DNA of 64,000 nucleotides from Thiomicrorhabdus sp. Milos-T2 (GTDB taxonomy: Bacteria > Pseudomonadota > Gammaproteobacteria > Thiomicrospirales > Thiomicrospiraceae): contig NZ_KL370891.1 of assembly GCF_000702325.1 (NCBI RefSeq), forward strand, positions 62,001-126,000, written 5' to 3'. Positions 1-64,000 of this stretch are shown here, piece by piece. How positions within the stretch are numbered: the stretch's first letter is position 1; every line of letters begins with the position of its first letter. A program made the translations under genes and the position numbers. Under the pieces are notes generated by a model. That model was not told the DNA's origin and made no database searches. It worked only from the letters and a program-made list of their open reading frames with translations.

Positions 1-534
1 CTCTTTGGTTAAATAACGCATAATTAGGCTAACCAGTAGAAAAGCCGCCAAAATCGCAATCACAAGAGAAATAATAATTTCAGTTTGAAGTTTTTGTTTT
101 AACGCCTCATATCGATCAAATTTAAATGTGTACACAACACTGCCTACTTTTTCACCTGCTAAGTTAAGGTCAATTGTTGTACTTAATTCCTTTAATGCAA
201 CCGGTGCTTCTTGTGCGGTTGAATTAGTATGGCTTTCCATATGAACAGCAGTATGACCGAAGGCATCCTGTACTTTAATGTTTTGGATTTCAGGATAATT
301 TTTTTCTAGCTCTTTTAGAAGGTGTTGAGCTCTAGCAAAATCTTGAGAAAACAAAAGAGGCGAGAGGGATGCATTCAAAAAATCATTTATTTGCGTGATA
401 TTACGATTTTCTTCTGTTTGAGAAAAATCATCTAATAAACTTGTTAAGTTGATAATTAGCAGTAAAGAAAGTGCTCCTAATACGGCACTTATACTTGCAA
501 TAACTCGGTTGGATAATGACTTGAAACCTATCAT
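1..534 (-). CDS. Membrane sensor protein, N-terminal part (cut by window edge)
   Basis: The reading frame stays open from an ATG at 534 to the window edge (178 codons). It shows a short cytoplasmic start, a first membrane helix at about residues 11-30, a periplasmic stretch of about 120 residues, and a second helix at about 152-172. This is the layout of a histidine kinase, diguanylate cyclase or chemoreceptor input module; the output domain lies outside the window. Its ATG overlaps the TGA of the upstream binding-protein gene (ATGA at 531-534), so the two are probably translationally coupled. I infer that the binding protein presents a ligand to this sensor, as AioX does for AioS. The output type cannot be decided here. 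Confidence 0.75.
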   Translation of the reverse strand, partial: MIGFKSLSNRVIASISAVLGALSLLLIINLTSLLDDFSQTEENRNITQINDFLNASLSPLLFSQDFARAQHLLKELEKNYPEIQNIKVQDAFGHTAVHMESHTNSTAQEAPVALKELSTTIDLNLAGEKVGSVVYTFKFDRYEALKQKLQTEIIISLVIAILAAFLLVSLIMRYLTKE

Positions 535-1388
535 TTGGACTGCTTTGCTTGTTGTATTGCATTTAGGTATTTATCAAGAGTTTTTAGGTCTTGAGGGGTT
601 TTCTCTCGAGCACCTTTTAAACCCGTTTTTTTAAAATAGGTTTTGCCTGGTTGTGTATTTTGAAAGTTTAAAAAGTGCTGCTTTAACTGGCTTATCATTT
701 TGCTTCCAAGCCGAGGATTTGCCATAACGGCAAACCCTGGAATGTTCTCTGATTGTGTGAGCTTAATAATGGTTTCTCGTCCTGGTGGTTTAAACTTTGA
801 CCAAGTTGGTTTACCAAATGCAGCGATTGGTGTGAGATTATTTATGACAGCAAGCATTGCATTGTTGTGTGAATTTACTTCTTTAATAGTAATGTCGACA
901 CTCGGCGTTAGGCCAGCTTCTTTGAGTTTATGGAGTGCAAGTTGATGAATAATCGCTGTTTTTGGAGGCAATGCGATTGTTTGGCCTTTAAAATCGGCAA
1001 GTGTTTTAGATTGGTTATTCTGTTTTACCGCAAACACCGCATAAGAGATATTTGATGTGAACCCCAACCATTGGTAGTTGGCTTGTTTTTCTGCAAGTCT
1101 TCCTAAATGTGGTGCTGTAATTAAGATGTCATACCAGCCATTTTTAGTGTTTTGTTTAAAGGTTTTAAAGTTTGCAGCAGAAAGCATCTGAATAGGTTCT
1201 GTAGTACATTCTTGAAAATAGTTTTTTAGGGGGCGGTGGAGCTTTGCTAGGTAGCCTGGATTAGCATAAGGGAAAACACCCAATTTTAAGATGTTATCTT
1301 GCGTATAGGCATTAAAAGGAATCAGCAGACAAAAGACAATCCAAAGTAATGCTTTAATGTGATTGTGCAATAATATAAGCAAATTCAA
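531..1388 (-). CDS. PhnD-like periplasmic binding protein
   Basis: This is a solute-binding protein of the phosphate/phosphonate (PhnD/AioX) superfamily. After an N-terminal hydrophobic signal segment (about LLWIVFCLLIPFNAYT) come the fold's typical elements: KLGVFPY near the start, a GWYDILITAPHLGRL segment, and GQTIALPPKTAI in the second lobe. The start chosen is the TTG at 1388, which has AGAAGG eight bases upstream; an upstream TTG at 1439 extends the frame but has no ribosome binding site. No ABC permease or ATPase is adjacent. The next gene is a membrane sensor overlapping by 4 bp, so a signalling role is more likely than transport. It lacks the Cys found in the AioX-like protein at 22.3 kb, so its ligand is probably not arsenite. 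Confidence 0.75.
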   Translation of the reverse strand: MNLLILLHNHIKALLWIVFCLLIPFNAYTQDNILKLGVFPYANPGYLAKLHRPLKNYFQECTTEPIQMLSAANFKTFKQNTKNGWYDILITAPHLGRLAEKQANYQWLGFTSNISYAVFAVKQNNQSKTLADFKGQTIALPPKTAIIHQLALHKLKEAGLTPSVDITIKEVNSHNNAMLAVINNLTPIAAFGKPTWSKFKPPGRETIIKLTQSENIPGFAVMANPRLGSKMISQLKQHFLNFQNTQPGKTYFKKTGLKGAREKTPQDLKTLDKYLNAIQQAKQSK

Positions 1389-1531
1389 ACTAATGACCTT
1401 CTCTTGAAATAAATACCCTTTTAATTTTATAGTAAACAAACTTCAAATACTACAAAGGTCACACCTGATAAAAAAGTTTAATAATTGTCGAAAATTGGTA
1501 ATGTTGAATTTATTTATTGATGCCTTAAACT

Positions 1532-1567
1532 AAAAAAGCCATGGATGATAAAACATCCATGGCTTTT
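1532..1567 (-). terminator. Intrinsic terminator downstream of the DEAD-box helicase gene
   Basis: A perfect 14-bp inverted repeat (AAAAGCCATGGATG and its complement) encloses a 6-nt loop. On the minus strand it is followed by a run of T. It lies 33 bp after the helicase stop codon and can also work on the plus strand. Confidence 0.85.
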
Positions 1568-1600
1568 GATTAACTCGCTCTTTTTAAGATTGAGAGTTGA

Positions 1601-3400
1601 TTAGCTACGCTTAGGTGCTCTACGTGGCTTACCTTTATCTTTTCCCGGAGCAGAAGATTTATTGCGTGATAGACGCTTACGTGGTTCACCACCTGCAGAT
1701 CCTGTGACTTCACGAATTTTAAGCTGTTGACCACAAACCCATGCTTTGCTTAGGTCTTCTTTAGAACCTTTAGGCATATCAGATGGTAAATCAACTGTGC
1801 TGAAAGTGTCTTCAATATTTAACTGACGAATAAATTCGCTGTCTAGGCCGGCTTCGTTTGCAATACAACCTACGATATTACCTGGGCGAACACCATGCTG
1901 ATTACCCACTTCAATGCGGAAACGTGTCATGCCTTCATCAGGTGTCGCTGAGCGTTGACGACGTGGTTTACGTTCTGAACGCTCACCACGACCACCGCGA
2001 CCTCCACGACCTCCTCGTTCATTTCGACCACCGCGATCATTTGATCCTGCATTACGTTCTGTACGAGGTTCACGAATTGGCTTGTCAGACATGAAGAATG
2101 GAATATCACCCTGTAATAAACGTGCTAAACCAGCCGCGATTTCAATCGCAGGAATGTTTTTCTCAGTTTCAATTTGCTCAATCATCTCTTGATAGAAAGC
2201 AGTGTCTTCTAGTTGAGTTGCTTCAACAATACGTGACTTAAATTTATCAACACGACTGTCATTGATGTCTTGCGTTGAAGGTAAAGTCATTTCAGGTATT
2301 TTGCTCTTAGTTGTTCTTTCAATAGAGCTAAGTAGACGACGTTCACGAGGTGTTACAAATAAAATGGCATTCCCTTCACGACCCGCACGACCGGTACGGC
2401 CAATACGGTGAACATAAGATTCATTGTCTTGCGGAATGTCGTAGTTAAATACATGGCTAATACGTGGAACATCAAGTCCACGTGCAACAACGTCGGTTGC
2501 CACTAAAATGTCTAACTTACCTTTTTTAAGTTGGTCAACAATGCGTTCACGTTGGTTTTGAGCAATATCACCATTAAGTGCTGCTGCTGCATAACCACGT
2601 GCTTCTAAACGCTCGGCTAAATCAACGGTAGCGGTTTTAGTTCGTACAAAGATGATTGAAGCATCAAGTTTTTCTTCCGCTTCTAAAATACGGGTTAAGG
2701 CATCTAATTTATGACCACCGCTCACCAAAAGATATTTTTGTTCAATTGTCGTAGCTGTTGCTGTTTTATTCTTAATAATGACTTCGGTTGGGTTCTTTAG
2801 ATAGTTCTTAGCAATGCGGTGAATTTCTTTAGGCATCGTTGCAGAGAATAAAGCAATTTGACGGCTCTCTGGGGTTTGTTGCAGAATCCACTCAACGTCA
2901 TCTATAAAGCCCATGCGCAACATTTCATCTGCTTCATCTAAAACTAATAACTTAAGATTGTTAAGTTTTAAAGTGCCTTTACGAATATGGTCCATAACAC
3001 GACCCGGAGTACCAACCACAACGTGAACACCACGGTTTAAAGCACGAATCTGGGTTCCGTAATCTGAACCACCATAGATAGGAAGTACATGAAAGCCTTT
3101 CATGTGGTGTGCAAAGCTTTGAAATGCTTCTGCCACCTGAATCGCTAATTCACGAGTAGGGGCTAAAACTAAAATTTGGGGATCTTTTTGCTTGATATCA
3201 GCTTTTGAAAGGGCTGGCAAAGCAAATGCAGCTGTTTTACCCGTACCTGTTTGTGCCATACCTAAAATATCACTACCCGTCATTAAGGCAGGAATCGCCT
3301 GAGCCTGAATTGGAGAAGGCGTTTCATAGCCAATATCCGTTATGGCTTTAAGTACGTCAGGGGTTAAGTTTAAATCTTTGAATGTTACATCAACAGTCAT
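1601..3400 (-). CDS. deaD: DEAD-box ATP-dependent RNA helicase (DeaD/CsdA type)
   Basis: An RNA helicase expected to act in ribosome assembly and mRNA remodelling, especially in the cold. It carries the full motif set in order: Q motif (SPIQAQAIP), Walker A (AQTGTGKT), PTRELA, DEAD, SAT and HRIGRTGRAG. These are followed by an Arg/Gly-rich linker at about residues 455-480 and a C-terminal RNA-binding domain of the DbpA type (TRFRIEVGNQHGVRPGNIVG). About 599 residues is the normal DeaD length. The ATG at 3400 is chosen because AAAGGA lies six bases upstream; an in-frame ATG at 3418 has no such site. It is monocistronic, with a long leader and its own terminator. Confidence 0.93.
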   Translation of the reverse strand: MTVDVTFKDLNLTPDVLKAITDIGYETPSPIQAQAIPALMTGSDILGMAQTGTGKTAAFALPALSKADIKQKDPQILVLAPTRELAIQVAEAFQSFAHHMKGFHVLPIYGGSDYGTQIRALNRGVHVVVGTPGRVMDHIRKGTLKLNNLKLLVLDEADEMLRMGFIDDVEWILQQTPESRQIALFSATMPKEIHRIAKNYLKNPTEVIIKNKTATATTIEQKYLLVSGGHKLDALTRILEAEEKLDASIIFVRTKTATVDLAERLEARGYAAAALNGDIAQNQRERIVDQLKKGKLDILVATDVVARGLDVPRISHVFNYDIPQDNESYVHRIGRTGRAGREGNAILFVTPRERRLLSSIERTTKSKIPEMTLPSTQDINDSRVDKFKSRIVEATQLEDTAFYQEMIEQIETEKNIPAIEIAAGLARLLQGDIPFFMSDKPIREPRTERNAGSNDRGGRNERGGRGGRGGRGERSERKPRRQRSATPDEGMTRFRIEVGNQHGVRPGNIVGCIANEAGLDSEFIRQLNIEDTFSTVDLPSDMPKGSKEDLSKAWVCGQQLKIREVTGSAGGEPRKRLSRNKSSAPGKDKGKPRRAPKRS

Positions 3401-3810
3401 TATGGGTCCTTTTCTCATTGAGAGAATAAAGTGCCCTTGAATAATTAGCGTGTTTTCGGCTCAACAGAGAACGCAGCCACATACAAATGTAGGATTTGTA
3501 TGGCAGGAGTATCACTATTAACGAAAGTATTGAGTCGTTATTCTGGGGCAAATTGCTTAAGGGGAAATTCCCTAAATAGAGCACCTTTGCATCAGAATAA
3601 TCAGATCGCTTGATATTTTAGCAAGCGTAGGCAAATGGCTCTTTGAAGCATGATTTATATGTTGGAACTTTACTTTTAACAAAAGCTCAAATCATTGCGA
3701 GTGCGCGGATTCTACTAAAAACCTAATGAAATTGCAAACTTACATCAAAAAATAGATTTTGTGTTCATTGTGTTTATATAACGTAATCAATTTAGGTGAA
3801 GTGGTGTAAT
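3401..3810. other. Gene-free spacer upstream of deaD
   Basis: This is about 400 bases between the deaD start and a repeat remnant, AT-rich, with no convincing ORF. It probably holds the deaD promoter and a long untranslated leader; long leaders are common in cold-inducible deaD genes. No specific promoter boxes stand out. Confidence 0.4.
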
Positions 3811-3890
3811 GAGGCTTTAGAGGGATAATTTTTACCTTCAAGGGGCATCTAGAACCATTTCTACTCGCACCTATCTAGTGCAAAGGTCTC
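3811..3890. mobile_element. MITE-like repeat remnant (right arm)
   Basis: The last 65 bases match the right arm of the GAGACCTTTGCAC family, including the block around AAGGGGCATCTAGAACCATTT and the terminal GTGCAAAGGTCTC. The left part is missing or degenerate (GAGGCTTTAG). The element end supplies the last base of the TAG stop of the neighbouring GGDEF-EAL gene. Confidence 0.7.
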
Positions 3891-6010
3891 TATTTAATTA
3901 AAAACTGATTTTCAAATTCTTGAGCTGGGCAGGGTTTACTATAGTAGTAACCTTGAACAAGAATATTTGCGGATTGCTTTTGTATGAAATTAAGTTGCTC
4001 TGCAGTCTCAACCCCTTCTGCAACAATATCTAATTTCTTAGTATTGGCTAGGTGCACGATTGATTCGATAATGGCAATATCTTCTTTGCTTTTGGGGATT
4101 CTACTAACAAAACTCTTATCAATCTTAAGCTCGTGGATGGGTAGGCGTTGAAAATAACTCAGCGATGAATAACCAGTACCAAAGTCATCAATAGAAACTT
4201 TAAATCCAAGCTCTACTAGCTGGTCAATTTTGTGTAATGCCTGTTCCGTATCGGAAATAAGAATGCCTTCGGTAAGCTCTAAGGTGATGTTTTTTGGATT
4301 GACCCCCGTTTCTTGCTTAATAGAAATAATGTTGGGGATAAAGTCGGCATCGTGGAATTGAATTGGGCTGATATTAATTGAAAGCTTGAAATCCCGCTTA
4401 AGCTTGTTCCAGCGTTTAATTTGCTTGAAGGCGTGATACATAATCCAAGCACCAAGTTTGAGTATTTGTTGACTCTCTTCGGCAATTTCAATAAATATAT
4501 CTGGTGAAATCATTCCGAGTTCTGGATGAAACCACCTTATTAAAGTTTCGGCACCATGTAGTTCTTGGTTGGAGTTCATTTGCGCTTGGTAATAGAGTTG
4601 TACTTGGTTTTTTTGGCAAGCAAAACCTAAATCTTGCTCTAATTGTTTACGACTTTTAACCGCTGAACTTAAGTCTGGTGTATAGATATAGATAGGATTA
4701 TTGGTCTTAATTTCTTTGGCTTTGGAAACGGCTAAATCTGCCTTAACAATTAAGTTATCCGCACTTGTATCTTCTTCATCGGGGTAAGGCTTAATGCCAA
4801 TTCGAGAGGTGCTATGTAAGCTTAATCCATCTACCAAAAAATGACGATTGAGTGCTTTGGCAATTTTTTTTGCCATTTTAAGAGCGTTTTTTGCGGCGTT
4901 ATCAGCGGATTTAGCATGATCTATACAGGTTATAAGAAATTCATCTCCTCCAACACGTGCTATTTGGTCTTCAATATTTACCGTTTTGTTTAGCTCGGCT
5001 GCAATCAGCTGTAGAAAACGATCTGCAACTCTTCTACCAAAGGCATTATTGATGGTTTTAAATCGATTTATATTGATATAAAGTAAGGCCCCATAGGTAT
5101 TATGACGGCGGTGATTTGTAATTGTATAGGTAATGTATTCTTTAGCAAGTTTACGGTTGGCTAGACCGGTTAAGTTATCGTAAAAGGCCATATGTTCGAT
5201 ACGGTTATGAGCCTCTTTAATGTCGGTTATATTTTGCAGATTTACAATGTAGTGTTCTATGTTGTACTCTTTATCCGCAATCATTGAAATACTGAGAATG
5301 GCATGAAAAACGGTATCTTGAGATGGATGCAATTCCACTTCACCGCTCCAAAGCTTATTTTCTAATAAGCTTTTTAGAATTCCATTACTGTCATTTTTTA
5401 GATTAACTTGCTGCTCTAGCCATTGCATCAGAGTCATTTTTTGCAAGGCTTCTCGGCTGAGTCCTGAAATAGCAATAAAACTATCGTTCGATTTAATTAT
5501 GTAGCCTTTTTCATTGGCAATGAACTGGCCGTTATAGCTGTTAAATGCGGCTTGCATTAAGCGTTTTTGTTCATCGGCTTCATTATGAATACTTCGATCA
5601 TAAATCACTAAAAGGATGTTTTTTAATTCACCGTTTTTGTTAAACATAGCTTTGGCGCTAAATAACAATGGGGTGCTTTGTAAATTCAGAGGGTCAGAGT
5701 ACCAAACTAATATTTCAGTGGGTTCTTGTTTATTTGTATTTTTAATACACTCTAGCCAAGTATCTAATTTGAACATGAGTGTAGTTTTTTTATTTTTGTA
5801 GAGTGAAAGGTAATCTTTTGCAGGATCAAAGTTAGCTTCAATAGAGAGCAGCTTTTTAGCTTGGCTGTTTATATTTTGTATAGATAGGGAAGGTTTAAAT
5901 ACAATGATGCCATCATGAATCGCTTCAAAGATTTCACGTTTGTTTTCTCGTTCTTCACGAATACGTTCTAGCGTGAGTTCAAGCTCAGTAAGCTGAGAGT
6001 TTGTAGCCAT
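3890..6010 (-). CDS. PAS-GGDEF-EAL c-di-GMP turnover protein
   Basis: A soluble 706-residue protein with two PAS-like sensor regions (about residues 20-130 and 150-270), a GGDEF domain (about 275-440, intact RVGGDEF) and an EAL domain (about 450-700). The EAL domain keeps its likely metal and catalytic residues: the Glu of the EAL signature (here ETLIRW), ELTEG, DDFGTGYSS, LKIDKSF, VAEGVET and QGYYYSKP. Both cyclase and phosphodiesterase activity are possible. I see no RxxD inhibitory site before GGDEF. No membrane helix is present, so it senses a cytoplasmic or redox signal. The stop codon TAG is completed by the end of a MITE-like repeat, which probably inserted at the stop. Confidence 0.9.
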   Translation of the reverse strand: MATNSQLTELELTLERIREERENKREIFEAIHDGIIVFKPSLSIQNINSQAKKLLSIEANFDPAKDYLSLYKNKKTTLMFKLDTWLECIKNTNKQEPTEILVWYSDPLNLQSTPLLFSAKAMFNKNGELKNILLVIYDRSIHNEADEQKRLMQAAFNSYNGQFIANEKGYIIKSNDSFIAISGLSREALQKMTLMQWLEQQVNLKNDSNGILKSLLENKLWSGEVELHPSQDTVFHAILSISMIADKEYNIEHYIVNLQNITDIKEAHNRIEHMAFYDNLTGLANRKLAKEYITYTITNHRRHNTYGALLYININRFKTINNAFGRRVADRFLQLIAAELNKTVNIEDQIARVGGDEFLITCIDHAKSADNAAKNALKMAKKIAKALNRHFLVDGLSLHSTSRIGIKPYPDEEDTSADNLIVKADLAVSKAKEIKTNNPIYIYTPDLSSAVKSRKQLEQDLGFACQKNQVQLYYQAQMNSNQELHGAETLIRWFHPELGMISPDIFIEIAEESQQILKLGAWIMYHAFKQIKRWNKLKRDFKLSINISPIQFHDADFIPNIISIKQETGVNPKNITLELTEGILISDTEQALHKIDQLVELGFKVSIDDFGTGYSSLSYFQRLPIHELKIDKSFVSRIPKSKEDIAIIESIVHLANTKKLDIVAEGVETAEQLNFIQKQSANILVQGYYYSKPCPAQEFENQFLIK

Positions 6011-6137
6011 TGATGGAGTAACGTCCTATATAAAATATTTCTAAGTGTCATTTTAATACATGACTTATGGATTCTAGCTTAAGTGATGAGGCCTTGAAAG
6101 CCCTATTAGTGCGTATTTTAGGGAAATTCTTGAAAAC

Positions 6138-7511
6138 TTAATCTTTATAGATGATTCCTGGTAGCCAGGTGACAATTTCTGGCCAAATAGCAAGTACGCC
6201 AAGCATGCTTAATTGGATGAGAATAAATGGTATGGTGCCTTTATATAAATCCGTTGTTTTAAGTTCTGCTGGGGCAACGCCGCGCAGGTAAAACAGGGCA
6301 AAACCAAATGGAGGCGTTAAAAAGGCGGTTTGCAGGTTAATGGCAATCATAATCCCTAGCCAAATTGGATCAACCCCCATCATTAATAGAATAGGCGCAA
6401 CAACGGGAACGACCACATAGGTAATTTCAATAAAGTCTAAGAAGAACCCTAAAACGAACATTAAGGCCATTACAATTAACATGGCAGTGAAGACGCCGCC
6501 TGGTAAATCGGTTAATAAATCAGTAATTAAATCGTCACCGCCCAAGCCTCTAAACACTAAAGAGAAAAAAGCCGCACCAATAAAGATTAAAAAAATCATG
6601 CTAGTGACTTGCAAGGTATTTTGCATCACCGTTTTGAGCGTGGTTAACCTCAGTTTATTGTTAACTAAAGCCAATAATATAGCCCCTAATGCACCTAAAG
6701 AAGCGGCTTCTGTTGGAGTGGCATAACCGCCTAAAATAGAACCTAATACGAGTAAAATTAACATTAAAGGTGGTAATAAGCTTTTAACCACTCTCATTAG
6801 CAGGCCTGGTGCAATGGGTTCACCACGGTGATTTGGAATACTTTCAGGGTTAGAGATAGCTTTAAAAACGATATACCCCATGTAAGCTACAACCAATAAC
6901 AAGCCTGGAAGTAATGCACCTACAAATAGGTCACCTACAGAGAGCGTTTCTGGTGAGAAAATACCTTGATTCAGCTGGGCTTGTTGATAAGAGGAGGAGA
7001 GTACATCGCCTAATAAAATTAGCACAATAGACGGTGGAATGATTTGACCGAGTGTTCCTGAAGCGCAAATGGTTCCACTGGCTAATTTAGGGCAATACCC
7101 TTGTTTAAGCATGGTGGGTAAAGCAAGTAAGCCCATGGTTACAACCGTTGCTCCCACAATGCCTGTACTGGCAGCCAATAGAGCCCCCACAATAATCACT
7201 GCAATTCCAAGCCCGCCTTTTACACCTCGCATGACTTCTTCCATAGTTTGCAACAGGGCTTCGGCTATTTTTGACTGTTCAAGCATAATTCCCATAAATA
7301 CAAATAGAGGAACGGCTACAAGATTTGCGTTATTCATAATGCCAAAAATACGATTGGGAACACTTTGTAAAAAAGCCATATCAAAAACCCCAAATAGGTT
7401 AGCCACTAAAGCAAACAAAAGTGACACTCCCGCTAGGGTAAACGCAACCGGGAACCCGGTTAATAAAGCAATAAAAACTAAGGCAAATAAAACTAAGGCT
7501 AACCATTCCAT
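6138..7511 (-). CDS. dctM: TRAP transporter large permease subunit (DctM family)
   Basis: A 457-residue, highly hydrophobic protein with about 12 membrane helices and DctM hallmarks: an N-terminal GFPVAFTLAG segment, a central PTEAASLGALGA motif and a C-terminal LQTAFLTPPFGFALFYLRG. It is the ion-coupled channel subunit of a TRAP uptake system in the inner membrane. Its ATG overlaps the TAA of the small-permease gene by one base (TAATG), so the two are coupled. No DctP binding protein lies in the window, so the substrate (typically a carboxylate or related organic acid) cannot be named. Confidence 0.92.
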   Translation of the reverse strand: MEWLALVLFALVFIALLTGFPVAFTLAGVSLLFALVANLFGVFDMAFLQSVPNRIFGIMNNANLVAVPLFVFMGIMLEQSKIAEALLQTMEEVMRGVKGGLGIAVIIVGALLAASTGIVGATVVTMGLLALPTMLKQGYCPKLASGTICASGTLGQIIPPSIVLILLGDVLSSSYQQAQLNQGIFSPETLSVGDLFVGALLPGLLLVVAYMGYIVFKAISNPESIPNHRGEPIAPGLLMRVVKSLLPPLMLILLVLGSILGGYATPTEAASLGALGAILLALVNNKLRLTTLKTVMQNTLQVTSMIFLIFIGAAFFSLVFRGLGGDDLITDLLTDLPGGVFTAMLIVMALMFVLGFFLDFIEITYVVVPVVAPILLMMGVDPIWLGIMIAINLQTAFLTPPFGFALFYLRGVAPAELKTTDLYKGTIPFILIQLSMLGVLAIWPEIVTWLPGIIYKD

Positions 7512-8104
7512 TACAGTTTGCCCTCGATTTCTAAATTGGTATCAATATCCGATTCAATATCCGTTTCAATATCCAGTTTTGCTTTGGAAAATAAGGTGAG
7601 TCCAGATTTAGCAAGAATAGCTAAAGATTGCATAATGACCAGGCCTGCCATAATCAGTATTAAGGTTTTTAATAAATATAAATAAGCGAGTCCGCCTGAT
7701 TCAGTTGAAGACTCTTTTATTTGCCAGCTGGTGGCGACATACTCCCAGCCAGACCAAATAACAAATAACATAACAGGTAGAGCCAGTATTAATGTGCCTA
7801 AAAAGTTCACCCAAGCTTGTTGATACTCATTCATTTGGGCATAAAAAACATCCACTCTGACATGTTTGTCTTGCTCATAGGTATAAGCTATACCCAGCAT
7901 AAAGAGAATGGCATGGTTATACATAATGCTCTCTTGCAGGGCGATGGAGCCGGTATTGAAACCATAACGAAGAACCACCACTAGCGCACTAATTAAAACT
8001 AAAGAAAGGCTTCCCCAGGCGACCCATTTTCCAAATTGTTTTTGAAAGCGGTTTTGAAGAACGATGAATTGAGTAACAAAAGCTGAAAAGGGTGATAACG
8101 GCAT
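7511..8104 (-). CDS. dctQ: TRAP transporter small permease subunit (DctQ family)
   Basis: A 197-residue protein with four predicted membrane helices in the DctQ arrangement: about residues 30-52, 65-80, 98-120 and 145-165. The loop around YTYEQDKHVRVDVFY matches the conserved DctQ segment (HVRVD). It partners the overlapping DctM gene. The N-terminus is somewhat longer than usual, and the Asp/Glu-rich C-terminal tail (DIETDIESDIDTN) is a short acidic repeat. No binding-protein gene lies upstream; the next gene, priA, is on the other strand. Confidence 0.88.
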   Translation of the reverse strand: MPLSPFSAFVTQFIVLQNRFQKQFGKWVAWGSLSLVLISALVVVLRYGFNTGSIALQESIMYNHAILFMLGIAYTYEQDKHVRVDVFYAQMNEYQQAWVNFLGTLILALPVMLFVIWSGWEYVATSWQIKESSTESGGLAYLYLLKTLILIMAGLVIMQSLAILAKSGLTLFSKAKLDIETDIESDIDTNLEIEGKL

Positions 8105-8448
8105 GTTTATATTTTAATTTATTGTTTATATTCGGCTATTTTAACGATTTTAAGGGCTGATTGCCCAATTTCTATTAATAAGCGGGCGAGTACTTCTAAA
8201 TCACCAGGCCTGGTAGATACCTTTACAAAAAATGATTGCTGTAATAAGTCTGACTTACGCCAATTTATCTTTCGCCCCTATTCTTATGCAAAGCCCAAAA
8301 CAGGTCAAAAAGTAAGTCAAGAGTTTTCCATGAGTGAGTCAATAACGGTAAAATGAGATGAGACTTTTCAAAGGTCTCAATATATTAAATTTTCTGCTTC
8401 TGTTTATTTTGTTGAGTAAAAGCAGGCCTGCAATAAAAGAGAGATTGT
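8105..8448. other. Divergent spacer between dctQ and priA
   Basis: This 344-base spacer should hold promoters for both flanking genes. It contains one perfect ACCAGGCCTGGT palindrome (8203-8214) and a related GCAGGCCTGC at 8423-8432, close to the priA start. I found no other site I could support. Confidence 0.4.
8203..8214. repeat. 12-bp palindrome ACCAGGCCTGGT
   Basis: Perfect copy, in the spacer between dctQ and priA. Confidence 0.9.
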
Positions 8449-10746
8449 TTGTCAAACCTTAAAATTGCTAAAGTGGCCGTTTCAGGCCCTTTTTTATTTC
8501 CTTTAGACTATCTGCTTGAAGCGGAGCAAGATTTACTGACCTCAGCAGAGACAGTTGCCGTGGTAGGTGGCCGAGTTTGGGTGCCGTTTAGAAATAAAAA
8601 AGTGGTAGGCATTGTGATGCACATTAGTGACTCTGCGGATTATGAATTAACTAAAATCAAACCGATTTCAGAGGTAATTGATAGCGAACCATTGTTTACT
8701 CATACTCAGTTAGAACTATTTAACTGGGCAGCGCAGTATTATCATGAACCGATTGGCGATGTTATGTTGGCCGCCTTACCTAAACGTTTGCGAGCGGGAG
8801 ATCATGCCGAAATTAGTGGTATGCAGTACTGGCAACTTTCTGCAGAAGGTAAAACCAAAACGCTAGAAGATATTTCAAAACGTGCCGTCCGCCAACGCAG
8901 TGTGTTTGCCCAATTTTTAGATGATTCATTAAAGTCAGAATCAGATTTAAATGCTGTATTAGAGAATTGGCGCAGTGCTGTCAAAAAATTTACTGAAAAT
9001 GGTTGGTTAGAAACTACTTTTGGGCCCTGCTTAAGAGAATCTAGTTACCTTCCCGCGCCTAATCACAAATTAAATGATGCACAACAGTCGGCGGTAGATG
9101 CCGTATTGGATTCACAGCAACCGCAATCTCAATTTAAGGCTTTTTTGCTAGAGGGCATTACCGGAAGCGGTAAAACCGAAGTTTATTTGGGCATGATTGA
9201 ATCAATGCTTAAAAAAGGTAAGCAAGTCTTAGTTTTGGTGCCAGAAATTGGCCTAACTCCGCAAATGGTGTCACGTTTTGAAGCCTATTTGCAAACTCGA
9301 GTCGCTGCGCTGCACTCTAACCTCAATGATTCAGAACGTCATTGCGCCTGGCATTTGATTCGTACTGGGCAAATTCAAGTTTTGTTAGGCACTCGGTCTG
9401 CGATTTTTACCCCTTTTAAAAACCTGGGCTTATGCATTATTGATGAAGAGCATGATCTCTCATACAAACAGCAAGAGGGGTTTCGTTATTCTGCTCGGGA
9501 TTTAATCGTGCAGCGAGCTTATCGTGAAAATTTACCGGTTGTATTAGGCTCTGCTACGCCAAGTTTAGAAACCTTACATAATGCCAAAAGTGGGCGTTAC
9601 CAATATTTAGAGTTAAAACAGCGAGCGGGTGTTGCTCAATTACCGAGCCTTAAATTGTTGGATATTCGAGGTGAAAAGGTTCAAGAAGGTGTCTCCCGTC
9701 AATTAAAAACCGCAATGACAAAACACCTTCAAGCCGGCGGACAGACATTGCTGTTTTTAAATCGACGTGGATTTTCTCCCGTATTAATGTGCCATGATTG
9801 CGGTTGGCAGGCAGCGTGCCCAAGTTGTGATGCCAATATGACTTTTCATATGACTTTTAATACGACAAAACATCAAAATGATGACGATGTGGTTTCAGGG
9901 TATCTACAATGCCACCACTGTGATGAACAGATGGCTAAACCGGCTTGTTGTCCAAGTTGTGGTAGTGAAGAGTTTGTTAATGTGGGCCAAGGTACTGAAC
10001 GCTTAGAAGAGACGATTAAAGAGTGGTTTCCTGACAAAAGAGTATTGCGCATTGACCGTGATACCACTCGCTTAAAAGGTTCTATGGCGGAATTAACCGG
10101 CATAGCACAACGTGGCGAGGCGGATATTTTAATTGGTACTCAAATGCTAGCCAAAGGTCATCACTTTCCCAATGTGACCTTGGTCGGTTTGTTAGACATT
10201 GACCAAGGCTTATTTAGTGCAGACTTTAGAGCTGCAGAACGTATGGCGCAACTTCTCTTGCAGGTGTCGGGGCGTGCCGGGCGTGCAGAAAAAGCTGGCG
10301 AAGTTTTAATTCAAACTCATCACCCTGACCACCCTTTACTCACTACGTTAATTCAAAATGGCTATGATGCCTTTGCAGACAAAGCACTATTAGAACGCCA
10401 AGGCGCATTGTTGCCTCCATTTAAATATCAAATTTTAATTCGAGCAGAAGCGACCCATCCTAATGACGGCATGGCTTTTTTAGATTCGCTTAAAGCCGGT
10501 TTACAAAATTACTGGCAACAATGGCAGCAAGCCAAAGTGGTTGAGGGTGAGGTTGATTTTTGGGGGCCTGTTTCTGCACCAATGTTACGTCGCCAAGGGC
10601 GTTACCGTTATCAACTCATGTTACAGTCTATTCATCGTGCAGATTTGCATAGACTAATTACCGAAATGCAACCTTATATCTATACCAGCCCGTTAACTCG
10701 CAAGGTGCGCTGGAGTATTGATGTGGATCCACAAGAGATGTATTAA
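8449..10746 (+). CDS. priA: Primosomal protein N' (replication restart helicase PriA)
   Basis: A 3'-to-5' DNA helicase that reloads the replisome at stalled forks. From the N-terminus: a 3'-DNA-binding domain (KIAKVAVSGPFLFPLDYLL), Walker A GITGSGKTE at about residue 240, a DEEH box (IIDEEHDLSYKQQ), GSATPS, and paired zinc-binding clusters (CHDCGWQAACPSC and CHHC with CCPSC). The late helicase motif QVSGRAGRAEKAGEV follows. At 765 residues it is somewhat longer than E. coli PriA. The start is a TTG with a weak AGAGAG upstream; the N-terminus aligns with known PriA from the next residues, so no later start is plausible. It stands alone. Confidence 0.95.
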   Translation: MSNLKIAKVAVSGPFLFPLDYLLEAEQDLLTSAETVAVVGGRVWVPFRNKKVVGIVMHISDSADYELTKIKPISEVIDSEPLFTHTQLELFNWAAQYYHEPIGDVMLAALPKRLRAGDHAEISGMQYWQLSAEGKTKTLEDISKRAVRQRSVFAQFLDDSLKSESDLNAVLENWRSAVKKFTENGWLETTFGPCLRESSYLPAPNHKLNDAQQSAVDAVLDSQQPQSQFKAFLLEGITGSGKTEVYLGMIESMLKKGKQVLVLVPEIGLTPQMVSRFEAYLQTRVAALHSNLNDSERHCAWHLIRTGQIQVLLGTRSAIFTPFKNLGLCIIDEEHDLSYKQQEGFRYSARDLIVQRAYRENLPVVLGSATPSLETLHNAKSGRYQYLELKQRAGVAQLPSLKLLDIRGEKVQEGVSRQLKTAMTKHLQAGGQTLLFLNRRGFSPVLMCHDCGWQAACPSCDANMTFHMTFNTTKHQNDDDVVSGYLQCHHCDEQMAKPACCPSCGSEEFVNVGQGTERLEETIKEWFPDKRVLRIDRDTTRLKGSMAELTGIAQRGEADILIGTQMLAKGHHFPNVTLVGLLDIDQGLFSADFRAAERMAQLLLQVSGRAGRAEKAGEVLIQTHHPDHPLLTTLIQNGYDAFADKALLERQGALLPPFKYQILIRAEATHPNDGMAFLDSLKAGLQNYWQQWQQAKVVEGEVDFWGPVSAPMLRRQGRYRYQLMLQSIHRADLHRLITEMQPYIYTSPLTRKVRWSIDVDPQEMY

Positions 10747-10845
10747 TATGAGAGCTTTGCGAGAATCTCAAGGTAGATAAAGACAAAGTACGCGCTTTCA
10801 AGTAATTAGTGCAATTGCTAAATTGTATTGTTTTATAAATTTAAT

Positions 10846-11029
10846 GAGACCTTTGCACGAGATAGGTGCGAAAGAAAAATGAGGTAAAATTTGCCTGATT
10901 GCGGCGGAAAACGCAGAGAATAGCTAGCTATTCGCAAGTTGTCGCCCAACGGAAGTGCCCTTGGGGTACAACAAAAATAAGGTGAATGTTAACCATTTTT
11001 ACTCGTGCATACTCTCGTGCAAAGGTCTC
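10846..11029. mobile_element. MITE-like fold-back element, copy with TTAAT target duplication
   Basis: This 184-bp copy runs from GAGACCTTTGCAC to GTGCAAAGGTCTC and is flanked on both sides by TTAAT (10841-10845 and 11030-11034). The core has the perfect palindrome GAATAGCTAGCTATTC. It lies between priA and the SPFH gene and encodes nothing. Confidence 0.88.
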
Positions 11030-11084
11030 TTAATAATGAAGTATGATTGTTTTTCAGTTTTCAGACTAATTAAGGAAGAGAAAT

Positions 11085-11993
11085 ATGGAATTTTTAAGTT
11101 TTGTAGGAATGGTTTCTGTCTTAGTGGCACTGTACCTCTTTTTGGCTGTCAAAATTGTTTCTCAGGCAGAACTGGTGGTGATTGAGCGACTCGGGAGGTT
11201 TCATCGCACTTTATCGGCAGGGATTAATTTTATTGTGCCTTTTATTGACCAAAAACGTTCTTCTTTCTCGACACAAGAACAAATTATTGATGTACCTCGC
11301 CAAGCGGTAATTACCAAAGATAACGTCAGTATTCAAATTGATGCGGTAGTGTTCATAAGAATTAACGATGCAAAGCAAGCGACCTATGAAATCCAAGATT
11401 TAAAGGGGGCGATTGCTCAGTTAGCGCAAACCACACTACGTGCAGAAATAGGTCGTATGGAGCTTGACGAAACCCTAAGTTCTCGTGCTGACTTAAATGC
11501 CGTATTACTGACTGCTCTAGATTTAGCGAGTAGTACTTGGGGAGCAAAAGTGACCCGTGTTGAAGTTGCCGATATTGCCGTACCAGAAGCGGTGCAAAGT
11601 GCAATGGAACTGCAAATGGAAGCGGAGCGTCGTCGAAGAGCAACAGAAACCGAAGCGGAAGGAGATAAAAACGCATTAATCCTCCAGGCAGAAGGTGAAC
11701 GTCAACAAGCCTTTAAACAAGCCGAAGCGGTTGAACGTATGGCTGACGCTCAAAAGTACGAAAAAGAACAGTTAGCGATGGGTGAACAAAAAGCGATGTC
11801 ATTGATTAATGACGCGATGAACGAAAATAAAGATGCCGCCAGTTTCTTACTGGCTAAAGATAGAATTGCAGCATTTTCAGAGTTGGCAGGTAGTGATTCG
11901 GCAAACAAAGTGGTTGTGCCAGTTGAAACATCAGAAATGGTTGGTTCATTAGCCGCATTTAGCGCTATTTTGGGGCAAAATAACACCAAATAG
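11085..11993 (+). CDS. SPFH/stomatin-family membrane protein (QmcA-like)
   Basis: A 302-residue protein with one N-terminal membrane helix (residues 5-25), then a SPFH/Band-7 domain (VVIERLGRFHRTLSAGINFIV to about residue 190) and an Ala/Glu-rich coiled coil (about 170-235: MEAERRRRATETEAEG). These proteins form large oligomeric rings that organise membrane domains and often work with proteases such as FtsH. The NfeD-like protein encoded 57 bp downstream is the standard partner. A good ribosome binding site (AAGGAAG) precedes the ATG. Confidence 0.92.
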   Translation: MEFLSFVGMVSVLVALYLFLAVKIVSQAELVVIERLGRFHRTLSAGINFIVPFIDQKRSSFSTQEQIIDVPRQAVITKDNVSIQIDAVVFIRINDAKQATYEIQDLKGAIAQLAQTTLRAEIGRMELDETLSSRADLNAVLLTALDLASSTWGAKVTRVEVADIAVPEAVQSAMELQMEAERRRRATETEAEGDKNALILQAEGERQQAFKQAEAVERMADAQKYEKEQLAMGEQKAMSLINDAMNENKDAASFLLAKDRIAAFSELAGSDSANKVVVPVETSEMVGSLAAFSAILGQNNTK

Positions 11994-12050
11994 TCATTAG
12001 CAACAACAAGCACATTTGTATAGATTGTTGTGACCATAAAGGAGAAAATT

Positions 12051-12485
12051 ATGGAAAATATTCTACCCATTATTCCTGCCTGGATAATGCTAACGATAGG
12101 CGTTGGTTTATTAGGCTCAGAGTTAATCATTGGTACGTTTGTGATTTTGTTTTTTGGTTTAGCGGCTATTTTAGTTGGCGGGCTAGGGTTCTTTATTGAC
12201 TGGAATGCTGGAGAATACCAAATATTAGCCGTGTTTATTTTAGGGGGTGTTTTAACTTTTACCTTAAGACCTTTTTTTATGAAGGGGATGGGTGATAAAG
12301 ATTTACCACTTGAAACTATGCAGGTTGGCGAGTCAGGAAAGATTGTAGACAACGGTGGTGAGCAGAGATTATTTTACAAAGGCACAACCTGGGCATTTAA
12401 AAATACCGGTGAAGAAGATGTTGTAATGGGTGATGAAGTCATCGTCACTGAGCTTAAAAACAACGTTGCCATGGTAACTAAATAG
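12051..12485 (+). CDS. NfeD-family membrane protein (short form)
   Basis: A 144-residue protein with two or three N-terminal membrane helices (about residues 5-65) and a C-terminal OB-fold domain. The OB domain shows the family's G-x-G pattern (VGESGKIVDNGGEQRLFYKG, then GDEVIVTE). It lacks the protease domain of long NfeD proteins. The ATG at 12051 is chosen because AAAGGAG lies eight bases upstream; a GTG at 12030 extends the frame but precedes that site. It pairs with the SPFH gene just upstream and is thought to stabilise SPFH oligomers. Confidence 0.9.
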   Translation: MENILPIIPAWIMLTIGVGLLGSELIIGTFVILFFGLAAILVGGLGFFIDWNAGEYQILAVFILGGVLTFTLRPFFMKGMGDKDLPLETMQVGESGKIVDNGGEQRLFYKGTTWAFKNTGEEDVVMGDEVIVTELKNNVAMVTK

Positions 12486-12644
12486 TTTGAATAGTTTGAA
12501 TCGCTGTTAGTTCTGATACACATTTTTTTTGAAAAAAGAATTCTGTAATTGTACGTAAATCAATAATATTAATAGGGATATAAAAATATTGATTTATTTT
12601 GTAAGTTACTTAGAATGTTCAAGAAATAAAAAATAATATTCAGA

Positions 12645-12900
12645 GAGACCTTTGCACCCAAGGGCATAAACACGAGATAAGTGCGAAAGAAAAATGAGGT
12701 AAAATTTGCCTGATTCTCGACTTACCCCTTCGGGCGTCGAGTTCTTCGTTTGCGGCGGAAAACGTAGGGAATAGCTAGCTATTCGCAAGTTGTCGCCCAA
12801 CGGAAGTGCCCTTGGGGTACAACAAAAATCGGGTGAATTTTTACCCTCAAGGGGCACCTAGAACCATTTTTACTCGTGCATACTCTCGTGCAAAGGTCTC
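12645..12900. mobile_element. MITE-like fold-back element, 256-bp long form
   Basis: Full-length copy with GAGACCTTTGCAC ends. Near the left end it carries an extra block, ACTTACCCCTTCGGGCGTCG, that the 184-bp copies lack. The flanks are TCAGA and TCACA, an imperfect 5-bp duplication. Its interior gives a spurious minus-strand ORF (12606-12857). Confidence 0.87.
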
Positions 12901-12934
12901 TCACAATAAATTTTATAACTATTAGGACTACACT

Positions 12935-13519
12935 ATGAACTTTAAAGTAATGACAGCCGCCATCTTGTCGGCTTCACTGACCTCTTTGGTATCAAGCAAT
13001 GTAATTGCATCCGATTCAACTCAATCTAATATTGCAGAAGCGCGTGGCTTAGTGAAACAATTTGGTGGTCAGTTAAAACCTGCGCTAAAAAAAGCCATGA
13101 AGTCTGGCGGGCCTGCGGTAGCTGTGGGGTTTTGTCACTCTAAAGCACCTGAGATTGCAAAGGTAGTAGCAGAAAAGTCAGGTTGGGATATTAATCGTGT
13201 GAGCTTGAAGACGCGTGGTGGGACGGCAAAACCGGATGCATGGGAAACCCAAGTCTTAAATCGCTTTAATAAGCGTAAAGCGGCTGGCGAAGCGGTTAAA
13301 ACTATGGAGTTTTCGGAAGTGATTCATGAAGATGGTAAAAGTACTTTCCGTTACATGAAGGCAATTGGGACTGCTCAAATTTGTTTGACGTGTCACGGAA
13401 CGAATGTGGCTGAGCCCGTTAAACAGGCAATTGCTAAATATTATCCTCAAGACAACGCAATGGGCTTTAAAAAAGGTGATATTCGTGGAGCCTTTAGTTT
13501 TGCAAAAGTGGAGAAATAG
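12935..13519 (+). CDS. DUF3365 (Tll0287-like) periplasmic haem protein
   Basis: A 194-residue secreted protein with a signal peptide ending near SNVIA, the DUF3365 core (VAVGFCHSKAPEIAKVVAEK, then INRVSLKTRG) and a single c-type haem motif CLTCHG at about residue 150. DUF3365 domains occur in sensors and in stand-alone haem proteins. Here there is no output domain, so a periplasmic redox or gas-binding role is inferred. The stop codon abuts the ATG of the next gene (13520), so the two are co-expressed. Confidence 0.82.
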   Translation: MNFKVMTAAILSASLTSLVSSNVIASDSTQSNIAEARGLVKQFGGQLKPALKKAMKSGGPAVAVGFCHSKAPEIAKVVAEKSGWDINRVSLKTRGGTAKPDAWETQVLNRFNKRKAAGEAVKTMEFSEVIHEDGKSTFRYMKAIGTAQICLTCHGTNVAEPVKQAIAKYYPQDNAMGFKKGDIRGAFSFAKVEK

Positions 13520-13999
13520 ATGAAAGCGTTATTAGTTTCAATCATGATGGTTTTTGCCGTTTCTGCACAAGCGCAAACCATGGCAAAACAGAGCTTTGAA
13601 GATCAATGGGAAAAGCCCGTTGAATTAAATCAACAAACGAAATGGTTAGTGATCACCCAATCTAAAGATACGGGTAAAATCGTAAAAGAGAGCTTTGAGG
13701 ATTTAGCGATTAAGGATTTAGCGCAACTTAAACTACTTTATTTGGCTGATATTTCAGGTATGCCTAGTTTTATTACCAGTATGTTTGCACTTCCTAAAAT
13801 GCGTGATTATGCTTTTCATATTGGTTTAATCAAGAAAGATAATCAGTTGGCTGCGCTTAAGCTAACGAGCTTAGATACAGAAAAAGTAAGTGTCGTTAGT
13901 TTAAAAAATTTAGAGGTTGTTAATACTCAGTTGTTTGAAGATAAGGCGGCATTTGAGGCATTCTTGCAGACAAGTGTTATAGGGGCTCAATCTAAATAA
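13520..13999 (+). CDS. Periplasmic protein of unknown function, partner of the DUF3365 protein
   Basis: A 159-residue protein with a clear signal peptide (MKALLVSIMMVFAVSAQA). I do not recognise the family with certainty. The mature part has alternating strand-helix segments (TKWLVITQSKDTG, LKLLYLADISGMP, VSVVSLKN) that could form a thioredoxin-like fold, but there is no CxxC. It starts directly after the DUF3365 stop codon and is followed by a strong terminator, so the two genes form a complete operon. A role as partner of the haem protein is inference. Confidence 0.65.
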   Translation: MKALLVSIMMVFAVSAQAQTMAKQSFEDQWEKPVELNQQTKWLVITQSKDTGKIVKESFEDLAIKDLAQLKLLYLADISGMPSFITSMFALPKMRDYAFHIGLIKKDNQLAALKLTSLDTEKVSVVSLKNLEVVNTQLFEDKAAFEAFLQTSVIGAQSK

Positions 14000-14056
14000 C
14001 AACTCTAAATAACTGATAGACTAAGATAGACTGAAGCAAGCATTTCAAACTCGAAC

Positions 14057-14093
14057 AGGCCTGGTCTCTTTAATTAGGACTAGGCTTTTTTTT
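14057..14093 (+). terminator. Intrinsic terminator after the DUF3365 operon
   Basis: GCCTGGTC pairs with GACTAGGC (one G-U pair) across an 11-nt loop, followed by eight T. A one-mismatch copy of the ACCAGGCCTGGT palindrome (14054-14065) forms the left arm. Confidence 0.75.
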
Positions 14094-14127
14094 AGATTTA
14101 GGATTCTAAAACGGTGCAGATTTAAGG

Positions 14128-15087
14128 TTAGCTTTTCAACTGTTTTGAAAACTCATCTAATGAGATTTCTATATGCCCTGATTTATCACGGTTAGGGCCT
14201 TTAATAATTTCTTGTGCTGCCCAGGCATGGCCGTGAACCACTTCGTAGGTTGCAGGGATTTTATTGTCGTTTGGATTTCTGAGTTCTTCATAAGCATTTA
14301 ACATCGCTGCAAAGCGTTGTTTTCCCATTAAGCCGGTGTTTCGTTGCTTGTTGGCATTGGTGGCTCCAATGGCTTTAAGATCTTTTAAAACGCCCATTGG
14401 TTTTTCGTAGGTTAAGGTGAAGACTTCCATATCCATTACGGGCTGACCAAAGCCATTACGAATTAATGCATCGCCAATATCATGCATATCAATAAAGTTA
14501 TTTACGTGCTCATAGGTTGCATCCACTGATTGCCAGGCCTGCTTGAGCTCTTTAAGGGTGTCAGGTCCAAAGGTGGTAAACATGATTAAACCTTCAGGGC
14601 GTAAAACGCGTCTAAACTCCGCAAAAACCTGGTCTAAATCATCACACCACTGCAACATTAAATTACTCACAATTAAATCTACGCTGTTATCCGCAAATGG
14701 CAGTTGATTAACGTCGGCATTAATGGCTATTGCAGCTTGTTTAGTCGCCAAAGTACGAGTCAACTTACAGTTTTTTATAAAGCCATTAAGTTTTTTGGGT
14801 AGATTTGGCCAGCGTAATCCTTTAAAACGCGGTTGTGCAATTTGTAACATGCTTGTGGATAAATCTACCGCAAACAGTTGGGATTGTGGATAACGTTTAA
14901 TGATCTGTTCGGTTAATAAGCCAGTACCAGCCCCTAAATCTAAAATCGTTTGGGGTTCAATTGTGGTTAACTCTAAACGTTCATCAATGCGTTCAGCCAC
15001 GGTTTTTTGCAAAATGGCGGCATCATCATAGCTAGGTGCGGCATGATTAAAGTGTTTTTGGATCTGTTGGCGACTAAAGCTTTGCAT
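14128..15087 (-). CDS. bioC: Malonyl-ACP O-methyltransferase BioC
   Basis: It methylates malonyl-ACP to disguise it as a fatty-acid primer, the first step of pimelate synthesis for biotin. The N-terminus FNHAAPSYDDAAILQ matches BioC, followed by SAM motif I (ILDLGAGTGLLTEQI), a DLSTSML segment, and VSNLMLQWCDDL with the post-motif region LRPEGLIMFTTFG. At 319 residues it is longer than the usual 250; an insertion of about 25 residues lies around 85-110. It starts 3 bp after bioH, so the two form an operon. bioF and bioB lie 14 kb away beyond the arsenite module. Confidence 0.92.
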   Translation of the reverse strand: MQSFSRQQIQKHFNHAAPSYDDAAILQKTVAERIDERLELTTIEPQTILDLGAGTGLLTEQIIKRYPQSQLFAVDLSTSMLQIAQPRFKGLRWPNLPKKLNGFIKNCKLTRTLATKQAAIAINADVNQLPFADNSVDLIVSNLMLQWCDDLDQVFAEFRRVLRPEGLIMFTTFGPDTLKELKQAWQSVDATYEHVNNFIDMHDIGDALIRNGFGQPVMDMEVFTLTYEKPMGVLKDLKAIGATNANKQRNTGLMGKQRFAAMLNAYEELRNPNDNKIPATYEVVHGHAWAAQEIIKGPNRDKSGHIEISLDEFSKQLKS

Positions 15088-15090
15088 GAA

Positions 15091-15888
15091 TTACGCTTGT
15101 TTTAAAAATTGTAGAATCGGTTCAGCAGTTTCATTTGGCTGAGAGAAAAAAGGGATATGACTGCCACCAGGAATAACCTGAATATGGGCCTTAGGTTGTA
15201 ATTCATGAAGGTTCTCACGAATTTCTTGAGGAATAAGCGGGTCTCTCTCTCCTAATAACCAAAGTGTTGGCATCGTTAATTGAGTTAATTGTGAACGATT
15301 ATCCATGTCTTTAAGTAAAGTTAATCCTTGGTTTAAAGCTACCAGGCCTGGTCGTTTACGATTTGACATATGTTCGCCCAGTGCTTTCATTAAAGCACGA
15401 CTATTGTCAGACCCTTGCAGTTGCAAGCGCCAAAACTTTTTCAATACACCACCCACTTCAATGCTCATGGCTTTCATAAAGTCACCAATAATTTGCGGAC
15501 TGACAGAACGTTGCCAACCATCATTTTGGGTAAAGCGCGGAGTGGTGGCTAAACAGATTAAACTCTGAACTCTATTTGGGTATTGCAGAGCAACCTGTTG
15601 TACTAAAAGTCCCCCTAAAGACCAACCTAATAAATGGGTTTTTTCAGGTAAAACGTCAACAATAGCTTGAATCCAGTCGGCTTCAATATTCTCACTTTTG
15701 GGTAAGGCAGGGCTGTCACCAAATCCTGGTAGATCAATTAGCGTTAGAGTGTAGTCTTTAGCAAACTTTGTGGTTGCCCATTCTTCCCAGACACGGCTTT
15801 CCGCTGCCCAACCATGAATAAGGGTTAGGTTAGGGTTTGGTTGTAGGTTCTCGTCAAAAGAAGGGATAACAATAGAGTTTAATTTCAT
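15091..15888 (-). CDS. bioH: Pimeloyl-ACP methyl ester esterase BioH
   Basis: An alpha/beta hydrolase that removes the methyl group from pimeloyl-ACP methyl ester. It has the oxyanion region LIHGWAAESRVWE, the nucleophile elbow GWSLGG, the acid residue in LLGERDPLIP and the catalytic His in GGSHIPFF. The length (265) fits the family. It precedes bioC with a 3-bp gap. A perfect ACCAGGCCTGGT palindrome sits in the coding sequence, where it encodes Pro-Gly-Leu-Val. Confidence 0.9.
   Translation of the reverse strand: MKLNSIVIPSFDENLQPNPNLTLIHGWAAESRVWEEWATTKFAKDYTLTLIDLPGFGDSPALPKSENIEADWIQAIVDVLPEKTHLLGWSLGGLLVQQVALQYPNRVQSLICLATTPRFTQNDGWQRSVSPQIIGDFMKAMSIEVGGVLKKFWRLQLQGSDNSRALMKALGEHMSNRKRPGLVALNQGLTLLKDMDNRSQLTQLTMPTLWLLGERDPLIPQEIRENLHELQPKAHIQVIPGGSHIPFFSQPNETAEPILQFLKQA
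15341..15352. repeat. 12-bp palindrome ACCAGGCCTGGT
   Basis: Perfect copy inside bioH, read as Pro-Gly-Leu-Val. Confidence 0.9.
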
Positions 15889-15961
15889 GCGGGTATTTTA
15901 GCGTTTTTTAAACTTATTGGTGTGTTTTAAAACGATCAGGCCTGGGCTTTTATTTAATAGA

Positions 15962-18900
15962 TTAAATACTAAGTTTGACTTGGCTAGTTTTATTATCTTT
16001 GGAGATTTTTGGTTTACATAAAATAAGCTGCTTATTACTCGCTCCAAGATTAATCAAGTAGCGTTTAATGGCGCTTTGACGTTGTTTGGCCAATTGAATT
16101 AAATCGTTATCGCTAATCGTAATATCAGGTACCACAACTTTAGCGTTAGGGTTTTTGTCTGTTTGCTGTTTAATGTTGGCTTGCAAAGCGATTTTTTTCA
16201 GTGCAGAACGATCTATGTTTGAAGCGCCTTCACAGAGTTTAATTTGAATGGCTTCGCGTTCTGCGAGGAGTTTTTTGAGCTTTTTGAGATAGATTTTCAT
16301 TTTAGGCGAGAGTTGCTTACTTCCAGGTGCAAAATCAACGGCCTGAAGACTAATGTTTGTTCCTTTTTCAAGTGCATACTCACCCACTAGCGCAATAGCA
16401 CCAAAAGGCTGAAGTGCTAATAGTAGGTAAGATCTAGATGCTGAGGCAAGTGCATTTCCTAAGGCAGTATTAATCACGTCTTGAATTTTAAAATCAGGGT
16501 TATCTAAATTACCATTAATCGGTATAGAGAGTGAAATGTTGTCATTTTTGTCTTGCAATAAGCCTAAACCGGCTTGTAAAGGAATAGGAAAGCCTTCTTC
16601 AATCGCTTGAGTTTTTTTGTCATTAACAGACTCTAAGACAAATTTGTTGAGCTGAATATCATTTTTGGCTTTGATTTTATTGTTATCTATTTGGGTAGAA
16701 AAATCTGCATTGAGTTGTCCACTCTCTATTTGATAGCCTAGTTTTTGCTCTACAAGAGGGGATAAGTCTTTTAAATCCAAGCCATTTAAATGAGTAGCCG
16801 CCTTAAAGTGTTTGCTTGGGGCTAGAGGTGTAAATTCTCCTTTACTACGTATTTTGCTAAATTCATCAAGAGCAATATTTACAGAGAATTTACTCGCCTT
16901 GTGTGGTGCTTGGCTGGCGATTTTTCCTAAAGAAAGTTGGTTAATCTTAAGTGTTCGTTTTAATGGCGGTTGAGTTTGTTCAATGTTAATAAACACGGGG
17001 TTGTCGCCCGATAACTCTAATGAAGCTAAGCTATAGTTAAAGGCTTTATCTTGTTTTTTAGTTGGATTAATAGGCGCTTTACCATTAACCTTAGCAGTAT
17101 CGATTGCCGCAGATGTTGTTTTTTTCTGAGCTGGTTCGCCAATTAAAGCCAGAAGCTTATCAACTTCTTTAATGTGATTATTTTGGGTTAAGGTAAGGTG
17201 TGTTGCGCTATCCTTAATAGCTAAGTGACCTAAGGTTAGCTGTTTGGTTTTAGCCCGTTCTTGAAAATGTGCTTGAGAAAGTTGCAGGTTATTTATATCT
17301 ACCAGGCCTGGTTGTTTGTTGTTTTTAGTAACGGACAGGTTTTGTAATTGAATGTTATTAAGCTCAATATCCTGTAAATTCTTAATGTTAAGTTCGGCAA
17401 TATTTAGTTGGTTTAACCCGGCAATGTTGCGTTTTTTTGCACTGTTCTCAAGTGTAAACTGGTTAATCGCTACTTTCCCATTCGATTGAATCGTGAGCTT
17501 TGGCTGATTGTTAAGGTTAAAACGACCTTGCCAATTTATTTGATTAAGCTGAGTAAACCATTGAGCTTGCTGTGCTGAAAGGTGGGTAAGCGTTAATTCG
17601 TTATTGTCTTTTTGAGACAGCGTAAAGTGGTCTTTATTTAAGGTAATACGGTTGTTTAACTTGGCAGCTAAATCCGTTTTTAACTCAACTTTATTTTTGG
17701 GGTCAGTAAACTCTAAAGCTTTAATGTTGAGCTTTTGTACTAAGCTAATGAATGTTTCTGATCCTTGATTAATTTGGGCTTTACCTTTTATAGAGGCTTG
17801 TTTAAGAGTAATGTTTAGTGCTGATTTTGGTGATTTGTGGTTTAAATTTGATTGATTAAGGTTTGATTCATTAAGTCTTAAGTTATTAAGCGTTAAGTTA
17901 TTAGTCGTGATAATTTGCAAGCTTTTACCCAAGTTAATTTGGTGATTACCCTTTAAATTTAGAGTTTGTAATTGGGTGTTGTAAGCAAGCTTATCTTTTT
18001 TAATAAGTTGGTTTGCACGAAGGTTTTTTGCGGTTAATTGACCGTTTAAACTGAGTTGAGTTTTGGCTTTTGTAGTTGGTTGGATAAGGTGCAAATCGCC
18101 TTTCCAATCTATATTTGAAGCTTGTAATTTTGTACTTTGCTGGTTATTTTGTTGCTGAAGTTTTATTTTGTTAAGTGCTAACTTTCCTTGTTGGTAAAGG
18201 GTTATGCCTTGTTGTGTTTGGGCAAGAGTAAAGGTAATGTCACTGGTTAATTGACCTGAAAAATCCCAAGGAATTTGAGGGATGAATTGTTTAAACTCAT
18301 CCAATTTAATTGCCTTCGCTTGAAAGGTACCGACGACTTTGGGAGCATCAGAAAATAGATGAAGTTGTAGGTTTGCTTTTATGAGATTTTGATTGAGTTT
18401 ACTTTTGATGATTAAGCGGGCAAAGCCCTCTTTATTCCAGGCATGGAGTTCATTTAGAGAGAGGTTCTCAATTTGTAAGTTGGTGGTTTTTTTGTGATAT
18501 TTAAGCGAGAGTTGTATTTGTTTAAAGCTTATATTATCCAGGCCTGGTAAGTAGCTAAATTGATTTTTTCCGGATGGTTTGTCTTCTGGTTTTGAATCGG
18601 GATGGGTGAGTGGAATACCCGCCATAAAAAGTTGTTGATTCTGCTTGAGTTCAAAGGGCAGGTTAGCATTTTCAAACTTTAAGGATTGAATCCAAATACG
18701 TTTTTTCAATAGTGCAGTTAAATCTAGGTTAACGCCTAATAAGCCAATTTCTGCAACGGCTTTATCAGACGAGGTTTTATTAAAAAGGCGTAGATTATGA
18801 ATTTGAATCGATGCTGTTAACGGGTCGAGATTAACTTTACTGAGTTGAACCTTTTCAATCCCATAAGGTTTTGCATGATCTAGAAGAGCTTTTTGGGCAA

Positions 18901-18994
18901 ATTGTTGGAGTAAATAGGGTAGCGCTAGAACAAAGGCGATGAGTAAAACAATAATGCCGCTTTTCCAACGATTATGAGTAACCCATGAAGTCAT
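15962..18994 (-). CDS. DUF748/AsmA-like envelope protein
   Basis: A 1010-residue protein with one N-terminal membrane helix (about residues 12-30) and a very long, mostly beta, Asn/Gln/Leu-rich periplasmic region. The start (PYGIEKVQLSKVNLDPLTAS) and the C-terminal part (GLLQDKNDNISLSIPINGNL, then VDFAPGSKQLSP) are typical of DUF748 proteins, relatives of AsmA/YhdP. These are thought to bridge inner and outer membranes in lipid transport. The repeated LNLNNL-type strands fit a long hydrophobic groove. It lies upstream of bioH with a 73-bp gap and carries two copies of the 12-bp palindrome, so it looks native rather than part of the adjoining arsenite module. Confidence 0.85.
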   Translation of the reverse strand: MTSWVTHNRWKSGIIVLLIAFVLALPYLLQQFAQKALLDHAKPYGIEKVQLSKVNLDPLTASIQIHNLRLFNKTSSDKAVAEIGLLGVNLDLTALLKKRIWIQSLKFENANLPFELKQNQQLFMAGIPLTHPDSKPEDKPSGKNQFSYLPGLDNISFKQIQLSLKYHKKTTNLQIENLSLNELHAWNKEGFARLIIKSKLNQNLIKANLQLHLFSDAPKVVGTFQAKAIKLDEFKQFIPQIPWDFSGQLTSDITFTLAQTQQGITLYQQGKLALNKIKLQQQNNQQSTKLQASNIDWKGDLHLIQPTTKAKTQLSLNGQLTAKNLRANQLIKKDKLAYNTQLQTLNLKGNHQINLGKSLQIITTNNLTLNNLRLNESNLNQSNLNHKSPKSALNITLKQASIKGKAQINQGSETFISLVQKLNIKALEFTDPKNKVELKTDLAAKLNNRITLNKDHFTLSQKDNNELTLTHLSAQQAQWFTQLNQINWQGRFNLNNQPKLTIQSNGKVAINQFTLENSAKKRNIAGLNQLNIAELNIKNLQDIELNNIQLQNLSVTKNNKQPGLVDINNLQLSQAHFQERAKTKQLTLGHLAIKDSATHLTLTQNNHIKEVDKLLALIGEPAQKKTTSAAIDTAKVNGKAPINPTKKQDKAFNYSLASLELSGDNPVFINIEQTQPPLKRTLKINQLSLGKIASQAPHKASKFSVNIALDEFSKIRSKGEFTPLAPSKHFKAATHLNGLDLKDLSPLVEQKLGYQIESGQLNADFSTQIDNNKIKAKNDIQLNKFVLESVNDKKTQAIEEGFPIPLQAGLGLLQDKNDNISLSIPINGNLDNPDFKIQDVINTALGNALASASRSYLLLALQPFGAIALVGEYALEKGTNISLQAVDFAPGSKQLSPKMKIYLKKLKKLLAEREAIQIKLCEGASNIDRSALKKIALQANIKQQTDKNPNAKVVVPDITISDNDLIQLAKQRQSAIKRYLINLGASNKQLILCKPKISKDNKTSQVKLSI
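17301..17312. repeat. 12-bp palindrome ACCAGGCCTGGT
   Basis: Perfect copy inside the DUF748 gene, read as Pro-Gly-Leu-Val. A one-mismatch copy lies at 18537-18548 in the same gene. Confidence 0.9.
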
Positions 18995-19168
18995 ATTAAA
19001 TTCTCAAACCATGTTTGTTGAATTTAAGTATAACCCGAACGGTGAAGTGAACCAATAAAAGAAAACATGTCTTAACTATTTCGGGTATCCGTATTTTGTG
19101 ATTGATTATCCAGTATTGTAAAAATTAACCACGAAGACACAGAGGCACGAAGATTAAAAAAACAAATA

Positions 19169-19425
19169 GAGACCTTTGCACCCAAGGGCATAAACACGAG
19201 ATAGGTGCGAAAGAAAAATGAGAGAAAATTTGCCTGATTCTCAACTTACGCCCTTCGGGCGTCGAGTTCTTTGTTTGCGGCCGAAAACGCAGGGAGTAGC
19301 TAGCTATTCACAAGTTGTCGCCCAACGGAAGTGCCCTTGGGGTACAACAAAAATCAGGTGAATTTTTACCCTCAAGGGGCACCTAGAACCATTTTTACTC
19401 GCGCATACTTTCGTGCAAAGGTCTC
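19169..19425. mobile_element. MITE-like fold-back element, copy with AAATA target duplication
   Basis: A 257-bp long-form copy with perfect AAATA on both sides (19164-19168 and 19426-19430). It lies between the DUF748 gene and the end of aioR, at the left edge of the arsenite module. The rest of the 18995-19448 spacer holds only an AT-rich stretch and a CACGAAG-type short repeat near 19130. Confidence 0.9.
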
Positions 19426-19448
19426 AAATAGATGGTACGGTGTTTAAA

Positions 19449-20789
19449 TCACTGCGAACTGATATTTAACTTTTGCATTTTTTCCCATAGGTTCTTTCGG
19501 CTGAGGCCCAAAGCTTCGGCAGTTTTGATAATCTTCCCTTGTTGTTGACTTAGGGAGGTCAAAATATAGTTTCGTTCACAGTAATTTAAATGCTCTTTTA
19601 AAGTCTTACCATCATGTATTTCTTCTAGTTGTTTTGGGTCAAGTCCTAGATCATCAATGTTAATGATATTACCTTCGCACATTACGGTAGCTCTTTCCAA
19701 GCAATTTTTGAGTTCTCGAATGTTTCCTGGCCAACGGTAGGAAAGTAAAGCGATTTCTACGGGCGGAGCTAAGGTGTAACGTTCAGAATTGGGTGCAGGG
19801 GGGGATAAGTCTTTCAGAATTTGACTTGCAATAGGGATAATGTCTTCAGCCCTTGCTCTGAGCGGGGGGATGGGTAATGTTATAATATTTATACGATGAT
19901 ATAGGTCTTCTCTAAATGCACCAATCTCTACTAATTCAGCAAGGTTTTTATGCGTCGCACAGATGATTCTGGTTTTAAATGAAATGAGGGTTTCGCCCCC
20001 TACGCGCATAAAGTTTCTTTCCTGTATGGCCCTCAATAGTTTAACTTGCATATTTTCGGGCATGTCACCTATCTCATCTAAAAGCAGGGTACCTCCATTC
20101 GCTCTTTCTAGTACACCAAGGTGCTTTTTTTGAGCGCCTGTGAAGGCTCCTTGTTCATGTCCAAACAATTCAGATTCTAATAAGTTGTCACTGATGGCTC
20201 CACAGTTTAAAGCAACAAAAGGCTGTTTCTGATCGGGGTATGTGAGATGGTGTAAGAGTTGTGCAACTCTCTCTTTACCTACTCCTGTTTCCCCTTGAAT
20301 TAATATACCTGTCTGAGGATGATTTGCCATTTTAATAATGATTTGTTGGATATGCTGAATTTGTGAAGAGGTTCCTAAGAAGAGGTTAGGTGGAATGGTG
20401 CAATTTGTATTTTGATCCAATTTAGATGTTATTTTAGAAATTAATTGCTCAAGATCGAATGGTTTAGCTAAATAATCAACTACGCCATATTGCATCATGC
20501 GAACAGCTTGATCTACTGTTGCATAACCAGTAAATACTATCCATGAAGAGATGCTATTGCCAGAGGAAAGTAGGCTTTTCAATAAGGTTTCTGAATTGCC
20601 ATCAGGTAGCCGAATATCACTTAAAACGAGATGAAATCGATATTTATGGAGTGCTTTTTTAGCATCCTCAAGATTTTTTAACCACTTGTATGAGAATCCT
20701 TCTAATTCAAATCTCATACATAATGACTCTCCCATAATGGGGTCATCTTCTATTAAAGCAACATCATAGACTTTCTTTGCTTGCATCAT
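19449..20789 (-). CDS. aioR: Arsenite-responsive sigma-54 response regulator AioR
   Basis: An NtrC-type regulator. It has a receiver domain (phospho-acceptor Asp in LVLSDIRLPDG, about residue 58), a sigma-54 AAA+ domain (Walker A GETGVGKE, sigma-54 contact loop GAFTGA, Walker B GGTLLLDEIGD) and a C-terminal Fis-type helix-turn-helix (KTAEALGLSRKNLWEKM). The start is set at the ATG at 20789, six bases after AGGA; ATGs at 20795 and 20786 are also possible. The gene overlaps the end of aioS by about 25 bases. Context (aioX, aioS, divergent aioBA) points to activation of aioBA by arsenite. Confidence 0.9.
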   Translation of the reverse strand: MMQAKKVYDVALIEDDPIMGESLCMRFELEGFSYKWLKNLEDAKKALHKYRFHLVLSDIRLPDGNSETLLKSLLSSGNSISSWIVFTGYATVDQAVRMMQYGVVDYLAKPFDLEQLISKITSKLDQNTNCTIPPNLFLGTSSQIQHIQQIIIKMANHPQTGILIQGETGVGKERVAQLLHHLTYPDQKQPFVALNCGAISDNLLESELFGHEQGAFTGAQKKHLGVLERANGGTLLLDEIGDMPENMQVKLLRAIQERNFMRVGGETLISFKTRIICATHKNLAELVEIGAFREDLYHRINIITLPIPPLRARAEDIIPIASQILKDLSPPAPNSERYTLAPPVEIALLSYRWPGNIRELKNCLERATVMCEGNIINIDDLGLDPKQLEEIHDGKTLKEHLNYCERNYILTSLSQQQGKIIKTAEALGLSRKNLWEKMQKLNISSQ

Positions 20790-22287
20790 CTTCATCCTGT
20801 ATTTTGCTTTCCTGTTTTTCAAACGGAAGCGTGACTGTAAAGCGGGTAATATTTTCGGATGTTACGGTGATTTCACCCTGTAATTGTTTAATCAGTTGAT
20901 AGCTAATCCATAGACCAAAACCTTGTCTATTGAGGTCGCCAGCTTTGAAATCGGGTTCAAAAAGAGTTTTTAACCTTTCCGGAGTCAATTTTTTTCCTGA
21001 ATTTGAGACCTCAAATTGTAAAAAATCCTCTGAGGTCTGGAGGTCTATTTGGACCACGCCACCATTTTCAGAGGCATTAATTGCATTCAGAATTAAATTA
21101 ATCATAATTTGCCGAATAGGATGGGCGGGAAGCTTTCCTATCTGATGGTTGTTAGTGGATTGATTGTGTTGCAGTGTTAGGTTCTTTTCTTTGATTTTGG
21201 GTTTAACCAAATGAAATACATCGTTAAAATCCATAGATTGGAGGGTGCGTTTGTTATATTTTGCCTGAACTAGTAGAGCAGAAACGGTATCTTGAATTTG
21301 TAATAAGCCTCTTTCTAATAAATTAAAAGTACGATCCTGCTGGTCTTGGCTAGGCTTTGGTAATTTACGGTGAGTCTGAATCGCATTCAGCATTCCTCCT
21401 AAGGGGTTATTGACTTCATGCGCTATACCAGAAGCCATTCGTCCCAAAGCAGCAAAGCGTTCAGAGTGATGGAATTCAGCCTCAAGCTGCGCACTTTTTT
21501 CAATATTACTCAGCATTTGATTAAAAGAGAGGATTAGTTGACCAATTTCATCTTTTGAGTCTGGTAACAAAAAGCATTTTCTTTGAGGTTGTATTCTGTC
21601 GGTTGCATTCATGCAGTTTGACAATGCAATTAAGGGATTTGCAATTTTTCTAGACCAAATAATCACTAAAAAGGTTAAAGGGATTAAGGTGAGAAAAGTC
21701 AGAATGATGATACGTAAAATCATCCGATAGAGTTGAGCAGATAAGGGGGAAGTGTCCAGCGAAACAATAAAGGTACCTAATGTAATGGCGTCATTTTTAA
21801 TAGGCGCTGCTAATAACAGTTGGTGAGCAATTTGATTAGAATACATGTCTAATGAATCAAAATTATAACTCGTAATTGTTTTTAGCTCGGCTACTCGATT
21901 AACATTGCTTAGAATGGGGAACTTTTTTGGATGGCTCGACACAAATACCCGATTATCTTGATCTAAAATGAGTAAATAATTTATTTTCAAAATTGGCTGA
22001 TTATGATTTGTAATCAAATCCTTACTGGTAATTTGTTCAAGAGTCATATAGGCGTGCCAAGGGTCGTCATAAAGCAACGAGTAGCTTAAAGAGTCAGAAA
22101 ACATCACCACCATGTTTTTAACATATTGTTGATAGATACTCTTAAATTCTGAAGCTGTTAAGTAAATTAAGGCGCTACTAATGATTGACGCGGAAAGTAG
22201 CACTATCATTATCGAACGGAGAGGGATTTTCCACTTCAGACTTATGTCTTGATACTTTTGTATCCAGTTATTTGAAAACCAATCCAT
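20764..22287 (-). CDS. aioS: Arsenite-sensing histidine kinase AioS
   Basis: A 507-residue membrane kinase with a helix at about 22-44, a periplasmic sensor region at about 45-185, a second helix at about 189-211, HAMP (about 212-262), HisKA with His290 (MASGIAHEVNNPLGGM) and HATPase motifs (N box MINLILNAINASENGG, G box GFGLWIS). It overlaps aioX by 20 bp upstream and aioR downstream, so the three are one transcription unit. In characterised aio systems AioS is signalled by arsenite-loaded AioX and phosphorylates AioR. The assignment rests on this context; the kinase itself is generic. Confidence 0.87.
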   Translation of the reverse strand: MDWFSNNWIQKYQDISLKWKIPLRSIMIVLLSASIISSALIYLTASEFKSIYQQYVKNMVVMFSDSLSYSLLYDDPWHAYMTLEQITSKDLITNHNQPILKINYLLILDQDNRVFVSSHPKKFPILSNVNRVAELKTITSYNFDSLDMYSNQIAHQLLLAAPIKNDAITLGTFIVSLDTSPLSAQLYRMILRIIILTFLTLIPLTFLVIIWSRKIANPLIALSNCMNATDRIQPQRKCFLLPDSKDEIGQLILSFNQMLSNIEKSAQLEAEFHHSERFAALGRMASGIAHEVNNPLGGMLNAIQTHRKLPKPSQDQQDRTFNLLERGLLQIQDTVSALLVQAKYNKRTLQSMDFNDVFHLVKPKIKEKNLTLQHNQSTNNHQIGKLPAHPIRQIMINLILNAINASENGGVVQIDLQTSEDFLQFEVSNSGKKLTPERLKTLFEPDFKAGDLNRQGFGLWISYQLIKQLQGEITVTSENITRFTVTLPFEKQESKIQDEDDASKESL

Positions 22288-23170
22288 CGACTAGACTCTG
22301 CATTTGTTGAATTGAATCATATAGATTAGGGCTAGATTCTTGAAAGCCATCTAGGAGTAATTGATTTAAAAGAATTTTTCCCTGAACATCTTTATCCATG
22401 CCGAGCAAAATATGTTTAAAGCGTTTTTTAATATCCGGCGATAAATCACTTCTTGCGACAATTGGCGGAAAACCAAATTCAGGAGACTTTAGTACTATTC
22501 TTGTTTGTTGGGTGATTTTAGGCTGAATTTTCTGTAAAGATTCCCATACATACCCATCTACAAATGCCCCGTTAACTAAACCAACAGCCACTGCCTTAAT
22601 GGAATTTTCATGGCTATTCGTTAATATCATTTTTTTGAAAAAATGATCAGGTGATTCTCCCCATAGCCATAGTAAATATTTAGGATAAAGATTGCCTGAA
22701 TTAGAATGAGTGTCAGAGTAAGCAATTAATTTATGTCTCAAATCAAAAATGGAATGGGTGATTTTATCTGCTTTCGGCACAATTAAATAAGATTGATAAA
22801 GAGGAGCCCCTTTGAATAACGGACTGCTAATCAAAGTGAGGCTCTTTTTATGCTGAATATAGGGATAGCCACAAACCCAAGCGACATCTGCTTGATTATT
22901 CTCTAGTAACGCTGTGATTTCTGAATAACTATTTCTTTGAATGAATGTCACTGGTGTTCCAAGTTTTTGGGATAAATAACTCTGCCATTCTTGCAGAAAC
23001 TTTGCCTGAGAGTTCATGAAAACGGGGGTAATCGCAAACCTCAAAGGCGAGGTTTGTGCGAAAGTTGTCGAACTAATCATAAAAAAGCACAAAGTAATCC
23101 ATATCCATTTTGAAAAAATGTTACTGATTGGTAACTCAGTAGCTGTCCTAACGTTACTATTGTAGAACAT
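22268..23170 (-). CDS. aioX: Periplasmic arsenite-binding protein AioX
   Basis: A PhnD-superfamily binding protein with an N-terminal membrane-targeting segment (WIWITLCFFMISSTTFAQ) followed by LRFAITPVFM. The motif WVCGYPY carries a Cys at the place expected for the arsenite-binding Cys of AioX (Cys108 in studied proteins). In-frame starts exist at 23215 and 23170; the later one is chosen because it gives a more usual signal peptide and frees the region with the candidate sigma-54 promoter. It overlaps aioS by 20 bp and is divergent from aioBA. The left-edge PhnD-like protein lacks the Cys, which supports a specific role here. Confidence 0.86.
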   Translation of the reverse strand: MFYNSNVRTATELPISNIFSKWIWITLCFFMISSTTFAQTSPLRFAITPVFMNSQAKFLQEWQSYLSQKLGTPVTFIQRNSYSEITALLENNQADVAWVCGYPYIQHKKSLTLISSPLFKGAPLYQSYLIVPKADKITHSIFDLRHKLIAYSDTHSNSGNLYPKYLLWLWGESPDHFFKKMILTNSHENSIKAVAVGLVNGAFVDGYVWESLQKIQPKITQQTRIVLKSPEFGFPPIVARSDLSPDIKKRFKHILLGMDKDVQGKILLNQLLLDGFQESSPNLYDSIQQMQSLVDGLVFK

Positions 23171-23209
23171 GGTTTTATCTAACTTGTTGAAAAGATTTAA
23201 TTTTATATT

Positions 23210-23226
23210 TGGCATGGTCTTTGTTA
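23210..23226 (+). promoter_or_regulatory. Candidate sigma-54 promoter for aioBA
   Basis: TGGCATG, four bases, then TTGTT resembles the consensus TGGCACG-N4-TTGCW with the right spacing. It differs in the -12 element (GT in place of GC). It lies about 105 bp before the aioB ATG and fits the sigma-54 regulator AioR. It overlaps the upstream alternative start of aioX. This is a by-eye match only. Confidence 0.35.
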
Positions 23227-23327
23227 GTAAGGGGTTAAGTCAGTATTGCTAATAGATAATTGGATTACTGATATTTTTAGAATATAACACAAAGCTTTAT
23301 CTGATAAACATGATTTGGAGTAAAAAC

Positions 23328-23843
23328 ATGAGTGAAATTACACGTCGAAATTTTTTTAAAGCGGGAGGATTAGCGACTGCGGCTGTAGCCGCTCCTATAG
23401 CAGGTTTAAACGCAAGCCCCGCTGCTGCATCTACAGATACTAAGACGATTTTTGAATTTGCCAAAAAGAAAATTAGTAACGCTCAATCGCTGGGGAATAC
23501 GCAAGCATTTACCTATCCTGACAGTATGTCTCCTTGTTTATTAATTAATCATGATGAGCCAGTGGAAGGTGGTGTGGGACCAAATAATAACATCGTTGCT
23601 TATAGCACTCTTTGTACGCATATGGGATGCCCAACACAATATGATAGCAATGAGAAAGTATTCAAATGCCATTGCCATTTTAGCGTGTTTGATGCAGAAA
23701 AAAGTGGACAGGTAGCAATAGGTCAGGCGATAGATAATCTTCCTCGAATCCTTTTAGATTACGATGAGTCAACGGGCAATGTGACTGCGGTCGGTGTCGA
23801 AGGTTTAATTTATGGTCGTCAAGCCAATTTCATAGAGTTATAA
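23328..23843 (+). CDS. aioB: Arsenite oxidase small subunit AioB (Rieske protein)
   Basis: A 171-residue Rieske iron-sulfur subunit exported by the Tat pathway (signal [11 protein letters not shown]). The 2Fe-2S ligands are visible as CTHMGC (Cys96, His98) and CHCHFS (Cys114, His117). Cys101 and Cys116 could form the Rieske disulfide that some arsenite oxidases lack. The ATG at 23328 is chosen because TTGGAG lies seven bases upstream; an ATG at 23310 adds six residues before the Tat motif. It is followed 10 bp later by aioA. Because AioA has no signal of its own, it probably crosses the membrane with AioB; tatABC is at 35.5-37.5 kb. Confidence 0.95.
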
Positions 23844-23853
23844 GGAGTCCGTA

Positions 23854-26331
23854 ATGACAACAGATAGAATTGCACTACCACCAGTAGAAGCTAAAAAAAC
23901 GAATATGACCTGCCACTTTTGTATAGTTGGTTGTGGTTATCATGTGTATAAATGGCCTGAAGGATCTGAGGGTGGGAAGCCTGCTGATCAAAACGCGTTA
24001 GGTATGGATTTTCGTAAACCGATTCCTCCATTGGCATTAGCTATGCGTGAAAGCATGACCAATACCGTTACTGACCATGATGGAAAGCGCTACAATATCA
24101 TGATTACACCAGATAAGAATTGTGTGGTTAACAAAGGCCAGTTCTCAGCCCGTGGCGGTAAAATGGGTGAGTACATGTACAGTGCCGAAGGCAAAACTAA
24201 AGATCGTTTAAAAGAACCGCAGATTAAACGCTCTGGAGAATGGATGAGTACTACTTGGGATGAAGCTTTAGCTGTTTATGCAGGTTTAACCAAAAAAGTA
24301 TTAGGCAATGATGGTAAAGGTAAAGATGATACCGCATTTATTTGTTTTGACCACGGTGGCGCCGGTGGAGGTTTTGAAAATACTTGGGGAACGGGTAAGC
24401 TTATGTTTTCTGCGATTCAAACGCCTCAAGTGCGTATTCACAATCGACCTGCATATAACTCAGAATGCCATGCAACTCGTGAGATGGGTGTGGGTGAGTT
24501 AAATAACTCTTATGAAGATGCTGAAATTTCGGATTGTATTTTTTGTGTGGGAGCCAATCCATATGAGACTCAGTCAAATTACTTTCTAGTGCATTGGCTG
24601 CCAAATATGCAAGGGGCCTCCGTTGCTAAGAAAAAGAAGTTCTTCGGAAACGAGCCTTTTAACAAAAAATGTAAAGTTATTTTTGTGGATCCTCGTCGCT
24701 CACCTTCTGTTGCAATTTCTGAAGAGGTTGCCGGTAAAGACAATGTTCTTCACTTACAAATTAATCCGGGAACTGATACGGCCTTATTCAATGGTCTATT
24801 AAGCTATGTTGTAAGCCAACGTTGGATTGATAAGAAATTTATTTCTCGCCATACGCAAGGTTTTCAAGAAGCTGTTAGTACTAATAAAATGGGACTGCAA
24901 GAGTGTAGCGACATTACAGGTGTTTCCGTTGCAGACCTTAAAAAAGCCGCTGAATGGGCTTATAAGCCGAAGTCAGATGGTAGCTTACCTCGTACCTTCC
25001 ATCCTTATGAAAAGGGGATTATTTGGGGGAATGATAACTACCTTATTCAATCTGCATTGGTAGACTTAGTGCTTGCTACGCACAATGTGGGACGTCGAGG
25101 AACAGGAGTTTGCCGTTTAGGTGGTCACCAAGAAGGGTATGCTCGTCCTGGTTACCCTGGAAACAGCAAAATTTATGTTGACCAAGAGTTGATTGCTGGA
25201 AAGTATAAAATGTTGACCGCTTGGGGCGTGAGTACTTTACAAACAACGCTGAATGCAACCGAATACAAGGAAGTTATAGCTCGTCGTGCGCAAATTGTGA
25301 CAGAAGCAATGAGTCAAGTTCGTGGAGGTTCAACAGAAGCCTTAGTGGATGCTATTTACGATGCCGTGACTAATAAAGGCGGATTATTTATCACCAATAT
25401 GAACCTGTATCCATCTTCATGGGCACCTCATGCGCACCTTTCTTTCCCGGCAACCCATCCAGGTGAAATGAACTTGACTTCAATGTCAGGTGAGCGTCGT
25501 TTACGTTTATCAGAGAAATTCATGGATGCGCCAGGTTCTTCTAAACCTGATTGCTTAATTGCAGCCGATATTGCGAATGCATTGAAAGCTCTATATGCAA
25601 AAGATGGCAATAGCACAATGGCAAAACGCTTTGAAGGCTTTGATTGGAAAACTGAAGAGGATGCGTTTAATGATGGTTTCCGTTCAGCACACCTTAAGGA
25701 GATTGATTCACAAGGTGGCGCCAGTGGTCATTTAGCAACCTATGACAACCTTAGTAAAGCTGGTACAAATGGTGTTCAGCTACCAATTAAAGAGTTTAAA
25801 AATGGTAAATTAATTGGTACTGAAATGATTTATGCCGATTATAAATTCAGTACTCCTAATGGTAAGGCTCATTTTAAGCCGGCTAAATGGAACGGATTGG
25901 CTGCTCCCGTTGAAAAACAGAAGCAAAAATATGGTTTATTTGTAAATAATGGCCGTACAAACTCAGTTTGGCAGTCAGGTTATCATGATCGTTATAATGA
26001 AGAAGTTTTCAAGCGTTATCCCTTGGCCTATGTTGAAGTGAATGCACAAGATGCTAAAAAGCAGGGCATTGAATCGGGTGACATTGTTGAACTTTTCAAT
26101 GATTATGGATCCGTTAATGCCTATGCGGTTGTTGACGACAAGTCTGTCCCAGCAGGCCAAGTCTTTATGTTGGCCATGTACGATAAGGGATGTGTCGGTA
26201 ATATTGTTACGGAATGGACGGACCGTAACAAAGTCCCTTATTACAAAGGTGTCTTTGCAGACATGCGCCGTGTAGGGTCGGTGGAAGAGTACAAGCGTAC
26301 GATTTCATTAAAATCAAAGCGACTTTCTTAA
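23854..26331 (+). CDS. aioA: Arsenite oxidase large subunit AioA (molybdopterin enzyme)
   Basis: The catalytic subunit, which oxidises arsenite to arsenate at a bis-MGD molybdenum centre and passes electrons to a 3Fe-4S cluster and then AioB. The N-terminus has the diagnostic [16 protein letters not shown] (Cys20, Cys23, Cys27), with Ser in place of a fourth Cys (GQFSARGG), as in known arsenite oxidases. Substrate-site residues appear in [14 protein letters not shown] and [17 protein letters not shown]. The length of 825 is normal. AGGAGT precedes the ATG. The molybdenum centre needs mobA and moeA, both just downstream. The electron acceptor is not identified; a c-type cytochrome feeding the cbb3 oxidase is one possibility. 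Confidence 0.97.
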
Positions 26332-26345
26332 TCTAAGGTTAATAT

Positions 26346-26505
26346 GAGACCTTTGCACGAGATGGCTCTACGGCTAAAAATGGCTAAAATTTCCCCTATC
26401 GTTGTTGGAAAACTTGGCAATAGCTGGCTATTCCCTGCGTTTCCCGCCTAGATATGGAAAATTTTTTCTCATTTTTAGCTCGCATCCCACTCATGTAAAG
26501 GTCTC
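26346..26505. mobile_element. MITE-like fold-back element, copy with AATAT target duplication
   Basis: A 160-bp copy 14 bp after the aioA stop, flanked by perfect AATAT repeats. The interior is diverged from the other copies (GCTATTCCCTGCGTTTCCCG is still recognisable). Confidence 0.85.
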
Positions 26506-26535
26506 AATATAAAAATCTTTAAATTGATGATATAA

Positions 26536-26566
26536 AAAACCAGGCATTATTGCCTGGTTTTTTTTT
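26536..26566 (+). terminator. Intrinsic terminator of the aioBA transcript
   Basis: ACCAGGCA pairs with TGCCTGGT around a TTAT loop, followed by nine T. It separates aioBA from mobA. Confidence 0.9.
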
Positions 26567-26606
26567 AAAAGGCGTTCTTGCAAAATGGTGTTAGAGGTGT
26601 GCTGTT

Positions 26607-27203
26607 ATGGGGTTAAAAATGTTTAATGCGAGTTTAATTATTCTTGCTGGTGGTCGTGGTAGTCGTCTAGGGGGTGTTAATAAAGGGCTTATGTTATTTA
26701 ACAATCAATGTATGATTGATCGTATTTTAAGTAGAGTTCAGTCAGAGTTTGATGACATTATTGTGGTCACGAATACTCATCTAGATGAGTATAGGTTAAG
26801 AAAAAATATTCGTGTGATTTCAGATGAATACAGCGATTATAGGGGACCGCTTGCGGGTATACACGCGGGACTTTTAGATGCACGCCATCAATGTGCTTTT
26901 ATCCTACCTTGTGATGCTCCTGGTCCAATTCAAGAAATTTTTCCTGAATTAAAAAAACAAATGAATTTATCTTTGGATTTAATTATTCCTCACGATGGTG
27001 AAAGGCTTCAGCCCTTATTTTCTTTAGTACATAAAAACTTATTACCGGGTCTTCAAATTGCACTTGCAGATGAACAATATAAAGTCAGTCAATTTTTTCT
27101 AGAACAAAGGCATAAAGTGGTCTCGGTACCCCAGTTAAAACCAGTGTTTCAAAATGTAAATACCCCATCTGATCTTGATGCACTTTCCAGTGTTACCTTT
27201 TAG
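26607..27203 (+). CDS. mobA: Molybdenum cofactor guanylyltransferase MobA
   Basis: It attaches GMP to molybdopterin to make the MGD form used by AioA. The nucleotide-binding motif LAGGRGSRLGG sits at residues 12-22. Also visible are KGLMLFNNQ, GPLAGIHAGL, a metal-binding LPCDAP and the C-terminal NVNTPSDL. At 198 residues the length is typical. AGAGGTG precedes the ATG. It has its own transcript after the aioBA terminator. Placement beside aioBA suggests a dedicated cofactor supply carried with the module. Confidence 0.92.
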   Translation: MGLKMFNASLIILAGGRGSRLGGVNKGLMLFNNQCMIDRILSRVQSEFDDIIVVTNTHLDEYRLRKNIRVISDEYSDYRGPLAGIHAGLLDARHQCAFILPCDAPGPIQEIFPELKKQMNLSLDLIIPHDGERLQPLFSLVHKNLLPGLQIALADEQYKVSQFFLEQRHKVVSVPQLKPVFQNVNTPSDLDALSSVTF

Positions 27204-27276
27204 TAACGAGAGATTTTTAAAAAGTGTTTCATAAAGGTAACTGTAATACAGGTGTACCAATAAAAAATCGTTAATA

Positions 27277-27313
27277 ATCAACTGGTTGATGGTGTTGGGT
27301 ATTGTGGTATATT
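27277..27313 (+). promoter_or_regulatory. Promoter with overlapping inverted repeat, upstream of the porin gene
   Basis: TTGATG (27286-27291) and TATATT (27308-27313) are 16 bases apart. The inverted repeat ATCAAC-TG-GTTGAT (27277-27290) covers the -35 box and could be a repressor site. Confidence 0.45.
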
Positions 27314-27332
27314 CTCTGCTATTTAATCCGTA

Positions 27333-27353
27333 GCCTGGCTTTCAGGCGTTTTT
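27333..27353 (+). terminator. Weak hairpin plus T-run in the porin leader
   Basis: GCCTG pairs with CAGGC around a 5-nt loop, followed by GTTTTT. It lies between the predicted porin promoter and the porin start, so it may end the mobA transcript or act as a leader attenuator. Confidence 0.4.
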
Positions 27354-27386
27354 AATAATGATTGAAAAATGTATGGAGTGAATCTT

Positions 27387-28454
27387 ATGAACAAACAATT
27401 TAAGCTTGGTTCTATCTCGTTAGGGATAATGTTAGCTTCGGGTATGGTAATGGCCGATACCACTGTATATGGCGTTGGGCATATATCTTATGATAGCGTT
27501 GACGATGGTACGAATTCGACCACTGGTTTAGCAAGTAACTCTTCCCGTTTAGGTTTTAAAGGCTCAAATGAGGTTGCGGATGGTATTAAGGCGATTTATC
27601 AATTTGAAACAGGGGTCGATGTTTCAGGTCGGAGTGGCGCTGATGGCAATGGTGGAGGAAAAAGAGACGGACAACTTTTCACTAATGCCAGAGATTCATT
27701 CGTAGGTTTGTCAGGTGCTTTCGGGACAATCATGGGAGGACGCCTAGGTGTTGAAAACCAATGGTTATATGATGCGAATTTATTTGGCGACCAAGTTGGT
27801 GATTTAGGTAACTTTTGGGGTATGCAAAGTGGTATTCCTGGTCGTGCAGATGGTGTGATTGCTTACGCTTCTCCGGATTTTGGATCTGTAGACTTTATTC
27901 TGGCTTATAAAGGTGAAGAAGGTACAAAGAACAGCGCGGCTTCTGTTGCTAAGGTAAATTTTAAAGTTGCTGATCTTAAAGTTGGTTTAGGTTATGCTGG
28001 AATTGGTAAGGGAAATTATACTACGCCGGCTGGTCTAAAAGATTCTACGGCAACCGCTATTACAGCCAGTTATGCTTTTGATAAGGTGAATTTAGTTGCG
28101 GGTTATCAATCGGTAAGTAATCTAAATGGTACTACTGCTGATCAAACTAGCTGGACTGCAGGAACTTCTTTTGCGGCAAATGATAAGATGACTGTAAAAG
28201 CACAGTATATGGCTCTAAATAATGATGGTGTTAATACCGATGCAACCGGTTATGCGATTGGTCTGGATTATGGAATTAGTAAAAACACTACAGCTTATGT
28301 CGCTTATGCTTCAACATCAAATGATGCAGCAGCACAAGTACAAGCTAATTCATGGGGTCATGGTGACTCTTTTGGCTCTACCATTGCTGCAGGTAAAGAT
28401 CCCTCAGCTCTATCGGTTGGTGTTGTTTATAAATTTGATGCAAAAGTTTTTTAA
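27387..28454 (+). CDS. Outer-membrane porin (general porin, Porin_4 type)
   Basis: A 355-residue trimeric-type beta-barrel with a signal peptide ending at GMVMA, a first strand DTTVYGVGHISYDSV, the YQFETGVDVSG and RDSFVGLSG segments of proteobacterial porins, and a C-terminal strand ending in Phe. The ATG at 27387 follows GGAGTGA; an upstream ATG at 27369 is weaker. It is inserted between the two cofactor genes of the arsenite module. It may admit arsenite or molybdate, but this is inference from position only. A perfect-hairpin MITE derivative lies 40 bp downstream. Confidence 0.88.
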   Translation: MNKQFKLGSISLGIMLASGMVMADTTVYGVGHISYDSVDDGTNSTTGLASNSSRLGFKGSNEVADGIKAIYQFETGVDVSGRSGADGNGGGKRDGQLFTNARDSFVGLSGAFGTIMGGRLGVENQWLYDANLFGDQVGDLGNFWGMQSGIPGRADGVIAYASPDFGSVDFILAYKGEEGTKNSAASVAKVNFKVADLKVGLGYAGIGKGNYTTPAGLKDSTATAITASYAFDKVNLVAGYQSVSNLNGTTADQTSWTAGTSFAANDKMTVKAQYMALNNDGVNTDATGYAIGLDYGISKNTTAYVAYASTSNDAAAQVQANSWGHGDSFGSTIAAGKDPSALSVGVVYKFDAKVF

Positions 28455-28494
28455 TTTGAGTAAGTTTTGAATTCAAAAACAATTAAGTCTATTT

Positions 28495-28552
28495 GAGACC
28501 TTTGCACCCAAGGGCATACTCTCGAGTTTATGCCCTTGGGTGCAAAGGTCTC
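28495..28552. mobile_element. Minimal MITE derivative, 58-bp hairpin with TATTT duplication
   Basis: Only the two ends remain. GAGACCTTTGCACCCAAGGG and its complement form a near-perfect hairpin, flanked by TATTT on both sides (28490-28494 and 28553-28557). It sits between the porin and moeA and may serve as a terminator for the porin gene. Confidence 0.88.
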
Positions 28553-28639
28553 TATTTATAAAATAGGTTGTAGGTTTTTTAAAAATAGAACCTACAACCA
28601 TTTTTTTGAGTCAAGATCAGCATTCTAAAAGAGGAAAAA

Positions 28640-29848
28640 ATGAAATCATTTGAAGATGCTCAAGATTTTTTATTAGAACAAGCCTGTGAAACTAAATTGG
28701 TAGAAGTACGATCGTTAGACAAGGCATTAAATGGAGTCTTAGCCGAAGATATCTGCTCTAAGATTAATGTCCCAGCCATAGACAACAGTATGATGGATGG
28801 CTATGCAGTCAATTTCTCTGAGATACAGTTAGGCAAGTTTTATTCAATTTCCCAAGTAATAGCGGCAGGGGATATCGGCAACTCATTAGAGCCTGGCACG
28901 GTTGCACGGATTTTTACGGGTGCGGCGATGCCAGAGGGTGCAGATACGGTTATTATGCAAGAGATGGCAGAAAAGGAATTTGATGCTAGTGAGCAGGTGA
29001 AATTTACAACTAAACCGGAAAAAGGTGGCAGTAACGTTCGTCAGGTTGGTGAAGACATTGCTGTTAATAATGTAGTTTTAGAAAAAGGAAAACGCATACA
29101 GCCCCAAGATATTGGTATTTTATCGGCCATTGGTGTCAGCCATATTGAGGTATTTAAACCTCTCAGAGTGGCTATATTTACCACTGGGGATGAGTTATTA
29201 GAACCCTATGAAATGCCTTCGCCTGGCAAAATCTATAATACCAATCGTTATATGCTCAAAGCCCTGTTACAACAATATGGATTTGAGGTAATTGATTTGG
29301 GCAAGATTAATGATTCATTAGAAGCCATTCAAACTATTTTGAAAGCAGCCTCTGAAATGGCTGATATTATTATTACGACAGGAGGAGTGTCAGTCGGGGA
29401 GAAGGATTTTATTAAACCAGCTGTAGAGTCCTTAGGTTTTTTGAAAATGTGGAAAGTCAATATGAAGCCTGGCAAACCTCTGGCTTTTGGAGAGGTATTA
29501 GGTACACCTTTTATTGGTCTACCAGGAAATCCCGTTGCTTCTTTTTCCACGTATTATCTATTTGCTCGTCCTTTCTTATTAAAAATGCAAGGATGTCGCT
29601 CTCTGAATACCACCTCAAAATGCATTACGGCAGGATTTGACTGGACTCGTATGAATTCAAGAAGAGAGTTTATCCGAGTTAAGATTGAACGCCAAGACAA
29701 TTGTATGTTCGCAATTCCTTATAGAAACCAGGGCGCAGGTATTATTTCTTCTATTGTTAATTCTGATGGATTTGCTGTGATTCCTGAAAATACTACTATT
29801 CAAAAAGGCGATTTAATATCCTATTTTAGTTTCAATGATTTTAAATAA
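28640..29848 (+). CDS. moeA: Molybdopterin molybdenumtransferase MoeA
   Basis: It inserts molybdate into adenylated molybdopterin. It shows the MoeA signature pieces in order: PAIDNSMMDGYAV, ARIFTGAAMPEGADTVIMQE, FTTGDELLEP, TTGGVSVGEKDFIKP, KPGKPLAFG and GLPGNPVASF. At 402 residues it has the usual length. AGAGGAAAAA precedes the ATG. It is the last gene of the arsenite module and converges on bioF 45 bp away, so the module's right boundary lies in 29849-29892 or just beyond. Confidence 0.94.
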   Translation: MKSFEDAQDFLLEQACETKLVEVRSLDKALNGVLAEDICSKINVPAIDNSMMDGYAVNFSEIQLGKFYSISQVIAAGDIGNSLEPGTVARIFTGAAMPEGADTVIMQEMAEKEFDASEQVKFTTKPEKGGSNVRQVGEDIAVNNVVLEKGKRIQPQDIGILSAIGVSHIEVFKPLRVAIFTTGDELLEPYEMPSPGKIYNTNRYMLKALLQQYGFEVIDLGKINDSLEAIQTILKAASEMADIIITTGGVSVGEKDFIKPAVESLGFLKMWKVNMKPGKPLAFGEVLGTPFIGLPGNPVASFSTYYLFARPFLLKMQGCRSLNTTSKCITAGFDWTRMNSRREFIRVKIERQDNCMFAIPYRNQGAGIISSIVNSDGFAVIPENTTIQKGDLISYFSFNDFK

Positions 29849-29892
29849 TTAGTTAATGAGAGTTAATCATAAAATACATATACCCACTACTT

Positions 29893-31071
29893 TTAACTAT
29901 TTTTAACTATAGATAATGCTTGTAATAGCTGATCTATTTGCTCTGCAGTGTGAGACGCACTTAAGGTGACTCTTAAACGTGCGTGGTTTTTAGGCACGGT
30001 AGGTGGTCGAATCGCCGTTACCCAAAACCCCGCTTGTTTTAGAGCTTCACTCCATTTCATGGCGGTTTCACTTTTACCTAATAATATCGGCTGGATTGCT
30101 GTGTCACTTGGCCATAGTTCCAAGCCAAGGTTAAGAGCCCCTTCTTTAAAGTGGCGTATATTCCGTTGTAGGGTTTCACGTGAAGCTTGGCCATTTTGTA
30201 CGAGCTTTAATGCTTCGCGAATAGCTAGGGCATTCAGTTGCGGCATGGCTGTTGTGTAAATATAAGGTCGGCCAAATTGTATCAGGGCTTCGACCATGAC
30301 CTGGCTTCCGGCTACAAACGCACCCGAAGTGCCAAAGGCTTTGCCTAGTGTGCCGACAATAATGGTGTTTTCATCAGGTTCGAGCCCAAAGTGTTCAAAA
30401 CACCCTTTACCGTAATTTCCTAAAGTACCGATTCCATGAGCATCATCTACAAACAACCAGGCCTGGTATTTTTGAGCAAGCTTTTGTAGCGTATTTAGTG
30501 GTGCCATATCGCCATCCATACTAAAAACCCCATCGGTAACAATCATGGCTTGGCTGTTTTTGGCTTGTGCTTGCTGTAGACGTCTTTCTAAGGCGAGCAT
30601 ATCTAAATGTGGGTAACGTTTAAATTCAGCATCAGAAAGTTTAGCCCCATCAATTAGTGAGGCATGATTTAATTTGTCAGCCAAAATGGTGTCGCTAGCT
30701 TGCATTAAGGTTTGCTGTACGGCTAAATTCGCCATATAACCGGTAGAAAATAAGAGGGTTCTTTCTACGCCCAGCCAGTCGGCTAATTCATCTTCCAGTA
30801 AATGGTGATTTAGATGGTGTCCGGTAACTAAATGCGCTGCCCCTGAGCCATAACTTAACGAATCTTGGGATTGTAAGCCTTGGATTAATGCCTGTTTAAT
30901 TTGTGGGTGATTAGCCAAACCAAGATAATCATTAGAAGAAAAATTAATGCACTCTATGCCATTGATTTGCATAAGGGGTTGTTGCGCTGAAAACACCAAA
31001 GGTCGCCGACGATAGAGATGGTCGGTTTCGCGTTGTGCTAGTAATGGCTGAAAACGTTCTTTAATAGACAT
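29893..31071 (-). CDS. bioF: 8-amino-7-oxononanoate synthase BioF
   Basis: A PLP enzyme that condenses pimeloyl-ACP with alanine in biotin synthesis. Visible motifs are NFSSNDYLGLANHP, SYGSGAAHLVTGHH, VTDGVFSMDGDMAPL, VDDAHGIGTLG and the PLP-lysine segment GTLGKAFGTSG. At 392 residues it is of normal length. It lies downstream of bioB on the same strand (gap 109 bp). Its usual companions bioH and bioC are 14 kb away, past the arsenite module. A perfect 12-bp palindrome in the coding region encodes Gln-Ala-Trp. Confidence 0.94.
   Translation of the reverse strand: MSIKERFQPLLAQRETDHLYRRRPLVFSAQQPLMQINGIECINFSSNDYLGLANHPQIKQALIQGLQSQDSLSYGSGAAHLVTGHHLNHHLLEDELADWLGVERTLLFSTGYMANLAVQQTLMQASDTILADKLNHASLIDGAKLSDAEFKRYPHLDMLALERRLQQAQAKNSQAMIVTDGVFSMDGDMAPLNTLQKLAQKYQAWLFVDDAHGIGTLGNYGKGCFEHFGLEPDENTIIVGTLGKAFGTSGAFVAGSQVMVEALIQFGRPYIYTTAMPQLNALAIREALKLVQNGQASRETLQRNIRHFKEGALNLGLELWPSDTAIQPILLGKSETAMKWSEALKQAGFWVTAIRPPTVPKNHARLRVTLSASHTAEQIDQLLQALSIVKNS
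30466..30477. repeat. 12-bp palindrome ACCAGGCCTGGT
   Basis: Perfect copy inside bioF, read as Gln-Ala-Trp. It is the first copy after a 12-kb gap spanning the arsenite module. Confidence 0.9.
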
Positions 31072-31180
31072 TAGGGTAGGTCAAAGTTATCGGCAATAAG
31101 AGTTCATAAGTTGATGAGTTCAGTAATTTAGATTTAGATGACTGAACTCACGGTTTACCTGTGCCTAACTCTAACTATAA

Positions 31181-32206
31181 TTAAGCCGTTAATTCGGTGA
31201 CTTGTTCAGCCATTTTTTTAGCCGCGGCTTCAGCTTTAACATTTTGCTGCATCTGAATACCCAGTTTTTTAAATAACATCACATCATGGTCAGATTCAGG
31301 GTTTTCAGTGGTTAGCAATTTATCGCCGTAAAAAATTGAGTTTGCCCCCGCAAAGAAACACAATGCTTGAGCTTCATCCGTTAAGCTCATACGGCCAGCA
31401 GATAGACGAACATAGGTTTGCGGCATAATAATGCGGGCTGCAGCAATCACTCGAATGAACTCAAATGAATCGGTTTTGTCTTTCATATGAGCGAGAGGCG
31501 TACCTTCAATGGCTACCAACAAGTTAATAGGCACAGAATTTGGATGTACTCGCATATTACCAAATGTTTTTAGTAGCTCTGCACGATCTTTGTGTTGTTC
31601 GCCCATACCGATAATGCCCCCAGAACACACATTAATACCGGCTTGCTGAACTTTATCAATGGTGTCTAAACGGTCTTGGTAATTGCGAGTGGTAATGACC
31701 TGTGGATAAAAAGCTTCTGAAGTGTCTAAATTATGGTTGTAGTAATCTAGTCCGACTTCTTTAAGTTGCTTAACTTGGTCGTCATTTAACATGCCCAACG
31801 TTAAACAGGTTTCTAGGCCTAAATCTTTAACTACTCGCACCATCTCTAATACACGAGGAAAATCTTTTTTATTTGGATTACGCCAAGCGGCTCCCATACA
31901 TAAACGGGTTGCACCACGCTCTTTGGCAACCAAGGCTTGTTCAATAACTTCTTGAACTTCCATCATCTGTTCTTTTTCAATATCGGTATAGTTGCGGGCA
32001 CTTTGGGAACAGTAAGAACAGTCTTCGGCACATCCACCTGACTTAATGTTTACTAAGGTACTGGTCTGCACGGTATTTGGGTTAAAGTGCTGGCGATGAA
32101 CGGTCTGGGCCTGGAACATTAAGTCATTAAAAGGCATATCCATAATTTCGCGGATTTCATCAACGGTCCAATCATGTCTAATTTGTCCAAGGTTTTGCAT
32201 ATTCAT
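31181..32206 (-). CDS. bioB: Biotin synthase BioB
   Basis: A radical-SAM enzyme that inserts sulfur into dethiobiotin. The 4Fe-4S motif is [12 protein letters not shown], followed by CMGAAWRNP, the SGGIIGMGE segment and [17 protein letters not shown] with its 2Fe-2S-binding surroundings. It is 341 residues from the ATG at 32206; the open frame extends to a TTG at 32233, but the ATG fits BioB N-termini (RHDWTVDEI shortly after). It is divergent from comF and heads the bioBF unit. Confidence 0.95.
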
Positions 32207-32313
32207 AGCTCTATTCCAATATTGTTCATACAAAACGCCAAAGAGAGAAGCGTTTTGCGATTTTTTTAATTGGGTTATTATATCTTATAACTTTGTTGAA
32301 AAAAGGCGTGTTC

Positions 32314-32991
32314 ATGCATTGGCTAGAAAGATGGTTGCTCCCTCCTAAATGTGTGTTGACGCATCAACCCTGCGAAGACCGAGATATTGACGCTAAATTG
32401 GTGGGTGAATGGCCTATTCCCACTTCGGTTTGTCCGCAATGCTGTGAACCGAGTTTTGATGCAAAGGTGTGTGGGCGTTGTTTAGCGGATGCGCCGGCTT
32501 TTGATAGAACTCAAGTGGGTTTTTACTTTGATGCAGAACTGGCGGATTTAATTCATGGGCTTAAATACAATAGCCAACCCGCTTATGCTCGTATATTGGG
32601 TGAACTGTTAGCACAAAGGCTTGACGCCAAAAATATTCAGGCAATGGTTGCGGTGCCTTTACACCAAAGCCGTTATCGACAACGGGGATTTAACCAAGCA
32701 GAATTAGTGGCCAAAACCGTGGCCAAAGAGCTAGGGATCCCATTGATTAAACAAGCCGTAAAAAGAGTTAAAAATACGCCTTCACAAACGCACCTTAACG
32801 CTAAACAACGCCGCGCTAATCTAAAAAATGCATTTGATATTGATTGTGAAAAACTGCAGGGGCTTGAATCTATTGCGTTACTGGATGATGTGATTACAAC
32901 GGGGGCGACGATGCAGTCATTAGCCCAAAAAATTAAAAGACAAACATCTGTTGAAACTATACAGGCCTGGGCAGTGGCTAAAACGAAATAG
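32314..32991 (+). CDS. comF: ComF-family phosphoribosyltransferase-like protein
   Basis: A 225-residue protein with an N-terminal zinc-finger-like part (PPKCVL, CPQCCEPSF, CGRCLAD) and a C-terminal PRTase domain with IALLDDVITTGATM and RQRGFNQAELVAK. ComF proteins are needed for internalising DNA in natural transformation. The ATG at 32314 follows an AAGGCGTG sequence; the frame extends to a TTG at 32293. In gammaproteobacteria comF commonly lies opposite bioB, as here. Confidence 0.9.
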   Translation: MHWLERWLLPPKCVLTHQPCEDRDIDAKLVGEWPIPTSVCPQCCEPSFDAKVCGRCLADAPAFDRTQVGFYFDAELADLIHGLKYNSQPAYARILGELLAQRLDAKNIQAMVAVPLHQSRYRQRGFNQAELVAKTVAKELGIPLIKQAVKRVKNTPSQTHLNAKQRRANLKNAFDIDCEKLQGLESIALLDDVITTGATMQSLAQKIKRQTSVETIQAWAVAKTK

Positions 32992-32997
32992 TCTCTT

Positions 32998-33684
32998 TTA
33001 GCGTTTTAATGCTTTTAGCCATTTCCATAAATTAAATAAACTCGATAATGAGGCCGAAACGTAGGTCATTGCGCAAGCAAATAATATACGTTTGGCAGTT
33101 TTATGGTCTTTTTTGCTTAGGTATTCGCCTTGTTCTAGCAGGGGCAAAGCACGTTTAAAACTGGCATCAAATTCTACGGGTAGGGTACTTAAATGAATGA
33201 TTACCGGTACGCCCATGGCAATAAAGCCTGCTCCAAATGTGAATAGAGCAACCATGGGGGTATGAGCTAATGGAATTAACAACGGTGTGACCATTAGCGC
33301 CATTCCTGAAAACTTTTGCATCATCGCTGCACGTTCTATCAAAGCAGTACGTTGTTTTAATTCGGGGTAATCTTCTTTATCTTGTAAAGCGTGCCCAATT
33401 TCGTGAGCCACGGTGGTTATTGCGGTTAAAGAATGACTGTGAGCGTTAGCCGTTGAAATTCGCACGACCTTTTCAATAGGGTCGTAGTGATCTCCCTGAT
33501 CCGTCTCTTCCACACGTACCCCATTGAGCTCATACTTATTTATTAAGTGTTCTGCAAACTGCAAGCCCGTACCGGGTATATCTGGGTGTGGGGTACGGTA
33601 TTTATTTAATATGGCTTTAGTCCACAAGCTAGGTAGCGTGGTAAGAATAAATAAAATAATAAACAGTACTATCAAAATACCCAT
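32998..33684 (-). CDS. Membrane zinc metallopeptidase (YugP/DUF2268-like)
   Basis: A 228-residue protein with an N-terminal membrane helix (residues 2-20), the zinc-binding motif VAHEIGHALQD at about residue 90 and two further helices (about 130-170). The C-terminal region LPVEFDASFKRALPLLEQGEYL is characteristic of the YugP family of putative neutral zinc peptidases. The substrate is unknown. It converges on comF with a 6-bp gap. Confidence 0.87.
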   Translation of the reverse strand: MGILIVLFIILFILTTLPSLWTKAILNKYRTPHPDIPGTGLQFAEHLINKYELNGVRVEETDQGDHYDPIEKVVRISTANAHSHSLTAITTVAHEIGHALQDKEDYPELKQRTALIERAAMMQKFSGMALMVTPLLIPLAHTPMVALFTFGAGFIAMGVPVIIHLSTLPVEFDASFKRALPLLEQGEYLSKKDHKTAKRILFACAMTYVSASLSSLFNLWKWLKALKR

Positions 33685-33720
33685 AATTTTCTTTTTTTCT
33701 ATGATGTTTGTTGTTGCGTG

Positions 33721-35541
33721 CTATTTTACGGGATTTACTGTGTTGTGAATACAGTTGAGTGTTTCTAGATAACTGGGATAGTTAATCGCTTGAGCTAAGA
33801 GCTTATCTTGCTGAGGAGTGATGCTCTTTGGTTTCAAACAACTTACCAAAGCCGCAGGGCTTGGAATTGGGCCATCAACCATAATAGATTCCCCTTTTTG
33901 TTGAGGAAGTATTTTAGTGGCGCCATATTGCCAACTGTTGTTGGTGTAAAACTTTTGTGGAATAAGGTTTTTAAGTTTGGTCACGGCCTGATTAAAACGA
34001 TGGTCCTGAGTAAAAAGCTGATAGTCTTCTAGGCCTTTTAAAATAAAAGCGTAATCCTGTAAATTAGCTTCACCAATAGGTTCTCCATTTTTGGCGAGGG
34101 CACGAGGGGGCGATGATTGTAAGATGAGTGTGCTAAGTTTAGTTGCTAAACGGGTTGCATACGTTTGGTATTCAGGTTTGTTTAAAACTTGCCAGGCCTG
34201 GCTAAAACTACTCAATAGCAATCCGTTCCAGCCTAAGATGCTTTTACTGTCTACCGGTATTTGTTGTTTAGGTGTTTGTAGCTTGATTTTAATGTTTTCC
34301 CAATCGGCTTTTGATTGAATGGGCATTGGATGCCAGCCCAATTCGTAAGGGGGCGTTTCATTAAGTGACCAGGCCTGGTAAATAAATTGATACTCTTTTT
34401 TTGAAAGGGTTTGTTTAAGTTGCGTTTTACTCCAAAGATAATCGCCTCCTTCTTGAGCAAGTTTATTAATGGCAGATTGGCTGCTTTGAAAGAGTTGAGT
34501 TTTTTTAGAATAAAGATGAGTTTGTAGGTAACTTAAGGTTTTCTGCGCTGTTTTTAAATAATCCTCTCGGTTAAAGCGTTTCCCGGCCATAAGGTAGGTA
34601 TTGACCAATAAGGCATTGTCATAAGCCATCTTTTCAAAATGGGGGGTTTGCCAATTAGGGTCAACGGTGTAGCGGTAGAATCCTCCATGAATATGGTCAA
34701 ACAGGTGCTCAGTTTGCATATGGTCAAGCGTGGTAATTAACCATTCTTCAATATCGCTAGGCAGGGAATGTATCTTTAATAAAGCATTCAAAAGCGGTGC
34801 TTCTGGAAATTTACTGGTGCCTTTTAAACCGCCAGAAAAATCATCTTTTAGCTGGTTAAGTTGTTTGAAAAGACGTTGTTGTAAACTCTTTTGAGTAATC
34901 ATTAACGGCTGTTCAGTTGGTGTTTTTGACGACTGATTTTGACTTGCGAGTTTGGCAAGTTGGGTAATTTGATTAGGTTGTTTTTGCCACAATTCAACAA
35001 TGCGTTTTAGCGTTTTATTAAATGAAGGATTAGGCAGGTAGATAAATGCAACAAAAGGGTAACCCTGTGGTGTCAGAATAACATGTTGAGGCCATCCTGC
35101 TTGCCCTGTGGTTTTTTGAGCAAATTCAATTAAGGTTTTATCCAGTTCTGGATTAAGTTCGCGGTCGATTTTGACAGAGATAAAATGCTGATTTAAATAG
35201 TTAGCGGTTGCTAGATTATGGTAATTCTCTTTTTGCATGACATGACACCAATGACAAGCAAAATAACCGCTAGAGATAAAAACTAATTTGTTCTCTTGTT
35301 GAGCTTGCTTAAGTATCGACTTCCCCCAAAGTTTCCAGTTAACGGGGTCTTGACCATGCATCGCTAAATAAGGGCTGGGATGATTGTTAAGTTGGTTTTG
35401 ATTGGCACTTGTCTGAACAAGATTTTGGCTAGTTTCAGAAACGTTAGGGTTTAGAGGTGATTGGGATATTTGAGCAGATGCGCTCAAGATTGGCGTCAAT
35501 GTGAATAAAGCTACCAGGCCTGGTAGCTTTAAAACGTGCAA
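33721..35541 (-). CDS. DUF255 thioredoxin-domain protein (YyaL/SSP411-like), secreted
   Basis: About 606 residues. After a probable signal sequence (GLVALFTLTPILSASAQ) comes the DUF255 thioredoxin-like domain with HPSPYLAMHGQDPVNWKLW and the CHWCHVM motif, then an alpha-barrel region with KMAYDNALL and GWNGLLLSSFSQA. The molecular role of the family is unclear. The open frame runs up to 35706 inside tatC. I chose the TTG at 35541, just after the tatC stop (35549), because it gives a good signal peptide, but it has no clear ribosome binding site. A 26-bp palindrome lies directly after this start. Confidence 0.8.
   Translation of the reverse strand: MHVLKLPGLVALFTLTPILSASAQISQSPLNPNVSETSQNLVQTSANQNQLNNHPSPYLAMHGQDPVNWKLWGKSILKQAQQENKLVFISSGYFACHWCHVMQKENYHNLATANYLNQHFISVKIDRELNPELDKTLIEFAQKTTGQAGWPQHVILTPQGYPFVAFIYLPNPSFNKTLKRIVELWQKQPNQITQLAKLASQNQSSKTPTEQPLMITQKSLQQRLFKQLNQLKDDFSGGLKGTSKFPEAPLLNALLKIHSLPSDIEEWLITTLDHMQTEHLFDHIHGGFYRYTVDPNWQTPHFEKMAYDNALLVNTYLMAGKRFNREDYLKTAQKTLSYLQTHLYSKKTQLFQSSQSAINKLAQEGGDYLWSKTQLKQTLSKKEYQFIYQAWSLNETPPYELGWHPMPIQSKADWENIKIKLQTPKQQIPVDSKSILGWNGLLLSSFSQAWQVLNKPEYQTYATRLATKLSTLILQSSPPRALAKNGEPIGEANLQDYAFILKGLEDYQLFTQDHRFNQAVTKLKNLIPQKFYTNNSWQYGATKILPQQKGESIMVDGPIPSPAALVSCLKPKSITPQQDKLLAQAINYPSYLETLNCIHNTVNPVK
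34368..34379. repeat. 12-bp palindrome ACCAGGCCTGGT
   Basis: Perfect copy in the DUF255 gene, read as Gln-Ala-Trp. A palindromic variant GCCAGGCCTGGC lies at 34191-34202 in the same gene. Confidence 0.9.
35506..35531. repeat. Extended 26-bp palindrome with ACCAGGCCTGGT core
   Basis: The 12-bp core (35513-35524) is extended by TAAAGCT on one side and its complement on the other, giving a perfect 26-bp palindrome. It sits 18 bp after the tatC stop, at the start of the DUF255 gene, and could fold into a strong RNA hairpin. Confidence 0.88.
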
Positions 35542-35548
35542 TAAAAGA

Positions 35549-36715
35549 TTAATTTTTGCTATCAGGTTTATCTTTATTAGCGACGTTACTGTCTGCTGTA
35601 CTGTCGTTTGAGGTTTGCTCAGAAACTTCGTCAGTACTATTTTTTTCAGATGGCTGATTTGACTCATCATCTGACTTATCTGAAGACTCGGTATTGTTTT
35701 TAGCATCTTTTTCAGCTTTTTGACGTGCTTCGTAATCTTGTTCTAGTTTATGCATTTCTGAATCAATATTGTCAAATTCTGCATCCCAGTCTAAATCGTC
35801 CTCAACTTGATCTGCATAGCGGTCATCAAAATCAAATTCTGCTTCTGAATCCGTTGCAGCACTATTAGATTGTTTGGGGGCTGAAGGTGTCACTGGGGTT
35901 TTAGCGGTTTCGTCGTTAGCATCGAATGCTTCATCAGCGTCTTCATCAGCGTCTTCATTTAGGGTTTTATTCTTGCTTCGTCTTTTTTTAACGATAGTAC
36001 CTATCAATAAACCGAGCTCAAACAATAGCCACATAGGCACCGCTAATAAGGTTTGAGAAATAATATCTGGAGGCGTGAGTAGCATTCCAATGACAAATGC
36101 ACCCACAACAATGTAAGGGCGAGCATGGCTTAGCTTCTCAGGTTGTGTCATACCACTTACAATTAATAAGATGGTAACAATAGGGACTTCAAACGCCATA
36201 CCAAAAGCAAAGAACATTTTGATAACAAAGTCTAAATACAGTGAGATATCCGTGGCAATGGTTACCCCTTCTGGAGCGGTTTGCGACAAAAATCCAAACA
36301 CCAGTGGAAACACAACATAATAAGCAAACAGGCCACCCGCATAGAACAGAAACGAACTAAAGAACAGTAGCGGAGCGACTAGCTGTCGTTCATGTTGATA
36401 TAGGGCAGGAGCAATAAAACGCCATAGTTGGTAAAGCAAATAAGGCATTGCTAAATAAATCGATAAAACAAAACTTAATTTAAAGGGTGTTAAGAAGGGC
36501 GAGGCTACCGCCGTTGCAATCATGCTCGTGCCTTCAGGCAAGTAGCGTGTTAACGGTTCTGATATATAGGTATAAATTTCGTTAGCAAAAGGAAAAAGAA
36601 TCAGAAAAAAGACAATAATAGCCAAAATGCTACGAGTAAGACTGGTTTTTAGATCTAGTAAATGCTGAACTAGAGTCATTTCTTGATCGTTAGGTGGCAG
36701 CGCAGCGTTGCTCAT
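35549..36715 (-). CDS. tatC: Sec-independent protein translocase TatC, with long acidic tail
   Basis: The Tat receptor and channel core. The first 240 residues hold six membrane helices and TatC signatures: [15 protein letters not shown], the periplasmic FLTPFKLSF, and [16 protein letters not shown]. The protein is 388 residues, against about 250 normally. The extra 140 residues are highly charged and low-complexity (about 245-388: [13 protein letters not shown], then [11 protein letters not shown]). It follows tatB by 8 bp. At least AioB in this window needs the Tat pathway. Confidence 0.93.
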
Positions 36716-36723
36716 AAGGGCAG

Positions 36724-37257
36724 TTAACTTTTTAGATTTTCTTTTTCAGAGGCTGTTTCAATTGGCTGAGAAACCTCGGCTTGAACAGAATCTGTTGATT
36801 GAAGAGAGTTTGAAGGCTGTTCGGATAGTTGAGCCGAACTTGCATCCGCATCTGAGCTAACCGGTTGTGCTGTTTGATTTGGTTTGGCAATTTGCTCTGG
36901 AGCAACAGGCTGAGAGGGCGCTTTGTTGAATTGATTAGCGGAATCTGCAGGTGCATCCCCACCAAAAGTAGGGCGTTGCAAATCATTCATCTCAACACTA
37001 TCAAAGTTAAGGCCTTGCTCTAACTCGTTACCAATGGTGTTCATTTTTTGCTTTTCTTCTTCAAAGTCCATAGATTGCTTGATTTCATTCAATGTCTCTT
37101 GAACTTGACCCTCTTGTTTAACAGAATTTATAAACCGACGCGTTTTACCCATAAAAGACCCTATTTTTCGGGCAACTTCTGGCATGCGTTCAGGGCCAAT
37201 GACTAGTAATGCAATTACCAGTATGACCATAAGTTCTAAAAAACCAATATCAAACAT
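36724..37257 (-). CDS. tatB: Sec-independent translocase component TatB
   Basis: A 177-residue protein: N-terminal membrane helix with [19 protein letters not shown], the [13 protein letters not shown] hinge, an amphipathic helix, and a Ser/Gln/Ala-rich disordered tail from about residue 95. It lies between tatA and tatC. TatB binds Tat substrates together with TatC. Confidence 0.93.
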
Positions 37258-37286
37258 TTATAAGGTACTCAGTTAAAGACAAACCA

Positions 37287-37535
37287 TTAAGCTTTGTCTT
37301 TATTCTCTTCAGTTTTCTTTTGTTCAGCTTCTACGTCAAAGACGTTTTCACCTTCTTTTTGTGCAAGCTTTTTGTCTTCTTCTTCAGCTGTTTTTGATTC
37401 TTCTTCTTTGACGGCTGATTTAAAACCTTTAATTGCACCACCTAAATCAGTACCGATATTACGTAGACGTTTTGCGCCAAATAATACTAATACGATTGCA
37501 AGGATGATAAGTAATTGCCAAATGCTAATGCCCAT
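37287..37535 (-). CDS. tatA: Sec-independent translocase component TatA
   Basis: An 82-residue protein with the membrane helix [22 protein letters not shown], the FGAKRLR hinge and the [15 protein letters not shown] amphipathic helix, then a Lys/Glu-rich tail. It forms the pore-like assembly of the Tat system. It is the first gene of tatABC; a short MITE hairpin lies between it and hinT. Confidence 0.94.
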
Positions 37536-37696
37536 GGTTTTGCTCCATTTTTAATCTAATCTGTGGCTTATTTCATGGACGAATAAAACTTAATCTATTC
37601 GTCTACCAGTTTGAATTTTTTTAATGACCGCCAATCATACCAAATTCAGTGATTTGTTGGCACTAAATAATATTCAATTAACGGTATTTAATTAAA

Positions 37697-37738
37697 GAGA
37701 CCTTTGCATATTCTTGTGCAAACTTGTACAAAGGTCTC
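37697..37738. mobile_element. Minimal MITE derivative, 42-bp hairpin
   Basis: GAGACCTTTGCA and TGTACAAAGGTCTC ends with about 16 bp between them, flanked by TTAAA and TTAAG. It lies between hinT and tatA and could terminate the his-hinT transcript. Confidence 0.8.
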
Positions 37739-37804
37739 TTAAGGTTTGAGTCTACGTGTTTTAGTTGGGATAAACGCTTAGACTCGTTTTATGAGAATAA
37801 ATGT

Positions 37805-38131
37805 TTATTTATTGCCCATTAAGTGAATGTGAATATGGAAGACTTCTTGTCCACCAGACTCACCAGTATTAATTTGAGTTTTAAAACCTTCTAGGCCTTG
37901 TGACTGCGCTAGCTGAGGAAGTAATAACATCATGTGACCCATGCAGTCTTTATCTTCGGGGGTAAGATCAAATAGGGTCGGAATTGGTTTTTTAGGAATG
38001 ACTAAAAGGTGAACGTTCGCCTTTGGATTGATATCGTTAATAACGATACATTTATCATCTTCATAAACAATATCTGCTGGAATTTCACGGTCGATGATTT
38101 TACTAAATAGGGTTTTATTTTCGGTACTCAC
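37805..38131 (-). CDS. hinT: HIT-family nucleotide hydrolase HinT
   Basis: A 108-residue purine nucleoside phosphoramidase. It has the start FSKIIDREIPADIVYEDD and the catalytic histidine triad HIHIHLMG near the C-terminus. It is encoded after hisE on the same strand (gap 37 bp). This hisE-hinT-tat arrangement is common in gammaproteobacteria. Confidence 0.93.
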   Translation of the reverse strand: MSTENKTLFSKIIDREIPADIVYEDDKCIVINDINPKANVHLLVIPKKPIPTLFDLTPEDKDCMGHMMLLLPQLAQSQGLEGFKTQINTGESGGQEVFHIHIHLMGNK

Positions 38132-38168
38132 GGGTCTAATCCTTTATTGGTTCTGACTTGAGTGGAAT

Positions 38169-38510
38169 TTATTCACTACGACTGGCTTTCTCGTCATGTC
38201 CTGATAGGCCAAAACGTCGTTGTAATTCTGCTGTAACATCGTTGCTCGACAGATTTTGCGAAGCTAATAGTACCATAGTGTGAAACCACAAGTCGGCGAT
38301 TTCATAAACGAGGTGTTCTTGGTCTTTTTTAGCGCCGTTGCTATTTTCTATGTCTTTAGCTGCCATGACGGTTTCAGCGGATTCTTCAGCCACTTTTTTT
38401 AGAATTTTTTCAATTCCTTTGTCATATAGGCTGGCTACATAAGAACTTTCTGGAGAGTCAGATTTACGAGCTTCTAATACTTCGTCAATCTGTTTTAGAA
38501 TGTCACTCAT
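38169..38510 (-). CDS. hisE: Phosphoribosyl-ATP pyrophosphatase HisE
   Basis: A 113-residue MazG-fold enzyme of histidine synthesis (second step). The motif [16 protein letters not shown] with the following [17 protein letters not shown] carries the metal-binding acidic residues. Its ATG overlaps the hisF stop by 4 bp. It is the stand-alone form, not fused to HisI. Confidence 0.93.
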
Positions 38511-39280
38511 AGTCGTACCTCAATCCCTTCTTTTTGCATGGCAAGCTTGGCTTCTTCAACCGTATGCTCACCAAAGTGAAAAATACTGGCAGCTAATACC
38601 GCTTCGGCATGTCCTTCGGTAATGCCTTTTGCCAAATGTGATAGCTCACCAACGCCGCCTGAGGCAATAACGGGAATAGAAACGGTATCTGAGATGGCTC
38701 TTGTTAGTTCTAGGTCAAAGCCAATTTTTGTGCCGTCTCTATCCATACTGGTAACCAGTAATTCTCCAGCGCCTAGGCAGGCCATTCTTCTTGACCAATC
38801 AACGGCATCAATACCGGTTTCTTTTCGGCCGCCGTGGGTAAATATTTCCCATTTGTTATCTTCATCTGGTTGGCTGACTTTCTTGGCATCAATGGCGACT
38901 ACAATGCATTGTGAGCCAAACGCATCACAGGCCTCTTTTACAAATGCGGGGTTGAAGATGGCGGCTGAATTAATAGCGACCTTGTCAGCTCCTGCATTAA
39001 GCATGGTGCGAATATCTTCTACACTGCGTATGCCACCGCCAACAGTGAGAGGAATAAAGACTTGGCTAGCGACTTGTTCAACCATGTGTACGGTGGTATT
39101 GCGGTCATGCGCAGTAGCGGTAATGTCTAAAAAAGTGATTTCATCCGCGCCTTGTTGGTCATAACGCTTGGCGACTTCAACGGGGTCGCCAGCATCGCGA
39201 ATATCTACAAACTGTACCCCCTTAACAACACGACCGTCATCAACGTCTAAACAGGGAATAATACGTTTAGCTAAACTCAT
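38507..39280 (-). CDS. hisF: Imidazole glycerol phosphate synthase cyclase subunit HisF
   Basis: A 257-residue TIM barrel that uses ammonia from HisH to make imidazole glycerol phosphate and AICAR. Signatures are [21 protein letters not shown] with the catalytic Asp, [11 protein letters not shown], and the second Asp in [25 protein letters not shown] follows. It lies after hisA with a 30-bp gap that holds a perfect ACCAGGCCTGGT palindrome. Confidence 0.96.
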
Positions 39281-39295
39281 AAAAAATCCTAAGTT

Positions 39296-39307
39296 ACCAG
39301 GCCTGGT
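39296..39307. repeat. 12-bp palindrome ACCAGGCCTGGT
   Basis: Perfect copy in the spacer between hisA and hisF. Confidence 0.9.
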
Positions 39308-39310
39308 AGT

Positions 39311-40051
39311 TTATTTTGGGGCTAGTTGATCGGAAAGTGCTTGGCCTTCTTTAAAGTCCAAAGTCCCTTCATAGATTGCTCGACCGGTAATCGCGCCGGT
39401 AACACCATCGGCTTCAATTTCGGCAAGCTTTTTAATGTCATCTAAATTGGTAATACCCCCTGAGGCAATAATAGGAATGCTTAGCGCTTTAGCAAGGGAT
39501 TGTGTGGCTTCAATATTAACGCCTTGCATCATGCCGTCACGACCAATGTCAGTGTAAATAATCGCTTCTACACCATCATCTTCAAATTGTTTACCAAGTT
39601 GGGTGACTTCGTGGTCGGTGACTTCTGCCCAGCCGTTAATGGCTACCATACCGTCTTTGGCATCTAAACCAACCATTATGTGACCAGGAAAAGCTTTACA
39701 AGCTTCAGCAACAAATTCTGGATTGTGAACCGCTTTGGTACCAATAATGCAGTAGCTTACGCCAGAGTTTAGGTAGGCTTCTATGGTTTGTAGATCGCGA
39801 ATTCCTCCACCAATTTGAATCGGTAGGTCTGGAAATGCTTGGCGTACCTGATGAACGGCTTCTCCATTGACTGGCTTGCCGTCAAATGCACCATTTAAGT
39901 CTACCATATGAAGTCGACGTGCATCTTGGCTAACCCATCTTTCTGCCATGGCAACAATATCACCTGAAAATACGGTTGCGTCTTCCATAATGCCTTGACG
40001 AAGGCGGACGCATTCACCATCTTTTAAATCGATAGCTGGAATTAATAACAT
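39311..40051 (-). CDS. hisA: ProFAR isomerase HisA
   Basis: A 246-residue TIM barrel that isomerises ProFAR to PRFAR. It has [19 protein letters not shown] (catalytic Asp near the N-terminus), the phosphate-binding [12 protein letters not shown] and [13 protein letters not shown] with the second Asp. It sits between hisH and hisF in the operon. Confidence 0.96.
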
Positions 40052-40066
40052 GATTGAACCTTTAAA

Positions 40067-40705
40067 CTATTGTCCGTTCCACTGTAAAAAGTTTTTGAAT
40101 AGCTGCAAACCATTGTCTGCACTTTTTTCAGGGTGGGCTTGAATTGCAAATAAATTGTTGTGGCTTAATACTGAAGGGAATGTGGTTCCATGAGTAGTTT
40201 GGCCGGTAATGATGCCTGAATTTTCAGGTTGTACATAGTAGCTATGAACAAAGTAGAAACGGCTGTCTTGTGAGATGTTGTGCCATAGCGGGTGTTCTTG
40301 AGTTTGATGAATTTGATTCCAGCCCATGTGTGGGGTTTTTAGTGCGGAATTTTCTTCAAACTCAAAATGTTTTACGTTGCCAGGGATGACATCAAGACAT
40401 TTAATGCCTTGGTTTTCATCGCTATGAGACATTAATACTTGAAGTCCCATGCAGATTCCTAAAAAAGGCTTTTCTTGGGCGGCTTGAATTACAGGATGAA
40501 TCATTCCTGTTTCTTGCAAAGCGCCCATGCAGGCTTTAGCCGCACCTTGACCTGGAAAAATAACCGCATCGGCATCCGCAATTTCATCCGGGTTGTGTGT
40601 GACTAATATACGTGTATTATCAGGAGCCATGTGTTCCGCCGCTTTTGATACGGAACGTAAATTTCCCATGCCATAGTCAATTACAGCAACTAGCTTCTGG
40701 TCCAT
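40067..40705 (-). CDS. hisH: Imidazole glycerol phosphate synthase glutaminase subunit HisH
   Basis: A 212-residue class I glutamine amidotransferase partner of HisF. It has DYGMGNLRSVSKA, the oxyanion segment PGQGAA, the nucleophile elbow FLGICMGLQVL and the late His/Glu in AIQAHPEKS. Its ATG directly follows the hisB stop. Confidence 0.95.
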   Translation of the reverse strand: MDQKLVAVIDYGMGNLRSVSKAAEHMAPDNTRILVTHNPDEIADADAVIFPGQGAAKACMGALQETGMIHPVIQAAQEKPFLGICMGLQVLMSHSDENQGIKCLDVIPGNVKHFEFEENSALKTPHMGWNQIHQTQEHPLWHNISQDSRFYFVHSYYVQPENSGIITGQTTHGTTFPSVLSHNNLFAIQAHPEKSADNGLQLFKNFLQWNGQ

Positions 40706-41293
40706 TTACAAACTTCCTTTAGTAGAAGGCATTTTACCTTCCATACGCACGTCTGCGGTAAGAGCCATTCTTAGAGCACGGCCAAAGGCTTTAAAGATTG
40801 TTTCGGCTTGGTGATGCGAGTTGTGGCCTCGAAGGCAGTCAATGTGCACGGTTGCATTCGCGTGGTTAACAAAACCTTGGAAAAATTCAAACACCAATTC
40901 GGTTTCAAAGTTACCAATTTGCTCACGGGTAAAATCAGCATTAAATACCAGGCCTGGTCGACCAGAAAGATCAATGACTACACGAGAAAGCGCTTCATCT
41001 AACGGTACATAGGCGTGACCATAACGGGTAATGCCTTTTTTGTCGCCCACCGCTTTACTAATTGCTTGGCCTAATGTAATGCCTACATCTTCAACCGTAT
41101 GGTGGTCATCAATATGATTGTCGCCATTAGCTTTTATCTCAAGGTCAATCATGCCGTGACGTGCAATTTGATCCAACATATGTTCAAAAAAAGGTACGCC
41201 CGTTTCTAATTTGGCGCCACCTTCACCATCAAGGTTAACAGAGATTTCAATTTGAGTTTCTAGCGTATCGCGTTTTACCGTTGCCGTGCGCAT
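40706..41293 (-). CDS. hisB: Imidazoleglycerol-phosphate dehydratase HisB
   Basis: A 195-residue manganese enzyme, the dehydratase-only form (no phosphatase fusion). It has [32 protein letters not shown] and the second His cluster [16 protein letters not shown]. It is the first gene of hisBHAFE. A perfect 12-bp palindrome lies in the coding region. Confidence 0.96.
40947..40958. repeat. 12-bp palindrome ACCAGGCCTGGT
   Basis: Perfect copy inside hisB, read as Pro-Gly-Leu-Val. No perfect copy then occurs until 55.7 kb. Confidence 0.9.
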
Positions 41294-41758
41294 AACATAA
41301 TTCCTATGATTAAGATGCCAATATCATAACTGAAAATTAACTTATTGGATATGGTTAGGGTTGCTTTGAAAGTAAAAATACTAGATGTGGTGATTATCAA
41401 TATAAGAATTCACTTATATAGAGTTATCCTTATTGAAATTAGGGGCTAACAGTTTTATTGATGTTGGTCATAAAAAAAATTTGGTATGCATAAGTATGGT
41501 TTTTTTGGGATAATTCCAGGGATTTTTTTAAGAATGTCGTGTTCTTTGAAGCCTTTGATGAAATCTAATTCTATTAGTTTTCTTGATGTGAGTTAAGTTT
41601 TATAAGGGTTTTGGCTGAGATAGGGAAGGCTAAGTAGGTATAATGCCTGTTGAGAAGTCTCTATCTTAAATGGTCCGTTTTAGTATGTTTAAGAAATTAA
41701 ACACTTTAAGATGAAAGATAGAGACAAAATATTAAGACTATAAAGGGGAATCCGACTG
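41294..41758. other. Divergent regulatory spacer between hisB and ccoN
   Basis: A 465-base AT-rich region with no gene. It must carry the ccoN promoter. A good -10 box TATAAT is at 41639-41644, without a convincing -35 box, as is common in activator-dependent promoters. FNR-like half sites (TTGAT at about 41458, ATCAA at about 41397) occur, but no full site was found. Confidence 0.45.
41639..41644 (+). promoter_or_regulatory. Candidate -10 box of the cco operon
   Basis: An exact TATAAT about 115 bases before the ccoN ATG, in an otherwise gene-free region. No matching -35 hexamer is at 16-18 bases, so an activator may be needed. Confidence 0.35.
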
Positions 41759-43189
41759 ATGGATACTACAGTAAAACCACAATATGACAATGGCGTGGTT
41801 AAGTATTTAACAGTAGGTGCGGTAGTTTTCTTGGTGCTAGGTACTTTAATGGGTACTTATGCAGCATCAGAACTTGCGTGGCCTGCGTTAAACTTTGATA
41901 TTGCGGAAATCACTTTTGCTCGTTTACGTGTTATTCATACGAATACCGTAATCTTTGCATTTGGTGGTATGACGTTAATGGCAACAGCGTTTTATACGGT
42001 TCAAAGAACGAATGGTGTAAAACTTTGGAGCAATGGCTTGGCTTGGTGGACTGCAATTTTGTTCACAATTGGTCTTTTAGGAACAGTTGTTTCATTATCT
42101 CTAGGTATGACAACTGCTAAAGAATACCATGAGCAAGAATGGCCTTTGGCTATTGCTATTGCAGTAGTTTGGACAATGTATACGTTCAACTTTGTAATGA
42201 CAATTGCTTCACGTAATAAAGATACTCACCCGAGTGTGTATGTTTCTAACTGGTTCTTCTTAGGTATGATGATTGCAATCACATATTTATATGTGGTAAA
42301 CGGTTTAGCAATTCCTGTATCTATGTTCCGTTCTTACTCTATGTTTTCTGGCGTACAAGATGCCATGATTCAATGGTGGTGGGGTCATAACGCGGTTGGT
42401 TTCTTCCTGACGGCTGGTTTCCTAGCAATTATGTACTATTTTGTACCTAAGCAATCACAACGTCCTATTTACTCTTACCGTTTATCGGTAATTCACTTCT
42501 GGGCATTAATGTTTGGTTATGTATGGTTAGGTGCTCACCACCTTCAATATACAGCACTTCCAGACTGGACAGGTTCATTAGGTGCAGTAATTTCATTAGC
42601 GATGATTATTCCTTCATGGGGTGGCGCGCTTAACGGAATGTTAACGCTTTCTGGTGCTTGGGATAGACTACGTACAGATTACATTTTACGTTTCTTAATT
42701 ATTTCATTAGCTTTCTATGCGATGTCTACATTCGAAGGGCCTGTAATGGCTGCGAAAACTGTAAATGCGCTTTCTCACTATACAGACTGGACAGTTGGTC
42801 ACGTTCACTCGGGTGCGTTAGGTTGGGTTGCTATGGTTTCTATCGGTGCGATTTATCATATGGTAATGAAGCTATGGAAAACAGAAATGTACTCTATGCA
42901 GTTAATTAACTTCCATTTCTGGTTAGCAACTATCGGTACAGTTTTCTACATTGTTGCAATGTGGGTATCAGGTATCATGCAAGGTCTAATGTGGCGTGCT
43001 TATGATGAGTACGGAACACTTGCTTATACTTTCGCTGAGTCTGTATCAGCTATGCACCCTTACTATGCGATGCGTGCATTTGGTGGATTATTGTTCTTTA
43101 GTGGAGCGGTAATCATGCTATACAACGTTGTGATGACAATTCGTATGGCAAATGCTAAAGCAACTAATTCAGTTGAAGCACACGCTTAA
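41759..43189 (+). CDS. ccoN: cbb3-type cytochrome c oxidase subunit I CcoN
   Basis: The catalytic haem-copper subunit of the high-affinity terminal oxidase, about 12 membrane helices. Haem and copper ligands are in RVIHTNTVIFAFGG, WWWGHNAVGFF, GAHHLQYTALPDW and VGHVHSGALGWVAM. At 476 residues it has normal length. It starts ccoNOQP and is preceded by a GGGG-rich ribosome binding site (AAAGGGGA). Electrons from arsenite or sulfur oxidation could end here. Confidence 0.96.
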   Translation: MDTTVKPQYDNGVVKYLTVGAVVFLVLGTLMGTYAASELAWPALNFDIAEITFARLRVIHTNTVIFAFGGMTLMATAFYTVQRTNGVKLWSNGLAWWTAILFTIGLLGTVVSLSLGMTTAKEYHEQEWPLAIAIAVVWTMYTFNFVMTIASRNKDTHPSVYVSNWFFLGMMIAITYLYVVNGLAIPVSMFRSYSMFSGVQDAMIQWWWGHNAVGFFLTAGFLAIMYYFVPKQSQRPIYSYRLSVIHFWALMFGYVWLGAHHLQYTALPDWTGSLGAVISLAMIIPSWGGALNGMLTLSGAWDRLRTDYILRFLIISLAFYAMSTFEGPVMAAKTVNALSHYTDWTVGHVHSGALGWVAMVSIGAIYHMVMKLWKTEMYSMQLINFHFWLATIGTVFYIVAMWVSGIMQGLMWRAYDEYGTLAYTFAESVSAMHPYYAMRAFGGLLFFSGAVIMLYNVVMTIRMANAKATNSVEAHA

Positions 43190-43204
43190 TTAGTAAGTCA
43201 TATT

Positions 43205-43236
43205 AAGTAATGGCTCAAATTATCGAGTCGTTACTT
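43205..43236 (+). other. Intercistronic hairpin between ccoN and ccoO
   Basis: AAGTAATGGCTC pairs with GAGTCGTTACTT (two G-U pairs) across an 8-nt loop. No T-run follows, so it is probably an RNA-processing or stability hairpin and not a terminator. Confidence 0.55.
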
Positions 43237-43272
43237 ACTATTGAAAATTAATGAGTTGAGGAGCACAAACTC

Positions 43273-44100
43273 ATGTCAAATGAAGCACCAAAGAATATCC
43301 AGGAAGGGTTAGAACGTAATATCTTCGCCTTATTTCTGGCAACAGCGCTAGCAGTATCTATTGCTGGTATCGTTGAAATCGTACCGTTGTTTTATCTCAA
43401 ATCTGCTGTTGATTACACAGAAAAGACAGATAAATACGGTAACGCTAAAAATGAAAAGTTCCCAGAGTTAGTTTGGGAACGTACTTTTACAAAAGATGCT
43501 GACGGTAAGTTAGTGTCTGACAAATCACTTTACAAGCAAGATAAGCATGGTAAGTGGGTTCTAGCAGATTGGAAAGCAGGCGACGGTGTTCGTCCTTACA
43601 CTCCGCTTGAATTAGCTGGTCGTGATTTATATATGCGTGAAGGTTGCTATATTTGTCACTCTCAAATGATTCGTCCTTTCCGTGATGAACGTGAACGTTA
43701 TGGTCACTTCTCACTAGCGACAGAGTCTATGTATGATCACCCTATGCAATGGGGTTCTAAGCGTACTGGTCCTGATTTAGCTCGTCTAGGTGGTAAGTAC
43801 TCTGATGAATGGCACGTGCTTCACTTGCTACGTCCTCAGAATATGGTTCCAGAATCAGTTATGCCTGCTTACCCTTGGTTGGCAGAAAATCTAGTGTCTA
43901 AAGATTTCTTTGGTACAGATCGTGATATGAAAACACGTTTATCGGTAATGCGTACACTTGGTGTGCCATATACTGACGAAGAAATCGAAAATGCTGATGC
44001 AGCTATCGAAGGTTATACAGAGATGGATGCAATGGTTGCTTATTTACAAGTATTAGGAACGATGGTTAAGCTGGATGACAGCAAAGTCTACCGTCGTTAA
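43273..44100 (+). CDS. ccoO: cbb3-type oxidase monohaem subunit CcoO, with an insertion
   Basis: A membrane-anchored c-type cytochrome: N-terminal helix (about residues 15-38, [19 protein letters not shown]), then [32 protein letters not shown] with the haem motif CYICH, and the axial Met region in AYPWL. It is 275 residues, against about 200-240 in many CcoO proteins. The difference is a Lys/Asp-rich insertion at about residues 50-95 ([15 protein letters not shown], then YKQDKHGKW) between the helix and the haem domain. Confidence 0.94.
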
Positions 44101-44105
44101 TAGTT

Positions 44106-44291
44106 GTGAGTAATTTAGAACGTTATTTTAGTACAGACTGGGCGTCATTGACGTCCCAGGATTGGGCTGGTTTAATCATTACAGTAGTGGTATTTTTCGG
44201 AATGCTCATTACGTTTTACTTGGCACTACGTCCAAGTAAGCGTAAAGAGATGGAAGAACAAAAATACAAAATACTGGATGATGATGACTAG
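44106..44291 (+). CDS. ccoQ: cbb3-type oxidase subunit CcoQ
   Basis: A 61-residue single-helix protein (DWAGLIITVVVFFGMLITFY) with a C-terminal charged tail (PSKRKEMEEQKYKILDDDD) typical of CcoQ/FixQ. It stabilises the complex. The start is GTG, 5 bp after the ccoO stop. Confidence 0.9.
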   Translation: MSNLERYFSTDWASLTSQDWAGLIITVVVFFGMLITFYLALRPSKRKEMEEQKYKILDDDD

Positions 44292-44312
44292 TCATTTTGA
44301 GGAGATTTAAAT

Positions 44313-45221
44313 ATGGCACATCATAATCCATGGCCAGATGAAGGTAATACTGGTCATATCTGGGATGAAGATATTCGTGAATTAGATAACCCACCACCGC
44401 TTTGGTGGATGCTATCTTTCTATGCTGGCTTCATCATGATTGTTTTTTACACATTATATTACCCAACAATTCCATTAACCGATGAGATGGGTGAATATAC
44501 ACAAGGTATGGCAGGTTGGACTGCTGTCGAAGAGTACAACGAAGATTACAAGATTTTAAGAGATTGGCGTGTCGCTAAATTTGCAGACAAGGAAGAGAAG
44601 TTAGCTTCAATGACTGTTGCTGACATCATGAAAGATCCAGAACTAAAATCATACGCTGTTGCTACTTCTAAAGTTTTGTTTGGTGATTATTGTGCAGGAT
44701 GTCATGCTGCTGGTGGTGCTGGTAACCCTGGTTTTCCAGTATTGGCAGATGATGATTGGTTGTGGGGTGGTAAAGTCAACCAAATTGAAGCAACTCTAAT
44801 TAATGGTCGTATTGGTAATATGCCTGCTAAAGGGATGATGGGTAATTTATCTGATCAAGAAATTGAAGATGTTACTGATTATGTTGTTGCGTTATCAGAA
44901 GGTAAGGGTGGTGATGCTGCTGTTGCTGCAGGTAAAGCAGTATTTGCCAAAGGTATGTGCTTGGCATGCCATGGTCCAGCTGGTAAACCACTTGCTCCTG
45001 CAGGAGCGGCAAACCTAACTGACCAGGTATGGCGTTTCTCATCGGATCGCGATGCTATCAAGAAAGTTATTACTTATGGTGTAAATGTTAAAAAGAATGG
45101 TGAGTATATTGAAGGTACGCGTAATGCTATCATGCCAGCATTTAATGAACGTTTACCAAACGCTGATGTAAATATTAAGCGTTTAGCAGTATATGTACAC
45201 TCTTTGGGTGGAGGTCAGTAA
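44313..45221 (+). CDS. ccoP: cbb3-type oxidase dihaem subunit CcoP
   Basis: A membrane-bound dihaem cytochrome c, 302 residues. The N-terminal part has HIWDEDIRELDNPPPLWWM and a helix (about 30-52), then two haem domains with CAGCHAAGG (about 128) and CLACHGPAG (about 214). It is the electron entry subunit. A strong terminator follows 30 bp later. Confidence 0.95.
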   Translation: MAHHNPWPDEGNTGHIWDEDIRELDNPPPLWWMLSFYAGFIMIVFYTLYYPTIPLTDEMGEYTQGMAGWTAVEEYNEDYKILRDWRVAKFADKEEKLASMTVADIMKDPELKSYAVATSKVLFGDYCAGCHAAGGAGNPGFPVLADDDWLWGGKVNQIEATLINGRIGNMPAKGMMGNLSDQEIEDVTDYVVALSEGKGGDAAVAAGKAVFAKGMCLACHGPAGKPLAPAGAANLTDQVWRFSSDRDAIKKVITYGVNVKKNGEYIEGTRNAIMPAFNERLPNADVNIKRLAVYVHSLGGGQ

Positions 45222-45251
45222 GTGGTTACTAATTCACTTATCTGATTCAGT

Positions 45252-45284
45252 AAAGGAGAGCAATTGCTCTCCTTTTCTGCTTTT
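45252..45284 (+). terminator. Intrinsic terminator of ccoNOQP
   Basis: AAAGGAGAGC pairs with GCTCTCCTTT around an AATT loop, followed by a T-rich stretch (TTCTGCTTTT). It separates ccoP from the 46-residue ORF. Confidence 0.82.
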
Positions 45285-45328
45285 AGGACTTTATAAATCT
45301 TGATTTATATCAATTTTGGAGAATAATT

Positions 45329-45469
45329 ATGAATGATTTAAATAGTGATTTCGTACTTTGGATTTCAATTGGCGCGCTTGTTTTAACTATTGCTGCACTA
45401 GTTGGTTTTGCGTGGAAAGCAACTCGAGGCATTGAAGGGCTAGAATCTGACGAGAATAAAGATAGTTAA
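45329..45469 (+). CDS. Small single-helix membrane protein, 46 residues, in the cco locus
   Basis: Starts with ATG after TTTTGGAG seven bases upstream. The protein has a membrane helix at about residues 9-29 (LWISIGALVLTIAALVGFAW) followed by a charged tail (KATRGIEGLESDENKDS). I do not recognise the family. It lies between ccoP and ccoG, framed by terminators on both sides, so it is probably its own transcript. Small extra subunits such as CcoM are known in cbb3 oxidases, and by position this could be one; that is inference. Confidence 0.72.
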   Translation: MNDLNSDFVLWISIGALVLTIAALVGFAWKATRGIEGLESDENKDS

Positions 45470-45478
45470 ATTTTGCTG

Positions 45479-45519
45479 TAAACAAAAATAGGTCCTTAAT
45501 TAGGGCCTATTTTTGTTTA
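45479..45519. terminator. Bidirectional terminator-like inverted repeat
   Basis: A long near-perfect inverted repeat (arms TAAACAAAAATAGG and CCTATTTTTGTTTA, one G-U pair further in) with an internal 7-nt loop TTAATTA and T-rich ends. It follows the 46-residue ORF. Confidence 0.85.
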
Positions 45520-45608
45520 TGGAAATAGATAAAAATTTTTACTTATATTACCCTTATTAATTTTAATAGAATAGCTACACACTTTCGACGGGACGCAAGG
45601 ATAGCAAA

Positions 45609-47075
45609 ATGTCAGATAAAAAAGATTTGTATAGAGATAACGGTCAAACAGGCTCCGTTCTTGATGAGATGGCCTTAGACAATAAAAATCTACAAAATAT
45701 TGGGGTTGAGATTCTGCCGGTTCATACTGGGGGTAAAGTTCATGCCAAACGTATGCCAGGAAAGTTTCGCTCATTTAAATGGATTACAGCTTCTTTTTGG
45801 ATTGCTTTATTTGTATTCCCATATTTACGCTGGGACGGGCATCAGGCTCTTTTATTTGATCTAGGCAATCGTCAATTTCATATCTTTGGGTTAACTATAT
45901 TGCCGCAAGATATTTGGATGCTAGCAATGGTGTTGCTATTCTTTGCACTTCTATTAGCGGCGTCAACGGCTGTTGCAGGTAGGCTCTGGTGCGGTTACTT
46001 TTGCTTTCATACCGTGTGGACTGATGTTTTTACCTGGATTGAAGAGAAGTTTGAAGGGCAGCCTAATAAGCGTACTAAGTTAGATAGTTCTAAGATGAGC
46101 TTAGAAAAACTAAAAATAAAGTTACCTAAATTTGCGCTTTGGGCTTTTATTGCCTTTATGACATCGTTTAGTTTTGTAGCCTATTTTACAGATGCCTTTG
46201 ATTTATGGGCTAGATTATTTAGCCTGGAATGGAGTTCAACCGAAACCACAGTTATTCTTGTATTAGCCGCGGCTACCTTCTTTTTTGCGGGTATTTTACG
46301 TGAGCAAACATGTATTGGTTTTTGCCCTTACGCACGTATTCAGGGCGCGATGATTGATACACAAACGGTTGTACCAACCTATGATGTAGATCGTGGTGAG
46401 CCTAGAGGAAGAATGAAACGCGTTAAACCAGGTGAGGAAGCGCCTGATTTAGGTGATTGTATTGACTGTAATTTGTGTGTGGCAGTATGTCCAACAGGTG
46501 TTGATATTCGTCATGGACAGCAGTTTGGTTGTATTACCTGTGGTCTTTGTATTGACGCTTGTGATTCGGTAATGGATAAGATTAAGAAGCCAAGAGGCTT
46601 AATTCGCTATGCCTCACTGGCTGAATTTGCGGGTCAGAAACTGCCTCCATTATTTAAGCGTCCACGTGTCATTGTGTATACAGCAATTATGAGTTTTGCA
46701 GCAATTGTGATGGTTTACGGCTTATTAACCATGTCACCTATTGACCTTAAAGCGCTGCATGAACGTTCTCCATTGTTTGTACAAATGAGTGATGGAAGTA
46801 TTCAGAATAAGTGGACAATCAAGGTAGTAAATAAATCTAATGAAGTGATGTTGGCCAAAATATCAGTAGAGGGGCCAGAAGGGTTAACCTTTATTGCAGA
46901 CAAGGAAATTACTGTTCCGCCAGGTAATGTTGGAGCAACGACTTTACTTGTTAAGATACCAAAGAAAAACTTAGTAGAGACAAATACTCCTATTACTATT
47001 TTGGTAAATGATGTTAATAATCCGACTATCAAAGCAACCTATACAACGAGCTTTATTAGTCCCAAAAAACGTTAA
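45609..47075 (+). CDS. ccoG: cbb3 oxidase assembly ferredoxin CcoG
   Basis: A 488-residue membrane iron-sulfur protein (FixG/RdxA family) implicated in copper reduction for cbb3 assembly. It has several membrane helices (about 55-75, 95-120, 175-195, 205-230, 350-375) and Cys-rich motifs: CIGFCPYARIQ, CIDCNLCVAVCPTG and CITCGLCIDACDS. The C-terminal part is an Ig-like domain (VEGPEGLTFIADKEITVPP). Its ATG follows AAGGATAGC. Confidence 0.95.
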   Translation: MSDKKDLYRDNGQTGSVLDEMALDNKNLQNIGVEILPVHTGGKVHAKRMPGKFRSFKWITASFWIALFVFPYLRWDGHQALLFDLGNRQFHIFGLTILPQDIWMLAMVLLFFALLLAASTAVAGRLWCGYFCFHTVWTDVFTWIEEKFEGQPNKRTKLDSSKMSLEKLKIKLPKFALWAFIAFMTSFSFVAYFTDAFDLWARLFSLEWSSTETTVILVLAAATFFFAGILREQTCIGFCPYARIQGAMIDTQTVVPTYDVDRGEPRGRMKRVKPGEEAPDLGDCIDCNLCVAVCPTGVDIRHGQQFGCITCGLCIDACDSVMDKIKKPRGLIRYASLAEFAGQKLPPLFKRPRVIVYTAIMSFAAIVMVYGLLTMSPIDLKALHERSPLFVQMSDGSIQNKWTIKVVNKSNEVMLAKISVEGPEGLTFIADKEITVPPGNVGATTLLVKIPKKNLVETNTPITILVNDVNNPTIKATYTTSFISPKKR

Positions 47076-47125
47076 TCAGTTATTCATACTGTAAGTTAAT
47101 TTAACGTTTGGATTACCGCTATAAT

Positions 47126-47161
47126 AGCCCTATTTGGATAAGTTCCAAATAGGGCTTTTTT
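47126..47161 (+). terminator. Intrinsic terminator between ccoG and ccoH
   Basis: A perfect 13-bp stem (AGCCCTATTTGGA and its complement), a TAAGT loop and six T. It is 50 bp after ccoG and only 20 bp before ccoH, so it may act as an attenuator or end the ccoG transcript. Confidence 0.85.
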
Positions 47162-47181
47162 GTTATTTTAGGAGAAATTTA

Positions 47182-47703
47182 ATGAGTAATGCTAAGCAAG
47201 ATACTCGTGATTGGAGCGTCGCTTGGAAAAACCCATTTGTTATTGCTTGGGTGGTAATTCTTGTCATCGTTTTGAGTGTTAACTTTTTTATGGTTAGTAT
47301 GGCGATTGTGACAAACCCAGGTTTAGTCGTTGATGATTACTATGAGCAAGGTAAACATATGGATGAAATCCTTGCGGAACAGAAACGTATGGAAAAAATT
47401 GGCTGGCAGCTTAATGTAAATTTACCAATATTGACAGAATCTAAAGCGGATGAAGTTAAGTTATCAGTTGTCGATAAAGAAGGAAATCCTATCGATGTAG
47501 AGAAAGCCATTCTCTATTATTATCGCCCTTCTGATAGAAACTTAGATGGCCAGATTACAATGAAAAAAATGGATGGTATGGGTCAATATGAGCAAACCAT
47601 TACGTTACCTCTCAAAGGTAAATGGGATTTAATTATGGAAGTCACTAAGGGTGATATTCGTATCAATGTTGGACGCTCAATAATGGTTCAAGATCCAGAG
47701 TAA
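47182..47703 (+). CDS. ccoH: cbb3 oxidase assembly protein CcoH (FixH)
   Basis: A 173-residue membrane-anchored protein: helix at about residues 18-42 ([21 protein letters not shown]), then the FixH domain with [14 protein letters not shown] and [10 protein letters not shown]. It is needed for cbb3 assembly. The ATG at 47182 is chosen because TTAGGAG lies eight bases upstream; the in-frame ATG at 47134 lies inside the terminator hairpin. It abuts ccoI (1-bp gap). Confidence 0.93.
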
Positions 47704-47704
47704 T

Positions 47705-50161
47705 ATGGCTGATAATTGTTTTCATTGCGGACAGGCAATACCGCAACAAGATTTAGTTTTAAAGCCTATACAGGGAGAGACTCAACACTTTTGCTGTAAT
47801 GGTTGTGCTTCAGTATGTGAAGTTATTCATGAAGCGGGGATGGAAAGTTTTTATCAAAGAACGCCTGCTGGCGAATTACTTTCACCGCCACCACCGCCCA
47901 ATAAAAATATAGACTTTTATGATTATGATGAAGTTCAGTCTCAATTCGTAGAAAACCTTTCTGATCGTCGCGAAATAACGCTAATGTCTGAGGCAATTCA
48001 TTGTGCCGCTTGTGTATGGCTTATAGAACATACCTTAGCTAAACTTGATGGAGTATTACTGGCACGCGTTAACTTTACCAATAAGCAGATTAAAATTCGA
48101 TGGGATAACAGTAAAATTAAACTGTCTCAGATTATTAAAGAATTAAACGCTATTGGTTATGATGCTACCCCTTATGATCCTTCTGCCAGTGAGGCGGCTT
48201 ATAAAAAGGCGAATCGAGATTTATTATATCGCTTAGGTTTTGCTGGCTTTGCAATGATGAATGTGATGTGGTTCTCTGTTGCGCTTTATACCGGTGCGGC
48301 TGACGATTCTGAATATAGAAACTACTTTCATTGGTTAGAGTTTATTATTGCAACGGTAGCTTTAGGCTATTCCGGACAGCCTTTCTTAAAAGGAGCTTGG
48401 ACTGCAATAAAATCTAAAACGGTGGGTATGGATGTATCGATAAGTTTGGGTATGTTGACCACCTATTTTTATTCATTGTGGGTTACGCTTGTGCCTTCCC
48501 ATTCAGGTGATGTCTATTTTGATACTTTAATAGATTTTATGTTTTTACTTCTCATAGGTCGTTATTTAGAAGCCATTTCAAAAAATAAAGCCATAGATTC
48601 CTCTCGTAGATTAATGGATTTACAGCCAAAAGTCGCTCGCAAAAACTTAGAGGGTGTTGAATCGGTTGTACCTGTTAGAACCTTATTAAAAGGCGATACG
48701 ATTGTGGTAAAGCCCGGCGAACAAATTCCTGTTGATGGAAAAATTATTCTGGGTGAAAGTACGGTAAATGAATCTATGCTCAGTGGTGAATCTAAAGAGA
48801 TTCATAAACATGTAAACGATTCAGTCATTGCCGGTACTTTGAATGTAGATGGACATTTAACTATTGAGGTTCGAAGTATCTTACAAGATACCCAGTTAGG
48901 TAAGATTGTACATATGGTAGAGGAGGCTCAAGGTTCTAAAGCCCCAATTCAATGCACAGCAGATAAGATTATGCCTTGGTTTGTTTCTACAACCATAACA
49001 CTTGCCTTAGCTAGTTTTGTATATTGGTTCTTTAATGAAAGCATAGAATTTGCCGTTATGACAGCAACAGCGGTGTTAATTATTACCTGTCCTTGCGCAT
49101 TTGGTTTAGCTACGCCTATGGCAATTGCGGTTGCATCTGGGGTCTCGGCACGAAATGGTATCTTAGTTAAAAACGGTACAGTATTGGAAATTTTACATTC
49201 TATTGATCATTTTGTTTTTGATAAAACGGGAACTTTAACTAAAGGCAAAATGAAAGTGGTTGAAGAGGGTTATTTAGATGCAAATCAGCGAACACAGATT
49301 TTAAGGGACGTTGCTTCTATTGAAACAATGTCTGAGCATAGCCTAGCTAACGCGATTGTAGATTCTGTTAAACAAGAATTTGATTATGGTGTAAATAGCT
49401 GGAGTAAAGTGACTAACTTTAACATCTCTTCAGGTAAAGGGGTTGAAGGCGTTATTGATGAAGCTCTATACCAAATAGGGACAGCGGGTTGGTTAGTTGA
49501 ATTAGGAATCACTATTCCACAAACCTTAAAGGATAAAGCAGACCAACAAGCAATATTGGCTCAAACGGCTGTATGGATTGCAAAAAATGGAAGTGTCTTA
49601 GGTGTTTTATTTTTAGAAGATGAAATACGACCAGAAGCGGTTGAGCTAATATCCAGACTAAAAGCCAAAGGCAAGAAGGTCACTTTGTTAAGCGGTGATT
49701 TAAATGTCGTTGCTAATCGAGTGGCGGAACAGATTGGCGGCATGGAAGTGATTGCCGAGGTGCTTCCTGAAGATAAAAACCAAGTCATAAGAGATATACA
49801 GGCCAAAGGGGTTAAGGTTGCCATGGTTGGTGATGGTGTGAATGATGCCCCTGCATTAGTTAGAGCAAATGTAGGAATCGCCTTAGGTTCAGGAACCGAT
49901 GTCTCTATGGACAGTGCTGATATTGTATTAATGAATAATGAATTATTAGCGGTTGATACGGCTATTGAACTATCCGCCAAAACGTTAAGAACAATAAAGC
50001 AAAATATTGCGAGCTCAGTGACTTATAACTTAATAATGGTACCACTTGCTATGTCTGGCGTATTAACGCCACTAATCGCAGCGATAACCATGCCGTTAAG
50101 CAGCTTGATAGTTATTGGTAATGCTGCACGTATTCGTAGTTTTTTTAATAAACGTCATTAA
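47705..50161 (+). CDS. ccoI: Copper-exporting P-type ATPase CcoI
   Basis: A P1B-type ATPase that loads copper into the cbb3 oxidase. It has an N-terminal CFHCGQ/FCCNGCASVC cluster, a heavy-metal domain with HCAACVWLIE, the membrane CPC motif (TCPCAFGLATPMA), the phosphorylation site DKTGTLTKG and GDGVNDAPALV. At 818 residues it matches CcoI/FixI. Its stop codon is immediately followed by a short MITE remnant. Confidence 0.95.
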   Translation: MADNCFHCGQAIPQQDLVLKPIQGETQHFCCNGCASVCEVIHEAGMESFYQRTPAGELLSPPPPPNKNIDFYDYDEVQSQFVENLSDRREITLMSEAIHCAACVWLIEHTLAKLDGVLLARVNFTNKQIKIRWDNSKIKLSQIIKELNAIGYDATPYDPSASEAAYKKANRDLLYRLGFAGFAMMNVMWFSVALYTGAADDSEYRNYFHWLEFIIATVALGYSGQPFLKGAWTAIKSKTVGMDVSISLGMLTTYFYSLWVTLVPSHSGDVYFDTLIDFMFLLLIGRYLEAISKNKAIDSSRRLMDLQPKVARKNLEGVESVVPVRTLLKGDTIVVKPGEQIPVDGKIILGESTVNESMLSGESKEIHKHVNDSVIAGTLNVDGHLTIEVRSILQDTQLGKIVHMVEEAQGSKAPIQCTADKIMPWFVSTTITLALASFVYWFFNESIEFAVMTATAVLIITCPCAFGLATPMAIAVASGVSARNGILVKNGTVLEILHSIDHFVFDKTGTLTKGKMKVVEEGYLDANQRTQILRDVASIETMSEHSLANAIVDSVKQEFDYGVNSWSKVTNFNISSGKGVEGVIDEALYQIGTAGWLVELGITIPQTLKDKADQQAILAQTAVWIAKNGSVLGVLFLEDEIRPEAVELISRLKAKGKKVTLLSGDLNVVANRVAEQIGGMEVIAEVLPEDKNQVIRDIQAKGVKVAMVGDGVNDAPALVRANVGIALGSGTDVSMDSADIVLMNNELLAVDTAIELSAKTLRTIKQNIASSVTYNLIMVPLAMSGVLTPLIAAITMPLSSLIVIGNAARIRSFFNKRH

Positions 50162-50197
50162 GAGACCTTTGCAGCCCATCTCACTAGCAAAGATCTC
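50162..50197. mobile_element. Short MITE-like remnant after ccoI
   Basis: GAGACCTTTGCA and AGCAAAGATCTC ends 36 bp in total, directly after the ccoI TAA. The target duplication is not preserved. Confidence 0.6.
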
Positions 50198-50233
50198 GAT
50201 TTGTTGACAGTATTATGTAATAGGAATAAATAG

Positions 50234-50470
50234 ATGGATGTAATTTACGGATTAATTCCAATGATGTTGTTTTTTGGGTTTTTAGTCGTAGTCGTTTTTA
50301 TTTGGATGGCTAAGAATGGGCATTTTGATGATATGGATGGTCAAGCCAATAGAATTTTTATGGATGATGAATATCCAGAAGAGATTAAGCCAGAGAAAAA
50401 ATTAAATTCTGAACAAGAAGATAATCAAAAGAGACAAGAAGAAGACTTAGACAAATCTTCGTCTAAGTAG
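50234..50470 (+). CDS. ccoS: cbb3 oxidase maturation protein CcoS
   Basis: A 78-residue protein with one N-terminal helix (LIPMMLFFGFLVVVVFIWM) and the CcoS motif KNGHFDDMDGQANRIFMDD, followed by a charged tail longer than usual. It is needed for haem and copper insertion. It is the last gene of the cco locus. Confidence 0.93.
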   Translation: MDVIYGLIPMMLFFGFLVVVVFIWMAKNGHFDDMDGQANRIFMDDEYPEEIKPEKKLNSEQEDNQKRQEEDLDKSSSK

Positions 50471-50479
50471 TTTTAAATA

Positions 50480-50501
50480 ACCTACCAGGTCTGGTAGGTT
50501 A
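50480..50501. repeat. Inverted repeat with one-mismatch copy of the 12-bp palindrome
   Basis: AACCTACCAG and CTGGTAGGTT are separated by GT. The core ACCAGGTCTGGT (50484-50495) differs from the common palindrome at one base. It lies between the convergent ccoS and the minus-strand unknown gene and may serve both as terminator hairpin, though without a T-run. Confidence 0.7.
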
Positions 50502-50539
50502 TCTAATCAAATAGAACTGAATTAAATACTAACTTTAAT

Positions 50540-51208
50540 TTAAAAAGTTGTTTTGTCCGTGGTGTATTGCAAGGCTTCTGGGCCTTCCTCATCAAGAATA
50601 AGTTCTAATCCTAGTTTATTAAAAAACAAATGTGGTAATCCATCAGATTGAACTTCTTTGTCATCCGGTTTACCAAAACGTTTATCAATGGCTCGAGCAG
50701 TTAAATTGTTTCTAGGCACTAATGTGATGCTTGAAATAGGTGTATTAAAAAACTTGGCTATCTCAGAAGTGTAAAGTTCAACTTCACGCTCACCAGATGT
50801 TGTTAAGGAGGTTTTTTTACCGTTAGTATAGGCTTGATCAAGCTGTTCATCAGAAACGTCTAATTTAAGCGTTAAACCGGCTTTAATTGAACCAATATAC
50901 ATCACAGGAAAATAAGCTTCTAAGGACTTATTAGATTCATCTTTATTAGAAAACAGTTTGACTTCTACGTCTTTGCCATAAAGTTTCATGGCATCATTTA
51001 GCGTCGATTCATGCACGGTTAAACCTAAGGCATGTAATTTACCTTGGTTATCAAAAGCCGCATTCCAGGGTAGATGCGATGGATCGATTGCCTCTCTTTC
51101 AGGTTGAATCAAAAGTAATAAACTAAAACCAATGATGCTGGAGAAAAATAAAATCCAAAAAACAGGAAGTTGAGTTTTTTTCTTTTTAGCGGTGTTTGAA
51201 CTGCTCAT
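50540..51208 (-). CDS. Membrane-anchored protein of unknown function
   Basis: A 222-residue protein with a Lys-rich N-terminus, one membrane helix (about residues 16-34, FWILFFSSIIGFSLLLLI) and a soluble, probably periplasmic domain (for example HALGLTVHESTLNDAMKLYG). I do not recognise the family. The motif LTVHESTLNDAMKLYG recalls small lipoproteins that compute parameters from a shared domain, but this is weak. Its ATG overlaps the TAA of the upstream membrane-protein gene by one base, so the two are coupled. Confidence 0.7.
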   Translation of the reverse strand: MSSSNTAKKKKTQLPVFWILFFSSIIGFSLLLLIQPEREAIDPSHLPWNAAFDNQGKLHALGLTVHESTLNDAMKLYGKDVEVKLFSNKDESNKSLEAYFPVMYIGSIKAGLTLKLDVSDEQLDQAYTNGKKTSLTTSGEREVELYTSEIAKFFNTPISSITLVPRNNLTARAIDKRFGKPDDKEVQSDGLPHLFFNKLGLELILDEEGPEALQYTTDKTTF

Positions 51209-51807
51209 TAATTATTTTCTTCTGTTTTATTAGCGGTGTTTTGGATAGACTCATCAGCACCTTTTCCAAGCTCTTCATTGGCCGTTTCACCACGAGGTAA
51301 AAACTTTTCAAGAGCCGGGTTAGATATACCGTTACCCGCATCATAAACAGAGATACCCGTTTGCATAAAAGTAATTAACACCGCCACAAAGATAACCACT
51401 GCAGCAAAACGTAATGTAATCAATTCACCTAAGTTAGTTTGATTTCCGTCAGTCGAAAAATCATTCATGCTCAATCCACCAGGAAACAGCATGTCAACTA
51501 ACAGATATAGCAAGACCATTGCAATAGCAATAGCGTAACTGATAAGCAAGATACGACCGCGTCGCCATGCCATTGTCCAATGAGAAGCAACGAACCATGT
51601 GTCTTTTTTAGCTTCTTTTCTACTGGTGATGTAAAGATAGCCAATAACTAAACTAGATAAGAGTGGAATAAGCAGTAATTCAAATGAGCTTCCAATTTCT
51701 AAAACAATCATCGACATAAATAAATGTGTGATGATAATGTTGATATTGAATATATGGTGAGGCGTTTTTGCACGACGTTTTTCATCTTCGGTAACACGAT
51801 AATGCAT
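51208..51807 (-). CDS. Polytopic membrane protein of unknown function
   Basis: A 199-residue protein with four likely membrane helices (about residues 23-42, 44-60, 85-108 and 130-152) and a charged C-terminal tail. It is not a family I can name. It is the first gene of a two-gene unit with the protein above and converges on the cco locus. An oxidase-related role is possible by position only. Confidence 0.68.
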   Translation of the reverse strand: MHYRVTEDEKRRAKTPHHIFNINIIITHLFMSMIVLEIGSSFELLLIPLLSSLVIGYLYITSRKEAKKDTWFVASHWTMAWRRGRILLISYAIAIAMVLLYLLVDMLFPGGLSMNDFSTDGNQTNLGELITLRFAAVVIFVAVLITFMQTGISVYDAGNGISNPALEKFLPRGETANEELGKGADESIQNTANKTEENN

Positions 51808-51838
51808 TTGGGTTTTCCTTTTGTGGATGCAGATTAAT

Positions 51839-52132
51839 GCGGCCTTTGCAACAGTCGATGAATGTGAGACCTTTGCACGAGAGCATGCGCGAGTAAAAAT
51901 GGTTAAAATTCACCCGATTCTTGTTGTACCCCAAGGGCACTTCCGTTGGGCGACAACTTGCGAATAGCTAGCTATTCCCTGCGTTTTCCGCCGAAATCAG
52001 GCAAATTTTCCCTCATTTTTCTTTCGCACCTATCTCGTGCAAAGGTCTCAATTTATAAAAAAGGCTGAAATTCTTTAGGTCAGTCTAAAGAATACTTTCA
52101 CTTTTTTACACCTTGGCTTTTGTAAAGGTCTC
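51839..52132. mobile_element. Older MITE-like copy interrupted by a younger one
   Basis: Outer ends GCGGCCTTTGCA (51839-51850) and TGTAAAGGTCTC (52121-52132) resemble the family termini. Between them lies an intact 184-bp copy. Flanks TTAAT and, one base later, TTAAT fit a target duplication. The nesting is an interpretation. Confidence 0.55.
51866..52049. mobile_element. MITE-like fold-back element, 184-bp copy (inverse orientation)
   Basis: An intact copy from GAGACCTTTGCAC to GTGCAAAGGTCTC, with the core GAATAGCTAGCTATTC. The interior is in the opposite orientation to the copy at 10.8 kb. The flanks are AATGT and AATTT (four of five match). Confidence 0.87.
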
Positions 52133-52177
52133 ATTAATACTCAATAGAATCGATTGAGTATATTAAAAGATAATATT

Positions 52178-52516
52178 CTAAAATGTATTGATATAGTCTT
52201 TAAGTGCTTGCGCTACGGCTATGTTTTCTGTTTGAATTTTGATTAATAGAGCACTCATATTGTCAGTGTGGTTATTTTTTGCGTTTTGTTCTAACTCGGC
52301 ACTTAGCATGGATAAATTATTGGCACCCACATTAGCAGAACTTCCTTTTAATGAGTGAGCTTGGGATTGAACCGTAGCAAGGGTTTTACTCGCAACCGCA
52401 TCTTCAAGTTTTAATAACGTTTCAGGCGTTGACTCGAGGTAGATATTCAGTACTTCCTTAAGCTCGTCACCAATAATGTCTTTAAGCATATCCAGATTGC
52501 TAATATCAACGTGCAT
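52178..52516 (-). CDS. Hpt (histidine phosphotransfer) domain protein
   Basis: A 112-residue stand-alone Hpt protein with the phospho-acceptor His in AHSLKGSSANVGANNL. It relays phosphate between a hybrid kinase and a response regulator. No kinase is adjacent; the next gene on the strand is a receiver-GGDEF-EAL protein, a plausible phosphate acceptor. The 202-bp gap between them holds a degraded MITE. Confidence 0.88.
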   Translation of the reverse strand: MHVDISNLDMLKDIIGDELKEVLNIYLESTPETLLKLEDAVASKTLATVQSQAHSLKGSSANVGANNLSMLSAELEQNAKNNHTDNMSALLIKIQTENIAVAQALKDYINTF

Positions 52517-52557
52517 GATGTTTAATTTCCTTTTGAATCATTAAGAATTCGGGTTAA

Positions 52558-52717
52558 GAGATTCTTGCAAGAACCGATGACTGTATAAAAAGGCTATAAC
52601 TCTCTATCTTAAAAACTAAAAAACCAGCCAATAGCTGGCTATTATGCAGATTTTTTAGACCAAATATAAAGCATTCTTTTAATTTTTTCTTACATCCCCA
52701 GCTCGAGCAAAGGTCTC
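52558..52717. mobile_element. Degraded MITE-like copy
   Basis: GAGATTCTTGCAAG and GAGCAAAGGTCTC ends with flanks GTTAA and GTTAT. The core CCAATAGCTGGCTATT is a diverged form of the palindrome. The right flank contains the stop codon of the neighbouring signalling gene. Confidence 0.65.
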
Positions 52718-52718
52718 G

Positions 52719-54791
52719 TTATGTATTTTTGGTTAGCCAATCTGTAAATTCGTTTTTTGGCATCGGCTGACCATATTTAAAACCTTGAAGTATGTCGCAG
52801 TTTTGACTCTGTAAAAATTGCTGCTGTTCTTCAATTTCAATCCCTTCTGCTACCACCTCAAGTTTTAAACTATCCGCCATAGCCAATATGGTTTTGGCAA
52901 TAGCCTTACCCTCAGAAGACTCTAAGTTCATAACAAATGAACGATCTATTTTAATGGTGTCGATTGGAAAACTATGTAAATACGCTAGCGAAGAATAGCC
53001 TGTACCAAAGTCATCGATAGAAAGTGAAACGCCAATAGCCTTAAGCCCATTTAATATATTAATATTAGTTTCTGCATTACTCATAGCAAGGCTTTCAGTG
53101 ATTTCTAAATCAATAAATTTAGGCGGTAGTTCGGTATTAGAAATAACATGCTGAACCAGCTCTATTAAATTAGATTGGCTAAATTGTCTGCTTGATAAGT
53201 TAATACCGATTCTTAGGTTAGAAAAACCGGTTTCATGCCAGTTTTGGGTGTCTTTAACAGCCGTCTCTAAAACATATTGGCCTATTTCAATTATCATTCC
53301 TGTGCTTTCAGCAATAGGAATAAAGATACCTGGAGAAATAATCCCTCTCTCTTGATGACGCCAACGAACGAGAGCTTCACAACCAATGGGTTTTAAAGTT
53401 TGTGCATCTACTTGAGGCTGGTAGAACACTTCAATCTCATTATTTAGCAATGCTTTACGTAGATCGTTTTCTAAAGCAAGCATGTCTTGGGCATTATCAT
53501 TTAGACTTGGGCTATAAAATATAAATTGATTACCGCCTCGTGATTTGGCTGATGTTCGGGCAATATTGGCATTATTTAAAAGGGTTTCCAAACCGTCTGC
53601 ATCATCAGGATAAACCGATACACCCATGCTATAGCTAATAAACAGCTCTTGATTATCTATCATAAACGGAGCATTTAAATCTTGCGAAAAACGGTTAAGC
53701 AGTAAGTTTAGTTCATCTAAATGTTCAGCATTTCGAATCAGTACAGCAAACTCATCACTTCCTAAACGAGCGGCAAAATCGCCTTCACGGGTAATTCTGT
53801 TTAATCTTTGTCCAAGAGAAATTAAGAGTGCATCGCCTTGTTCTTGGCCAAGGTTTTCATTGATTTGCTTAAATCTATCAATATCAAAAATGATAATGGC
53901 ACTTAATCGGCCTGAGCCATGATGCGTTAAATAGTCATTTACCGTTGTTGAAAAACTAGAGCGATTAGGTAATTCTGTAAGACTATCATGTTGTGTTTGG
54001 TATTGAATTAGCGTTTCTGCTTTATGTAAACGGCTAATATCCTGTGCAGACCCTGTTATTTTAGAGACTTTATTGGCTCTATCAAATGAAACCTCACCCA
54101 GGCACTCTATATGCGTTAAATTGCCATTGTGTTGCAGAGCTCTAAAGCTTATCTGCAGGTGAGATTGACCATGATTGGCTTCATTAATGGCTTGTTGAAT
54201 GATGGGAAAGTCTTTAGGGAGTACATTTGATAAGAACAAGTCTAAATTAATGCCTTGTTGTTTAGGAATACCAAATAGATTGAAAACTGATTCAGATCCA
54301 GTCACTTCATCCTTTAGTGCATCCCATTCCCAGTAACCGAGTTTAGCTAACTTTTGGGCAAATAATAATTGTGACTGACTTGAACGAAGCTTTGCTTCCA
54401 TTTCAGAAGTGCGCAATGCATATTTAAGGCGATGGGCTAATAGCTCCCCGTTAAGGGGTTTGGTGATGAAATCGGTTGCACCAGATTCAAACGCCAATTC
54501 AATGGACTCTGTATCTTCCAGTGATGTGAACATTAAAATAGGTATAGAGTGATCAAGCTCATAGTTACGTATCGCTTTAATCACTTCATAACCATTCATT
54601 TCAGGCATCATGGCATCAACTAATACCAATGTTGGTTTGTGTTCAATAAATTGAGAAAAGCCCTCTTTACCGTTTTTAGCTTCAATCAGTTCATAACCAT
54701 AATGCTGAAGCACTTTAGAAACCTTTAATCGAGTAACCGGGTCATCTTCGATTAGTAGAATACGTGTTGGCTTTGGACTTGTAGAAAGCAT
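52719..54791 (-). CDS. Receiver-PAS-GGDEF-EAL response regulator
   Basis: A 690-residue response regulator: receiver domain (about 1-125, phospho-Asp in LVLVDAMMPEMNGYE), a PAS domain (about 150-270), a GGDEF domain (about 275-430) and an EAL domain (about 445-685). The GGDEF motif is changed to GSDEF (RLGSDEFAV), so cyclase activity is doubtful. The EAL domain is intact (CEALVRWRH, ELTES-like EITES, DDFGTGYSS, IKIDRSFV, VAEGIE), so phosphodiesterase activity is likely. The start at 54791 is chosen because the receiver begins directly after it; the frame runs on to 54884, but the added 31 residues look like a chance hydrophobic stretch. Confidence 0.9.
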   Translation of the reverse strand: MLSTSPKPTRILLIEDDPVTRLKVSKVLQHYGYELIEAKNGKEGFSQFIEHKPTLVLVDAMMPEMNGYEVIKAIRNYELDHSIPILMFTSLEDTESIELAFESGATDFITKPLNGELLAHRLKYALRTSEMEAKLRSSQSQLLFAQKLAKLGYWEWDALKDEVTGSESVFNLFGIPKQQGINLDLFLSNVLPKDFPIIQQAINEANHGQSHLQISFRALQHNGNLTHIECLGEVSFDRANKVSKITGSAQDISRLHKAETLIQYQTQHDSLTELPNRSSFSTTVNDYLTHHGSGRLSAIIIFDIDRFKQINENLGQEQGDALLISLGQRLNRITREGDFAARLGSDEFAVLIRNAEHLDELNLLLNRFSQDLNAPFMIDNQELFISYSMGVSVYPDDADGLETLLNNANIARTSAKSRGGNQFIFYSPSLNDNAQDMLALENDLRKALLNNEIEVFYQPQVDAQTLKPIGCEALVRWRHQERGIISPGIFIPIAESTGMIIEIGQYVLETAVKDTQNWHETGFSNLRIGINLSSRQFSQSNLIELVQHVISNTELPPKFIDLEITESLAMSNAETNINILNGLKAIGVSLSIDDFGTGYSSLAYLHSFPIDTIKIDRSFVMNLESSEGKAIAKTILAMADSLKLEVVAEGIEIEEQQQFLQSQNCDILQGFKYGQPMPKNEFTDWLTKNT

Positions 54792-55046
54792 AAACAGAAT
54801 ATCAAAATTAAGGCAATGTTTAATAGTGTAGCGGCTTATTGTGATAATTAAAATAAATAATCCAAGCAATAAAGTAATAATCAAGTAAAGCTTGTTTTAA
54901 GTTAATTTTTGTCGAGTCATCTAATTTTAAAAATTAAACTTAACCTGACAAGACAGCAGTTAATTACTAACCTAACTTGATAAAAATTCATTATCAGATT
55001 TGAGTTATTTTCCACTTTTCTGATGCTTATATAGAAGCTTGGATAA
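54792..55046. other. AT-rich spacer upstream of the receiver-GGDEF-EAL gene
   Basis: About 255 bases with no gene that I can support. It probably carries the promoter of the response-regulator gene. It grades into a long repeat (55047-55277). Confidence 0.35.
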
Positions 55047-55277
55047 ACGCCTTAAGTCCCCTTGTAATAAATGGTGCAAGGTTCTTAGCGTAGTGAACGG
55101 TAAAAAAACGCTGCTGTTTGAGCGTAGCGAGTTCAGCGTTTTCAGTTCACAAGCTTAGAACTTGCCCATTTATGGAGCGGGGTTTGTTTTTTGGTTACTT
55201 TTTTGCCAAATTGCAAAAAGTAACGGGAAGCCTGAATGACAATATTTAAGGCAAAGGCTAATATTTTAAAGGCTTCT
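55047..55277. repeat. Long dispersed repeat, family 2, copy 1
   Basis: Matches the segment at about 61766-62000: CCCCTTG-AATAAAT, GTGCAAGGT, then AACGCTGCTGTT, GAGCGTAGC, GAGTTCAGCGTTTTCAG, AGAACTTGCC, and GGGAAGCCT with GGCTTCTCAA at the end. The beginning and middle are inverted repeats of each other (AATAAATGGTGCAAGGTTCT against AGAACTTGCCCATTTAT). Confidence 0.75.
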
Positions 55278-55326
55278 CAATCGCTGTACTTTCTGGTTAA
55301 ATCTAAGCTTTTACACCTAATACCAA

Positions 55327-55764
55327 TCAAGTTTCAAGCCAAAAGGTAACTGGCCCATTATTAGTTAACGAAACCTGCATGTCAGCACCAAATTTACCTG
55401 TTTTAACCAATGCATAATTCTGAGTGCATGTTTTTACAAACTCTCCAAATAGATTTTCAGCAATGTCAGGCGCTGCAGCAGAAGAGAAGCTTGGCCTTAA
55501 GCCGCTTTGAGTCGTTGCAGCAAGTGTAAATTGTGGTACAAGTAATAATTGGCCATTAGCTTGTTGAATGTTTAAATTCATTTTGTCATTTTCATCCGCA
55601 AATACTCGATAGTTTAATAACTTATGAGCCATTTTCTGGATTGACGTCAAATTGTCATTTGGCTGAAATGCTGTTAAAACTACCAGGCCTGGTCCTATTA
55701 TGGCAATGGCTTTGCTATTTACCTCTACCTTCGCTTGAGTTACTCTTTGAATTAAACAAATCAT
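55327..55764 (-). CDS. dtd: D-aminoacyl-tRNA deacylase Dtd
   Basis: A 145-residue enzyme that removes D-amino acids from tRNA. It has ICLIQRVTQAKVEV at the start, the VPQFTLAA motif and the C-terminal NNGPVTFWLE. The perfect 12-bp palindrome at 55682 is read as Pro-Gly-Leu-Val. It lies just after the iminopeptidase gene (gap 6 bp). Confidence 0.95.
   Translation of the reverse strand: MICLIQRVTQAKVEVNSKAIAIIGPGLVVLTAFQPNDNLTSIQKMAHKLLNYRVFADENDKMNLNIQQANGQLLLVPQFTLAATTQSGLRPSFSSAAAPDIAENLFGEFVKTCTQNYALVKTGKFGADMQVSLTNNGPVTFWLET
55682..55693. repeat. 12-bp palindrome ACCAGGCCTGGT
   Basis: Perfect copy inside dtd, read as Pro-Gly-Leu-Val; the first after a 14.7-kb gap without a perfect copy. 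Confidence 0.9.
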
Positions 55765-55770
55765 GTAAAT

Positions 55771-56721
55771 TTATTGTTCCGCAAATAAATCAGTTTCAGC
55801 CACCAGCGCTTTAGTGATTTCAGCTTCCATGGCTGAGTGCCCTGAGTGATTGCAGATGATGAGTTTAGAATTTGGCAATACTTCGTGTAACTCAAACGCC
55901 TGATTTACTGGGCAAACCATGTCGTAGCGACCATGAATTATGGTAATAGGCAGTTGTTTAATGTTTTTAGCATCGTTAATGATTTGATCTTTTTCAATAA
56001 AAGCTTGATGCTGGAAGTAGTGGCATTCAATTCTTGCCATAGCCAAAGCATGAAAAGGATCGCCAAAATGGTTTACGGTATTTTGATCAGTTTCTAGGTT
56101 GGAGGTTCTTCCTTCCCAAATAGACCAAGCCTCAGCCGCTTTCATTCGAGCCACTTCGTTATGACTGGTTAGTAAATCATGGTAAGCATCAATCATATTG
56201 TGACGATTTTCAGGCTCTACTGGCGCAATAAAGTCTTTCCAATATTCCGGGTAAAAACGGCTAGCCCCTTCTTGATAAAACCAGTTAACATCTTGTTCGC
56301 GGCATAAAAATATACCGCGCAAGATTAACCCTAAAGCTCTTTCTGGATAGGTTTGTGCATAAAGTAGAGATAAGGTTGAACCCCAAGAACCTCCAAAAAG
56401 TAGCCATTTATCAATGTCTAAGTGACGGCGGATTTTTTCAATATCCTCAATCAGGTGGGCTGAGGTATTGTTTGTTAGGCAAGCATGAGGTCTAGAACGT
56501 CCACAACCACGCTGATCAAAGAGAACAATACGATATTCCAAAGGGTCAAAGAATTGCCTATGAATCGGTGAATATCCTCCACCAGGGCCACCATGAATAA
56601 AAAGAACAGGAATCCCCTCTGGATTACCACACTCTTCAATGTGTAATGTATGGGTGCTGTCAACTTGAAGACTATGCTGAACGTAAGGTTCAATTGGGGC
56701 ATATAGGTATTGTGAAATCAT
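55771..56721 (-). CDS. pip: Proline iminopeptidase
   Basis: A 316-residue alpha/beta hydrolase that cleaves N-terminal proline. It has the oxyanion motif HGGPGGGYSP, DQRGCGRSRPHA, the nucleophile GGSWGSTLSLLYA, and the late catalytic residues in HGRYDMVCP and HSGHSAME. It is co-directional with dtd (gap 6 bp). Confidence 0.94.
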   Translation of the reverse strand: MISQYLYAPIEPYVQHSLQVDSTHTLHIEECGNPEGIPVLFIHGGPGGGYSPIHRQFFDPLEYRIVLFDQRGCGRSRPHACLTNNTSAHLIEDIEKIRRHLDIDKWLLFGGSWGSTLSLLYAQTYPERALGLILRGIFLCREQDVNWFYQEGASRFYPEYWKDFIAPVEPENRHNMIDAYHDLLTSHNEVARMKAAEAWSIWEGRTSNLETDQNTVNHFGDPFHALAMARIECHYFQHQAFIEKDQIINDAKNIKQLPITIIHGRYDMVCPVNQAFELHEVLPNSKLIICNHSGHSAMEAEITKALVAETDLFAEQ

Positions 56722-56987
56722 TTGAGTGATATTCTTCCTGCTAATTTAATGAAGGTTTGCACGAAAATCTGCTCAAATAAAAATAATTGATAATCACCAG
56801 TTTTTTATCTTTAAGGGGAAAAGTAGGCATATTTTTTTCACCTAAATTAGGTTCTTATTCTAGGAGTACAGATTTATAAGTAGAAATTCTAACACTTTAT
56901 TTTCGACTGTTATTATTTTGTTTTACGGGTTTTACCAATTGATTTAGCTTGAATTCGCATAGTCTGTGATGCTTTATTTTAGAGATA
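56722..56987. other. Spacer between pip and the typA terminator
   Basis: About 265 AT-rich bases without a gene. It should contain the promoter of pip-dtd. A faint MITE-like stretch (GGTTTGCACGAAAATCTGC) occurs near 56755, too weak to annotate. Confidence 0.35.
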
Positions 56988-57015
56988 AAAAAACCAGCGT
57001 TAAAGCTGGTTTTTT
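56988..57015 (-). terminator. Intrinsic terminator after typA (bidirectional)
   Basis: AAAACCAGC pairs with GCTGGTTTT across a 6-nt loop, with A-run and T-run on the two sides. It lies 22 bp after the typA stop codon. Confidence 0.9.
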
Positions 57016-57036
57016 AGGGTGTTAATTTTATGTAAA

Positions 57037-58860
57037 TTAACCTTTAGAACGTCCTGCACGCTTACGTTCGTTTTCAGTTAGGAATTTTTTACGAATACGT
57101 ACACTTTCTGGAGTCACTTCAACTAGTTCATCATCATCGATGAATTCAAGTGCTTGTTCAAGCGAGAAACGAACAGGAGGCGTTAAGGTTAATGCTTCAT
57201 CTGTACCCGATGCACGCATGTTAGTTAACTGCTTACCTTTAACCGGATTAACGGTTAAATCATTTGCTCGGCTGTGAAGTCCAATAACCATACCTTCATA
57301 AACTTCTTCACCATGACCAACATATAGGCGGCCACGATCTTGTAAGTTAAATAAAGAGAAGGCTAGTGCTTTACCTGTTTCCATAGAGATTAATACACCA
57401 CGTGTTCTTTCACCAACCGTTCCTGCAAATTTAGGACCGTAGTGAGAGAAACTTGAGAAGATTAAACCTTCACCCTGAGTGGCTGTCATAAACTCAGTAC
57501 GGAAACCGATTAATCCACGTGACGGGATGATAAAATCAATACGTACACGACCATGTCCGTCTGGAACCATATCTTGCATTTCACCTTTACGAAGGCCTAA
57601 TGCTTCCATAATAGTTCCTTGTGCATCTTCAGGTACATCAACCGTTAAAGTTTCATAAGGTTCTTGTGTTTCACCGTCAACTTCACGGAAGATTACTTCC
57701 GGACGAGAGATACCCATTTCAAAACCTTCACGACGCATCGTTTCGATTAGAACTGAAAGGTGAAGTTCACCACGTCCAGAAACACGGAATTTGTTAGCGT
57801 CATCAGTGTCTTCAACACGTAAAGCAACGTTAGTTAGTAGCTCTTTGTCAAGACGTTCACGAATTTGACGTGAAGTTAATAACTTACCTTCTTTACCAAC
57901 AAAAGGAGAGTTGTTTACTTGGAAAGTCATGCTTACTGTCGGCTCATCAATAGTCAATGCAGGTAAGGCTTCTGGGTGGTTAGGATCACAGATTGTTTCA
58001 GAAATCATTAATGGATCGAAACCTGCGAATGCAATGATATCACCCGCGTGTGCTTCTTCAACGTTAATACGCTCAAGACCGTGGTAACCGAAGATTTCCC
58101 CCATCTTACCGTTACGGATATTACCTTTCGCATCAACAATACGTACTGGCATCCCAACTTGGCAAGAACCGCGTTTGATTCGTCCAGTTCCGATAACACC
58201 CTTGTAAGTGTCGTAGTCTAAAGAGATACACTGAATTTGGAACGGTCCACCTAAGTCTACATCTGGTGGAGAAACTTTATCTACAATGGTTTGGAATATA
58301 GGTTGCATGTCACCTTCACGAACATCTTCGTCAAAACCAGAGAAACCATTTAATCCAGAAGCATAAAGGACTTCAAAATCCATCTGCTCATCAGTTGCGC
58401 CTAAACGGTCAAATAGATCAAATGTTTGGTCAAGTACCCAGTCAGGACGAGCACCAGGGCGGTCAATTTTATTGATAACAACAATCGGTCTTAACCCTTG
58501 AGCTAAGGCTTTTTCTGTTACAAAACGCGTTTGAGGCATAGGGCCTTCAACTGAGTCAACTAATAGTAAAACCGAGTCAACCATCGATAAAATACGCTCT
58601 ACTTCACCACCAAAGTCGGCGTGTCCTGGAGTATCTACGATGTTGATGCGATAGTCATTCCACTTAACGGCTGTGTTTTTAGATAGGATAGTGATTCCAC
58701 GCTCTTTTTCAAGATCGTTAGAATCCATCATGCGCTCACCCATATCTTTACGTTCATCCAACGTACCAGATTGTTTTAATAGTTGGTCTACCAAGGTTGT
58801 TTTACCGTGGTCAACGTGGGCAATAATTGCGATATTGCGAATATGCTGAGTTGTCATCAA
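57037..58860 (-). CDS. typA: Translational GTPase TypA/BipA
   Basis: A ribosome-associated GTPase involved in 50S assembly and stress adaptation. G-domain motifs are AHVDHGKTT, the RGITI switch, [14 protein letters not shown] and NKIDRPGA. Domains II, III, V and the BipA-specific C-terminus follow ([15 protein letters not shown], then [19 protein letters not shown]). At 607 residues it has normal length. It is monocistronic. Confidence 0.96.
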
Positions 58861-59021
58861 GAGGCTCTCTATTTTACTAGTGGTTTCTAAGACTTAGATA
58901 ATCCAGATAAGATTTAATAGGATTGCGTAGGGCTTAAGAATTTTAAAAGAAGGTATTATAATGAAATTAAACGGAATTTATAGAAAATTGATGATTTTTC
59001 TTTCAGTAATCATTTCAGCAA

Positions 59022-59237
59022 GATATCTTTGCGTGAGAGGGGAGCGAAAGAAAATGTGGTGAAAATTATCTGATTTAGGCGAGAAACGCCGCTAATAGCG
59101 AGTTATGAACAAGTTATTGGCAGGATATTGGCAAGATGTTGGCAAGTTGTCGCCCAACTGAAGTGCTTTTGAGGTGCAACAGTAATCAGGCGGTTTTAAG
59201 TGTTTTAGTTTGTGTAAGCACCTCAAGCAAAGGTGTC
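59022..59237. mobile_element. Degraded MITE-like copy between yeeE-like genes and typA
   Basis: The ends are GATATCTTTGCGTGAG and AAGCAAAGGTGTC. The interior still shows GCGAAAGAAAATG and CAAGTTGTCGCCCAACTGAAGTGC. A CAAG(G/A)TATTGG-type segment is repeated inside. This is the oldest-looking copy; the target duplication is lost. The rest of 58861-59251 holds nothing further. Confidence 0.7.
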
Positions 59238-59251
59238 TTCAAGCTAAGGTG

Positions 59252-59803
59252 CTAACTTTTAAAGGCGTCTGCATAGTTGCCATTGTTGGCGATATAGGTT
59301 TGTAAAACACCATAAGCCATTGTGCCTAAGAGTAAACCCGCTAAGGTAAATATAGCACTAATTTTCCCTTCACCTAGCATTGCCGGTACTGTGCCGGGGC
59401 ATGCTGCGGTCATTGCCCAGCCAATTCCAAATAAAAACGCACCCGTTACTAAGCCTTTTTGGTAAGGTTTTTTAACAAAGTCGACTTCCATCCCAGTAGT
59501 AACCGCAAGTACGTGATATTTTTTCATTAAATATACGCCAATCATCGAAACCATAACCGCCGTACCAATTACTTTCATAAGCTGAAAATCAATAAAAAGA
59601 AACATTTTAGCGTGATAGTCAAAAGTGGTAGCGCCTGCGTGGCTCATTAAAAAACCAAAAGTAGCTCCCATTAAAAGGCCTAAAATATTGGCACGATAAG
59701 CGTAAACAAAAGAGATAACGGTCAACTTTGCACTCTCAATAAACGGCTTATTATGTGAGTTATTATGAGTATTATGCGGTTCGTTTTTAGATTCGTGATT
59801 CAT
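59252..59803 (-). CDS. YeeE/YedE-family half-transporter (sulfur-compound permease), second gene
   Basis: A 183-residue membrane protein with about four helices and the family signature GIGWAMTAACPGTVPAMLGEG. Half-size YeeE/YedE proteins are encoded in pairs (PmpA/PmpB type) and are linked to uptake of thiosulfate or other sulfur compounds, fitting a sulfur-oxidiser. The N-terminus is unusually His/Asn-rich (NEPHNTHNNSHNKP). It is 10 bp after the partner gene. Confidence 0.86.
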   Translation of the reverse strand: MNHESKNEPHNTHNNSHNKPFIESAKLTVISFVYAYRANILGLLMGATFGFLMSHAGATTFDYHAKMFLFIDFQLMKVIGTAVMVSMIGVYLMKKYHVLAVTTGMEVDFVKKPYQKGLVTGAFLFGIGWAMTAACPGTVPAMLGEGKISAIFTLAGLLLGTMAYGVLQTYIANNGNYADAFKS

Positions 59804-59813
59804 AATTGTTCTT

Positions 59814-60326
59814 TTAAAAGTTAAATAGGAGTTGAGTCATTAAAAAGGCACTCATAAAAAATACCGCACCGGCTAATAAGCTAGGAGGGTTCATCATGGC
59901 ACCGCCCACTAATGCATGGCCCGTAGTGCAAGCTCCGGCTAAGCGAGCACCAAAACCTAATAGCATGCCTCCAAAAATTAACCAAATCGCTTTAGCAGCA
60001 TCGGATTGGGGTAAAATTTCTTCATACATTCCCATGTCAAAACTCCAATGCCAAGGTTCTGGCGAGCTCAATGCACTTAACAAGCCACCAATAGGGATGC
60101 CAATTAAAAACCATAATTTTGTATTGTTGCGTTGGCTATATTCACCTTGGCGGTAGAAACTCATCTTTTTACAGATGTAGCCACAAACATTGCCATACCC
60201 TGTAGAGCAACCAGCGGGTTTACCAATTAACCAAAAATGTAAAATTACAAATAAGCCAATAGCGAGTCCAGCTAACCATCCACTCCACACTGAAATTTCC
60301 ATTACAGTAAGTCCTAATAAAATCAA
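59814..60326 (-). CDS. YeeE/YedE-family half-transporter, first gene
   Basis: A 170-residue membrane protein with about five helices. Signature pieces are GKPAGCSTGYGNVCGY and LLGFGARLAGACTTGHALVGG, with conserved Cys in both. It pairs with the next gene (gap 10 bp) to make a full YeeE-like channel. The substrate is inferred from the family, not from this sequence. Confidence 0.87.
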   Translation of the reverse strand: MILLGLTVMEISVWSGWLAGLAIGLFVILHFWLIGKPAGCSTGYGNVCGYICKKMSFYRQGEYSQRNNTKLWFLIGIPIGGLLSALSSPEPWHWSFDMGMYEEILPQSDAAKAIWLIFGGMLLGFGARLAGACTTGHALVGGAMMNPPSLLAGAVFFMSAFLMTQLLFNF

Positions 60327-60404
60327 TAATGCTGGTATTGTTAAATGTTTTGCTTAATGAGTCAAAACAGGGTTTTTATTAGGTCGATAAGTAAGACTTA
60401 TTTA

Positions 60405-60416
60405 ACCAGGCCTGGT
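60405..60416. repeat. 12-bp palindrome ACCAGGCCTGGT
   Basis: Perfect copy in the spacer between the YeeE-like pair and the CPXCG gene. Confidence 0.9.
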
Positions 60417-60447
60417 TGTTTTAAAGAGAAGGTTTTTTTGCATCAGT

Positions 60448-60639
60448 TTAGTAATAGTCATCATCTTCGCTGAGTGCTTGAATATTGGTATTATTAGAGT
60501 CGATATCCACAATTAAATGAATAGGTCGACAGCACACAAAACAGTCTTCAATATATTCCTGGTGTGGTTCTGAAGGATCAATTACCAACTCAATGGTTTC
60601 CGAGCAATAAGGGCATTGAATATTTTTAGTGTCTAGCAT
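60448..60639 (-). CDS. CPXCG-motif Cys-rich small protein
   Basis: A 63-residue protein with IQCPYCSETIELVID and DCFVCCRPIHLIVDID, two Cys pairs typical of the CPXCG family of small zinc-ribbon proteins of unknown function. The ATG at 60639 is chosen for the GAGG eight bases upstream; the frame extends to a GTG at 60648. Confidence 0.85.
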   Translation of the reverse strand: MLDTKNIQCPYCSETIELVIDPSEPHQEYIEDCFVCCRPIHLIVDIDSNNTNIQALSEDDDYY

Positions 60640-60664
60640 GACGTTCACCTCGTTTTATCTAATA

Positions 60665-60940
60665 GAGACCTTAGCACCCAAGGGCATAAACACGAGATAG
60701 GTGCGAAAGAAAAATAGGCGTGAGTACCCCTTGAGGGTAAAAAATTTGCCTGATTCTCGACTTACCCCTTCGGGCGTCGAGTTCTTCGTTTGCGGCGGAA
60801 AGTGCAGGGAATAGCTAGCTATTAGCAAGTTGTCGCCCAACGGAAGTGCCCTTGGGGTACAACAAAAATCAGGTGAATTTTTACCCTCAAGGGGCACCTA
60901 GAACCATTTTTACTCGTGCATATTCTCGTGCAAAGGTCTC
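60665..60940. mobile_element. MITE-like fold-back element, 276-bp long form with TAATA duplication
   Basis: The longest copy, from GAGACCTTAGCACC to GTGCAAAGGTCTC, with perfect TAATA on both sides (60660-60664 and 60941-60945). It has an extra TACCCCTTGAGGGTAAAA block near the left end. It lies upstream of the CPXCG gene and gives a spurious ORF at 60655-60897. Confidence 0.9.
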
Positions 60941-60966
60941 TAATAGTGTTAATGGTAATAGTTTAG

Positions 60967-60978
60967 ACCAGGCCTGGT
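60967..60978. repeat. 12-bp palindrome ACCAGGCCTGGT
   Basis: Perfect copy between the MITE and the YjfB-like gene, in its presumed promoter region. Confidence 0.9.
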
Positions 60979-61073
60979 TAGTTAGAATAAATCTATTTTA
61001 TATTTCTGCTAAAGAATTTAGAAACCGGTCGATAACTTACTATAACGATAGGTTTAATTAAGAGGGAAAAGCA

Positions 61074-61289
61074 ATGGATATTTCAAATGTTTCCGCAGGA
61101 GCAATGGTTAGCGCGGCTTTGGCTCAACAAGAAGTTTATGCACAAAACCAAGTGAATGTTTCCATGTTTAAAAAAGCCTTAGATACGCAATCTCAAAATG
61201 CGATGACGCTAATTGATTCTTTACCACAGCTACCAAGTACCCAAGGATTACCGGCTAATTTAGGCAATAACATTAATACTACTGCTTAA
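61074..61289 (+). CDS. YjfB-family small protein
   Basis: A 71-residue soluble protein starting MDISNVSAGAMVSAALAQQEV, matching the YjfB family (putative motility protein), which has the same N-terminal pattern and a Gln-rich middle. AGAGGGAAAAG precedes the ATG. No flagellar genes are nearby. Its role is unknown. Confidence 0.78.
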   Translation: MDISNVSAGAMVSAALAQQEVYAQNQVNVSMFKKALDTQSQNAMTLIDSLPQLPSTQGLPANLGNNINTTA

Positions 61290-61321
61290 TTCTTAATATT
61301 TAGTTCGGGCTTTAGAATTCT

Positions 61322-61333
61322 ACCAGGCCTGGT
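61322..61333. repeat. 12-bp palindrome ACCAGGCCTGGT
   Basis: Perfect copy 32 bp after the YjfB-like stop codon. Confidence 0.9.
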
Positions 61334-61719
61334 AAAACCCTAAATAAGTTGATTTTCATAATTATTGAGAAGCCTTTTTGATATTTATAGGTCTTTAATC
61401 TCATGGCACTGGCTTCCCGTCACCTTTTCTCGTCTCTTCAGCCGAGTTCTTTTTTTGCTGTTCGACAAAAAATAACCAATACGCGCCCTGAAAGAATTGC
61501 CCTTAGGGCAAACCCTAAAGACACAATCTATTTCACTAAGTTTGCTAGCTAAGATTTCAAAACTCGCTCGTGCCCTCAGGAAATGCCCTTGGGGTAATCA
61601 AACAGCACAAACTTTTAACCGCAGCCTTCACTAAGTAAAAGAGCGATTTCTTACAGAGGGAGGTTTTTTACGTTAATTCCGTATTTAGAGTTCTTCGATA
61701 GCTTGTGCTAAATTATTTG

Positions 61720-61731
61720 ACCAGGCCTGGT
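61720..61731. repeat. 12-bp palindrome ACCAGGCCTGGT
   Basis: Perfect copy in the repeat-rich spacer, 35 bp before the family-2 repeat copy. Confidence 0.9.
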
Positions 61732-61765
61732 CGGTTGTCTTTTTAATAGTTGAAGAAAACCACAA

Positions 61766-62000
61766 ACGCCAAAACTCCCCTTGGAATAAATTGTGCAAAG
61801 GTCTTAACGAAGTGAACGATTAAAAAACGCTGCTGTTAGAGCGTAGCTTGCGAAGCGAGTTCAGCGTTTTCAGTGAATGAGTTTTAGAACTTGCCAATTT
61901 ATGGAACGGGGTGCCCTAGTTGGCTTACCTTATTGGGTAAGCAATAAGGTAAGGGGAAGCCTAAAAGCAAACCTAAAGGTATATAAATAACAAAAAGGCT
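61766..62000. repeat. Long dispersed repeat, family 2, copy 2
   Basis: Same order of blocks as the copy at 55047-55277: CCCCTTGGAATAAATTGTGC, AACGCTGCTGTTAGAGCGTA, GAGTTCAGCGTTTTCAG, AGAACTTGCCAATTTATGGA and GGGGAAGCCT, ending with GGCTTCTCAA. It has a tandem GCGTAGC/GCGAAGC variation and a hairpin TTACCTTATT-GGG-TAAGCAATAAGGTAA in place of the corresponding hairpin of copy 1. Confidence 0.75.
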
Positions 62001-62131
62001 TCTCAACCTAGGTAGTTCATTTAATTTACTTTGAAATTAATTGTTTTTATATAAATCCTCATGAACATAATAATATACAAAAATTTACTGCTAAAATGTT
62101 TTTTGTATTTTTTTTGCAAAAAGGTAATTAA

Positions 62132-62452
62132 GTGGCTCTGGTAAAGATAGGTATATTTGCAGCTTTAGTTTTGCTTTTTGGCGTAATTGGCTTTGATTAT
62201 CAAGACGTAATAAAAACAATTTTTGCAATTGTGTTGGTTGTTGTTATTGGATTACTTAGTTTGTTTTTTCTAGCATGGGTTTTGAATACAGAGGTGACTC
62301 CATTTTTTTTAATTAAGGCACACAAATTAAAAAAGTTGAAAAAAAAGAAGAATTTGAAGATAGTCATGAAGGAAAAATTAATGCCTTGCAAGAGAAGTAT
62401 TCAACAAGGTCAGTTAAGTATGACAGCAAAATTCGAATTCGTTGGATTGTAG
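62132..62452 (+). CDS. Small membrane protein, probable N-terminal half of the pentapeptide-repeat protein
   Basis: A 106-residue frame starting with GTG after an AAGGTAAT sequence. It has two membrane helices (about residues 4-22 and 28-50). After about residue 70 it becomes Lys-rich and low-complexity. At 62339-62346 there is a run of eight A followed by G, containing the slippery heptamer A AAA AAG in frame. A one-base backward shift there would continue into the next frame with an acidic stretch (EEFEDSHEGKINALQ) and then the pentapeptide-repeat protein. The 106-residue form may therefore be an unshifted product or an artefact of an indel. Confidence 0.6.
   Translation: MALVKIGIFAALVLLFGVIGFDYQDVIKTIFAIVLVVVIGLLSLFFLAWVLNTEVTPFFLIKAHKLKKLKKKKNLKIVMKEKLMPCKRSIQQGQLSMTAKFEFVGL
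62339..62347 (+). other. A8G slippery run joining two reading frames
   Basis: Eight A followed by G, read as AAA AAA AAG in the upstream frame and so containing A AAA AAG, the heptamer used in dnaX-type -1 frameshifting. A -1 shift continues in the open downstream frame. No clear stem-loop or Shine-Dalgarno-like stimulator was seen next to it. Confidence 0.5.
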
Positions 62453-63837
62453 TTTCAGGTTTTATTGCATTTATTGTTTTATTGATTATTTGGTTATTGG
62501 TACCAAATGATTTTGATGATAGAGCTTTTTCACCTGTCATTGCATTGCTGGTTGGCGCGCCTGTTGGTCTAGTTATTTGGTATTTTAGAGACCAAAATAA
62601 ATTAAGTGAACTAGAAAGGCATCATCATGATGTAACTCTTAAAGAGTTTCAAAAATTGCAAAAGTGGGCTACTGGCAATATAGAAAGTGGTTTCGATTCT
62701 AACGGTAAACAACTGAAGCATGCCGAAACACTTCAAGTGTCAGCTTTACACTCATTAAGACCGTATTTGAGGGGTGAGTTTGGAGAGAACTTCAAGCGAA
62801 GCGCTTATGAGATTTTTATAAGTGTTTTGAAAACTGAACACCGAAAAATTTTCGAAAAATTAGAATTAGAAAGAAGACCATTGATTTATGAAAATATCCA
62901 AAGTGCCATCAATGAAGTTAGTTTGGTAAAGCAGGTTAACCAGATTGCTTCAGAAGAGTGGTTTTCATTATTAATTAACCATGATTATTCGACTAAGGGA
63001 ATAAGCCTCGTCGGAGTAGATTTAAGTCAAAAATATTTAATCAAATTTTCTGGTGAGGGAATTGACCTTAGTGCCTCTAAGTTGCAGGGGGCTAATTTAA
63101 GCTATTCGTTTATTCAAAAAGCAAACTTGTGGGATGCAAACCTTCAAGGTGCAAAATTGCGCAAAACTAGAATGCAGCAATCAGATCTTAGGTTAACTAA
63201 TTTTATTAGCACTGATTTGACTTTGACTTATTTTCAAGGATCCCGTTTTTATCGCAATGATTTTACAGGAGCAAATTTAGTAGGAGCTAACTTTACTGCT
63301 TGTTATCTATATTCGGTTGACTTTTTAGGTGCTCATCTAGTAGGAGCTAAATTTATCGGGGCTGCTTTTATGAATTGCGACTTTATTGGTTGCAATCTGT
63401 CTGGCTCAGATTTTTCTGGAGTTGGGAGCTTTCAGCTAAAGTTTTCAGGTTGCTGTTTAGGCGGAAGTAAGTTTTTTTGTGATGTTTCAGATATTAGCTT
63501 TAATGGTGTTAATTCTGATAACAATATTATGCCCTGTGACAATCCTGTCCAGTATTTAAAGTCAAATGTGAATACAAAAAGTGATTTAAGTTTTTTAACT
63601 AACATATCGGATAACTTAAATTATGAAGGGGCAATTAATGATTTTAATAAGTACGTCATTGATAAAGATAATGCCGGTGATGTGAGGCTTCTTAATGTCT
63701 TGAAAAAGCCTGCTGGTGAAGCAAAGTCTGGCGAATACACAGAAGCGAAAATGTTAAAGTGGATTGAACATATCAAGAAGTATGAATATGTATATAACTA
63801 TTTTGAAGAATTTACAATTCAGGATGATCATCTATAG
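62386..63837 (+). CDS. Pentapeptide-repeat membrane protein
   Basis: A 483-residue frame if started at the TTG at 62386; the same frame is open back to 62341. It has two membrane helices (about residues 24-43 and 50-68), a helical linker (about 75-205), then pentapeptide repeats of the A(N/D)LxG kind (about 210-370: GANLSYSFIQKANLWDANLQ, and GANLVGANFTACYLYSVDF). The repeats should form a right-handed beta-helix. The start lies inside the upstream membrane ORF without a ribosome binding site, so a fused four-helix protein made by frameshifting, or a real gene broken by an A-run indel, is likely. The function is unknown. Confidence 0.8.
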   Translation: MQEKYSTRSVKYDSKIRIRWIVVSGFIAFIVLLIIWLLVPNDFDDRAFSPVIALLVGAPVGLVIWYFRDQNKLSELERHHHDVTLKEFQKLQKWATGNIESGFDSNGKQLKHAETLQVSALHSLRPYLRGEFGENFKRSAYEIFISVLKTEHRKIFEKLELERRPLIYENIQSAINEVSLVKQVNQIASEEWFSLLINHDYSTKGISLVGVDLSQKYLIKFSGEGIDLSASKLQGANLSYSFIQKANLWDANLQGAKLRKTRMQQSDLRLTNFISTDLTLTYFQGSRFYRNDFTGANLVGANFTACYLYSVDFLGAHLVGAKFIGAAFMNCDFIGCNLSGSDFSGVGSFQLKFSGCCLGGSKFFCDVSDISFNGVNSDNNIMPCDNPVQYLKSNVNTKSDLSFLTNISDNLNYEGAINDFNKYVIDKDNAGDVRLLNVLKKPAGEAKSGEYTEAKMLKWIEHIKKYEYVYNYFEEFTIQDDHL

Positions 63838-63907
63838 CTGTGATTTTCATTGAATATAAAGTTTTATGTATAAAAGCCACTATAAAGCAGCTTTTTATTT
63901 TAGTAAA

Positions 63908-64000
63908 TTACTGCGAAAAATCTTCTGGGTCGTAACCTAGGTTAGGTGCTAACCATTTTTCGGTTTCTTCAATGCTCCAGCCTTTACGTTGTGCATAGTC
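63908..64000 (-). CDS. metH: Cobalamin-dependent methionine synthase MetH, C-terminal fragment
   Basis: The last 30 codons of a minus-strand gene that runs off the window. The peptide ends [20 protein letters not shown] followed by EDFSQ, which matches the conserved C-terminus of the MetH reactivation domain. The stop TAA is at 63908-63910. The rest of the gene is outside. Confidence 0.85.

Follow-up and report, generated by a model that had tools for sequence, protein, structure and literature searches.

Two overlapping reading frames in the 64,000-nucleotide stretch of Thiomicrorhabdus sp. Milos-T2 DNA analysed here (the window) raise the question of whether they are two genes, one gene read through a programmed -1 frameshift at the heptamer A_AAA_AAG, or one gene whose frame has been broken. 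The most likely answer is that the frame is truly disrupted, in an ordinary way, and recoding is not favoured. Our preferred explanation, to which we give an even chance of being right, is that a dispensable accessory gene, coding for a membrane-anchored pentapeptide-repeat protein, recently suffered an indel of one base. The genome that holds the window amounts to 2.66 Mb in two contigs and is 99.99% complete. The features of the locus are given in Table 1.

Table 1. Reading frames and sequence elements of the locus, in window coordinates.
Feature	Position	Strand	Description
0-frame ORF	62132-62452	+	106 aa, GTG start; first hydrophobic hairpin, lysine-rich linker, then out-of-frame tail
-1 frame	62317-63837	+	506 stop-free codons; second hydrophobic hairpin, helical domain, pentapeptide repeats, C-terminal helices
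First in-frame A_AAA_AAG (A6G)	62329-62335	+	Best-scoring junction with L003
Second in-frame A_AAA_AAG	62341-62347	+	Within A8G at 62339-62347; slip site first proposed
ORF from TTG	62386-63837	+	483 aa; candidate internal restart, one hairpin plus repeats
Pentapeptide-repeat region, approximate limits	62995-63513	+	Pfam PF00805; beta-helix in model; structural matches

Two frames and a single homologous protein

The upstream frame and its A8G run are as given in the preliminary description. The downstream frame, which had been placed as open from 62341, is in fact open eight codons earlier, being bounded upstream by a TAA at 62314-62316, and past the junction it shows neither a further stop nor a further frame break over its 506 codons. 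The proposal that the two frames are halves of one protein was borne out by a congener (genome G003), where the homologous locus L003 is a single ORF of 495 aa. By tblastn, residues 6-64 of this protein match frame 1 of the window and residues 107-487 match frame 3. The upstream half aligned to the L003 N-terminus with a score of 88, which none of 1,000 shuffles reached (mean, 34.7; maximum, 66), and the remaining two frames of the same DNA scored 29 and 25. A homology-validated join of two frames, as looked for in frameshifted pseudogenes, is thus present, and sequence comparison supports the view that both frames belong to one gene and one protein. The reading as two unrelated genes was rejected, since both halves match L003, and none of the relatives found is split into two genes in the same way. 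An annotation should accordingly enter both ORFs as a single gene with a disrupted frame, neither as two genes nor as a recoding site.

Every possible junction between the frames was scored against L003 and against L004, its counterpart in a second congener. With L003 the best score (683) fell at the first heptamer, compared with 678 at the A8 run (62347); with L004 the corresponding scores were 520 and 513, and the single best junction (525) lay at 62317. Under a fourth-order codon model that had been trained on the genome minus the target, the -1 frame scored +4.5 versus -1.1 for the 0 frame over 62317-62347, and clearly higher, +6.2 versus -7.7, over 62348-62452. Homology and codon statistics, by small margins, mildly favour the first heptamer, or a point just before it, over A8. 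The slip site named at first, A_AAA_AAG within A8, does exist, but the other heptamer appears to fit slightly better. The upstream half itself scored -1.5 in its 0 frame under the codon model, versus -48.9 and -22.6 in its other frames. This -1.5 is at or above only 2 of 564 in-frame control stretches, and a gene HMM classed 62132-62385 as non-coding, hence leaving the frame change of the target uncalled; both results count against our preferred explanation. The T-rich membrane stretch may explain the low coding score.

The downstream frame is a member of Pfam family PF00805 (E = 2.3e-32; 110.6 bits, gathering cut-off of 20.2). Its AlphaFold2 model (mean pLDDT of 69.8; pTM of 0.59), most confident in the helical and repeat parts, shows a beta-helix in the repeat region, and the best structural matches of the model are pentapeptide-repeat proteins, which also head the sequence matches to solved structures. 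Judging from Pfam, hydropathy, and the model, the intact protein would have two hairpins in the membrane, with the conserved helical domain and the right-handed beta-helix held on one side. Some pentapeptide-repeat proteins, such as Qnr and MfpA, bind DNA gyrase. Against the Qnr family model (NCBIfam NF033086) the score was 46.1 bits, below the curated cut-off of 240. PADLOC returned nothing for the downstream half or for L003, and its CARF-TM match of the upstream half (E = 0.0041; 14.6 bits) is weak and was taken as a matter of membrane composition. The region of the gene (60300-64000) had no Rfam match up to an E value of 0.5.

Sporadic distribution and repeated damage

Among 32 genomes from the genus, and likewise among 62 from the order, three have the gene: the present genome, G003, and G024. 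When 369 genomes were drawn evenly from the class, the gene turned up in the present genome and also in G283 and G381, which both belong to one other family, where 6 of 83 genomes match. Among the closest relatives, identity to the downstream frame of the window ranged from 37% (L061) to 59% (L003). Genome and viral contig scans with a single protein peptide pattern gave no close relatives. With an alignment, the genome contig scan gave 22 loci, whose record titles include alpha- and gammaproteobacteria among others, and the viral contig scan gave no relatives. In tblastn against 185 plasmid and 298 phage records, all matches were below 60% identity and no place covered 80% of the query; the 20 matches listed for each cover mostly the repeats. 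A protein search of 95 relatives gave 18 matches at E ≤ 0.001, and among the matches listed, those beyond this genome, G003, and G024 concern the repeat part only.

The surroundings of the gene, read by eye, vary. In the window (61074-64000) its neighbours are a small YjfB-like ORF on one side and, on the other, a minus-strand gene that looks like the end of MetH, and at L003 and L004 it adjoins a class III aminotransferase gene (BioA-like). Since these neighbours differ, the gene probably sits in different insertion places in the window and in L003/L004. Of the six gene-bearing genomes in the symbiont family, five (L025, L027, L028, L029, and L030) show the same two genes flanking it, one dioxygenase-like and one for an AmpD-like amidase. 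The window also contains a dispersed repeat of about 240 bp, at 61762-62006 and 55045-55280 (another copy is at L049:4880-5118), with at least 24 copies at 93 to 100% identity in this genome, the window copy at 61762 being diverged, and at least a partial match in 19 of the 32 genomes of the genus. Seven copies have a common predicted fold of 79 pairs, of which only 4 show changes on both sides (covariation term, +1.92), so that covariation lends the fold no support among these seven; one copy had no Rfam match up to an E value of 1.

At least 6 of the 28 copies of the gene are disrupted (the window gene, L004, L025, L029, L030, and L075), and further disruptions could be hidden in L074, L079, and L080, which are truncated at contig ends. 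The 5′ end of L004 lies inside an insertion sequence (boundary near position 2822 of L004; 10 matches in that genome), and no N-terminal remnant was recognised by eye in the translated frames beyond it. In L025 (2212-2470), L029 (1200-1430), and L030 (2060-2374), the frame changes within the pentapeptide repeats. These are 3 of the 6 gene-holding genomes of the symbiont family, and more than one frame stays open in their repeat DNA (readings QLQGAN, HNYKGRI, and TTRGEF); repeat-driven frame switching and assembly error are both possible there. In L075, from a Cardiobacteriaceae metagenome-assembled genome, the frame changes at 3204-3285, where an A-rich stretch containing an A7 run codes for lysines. 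Like the window gene, L075 breaks in an A-rich stretch, but at another place in the protein. A gene that is sporadic in the genus and repeatedly broken is what is expected for a dispensable accessory function.

On the conservation check proposed in the preliminary description, the frame change of the window gene was absent from all the relatives that could be judged. In 23 of the 27 other copies (L003, L025-L029, L064-L073, and L076-L082), a single frame leads from a start codon through the hairpin ahead of the helical domain. Four were left unjudged: L004, cut by the insertion sequence; L030 and L075, with unclear N-termini; and L074, at a contig edge. L061, L062, and L063 are identical to L026, L027, and L030 and were counted once, whereas L065 and L066, which do not differ over the 200 residues compared, were kept as two records.

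The single ORF of L003, the absence of the frame change from 23 of 23 relatives, the sporadic gene, and the disrupted copies all speak for an indel. A runs are mutable, and a one-base slip of DNA replication would have taken place in the A-rich linker between the hairpins, most likely at either A run. Translation from GTG 62132 would then stop at 62452, past the first hairpin, and any full-length protein would have to come from background slippage at these runs, which may yield traces of it. We infer that the indel is present in the DNA of the organism, with the product lost or strongly reduced, and that it is recent, because the downstream frame is intact over 506 codons. That intact frame fits a sequence error, a rescue by slippage, or a working internal start equally well. 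A homopolymer at the frame change, as phase variation uses, is present in the form of the A6 and A8 runs, and A8 is short for a phase-variation switch. Work by Wernegreen in 2010 reportedly dealt with selection that maintains frameshifts in homopolymers. Among the papers listed for pentapeptide repeats with phase variation and for the genus, none concerned this gene.

Possible assembly error or internal restart

Of the readings offered at the outset, a pseudogene by recent indel and a sequencing error both remain. An assembly or base-calling error in the homopolymer, in which case the gene of the organism would be an intact single ORF, is in our view unlikely, although the junction has A8 and A6 runs and the lesion stands alone in an otherwise open gene. 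Three classes of singleton are distinguished in PMC3711429 (pseudogene, hypothetical pseudogene, and error), and where BLASTp validates a single case, a sequencing error is expected there in preference to a genuine indel. This expectation counts against ranking the indel above the error, whereas a clean sample of the assembly counts for that ranking. The sample comprised 20 stretches plus the window (464 kb), with 16 same-strand frame transitions, none of which lay within 40 nt of a run of at least 7, despite 186 A/T runs of at least 7 on the coding strand of 331 sampled genes. Each of the 16 passed a filter for gene overlaps, a stop in the old frame lying no more than 31 nt away and a start in the new frame close by. 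This filter is not decisive, because such a stop also lay within 30 nt of 67 of the 121 planted breaks that were detected, and the argument against an error-rich assembly rests on the absence of runs of at least 7 near transitions. The detector caught those 121 among 160 single-base losses planted in A/T runs of at least 6, but missed the target itself. The assembly is not obviously error-ridden.

A second alternative, which we hold to be improbable, is a working split gene, with the TTG at 62386 starting a protein of one hairpin plus repeats. This TTG is the first common start codon of the downstream frame, and the statement that it has no ribosome binding site did not survive closer inspection: an AAGGA at 62369-62373 pairs with the anti-Shine-Dalgarno sequence at -5.7 kcal/mol, better than the -4.0 kcal/mol of AAAGG (62120-62124) ahead of GTG 62132, though its gap of 11 to 12 nt is long. 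Most distant relatives likewise have one hairpin ahead of the helical domain by hydropathy, the extra N-terminal hairpin being found in the window gene and L003. TTG is generally a weak start, however, and this one lies inside the motif SHEQKIKxLQxKYA, conserved among the window gene, L003, and L004. Because the motif begins upstream of the TTG, homology crosses the proposed start.

Possible slippage at the heptamers and comparison with known systems

Programmed frameshifting calls for a slippery heptamer in the 0 frame, and A_AAA_AAG occurs there twice, spaced 12 nt. Across the 331 sampled genes, this in-frame motif was observed 24 times compared with 25.5 expected from codon frequencies, so that it is not avoided and its presence by chance is to be expected. 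Two such heptamers within 60 nt were found in none of these genes; the A-rich linker may be the cause of the tandem. Neither L003 nor L004 has the in-frame heptamer. The remark that no stimulatory hairpin was visible needs qualifying, since one 102-nt window starting at the A run folded better than most shuffles (z = -2.28; 5 of 200 equally good). For the other windows the remark stands: a 141-nt window gave z = -0.25, and the 100 nt downstream gave -1.22 for the second heptamer and -0.59 for the first, with 2 of 21 control heptamers below -1.22. The controls were 21 of the 24 sampled in-frame heptamers, three near gene ends being excluded. A strong stimulatory hairpin was considered, with the best fold starting 2 nt past the second heptamer, and was rejected, its significance being gone with other window limits. 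Some 9 to 10 nt 5′ of the first heptamer lies a UAAGG resembling a Shine-Dalgarno element (-3.7 kcal/mol), equalled or bettered in 6 of 21 controls. Neither the downstream folding nor the upstream element stood out clearly from the 21 control heptamers. Programmed frameshifting at A_AAA_AAG, among the readings offered at first, is not supported, because the site is unshared by 23 relatives, the motif is common in the genome, and the candidate stimulators do not stand out from the controls; no positive support for it was seen.

The same observations bear on a rescue of the broken gene, by the ribosome at A_AAA_AAG or by RNA polymerase at the A runs, that would yield a useful fused four-helix protein. 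The tandem arrangement, the UAAGG, and the 102-nt fold are in its favour, and corrective frameshifting and "pseudo-pseudogenes" are reviewed in PMC5009743. In E. coli, A_AAA_AAG is among the most efficient motifs when stimulators are present, and the unstimulated motifs of the same study did not rise more than 10-fold over a background near 0.06% (PMC4066793). Insertions during transcription increase with the length of A/T runs (PMC5574713). With the site unshared by relatives, the motif as frequent as expected, and the candidate stimulators not standing out from controls, we consider such a rescue doubtful. Were it true, the window gene would be a cellular instance of A_AAA_AAG slippage that is neither an insertion sequence nor dnaX. 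It is highly improbable that slippage at the tandem heptamers is the sole source of a full-length four-helix form, with unshifted ribosomes releasing the first hairpin, the TTG giving a one-hairpin form, and the cell setting the ratio of the two topologies.

The A_AAA_AAG genes of insertion sequences and dnaX (PMC4066793) share with the window gene the phase of the heptamer, the -1 direction, and a long second frame. The window gene differs in that its site is not conserved in the relatives found, it has no stimulator above controls, and it is neither an insertion sequence nor dnaX. The singletons of GeneTack, as described in PMC3711429, come closer: they likewise concern one genome, a homology-validated join, and poly-A near the break, with no conserved frameshift site, and nothing was seen that distinguishes the window gene from them. 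As a protein, the window gene resembles a group of membrane-anchored PF00805 proteins of proteobacteria with a FRDxN..KDxxLKEFQ helical domain (L003, L004, L025-L030, and L064-L082). The order of hairpin, helical domain, and pentapeptide repeats is the same in both, whereas the window gene has a frame change in the linker.
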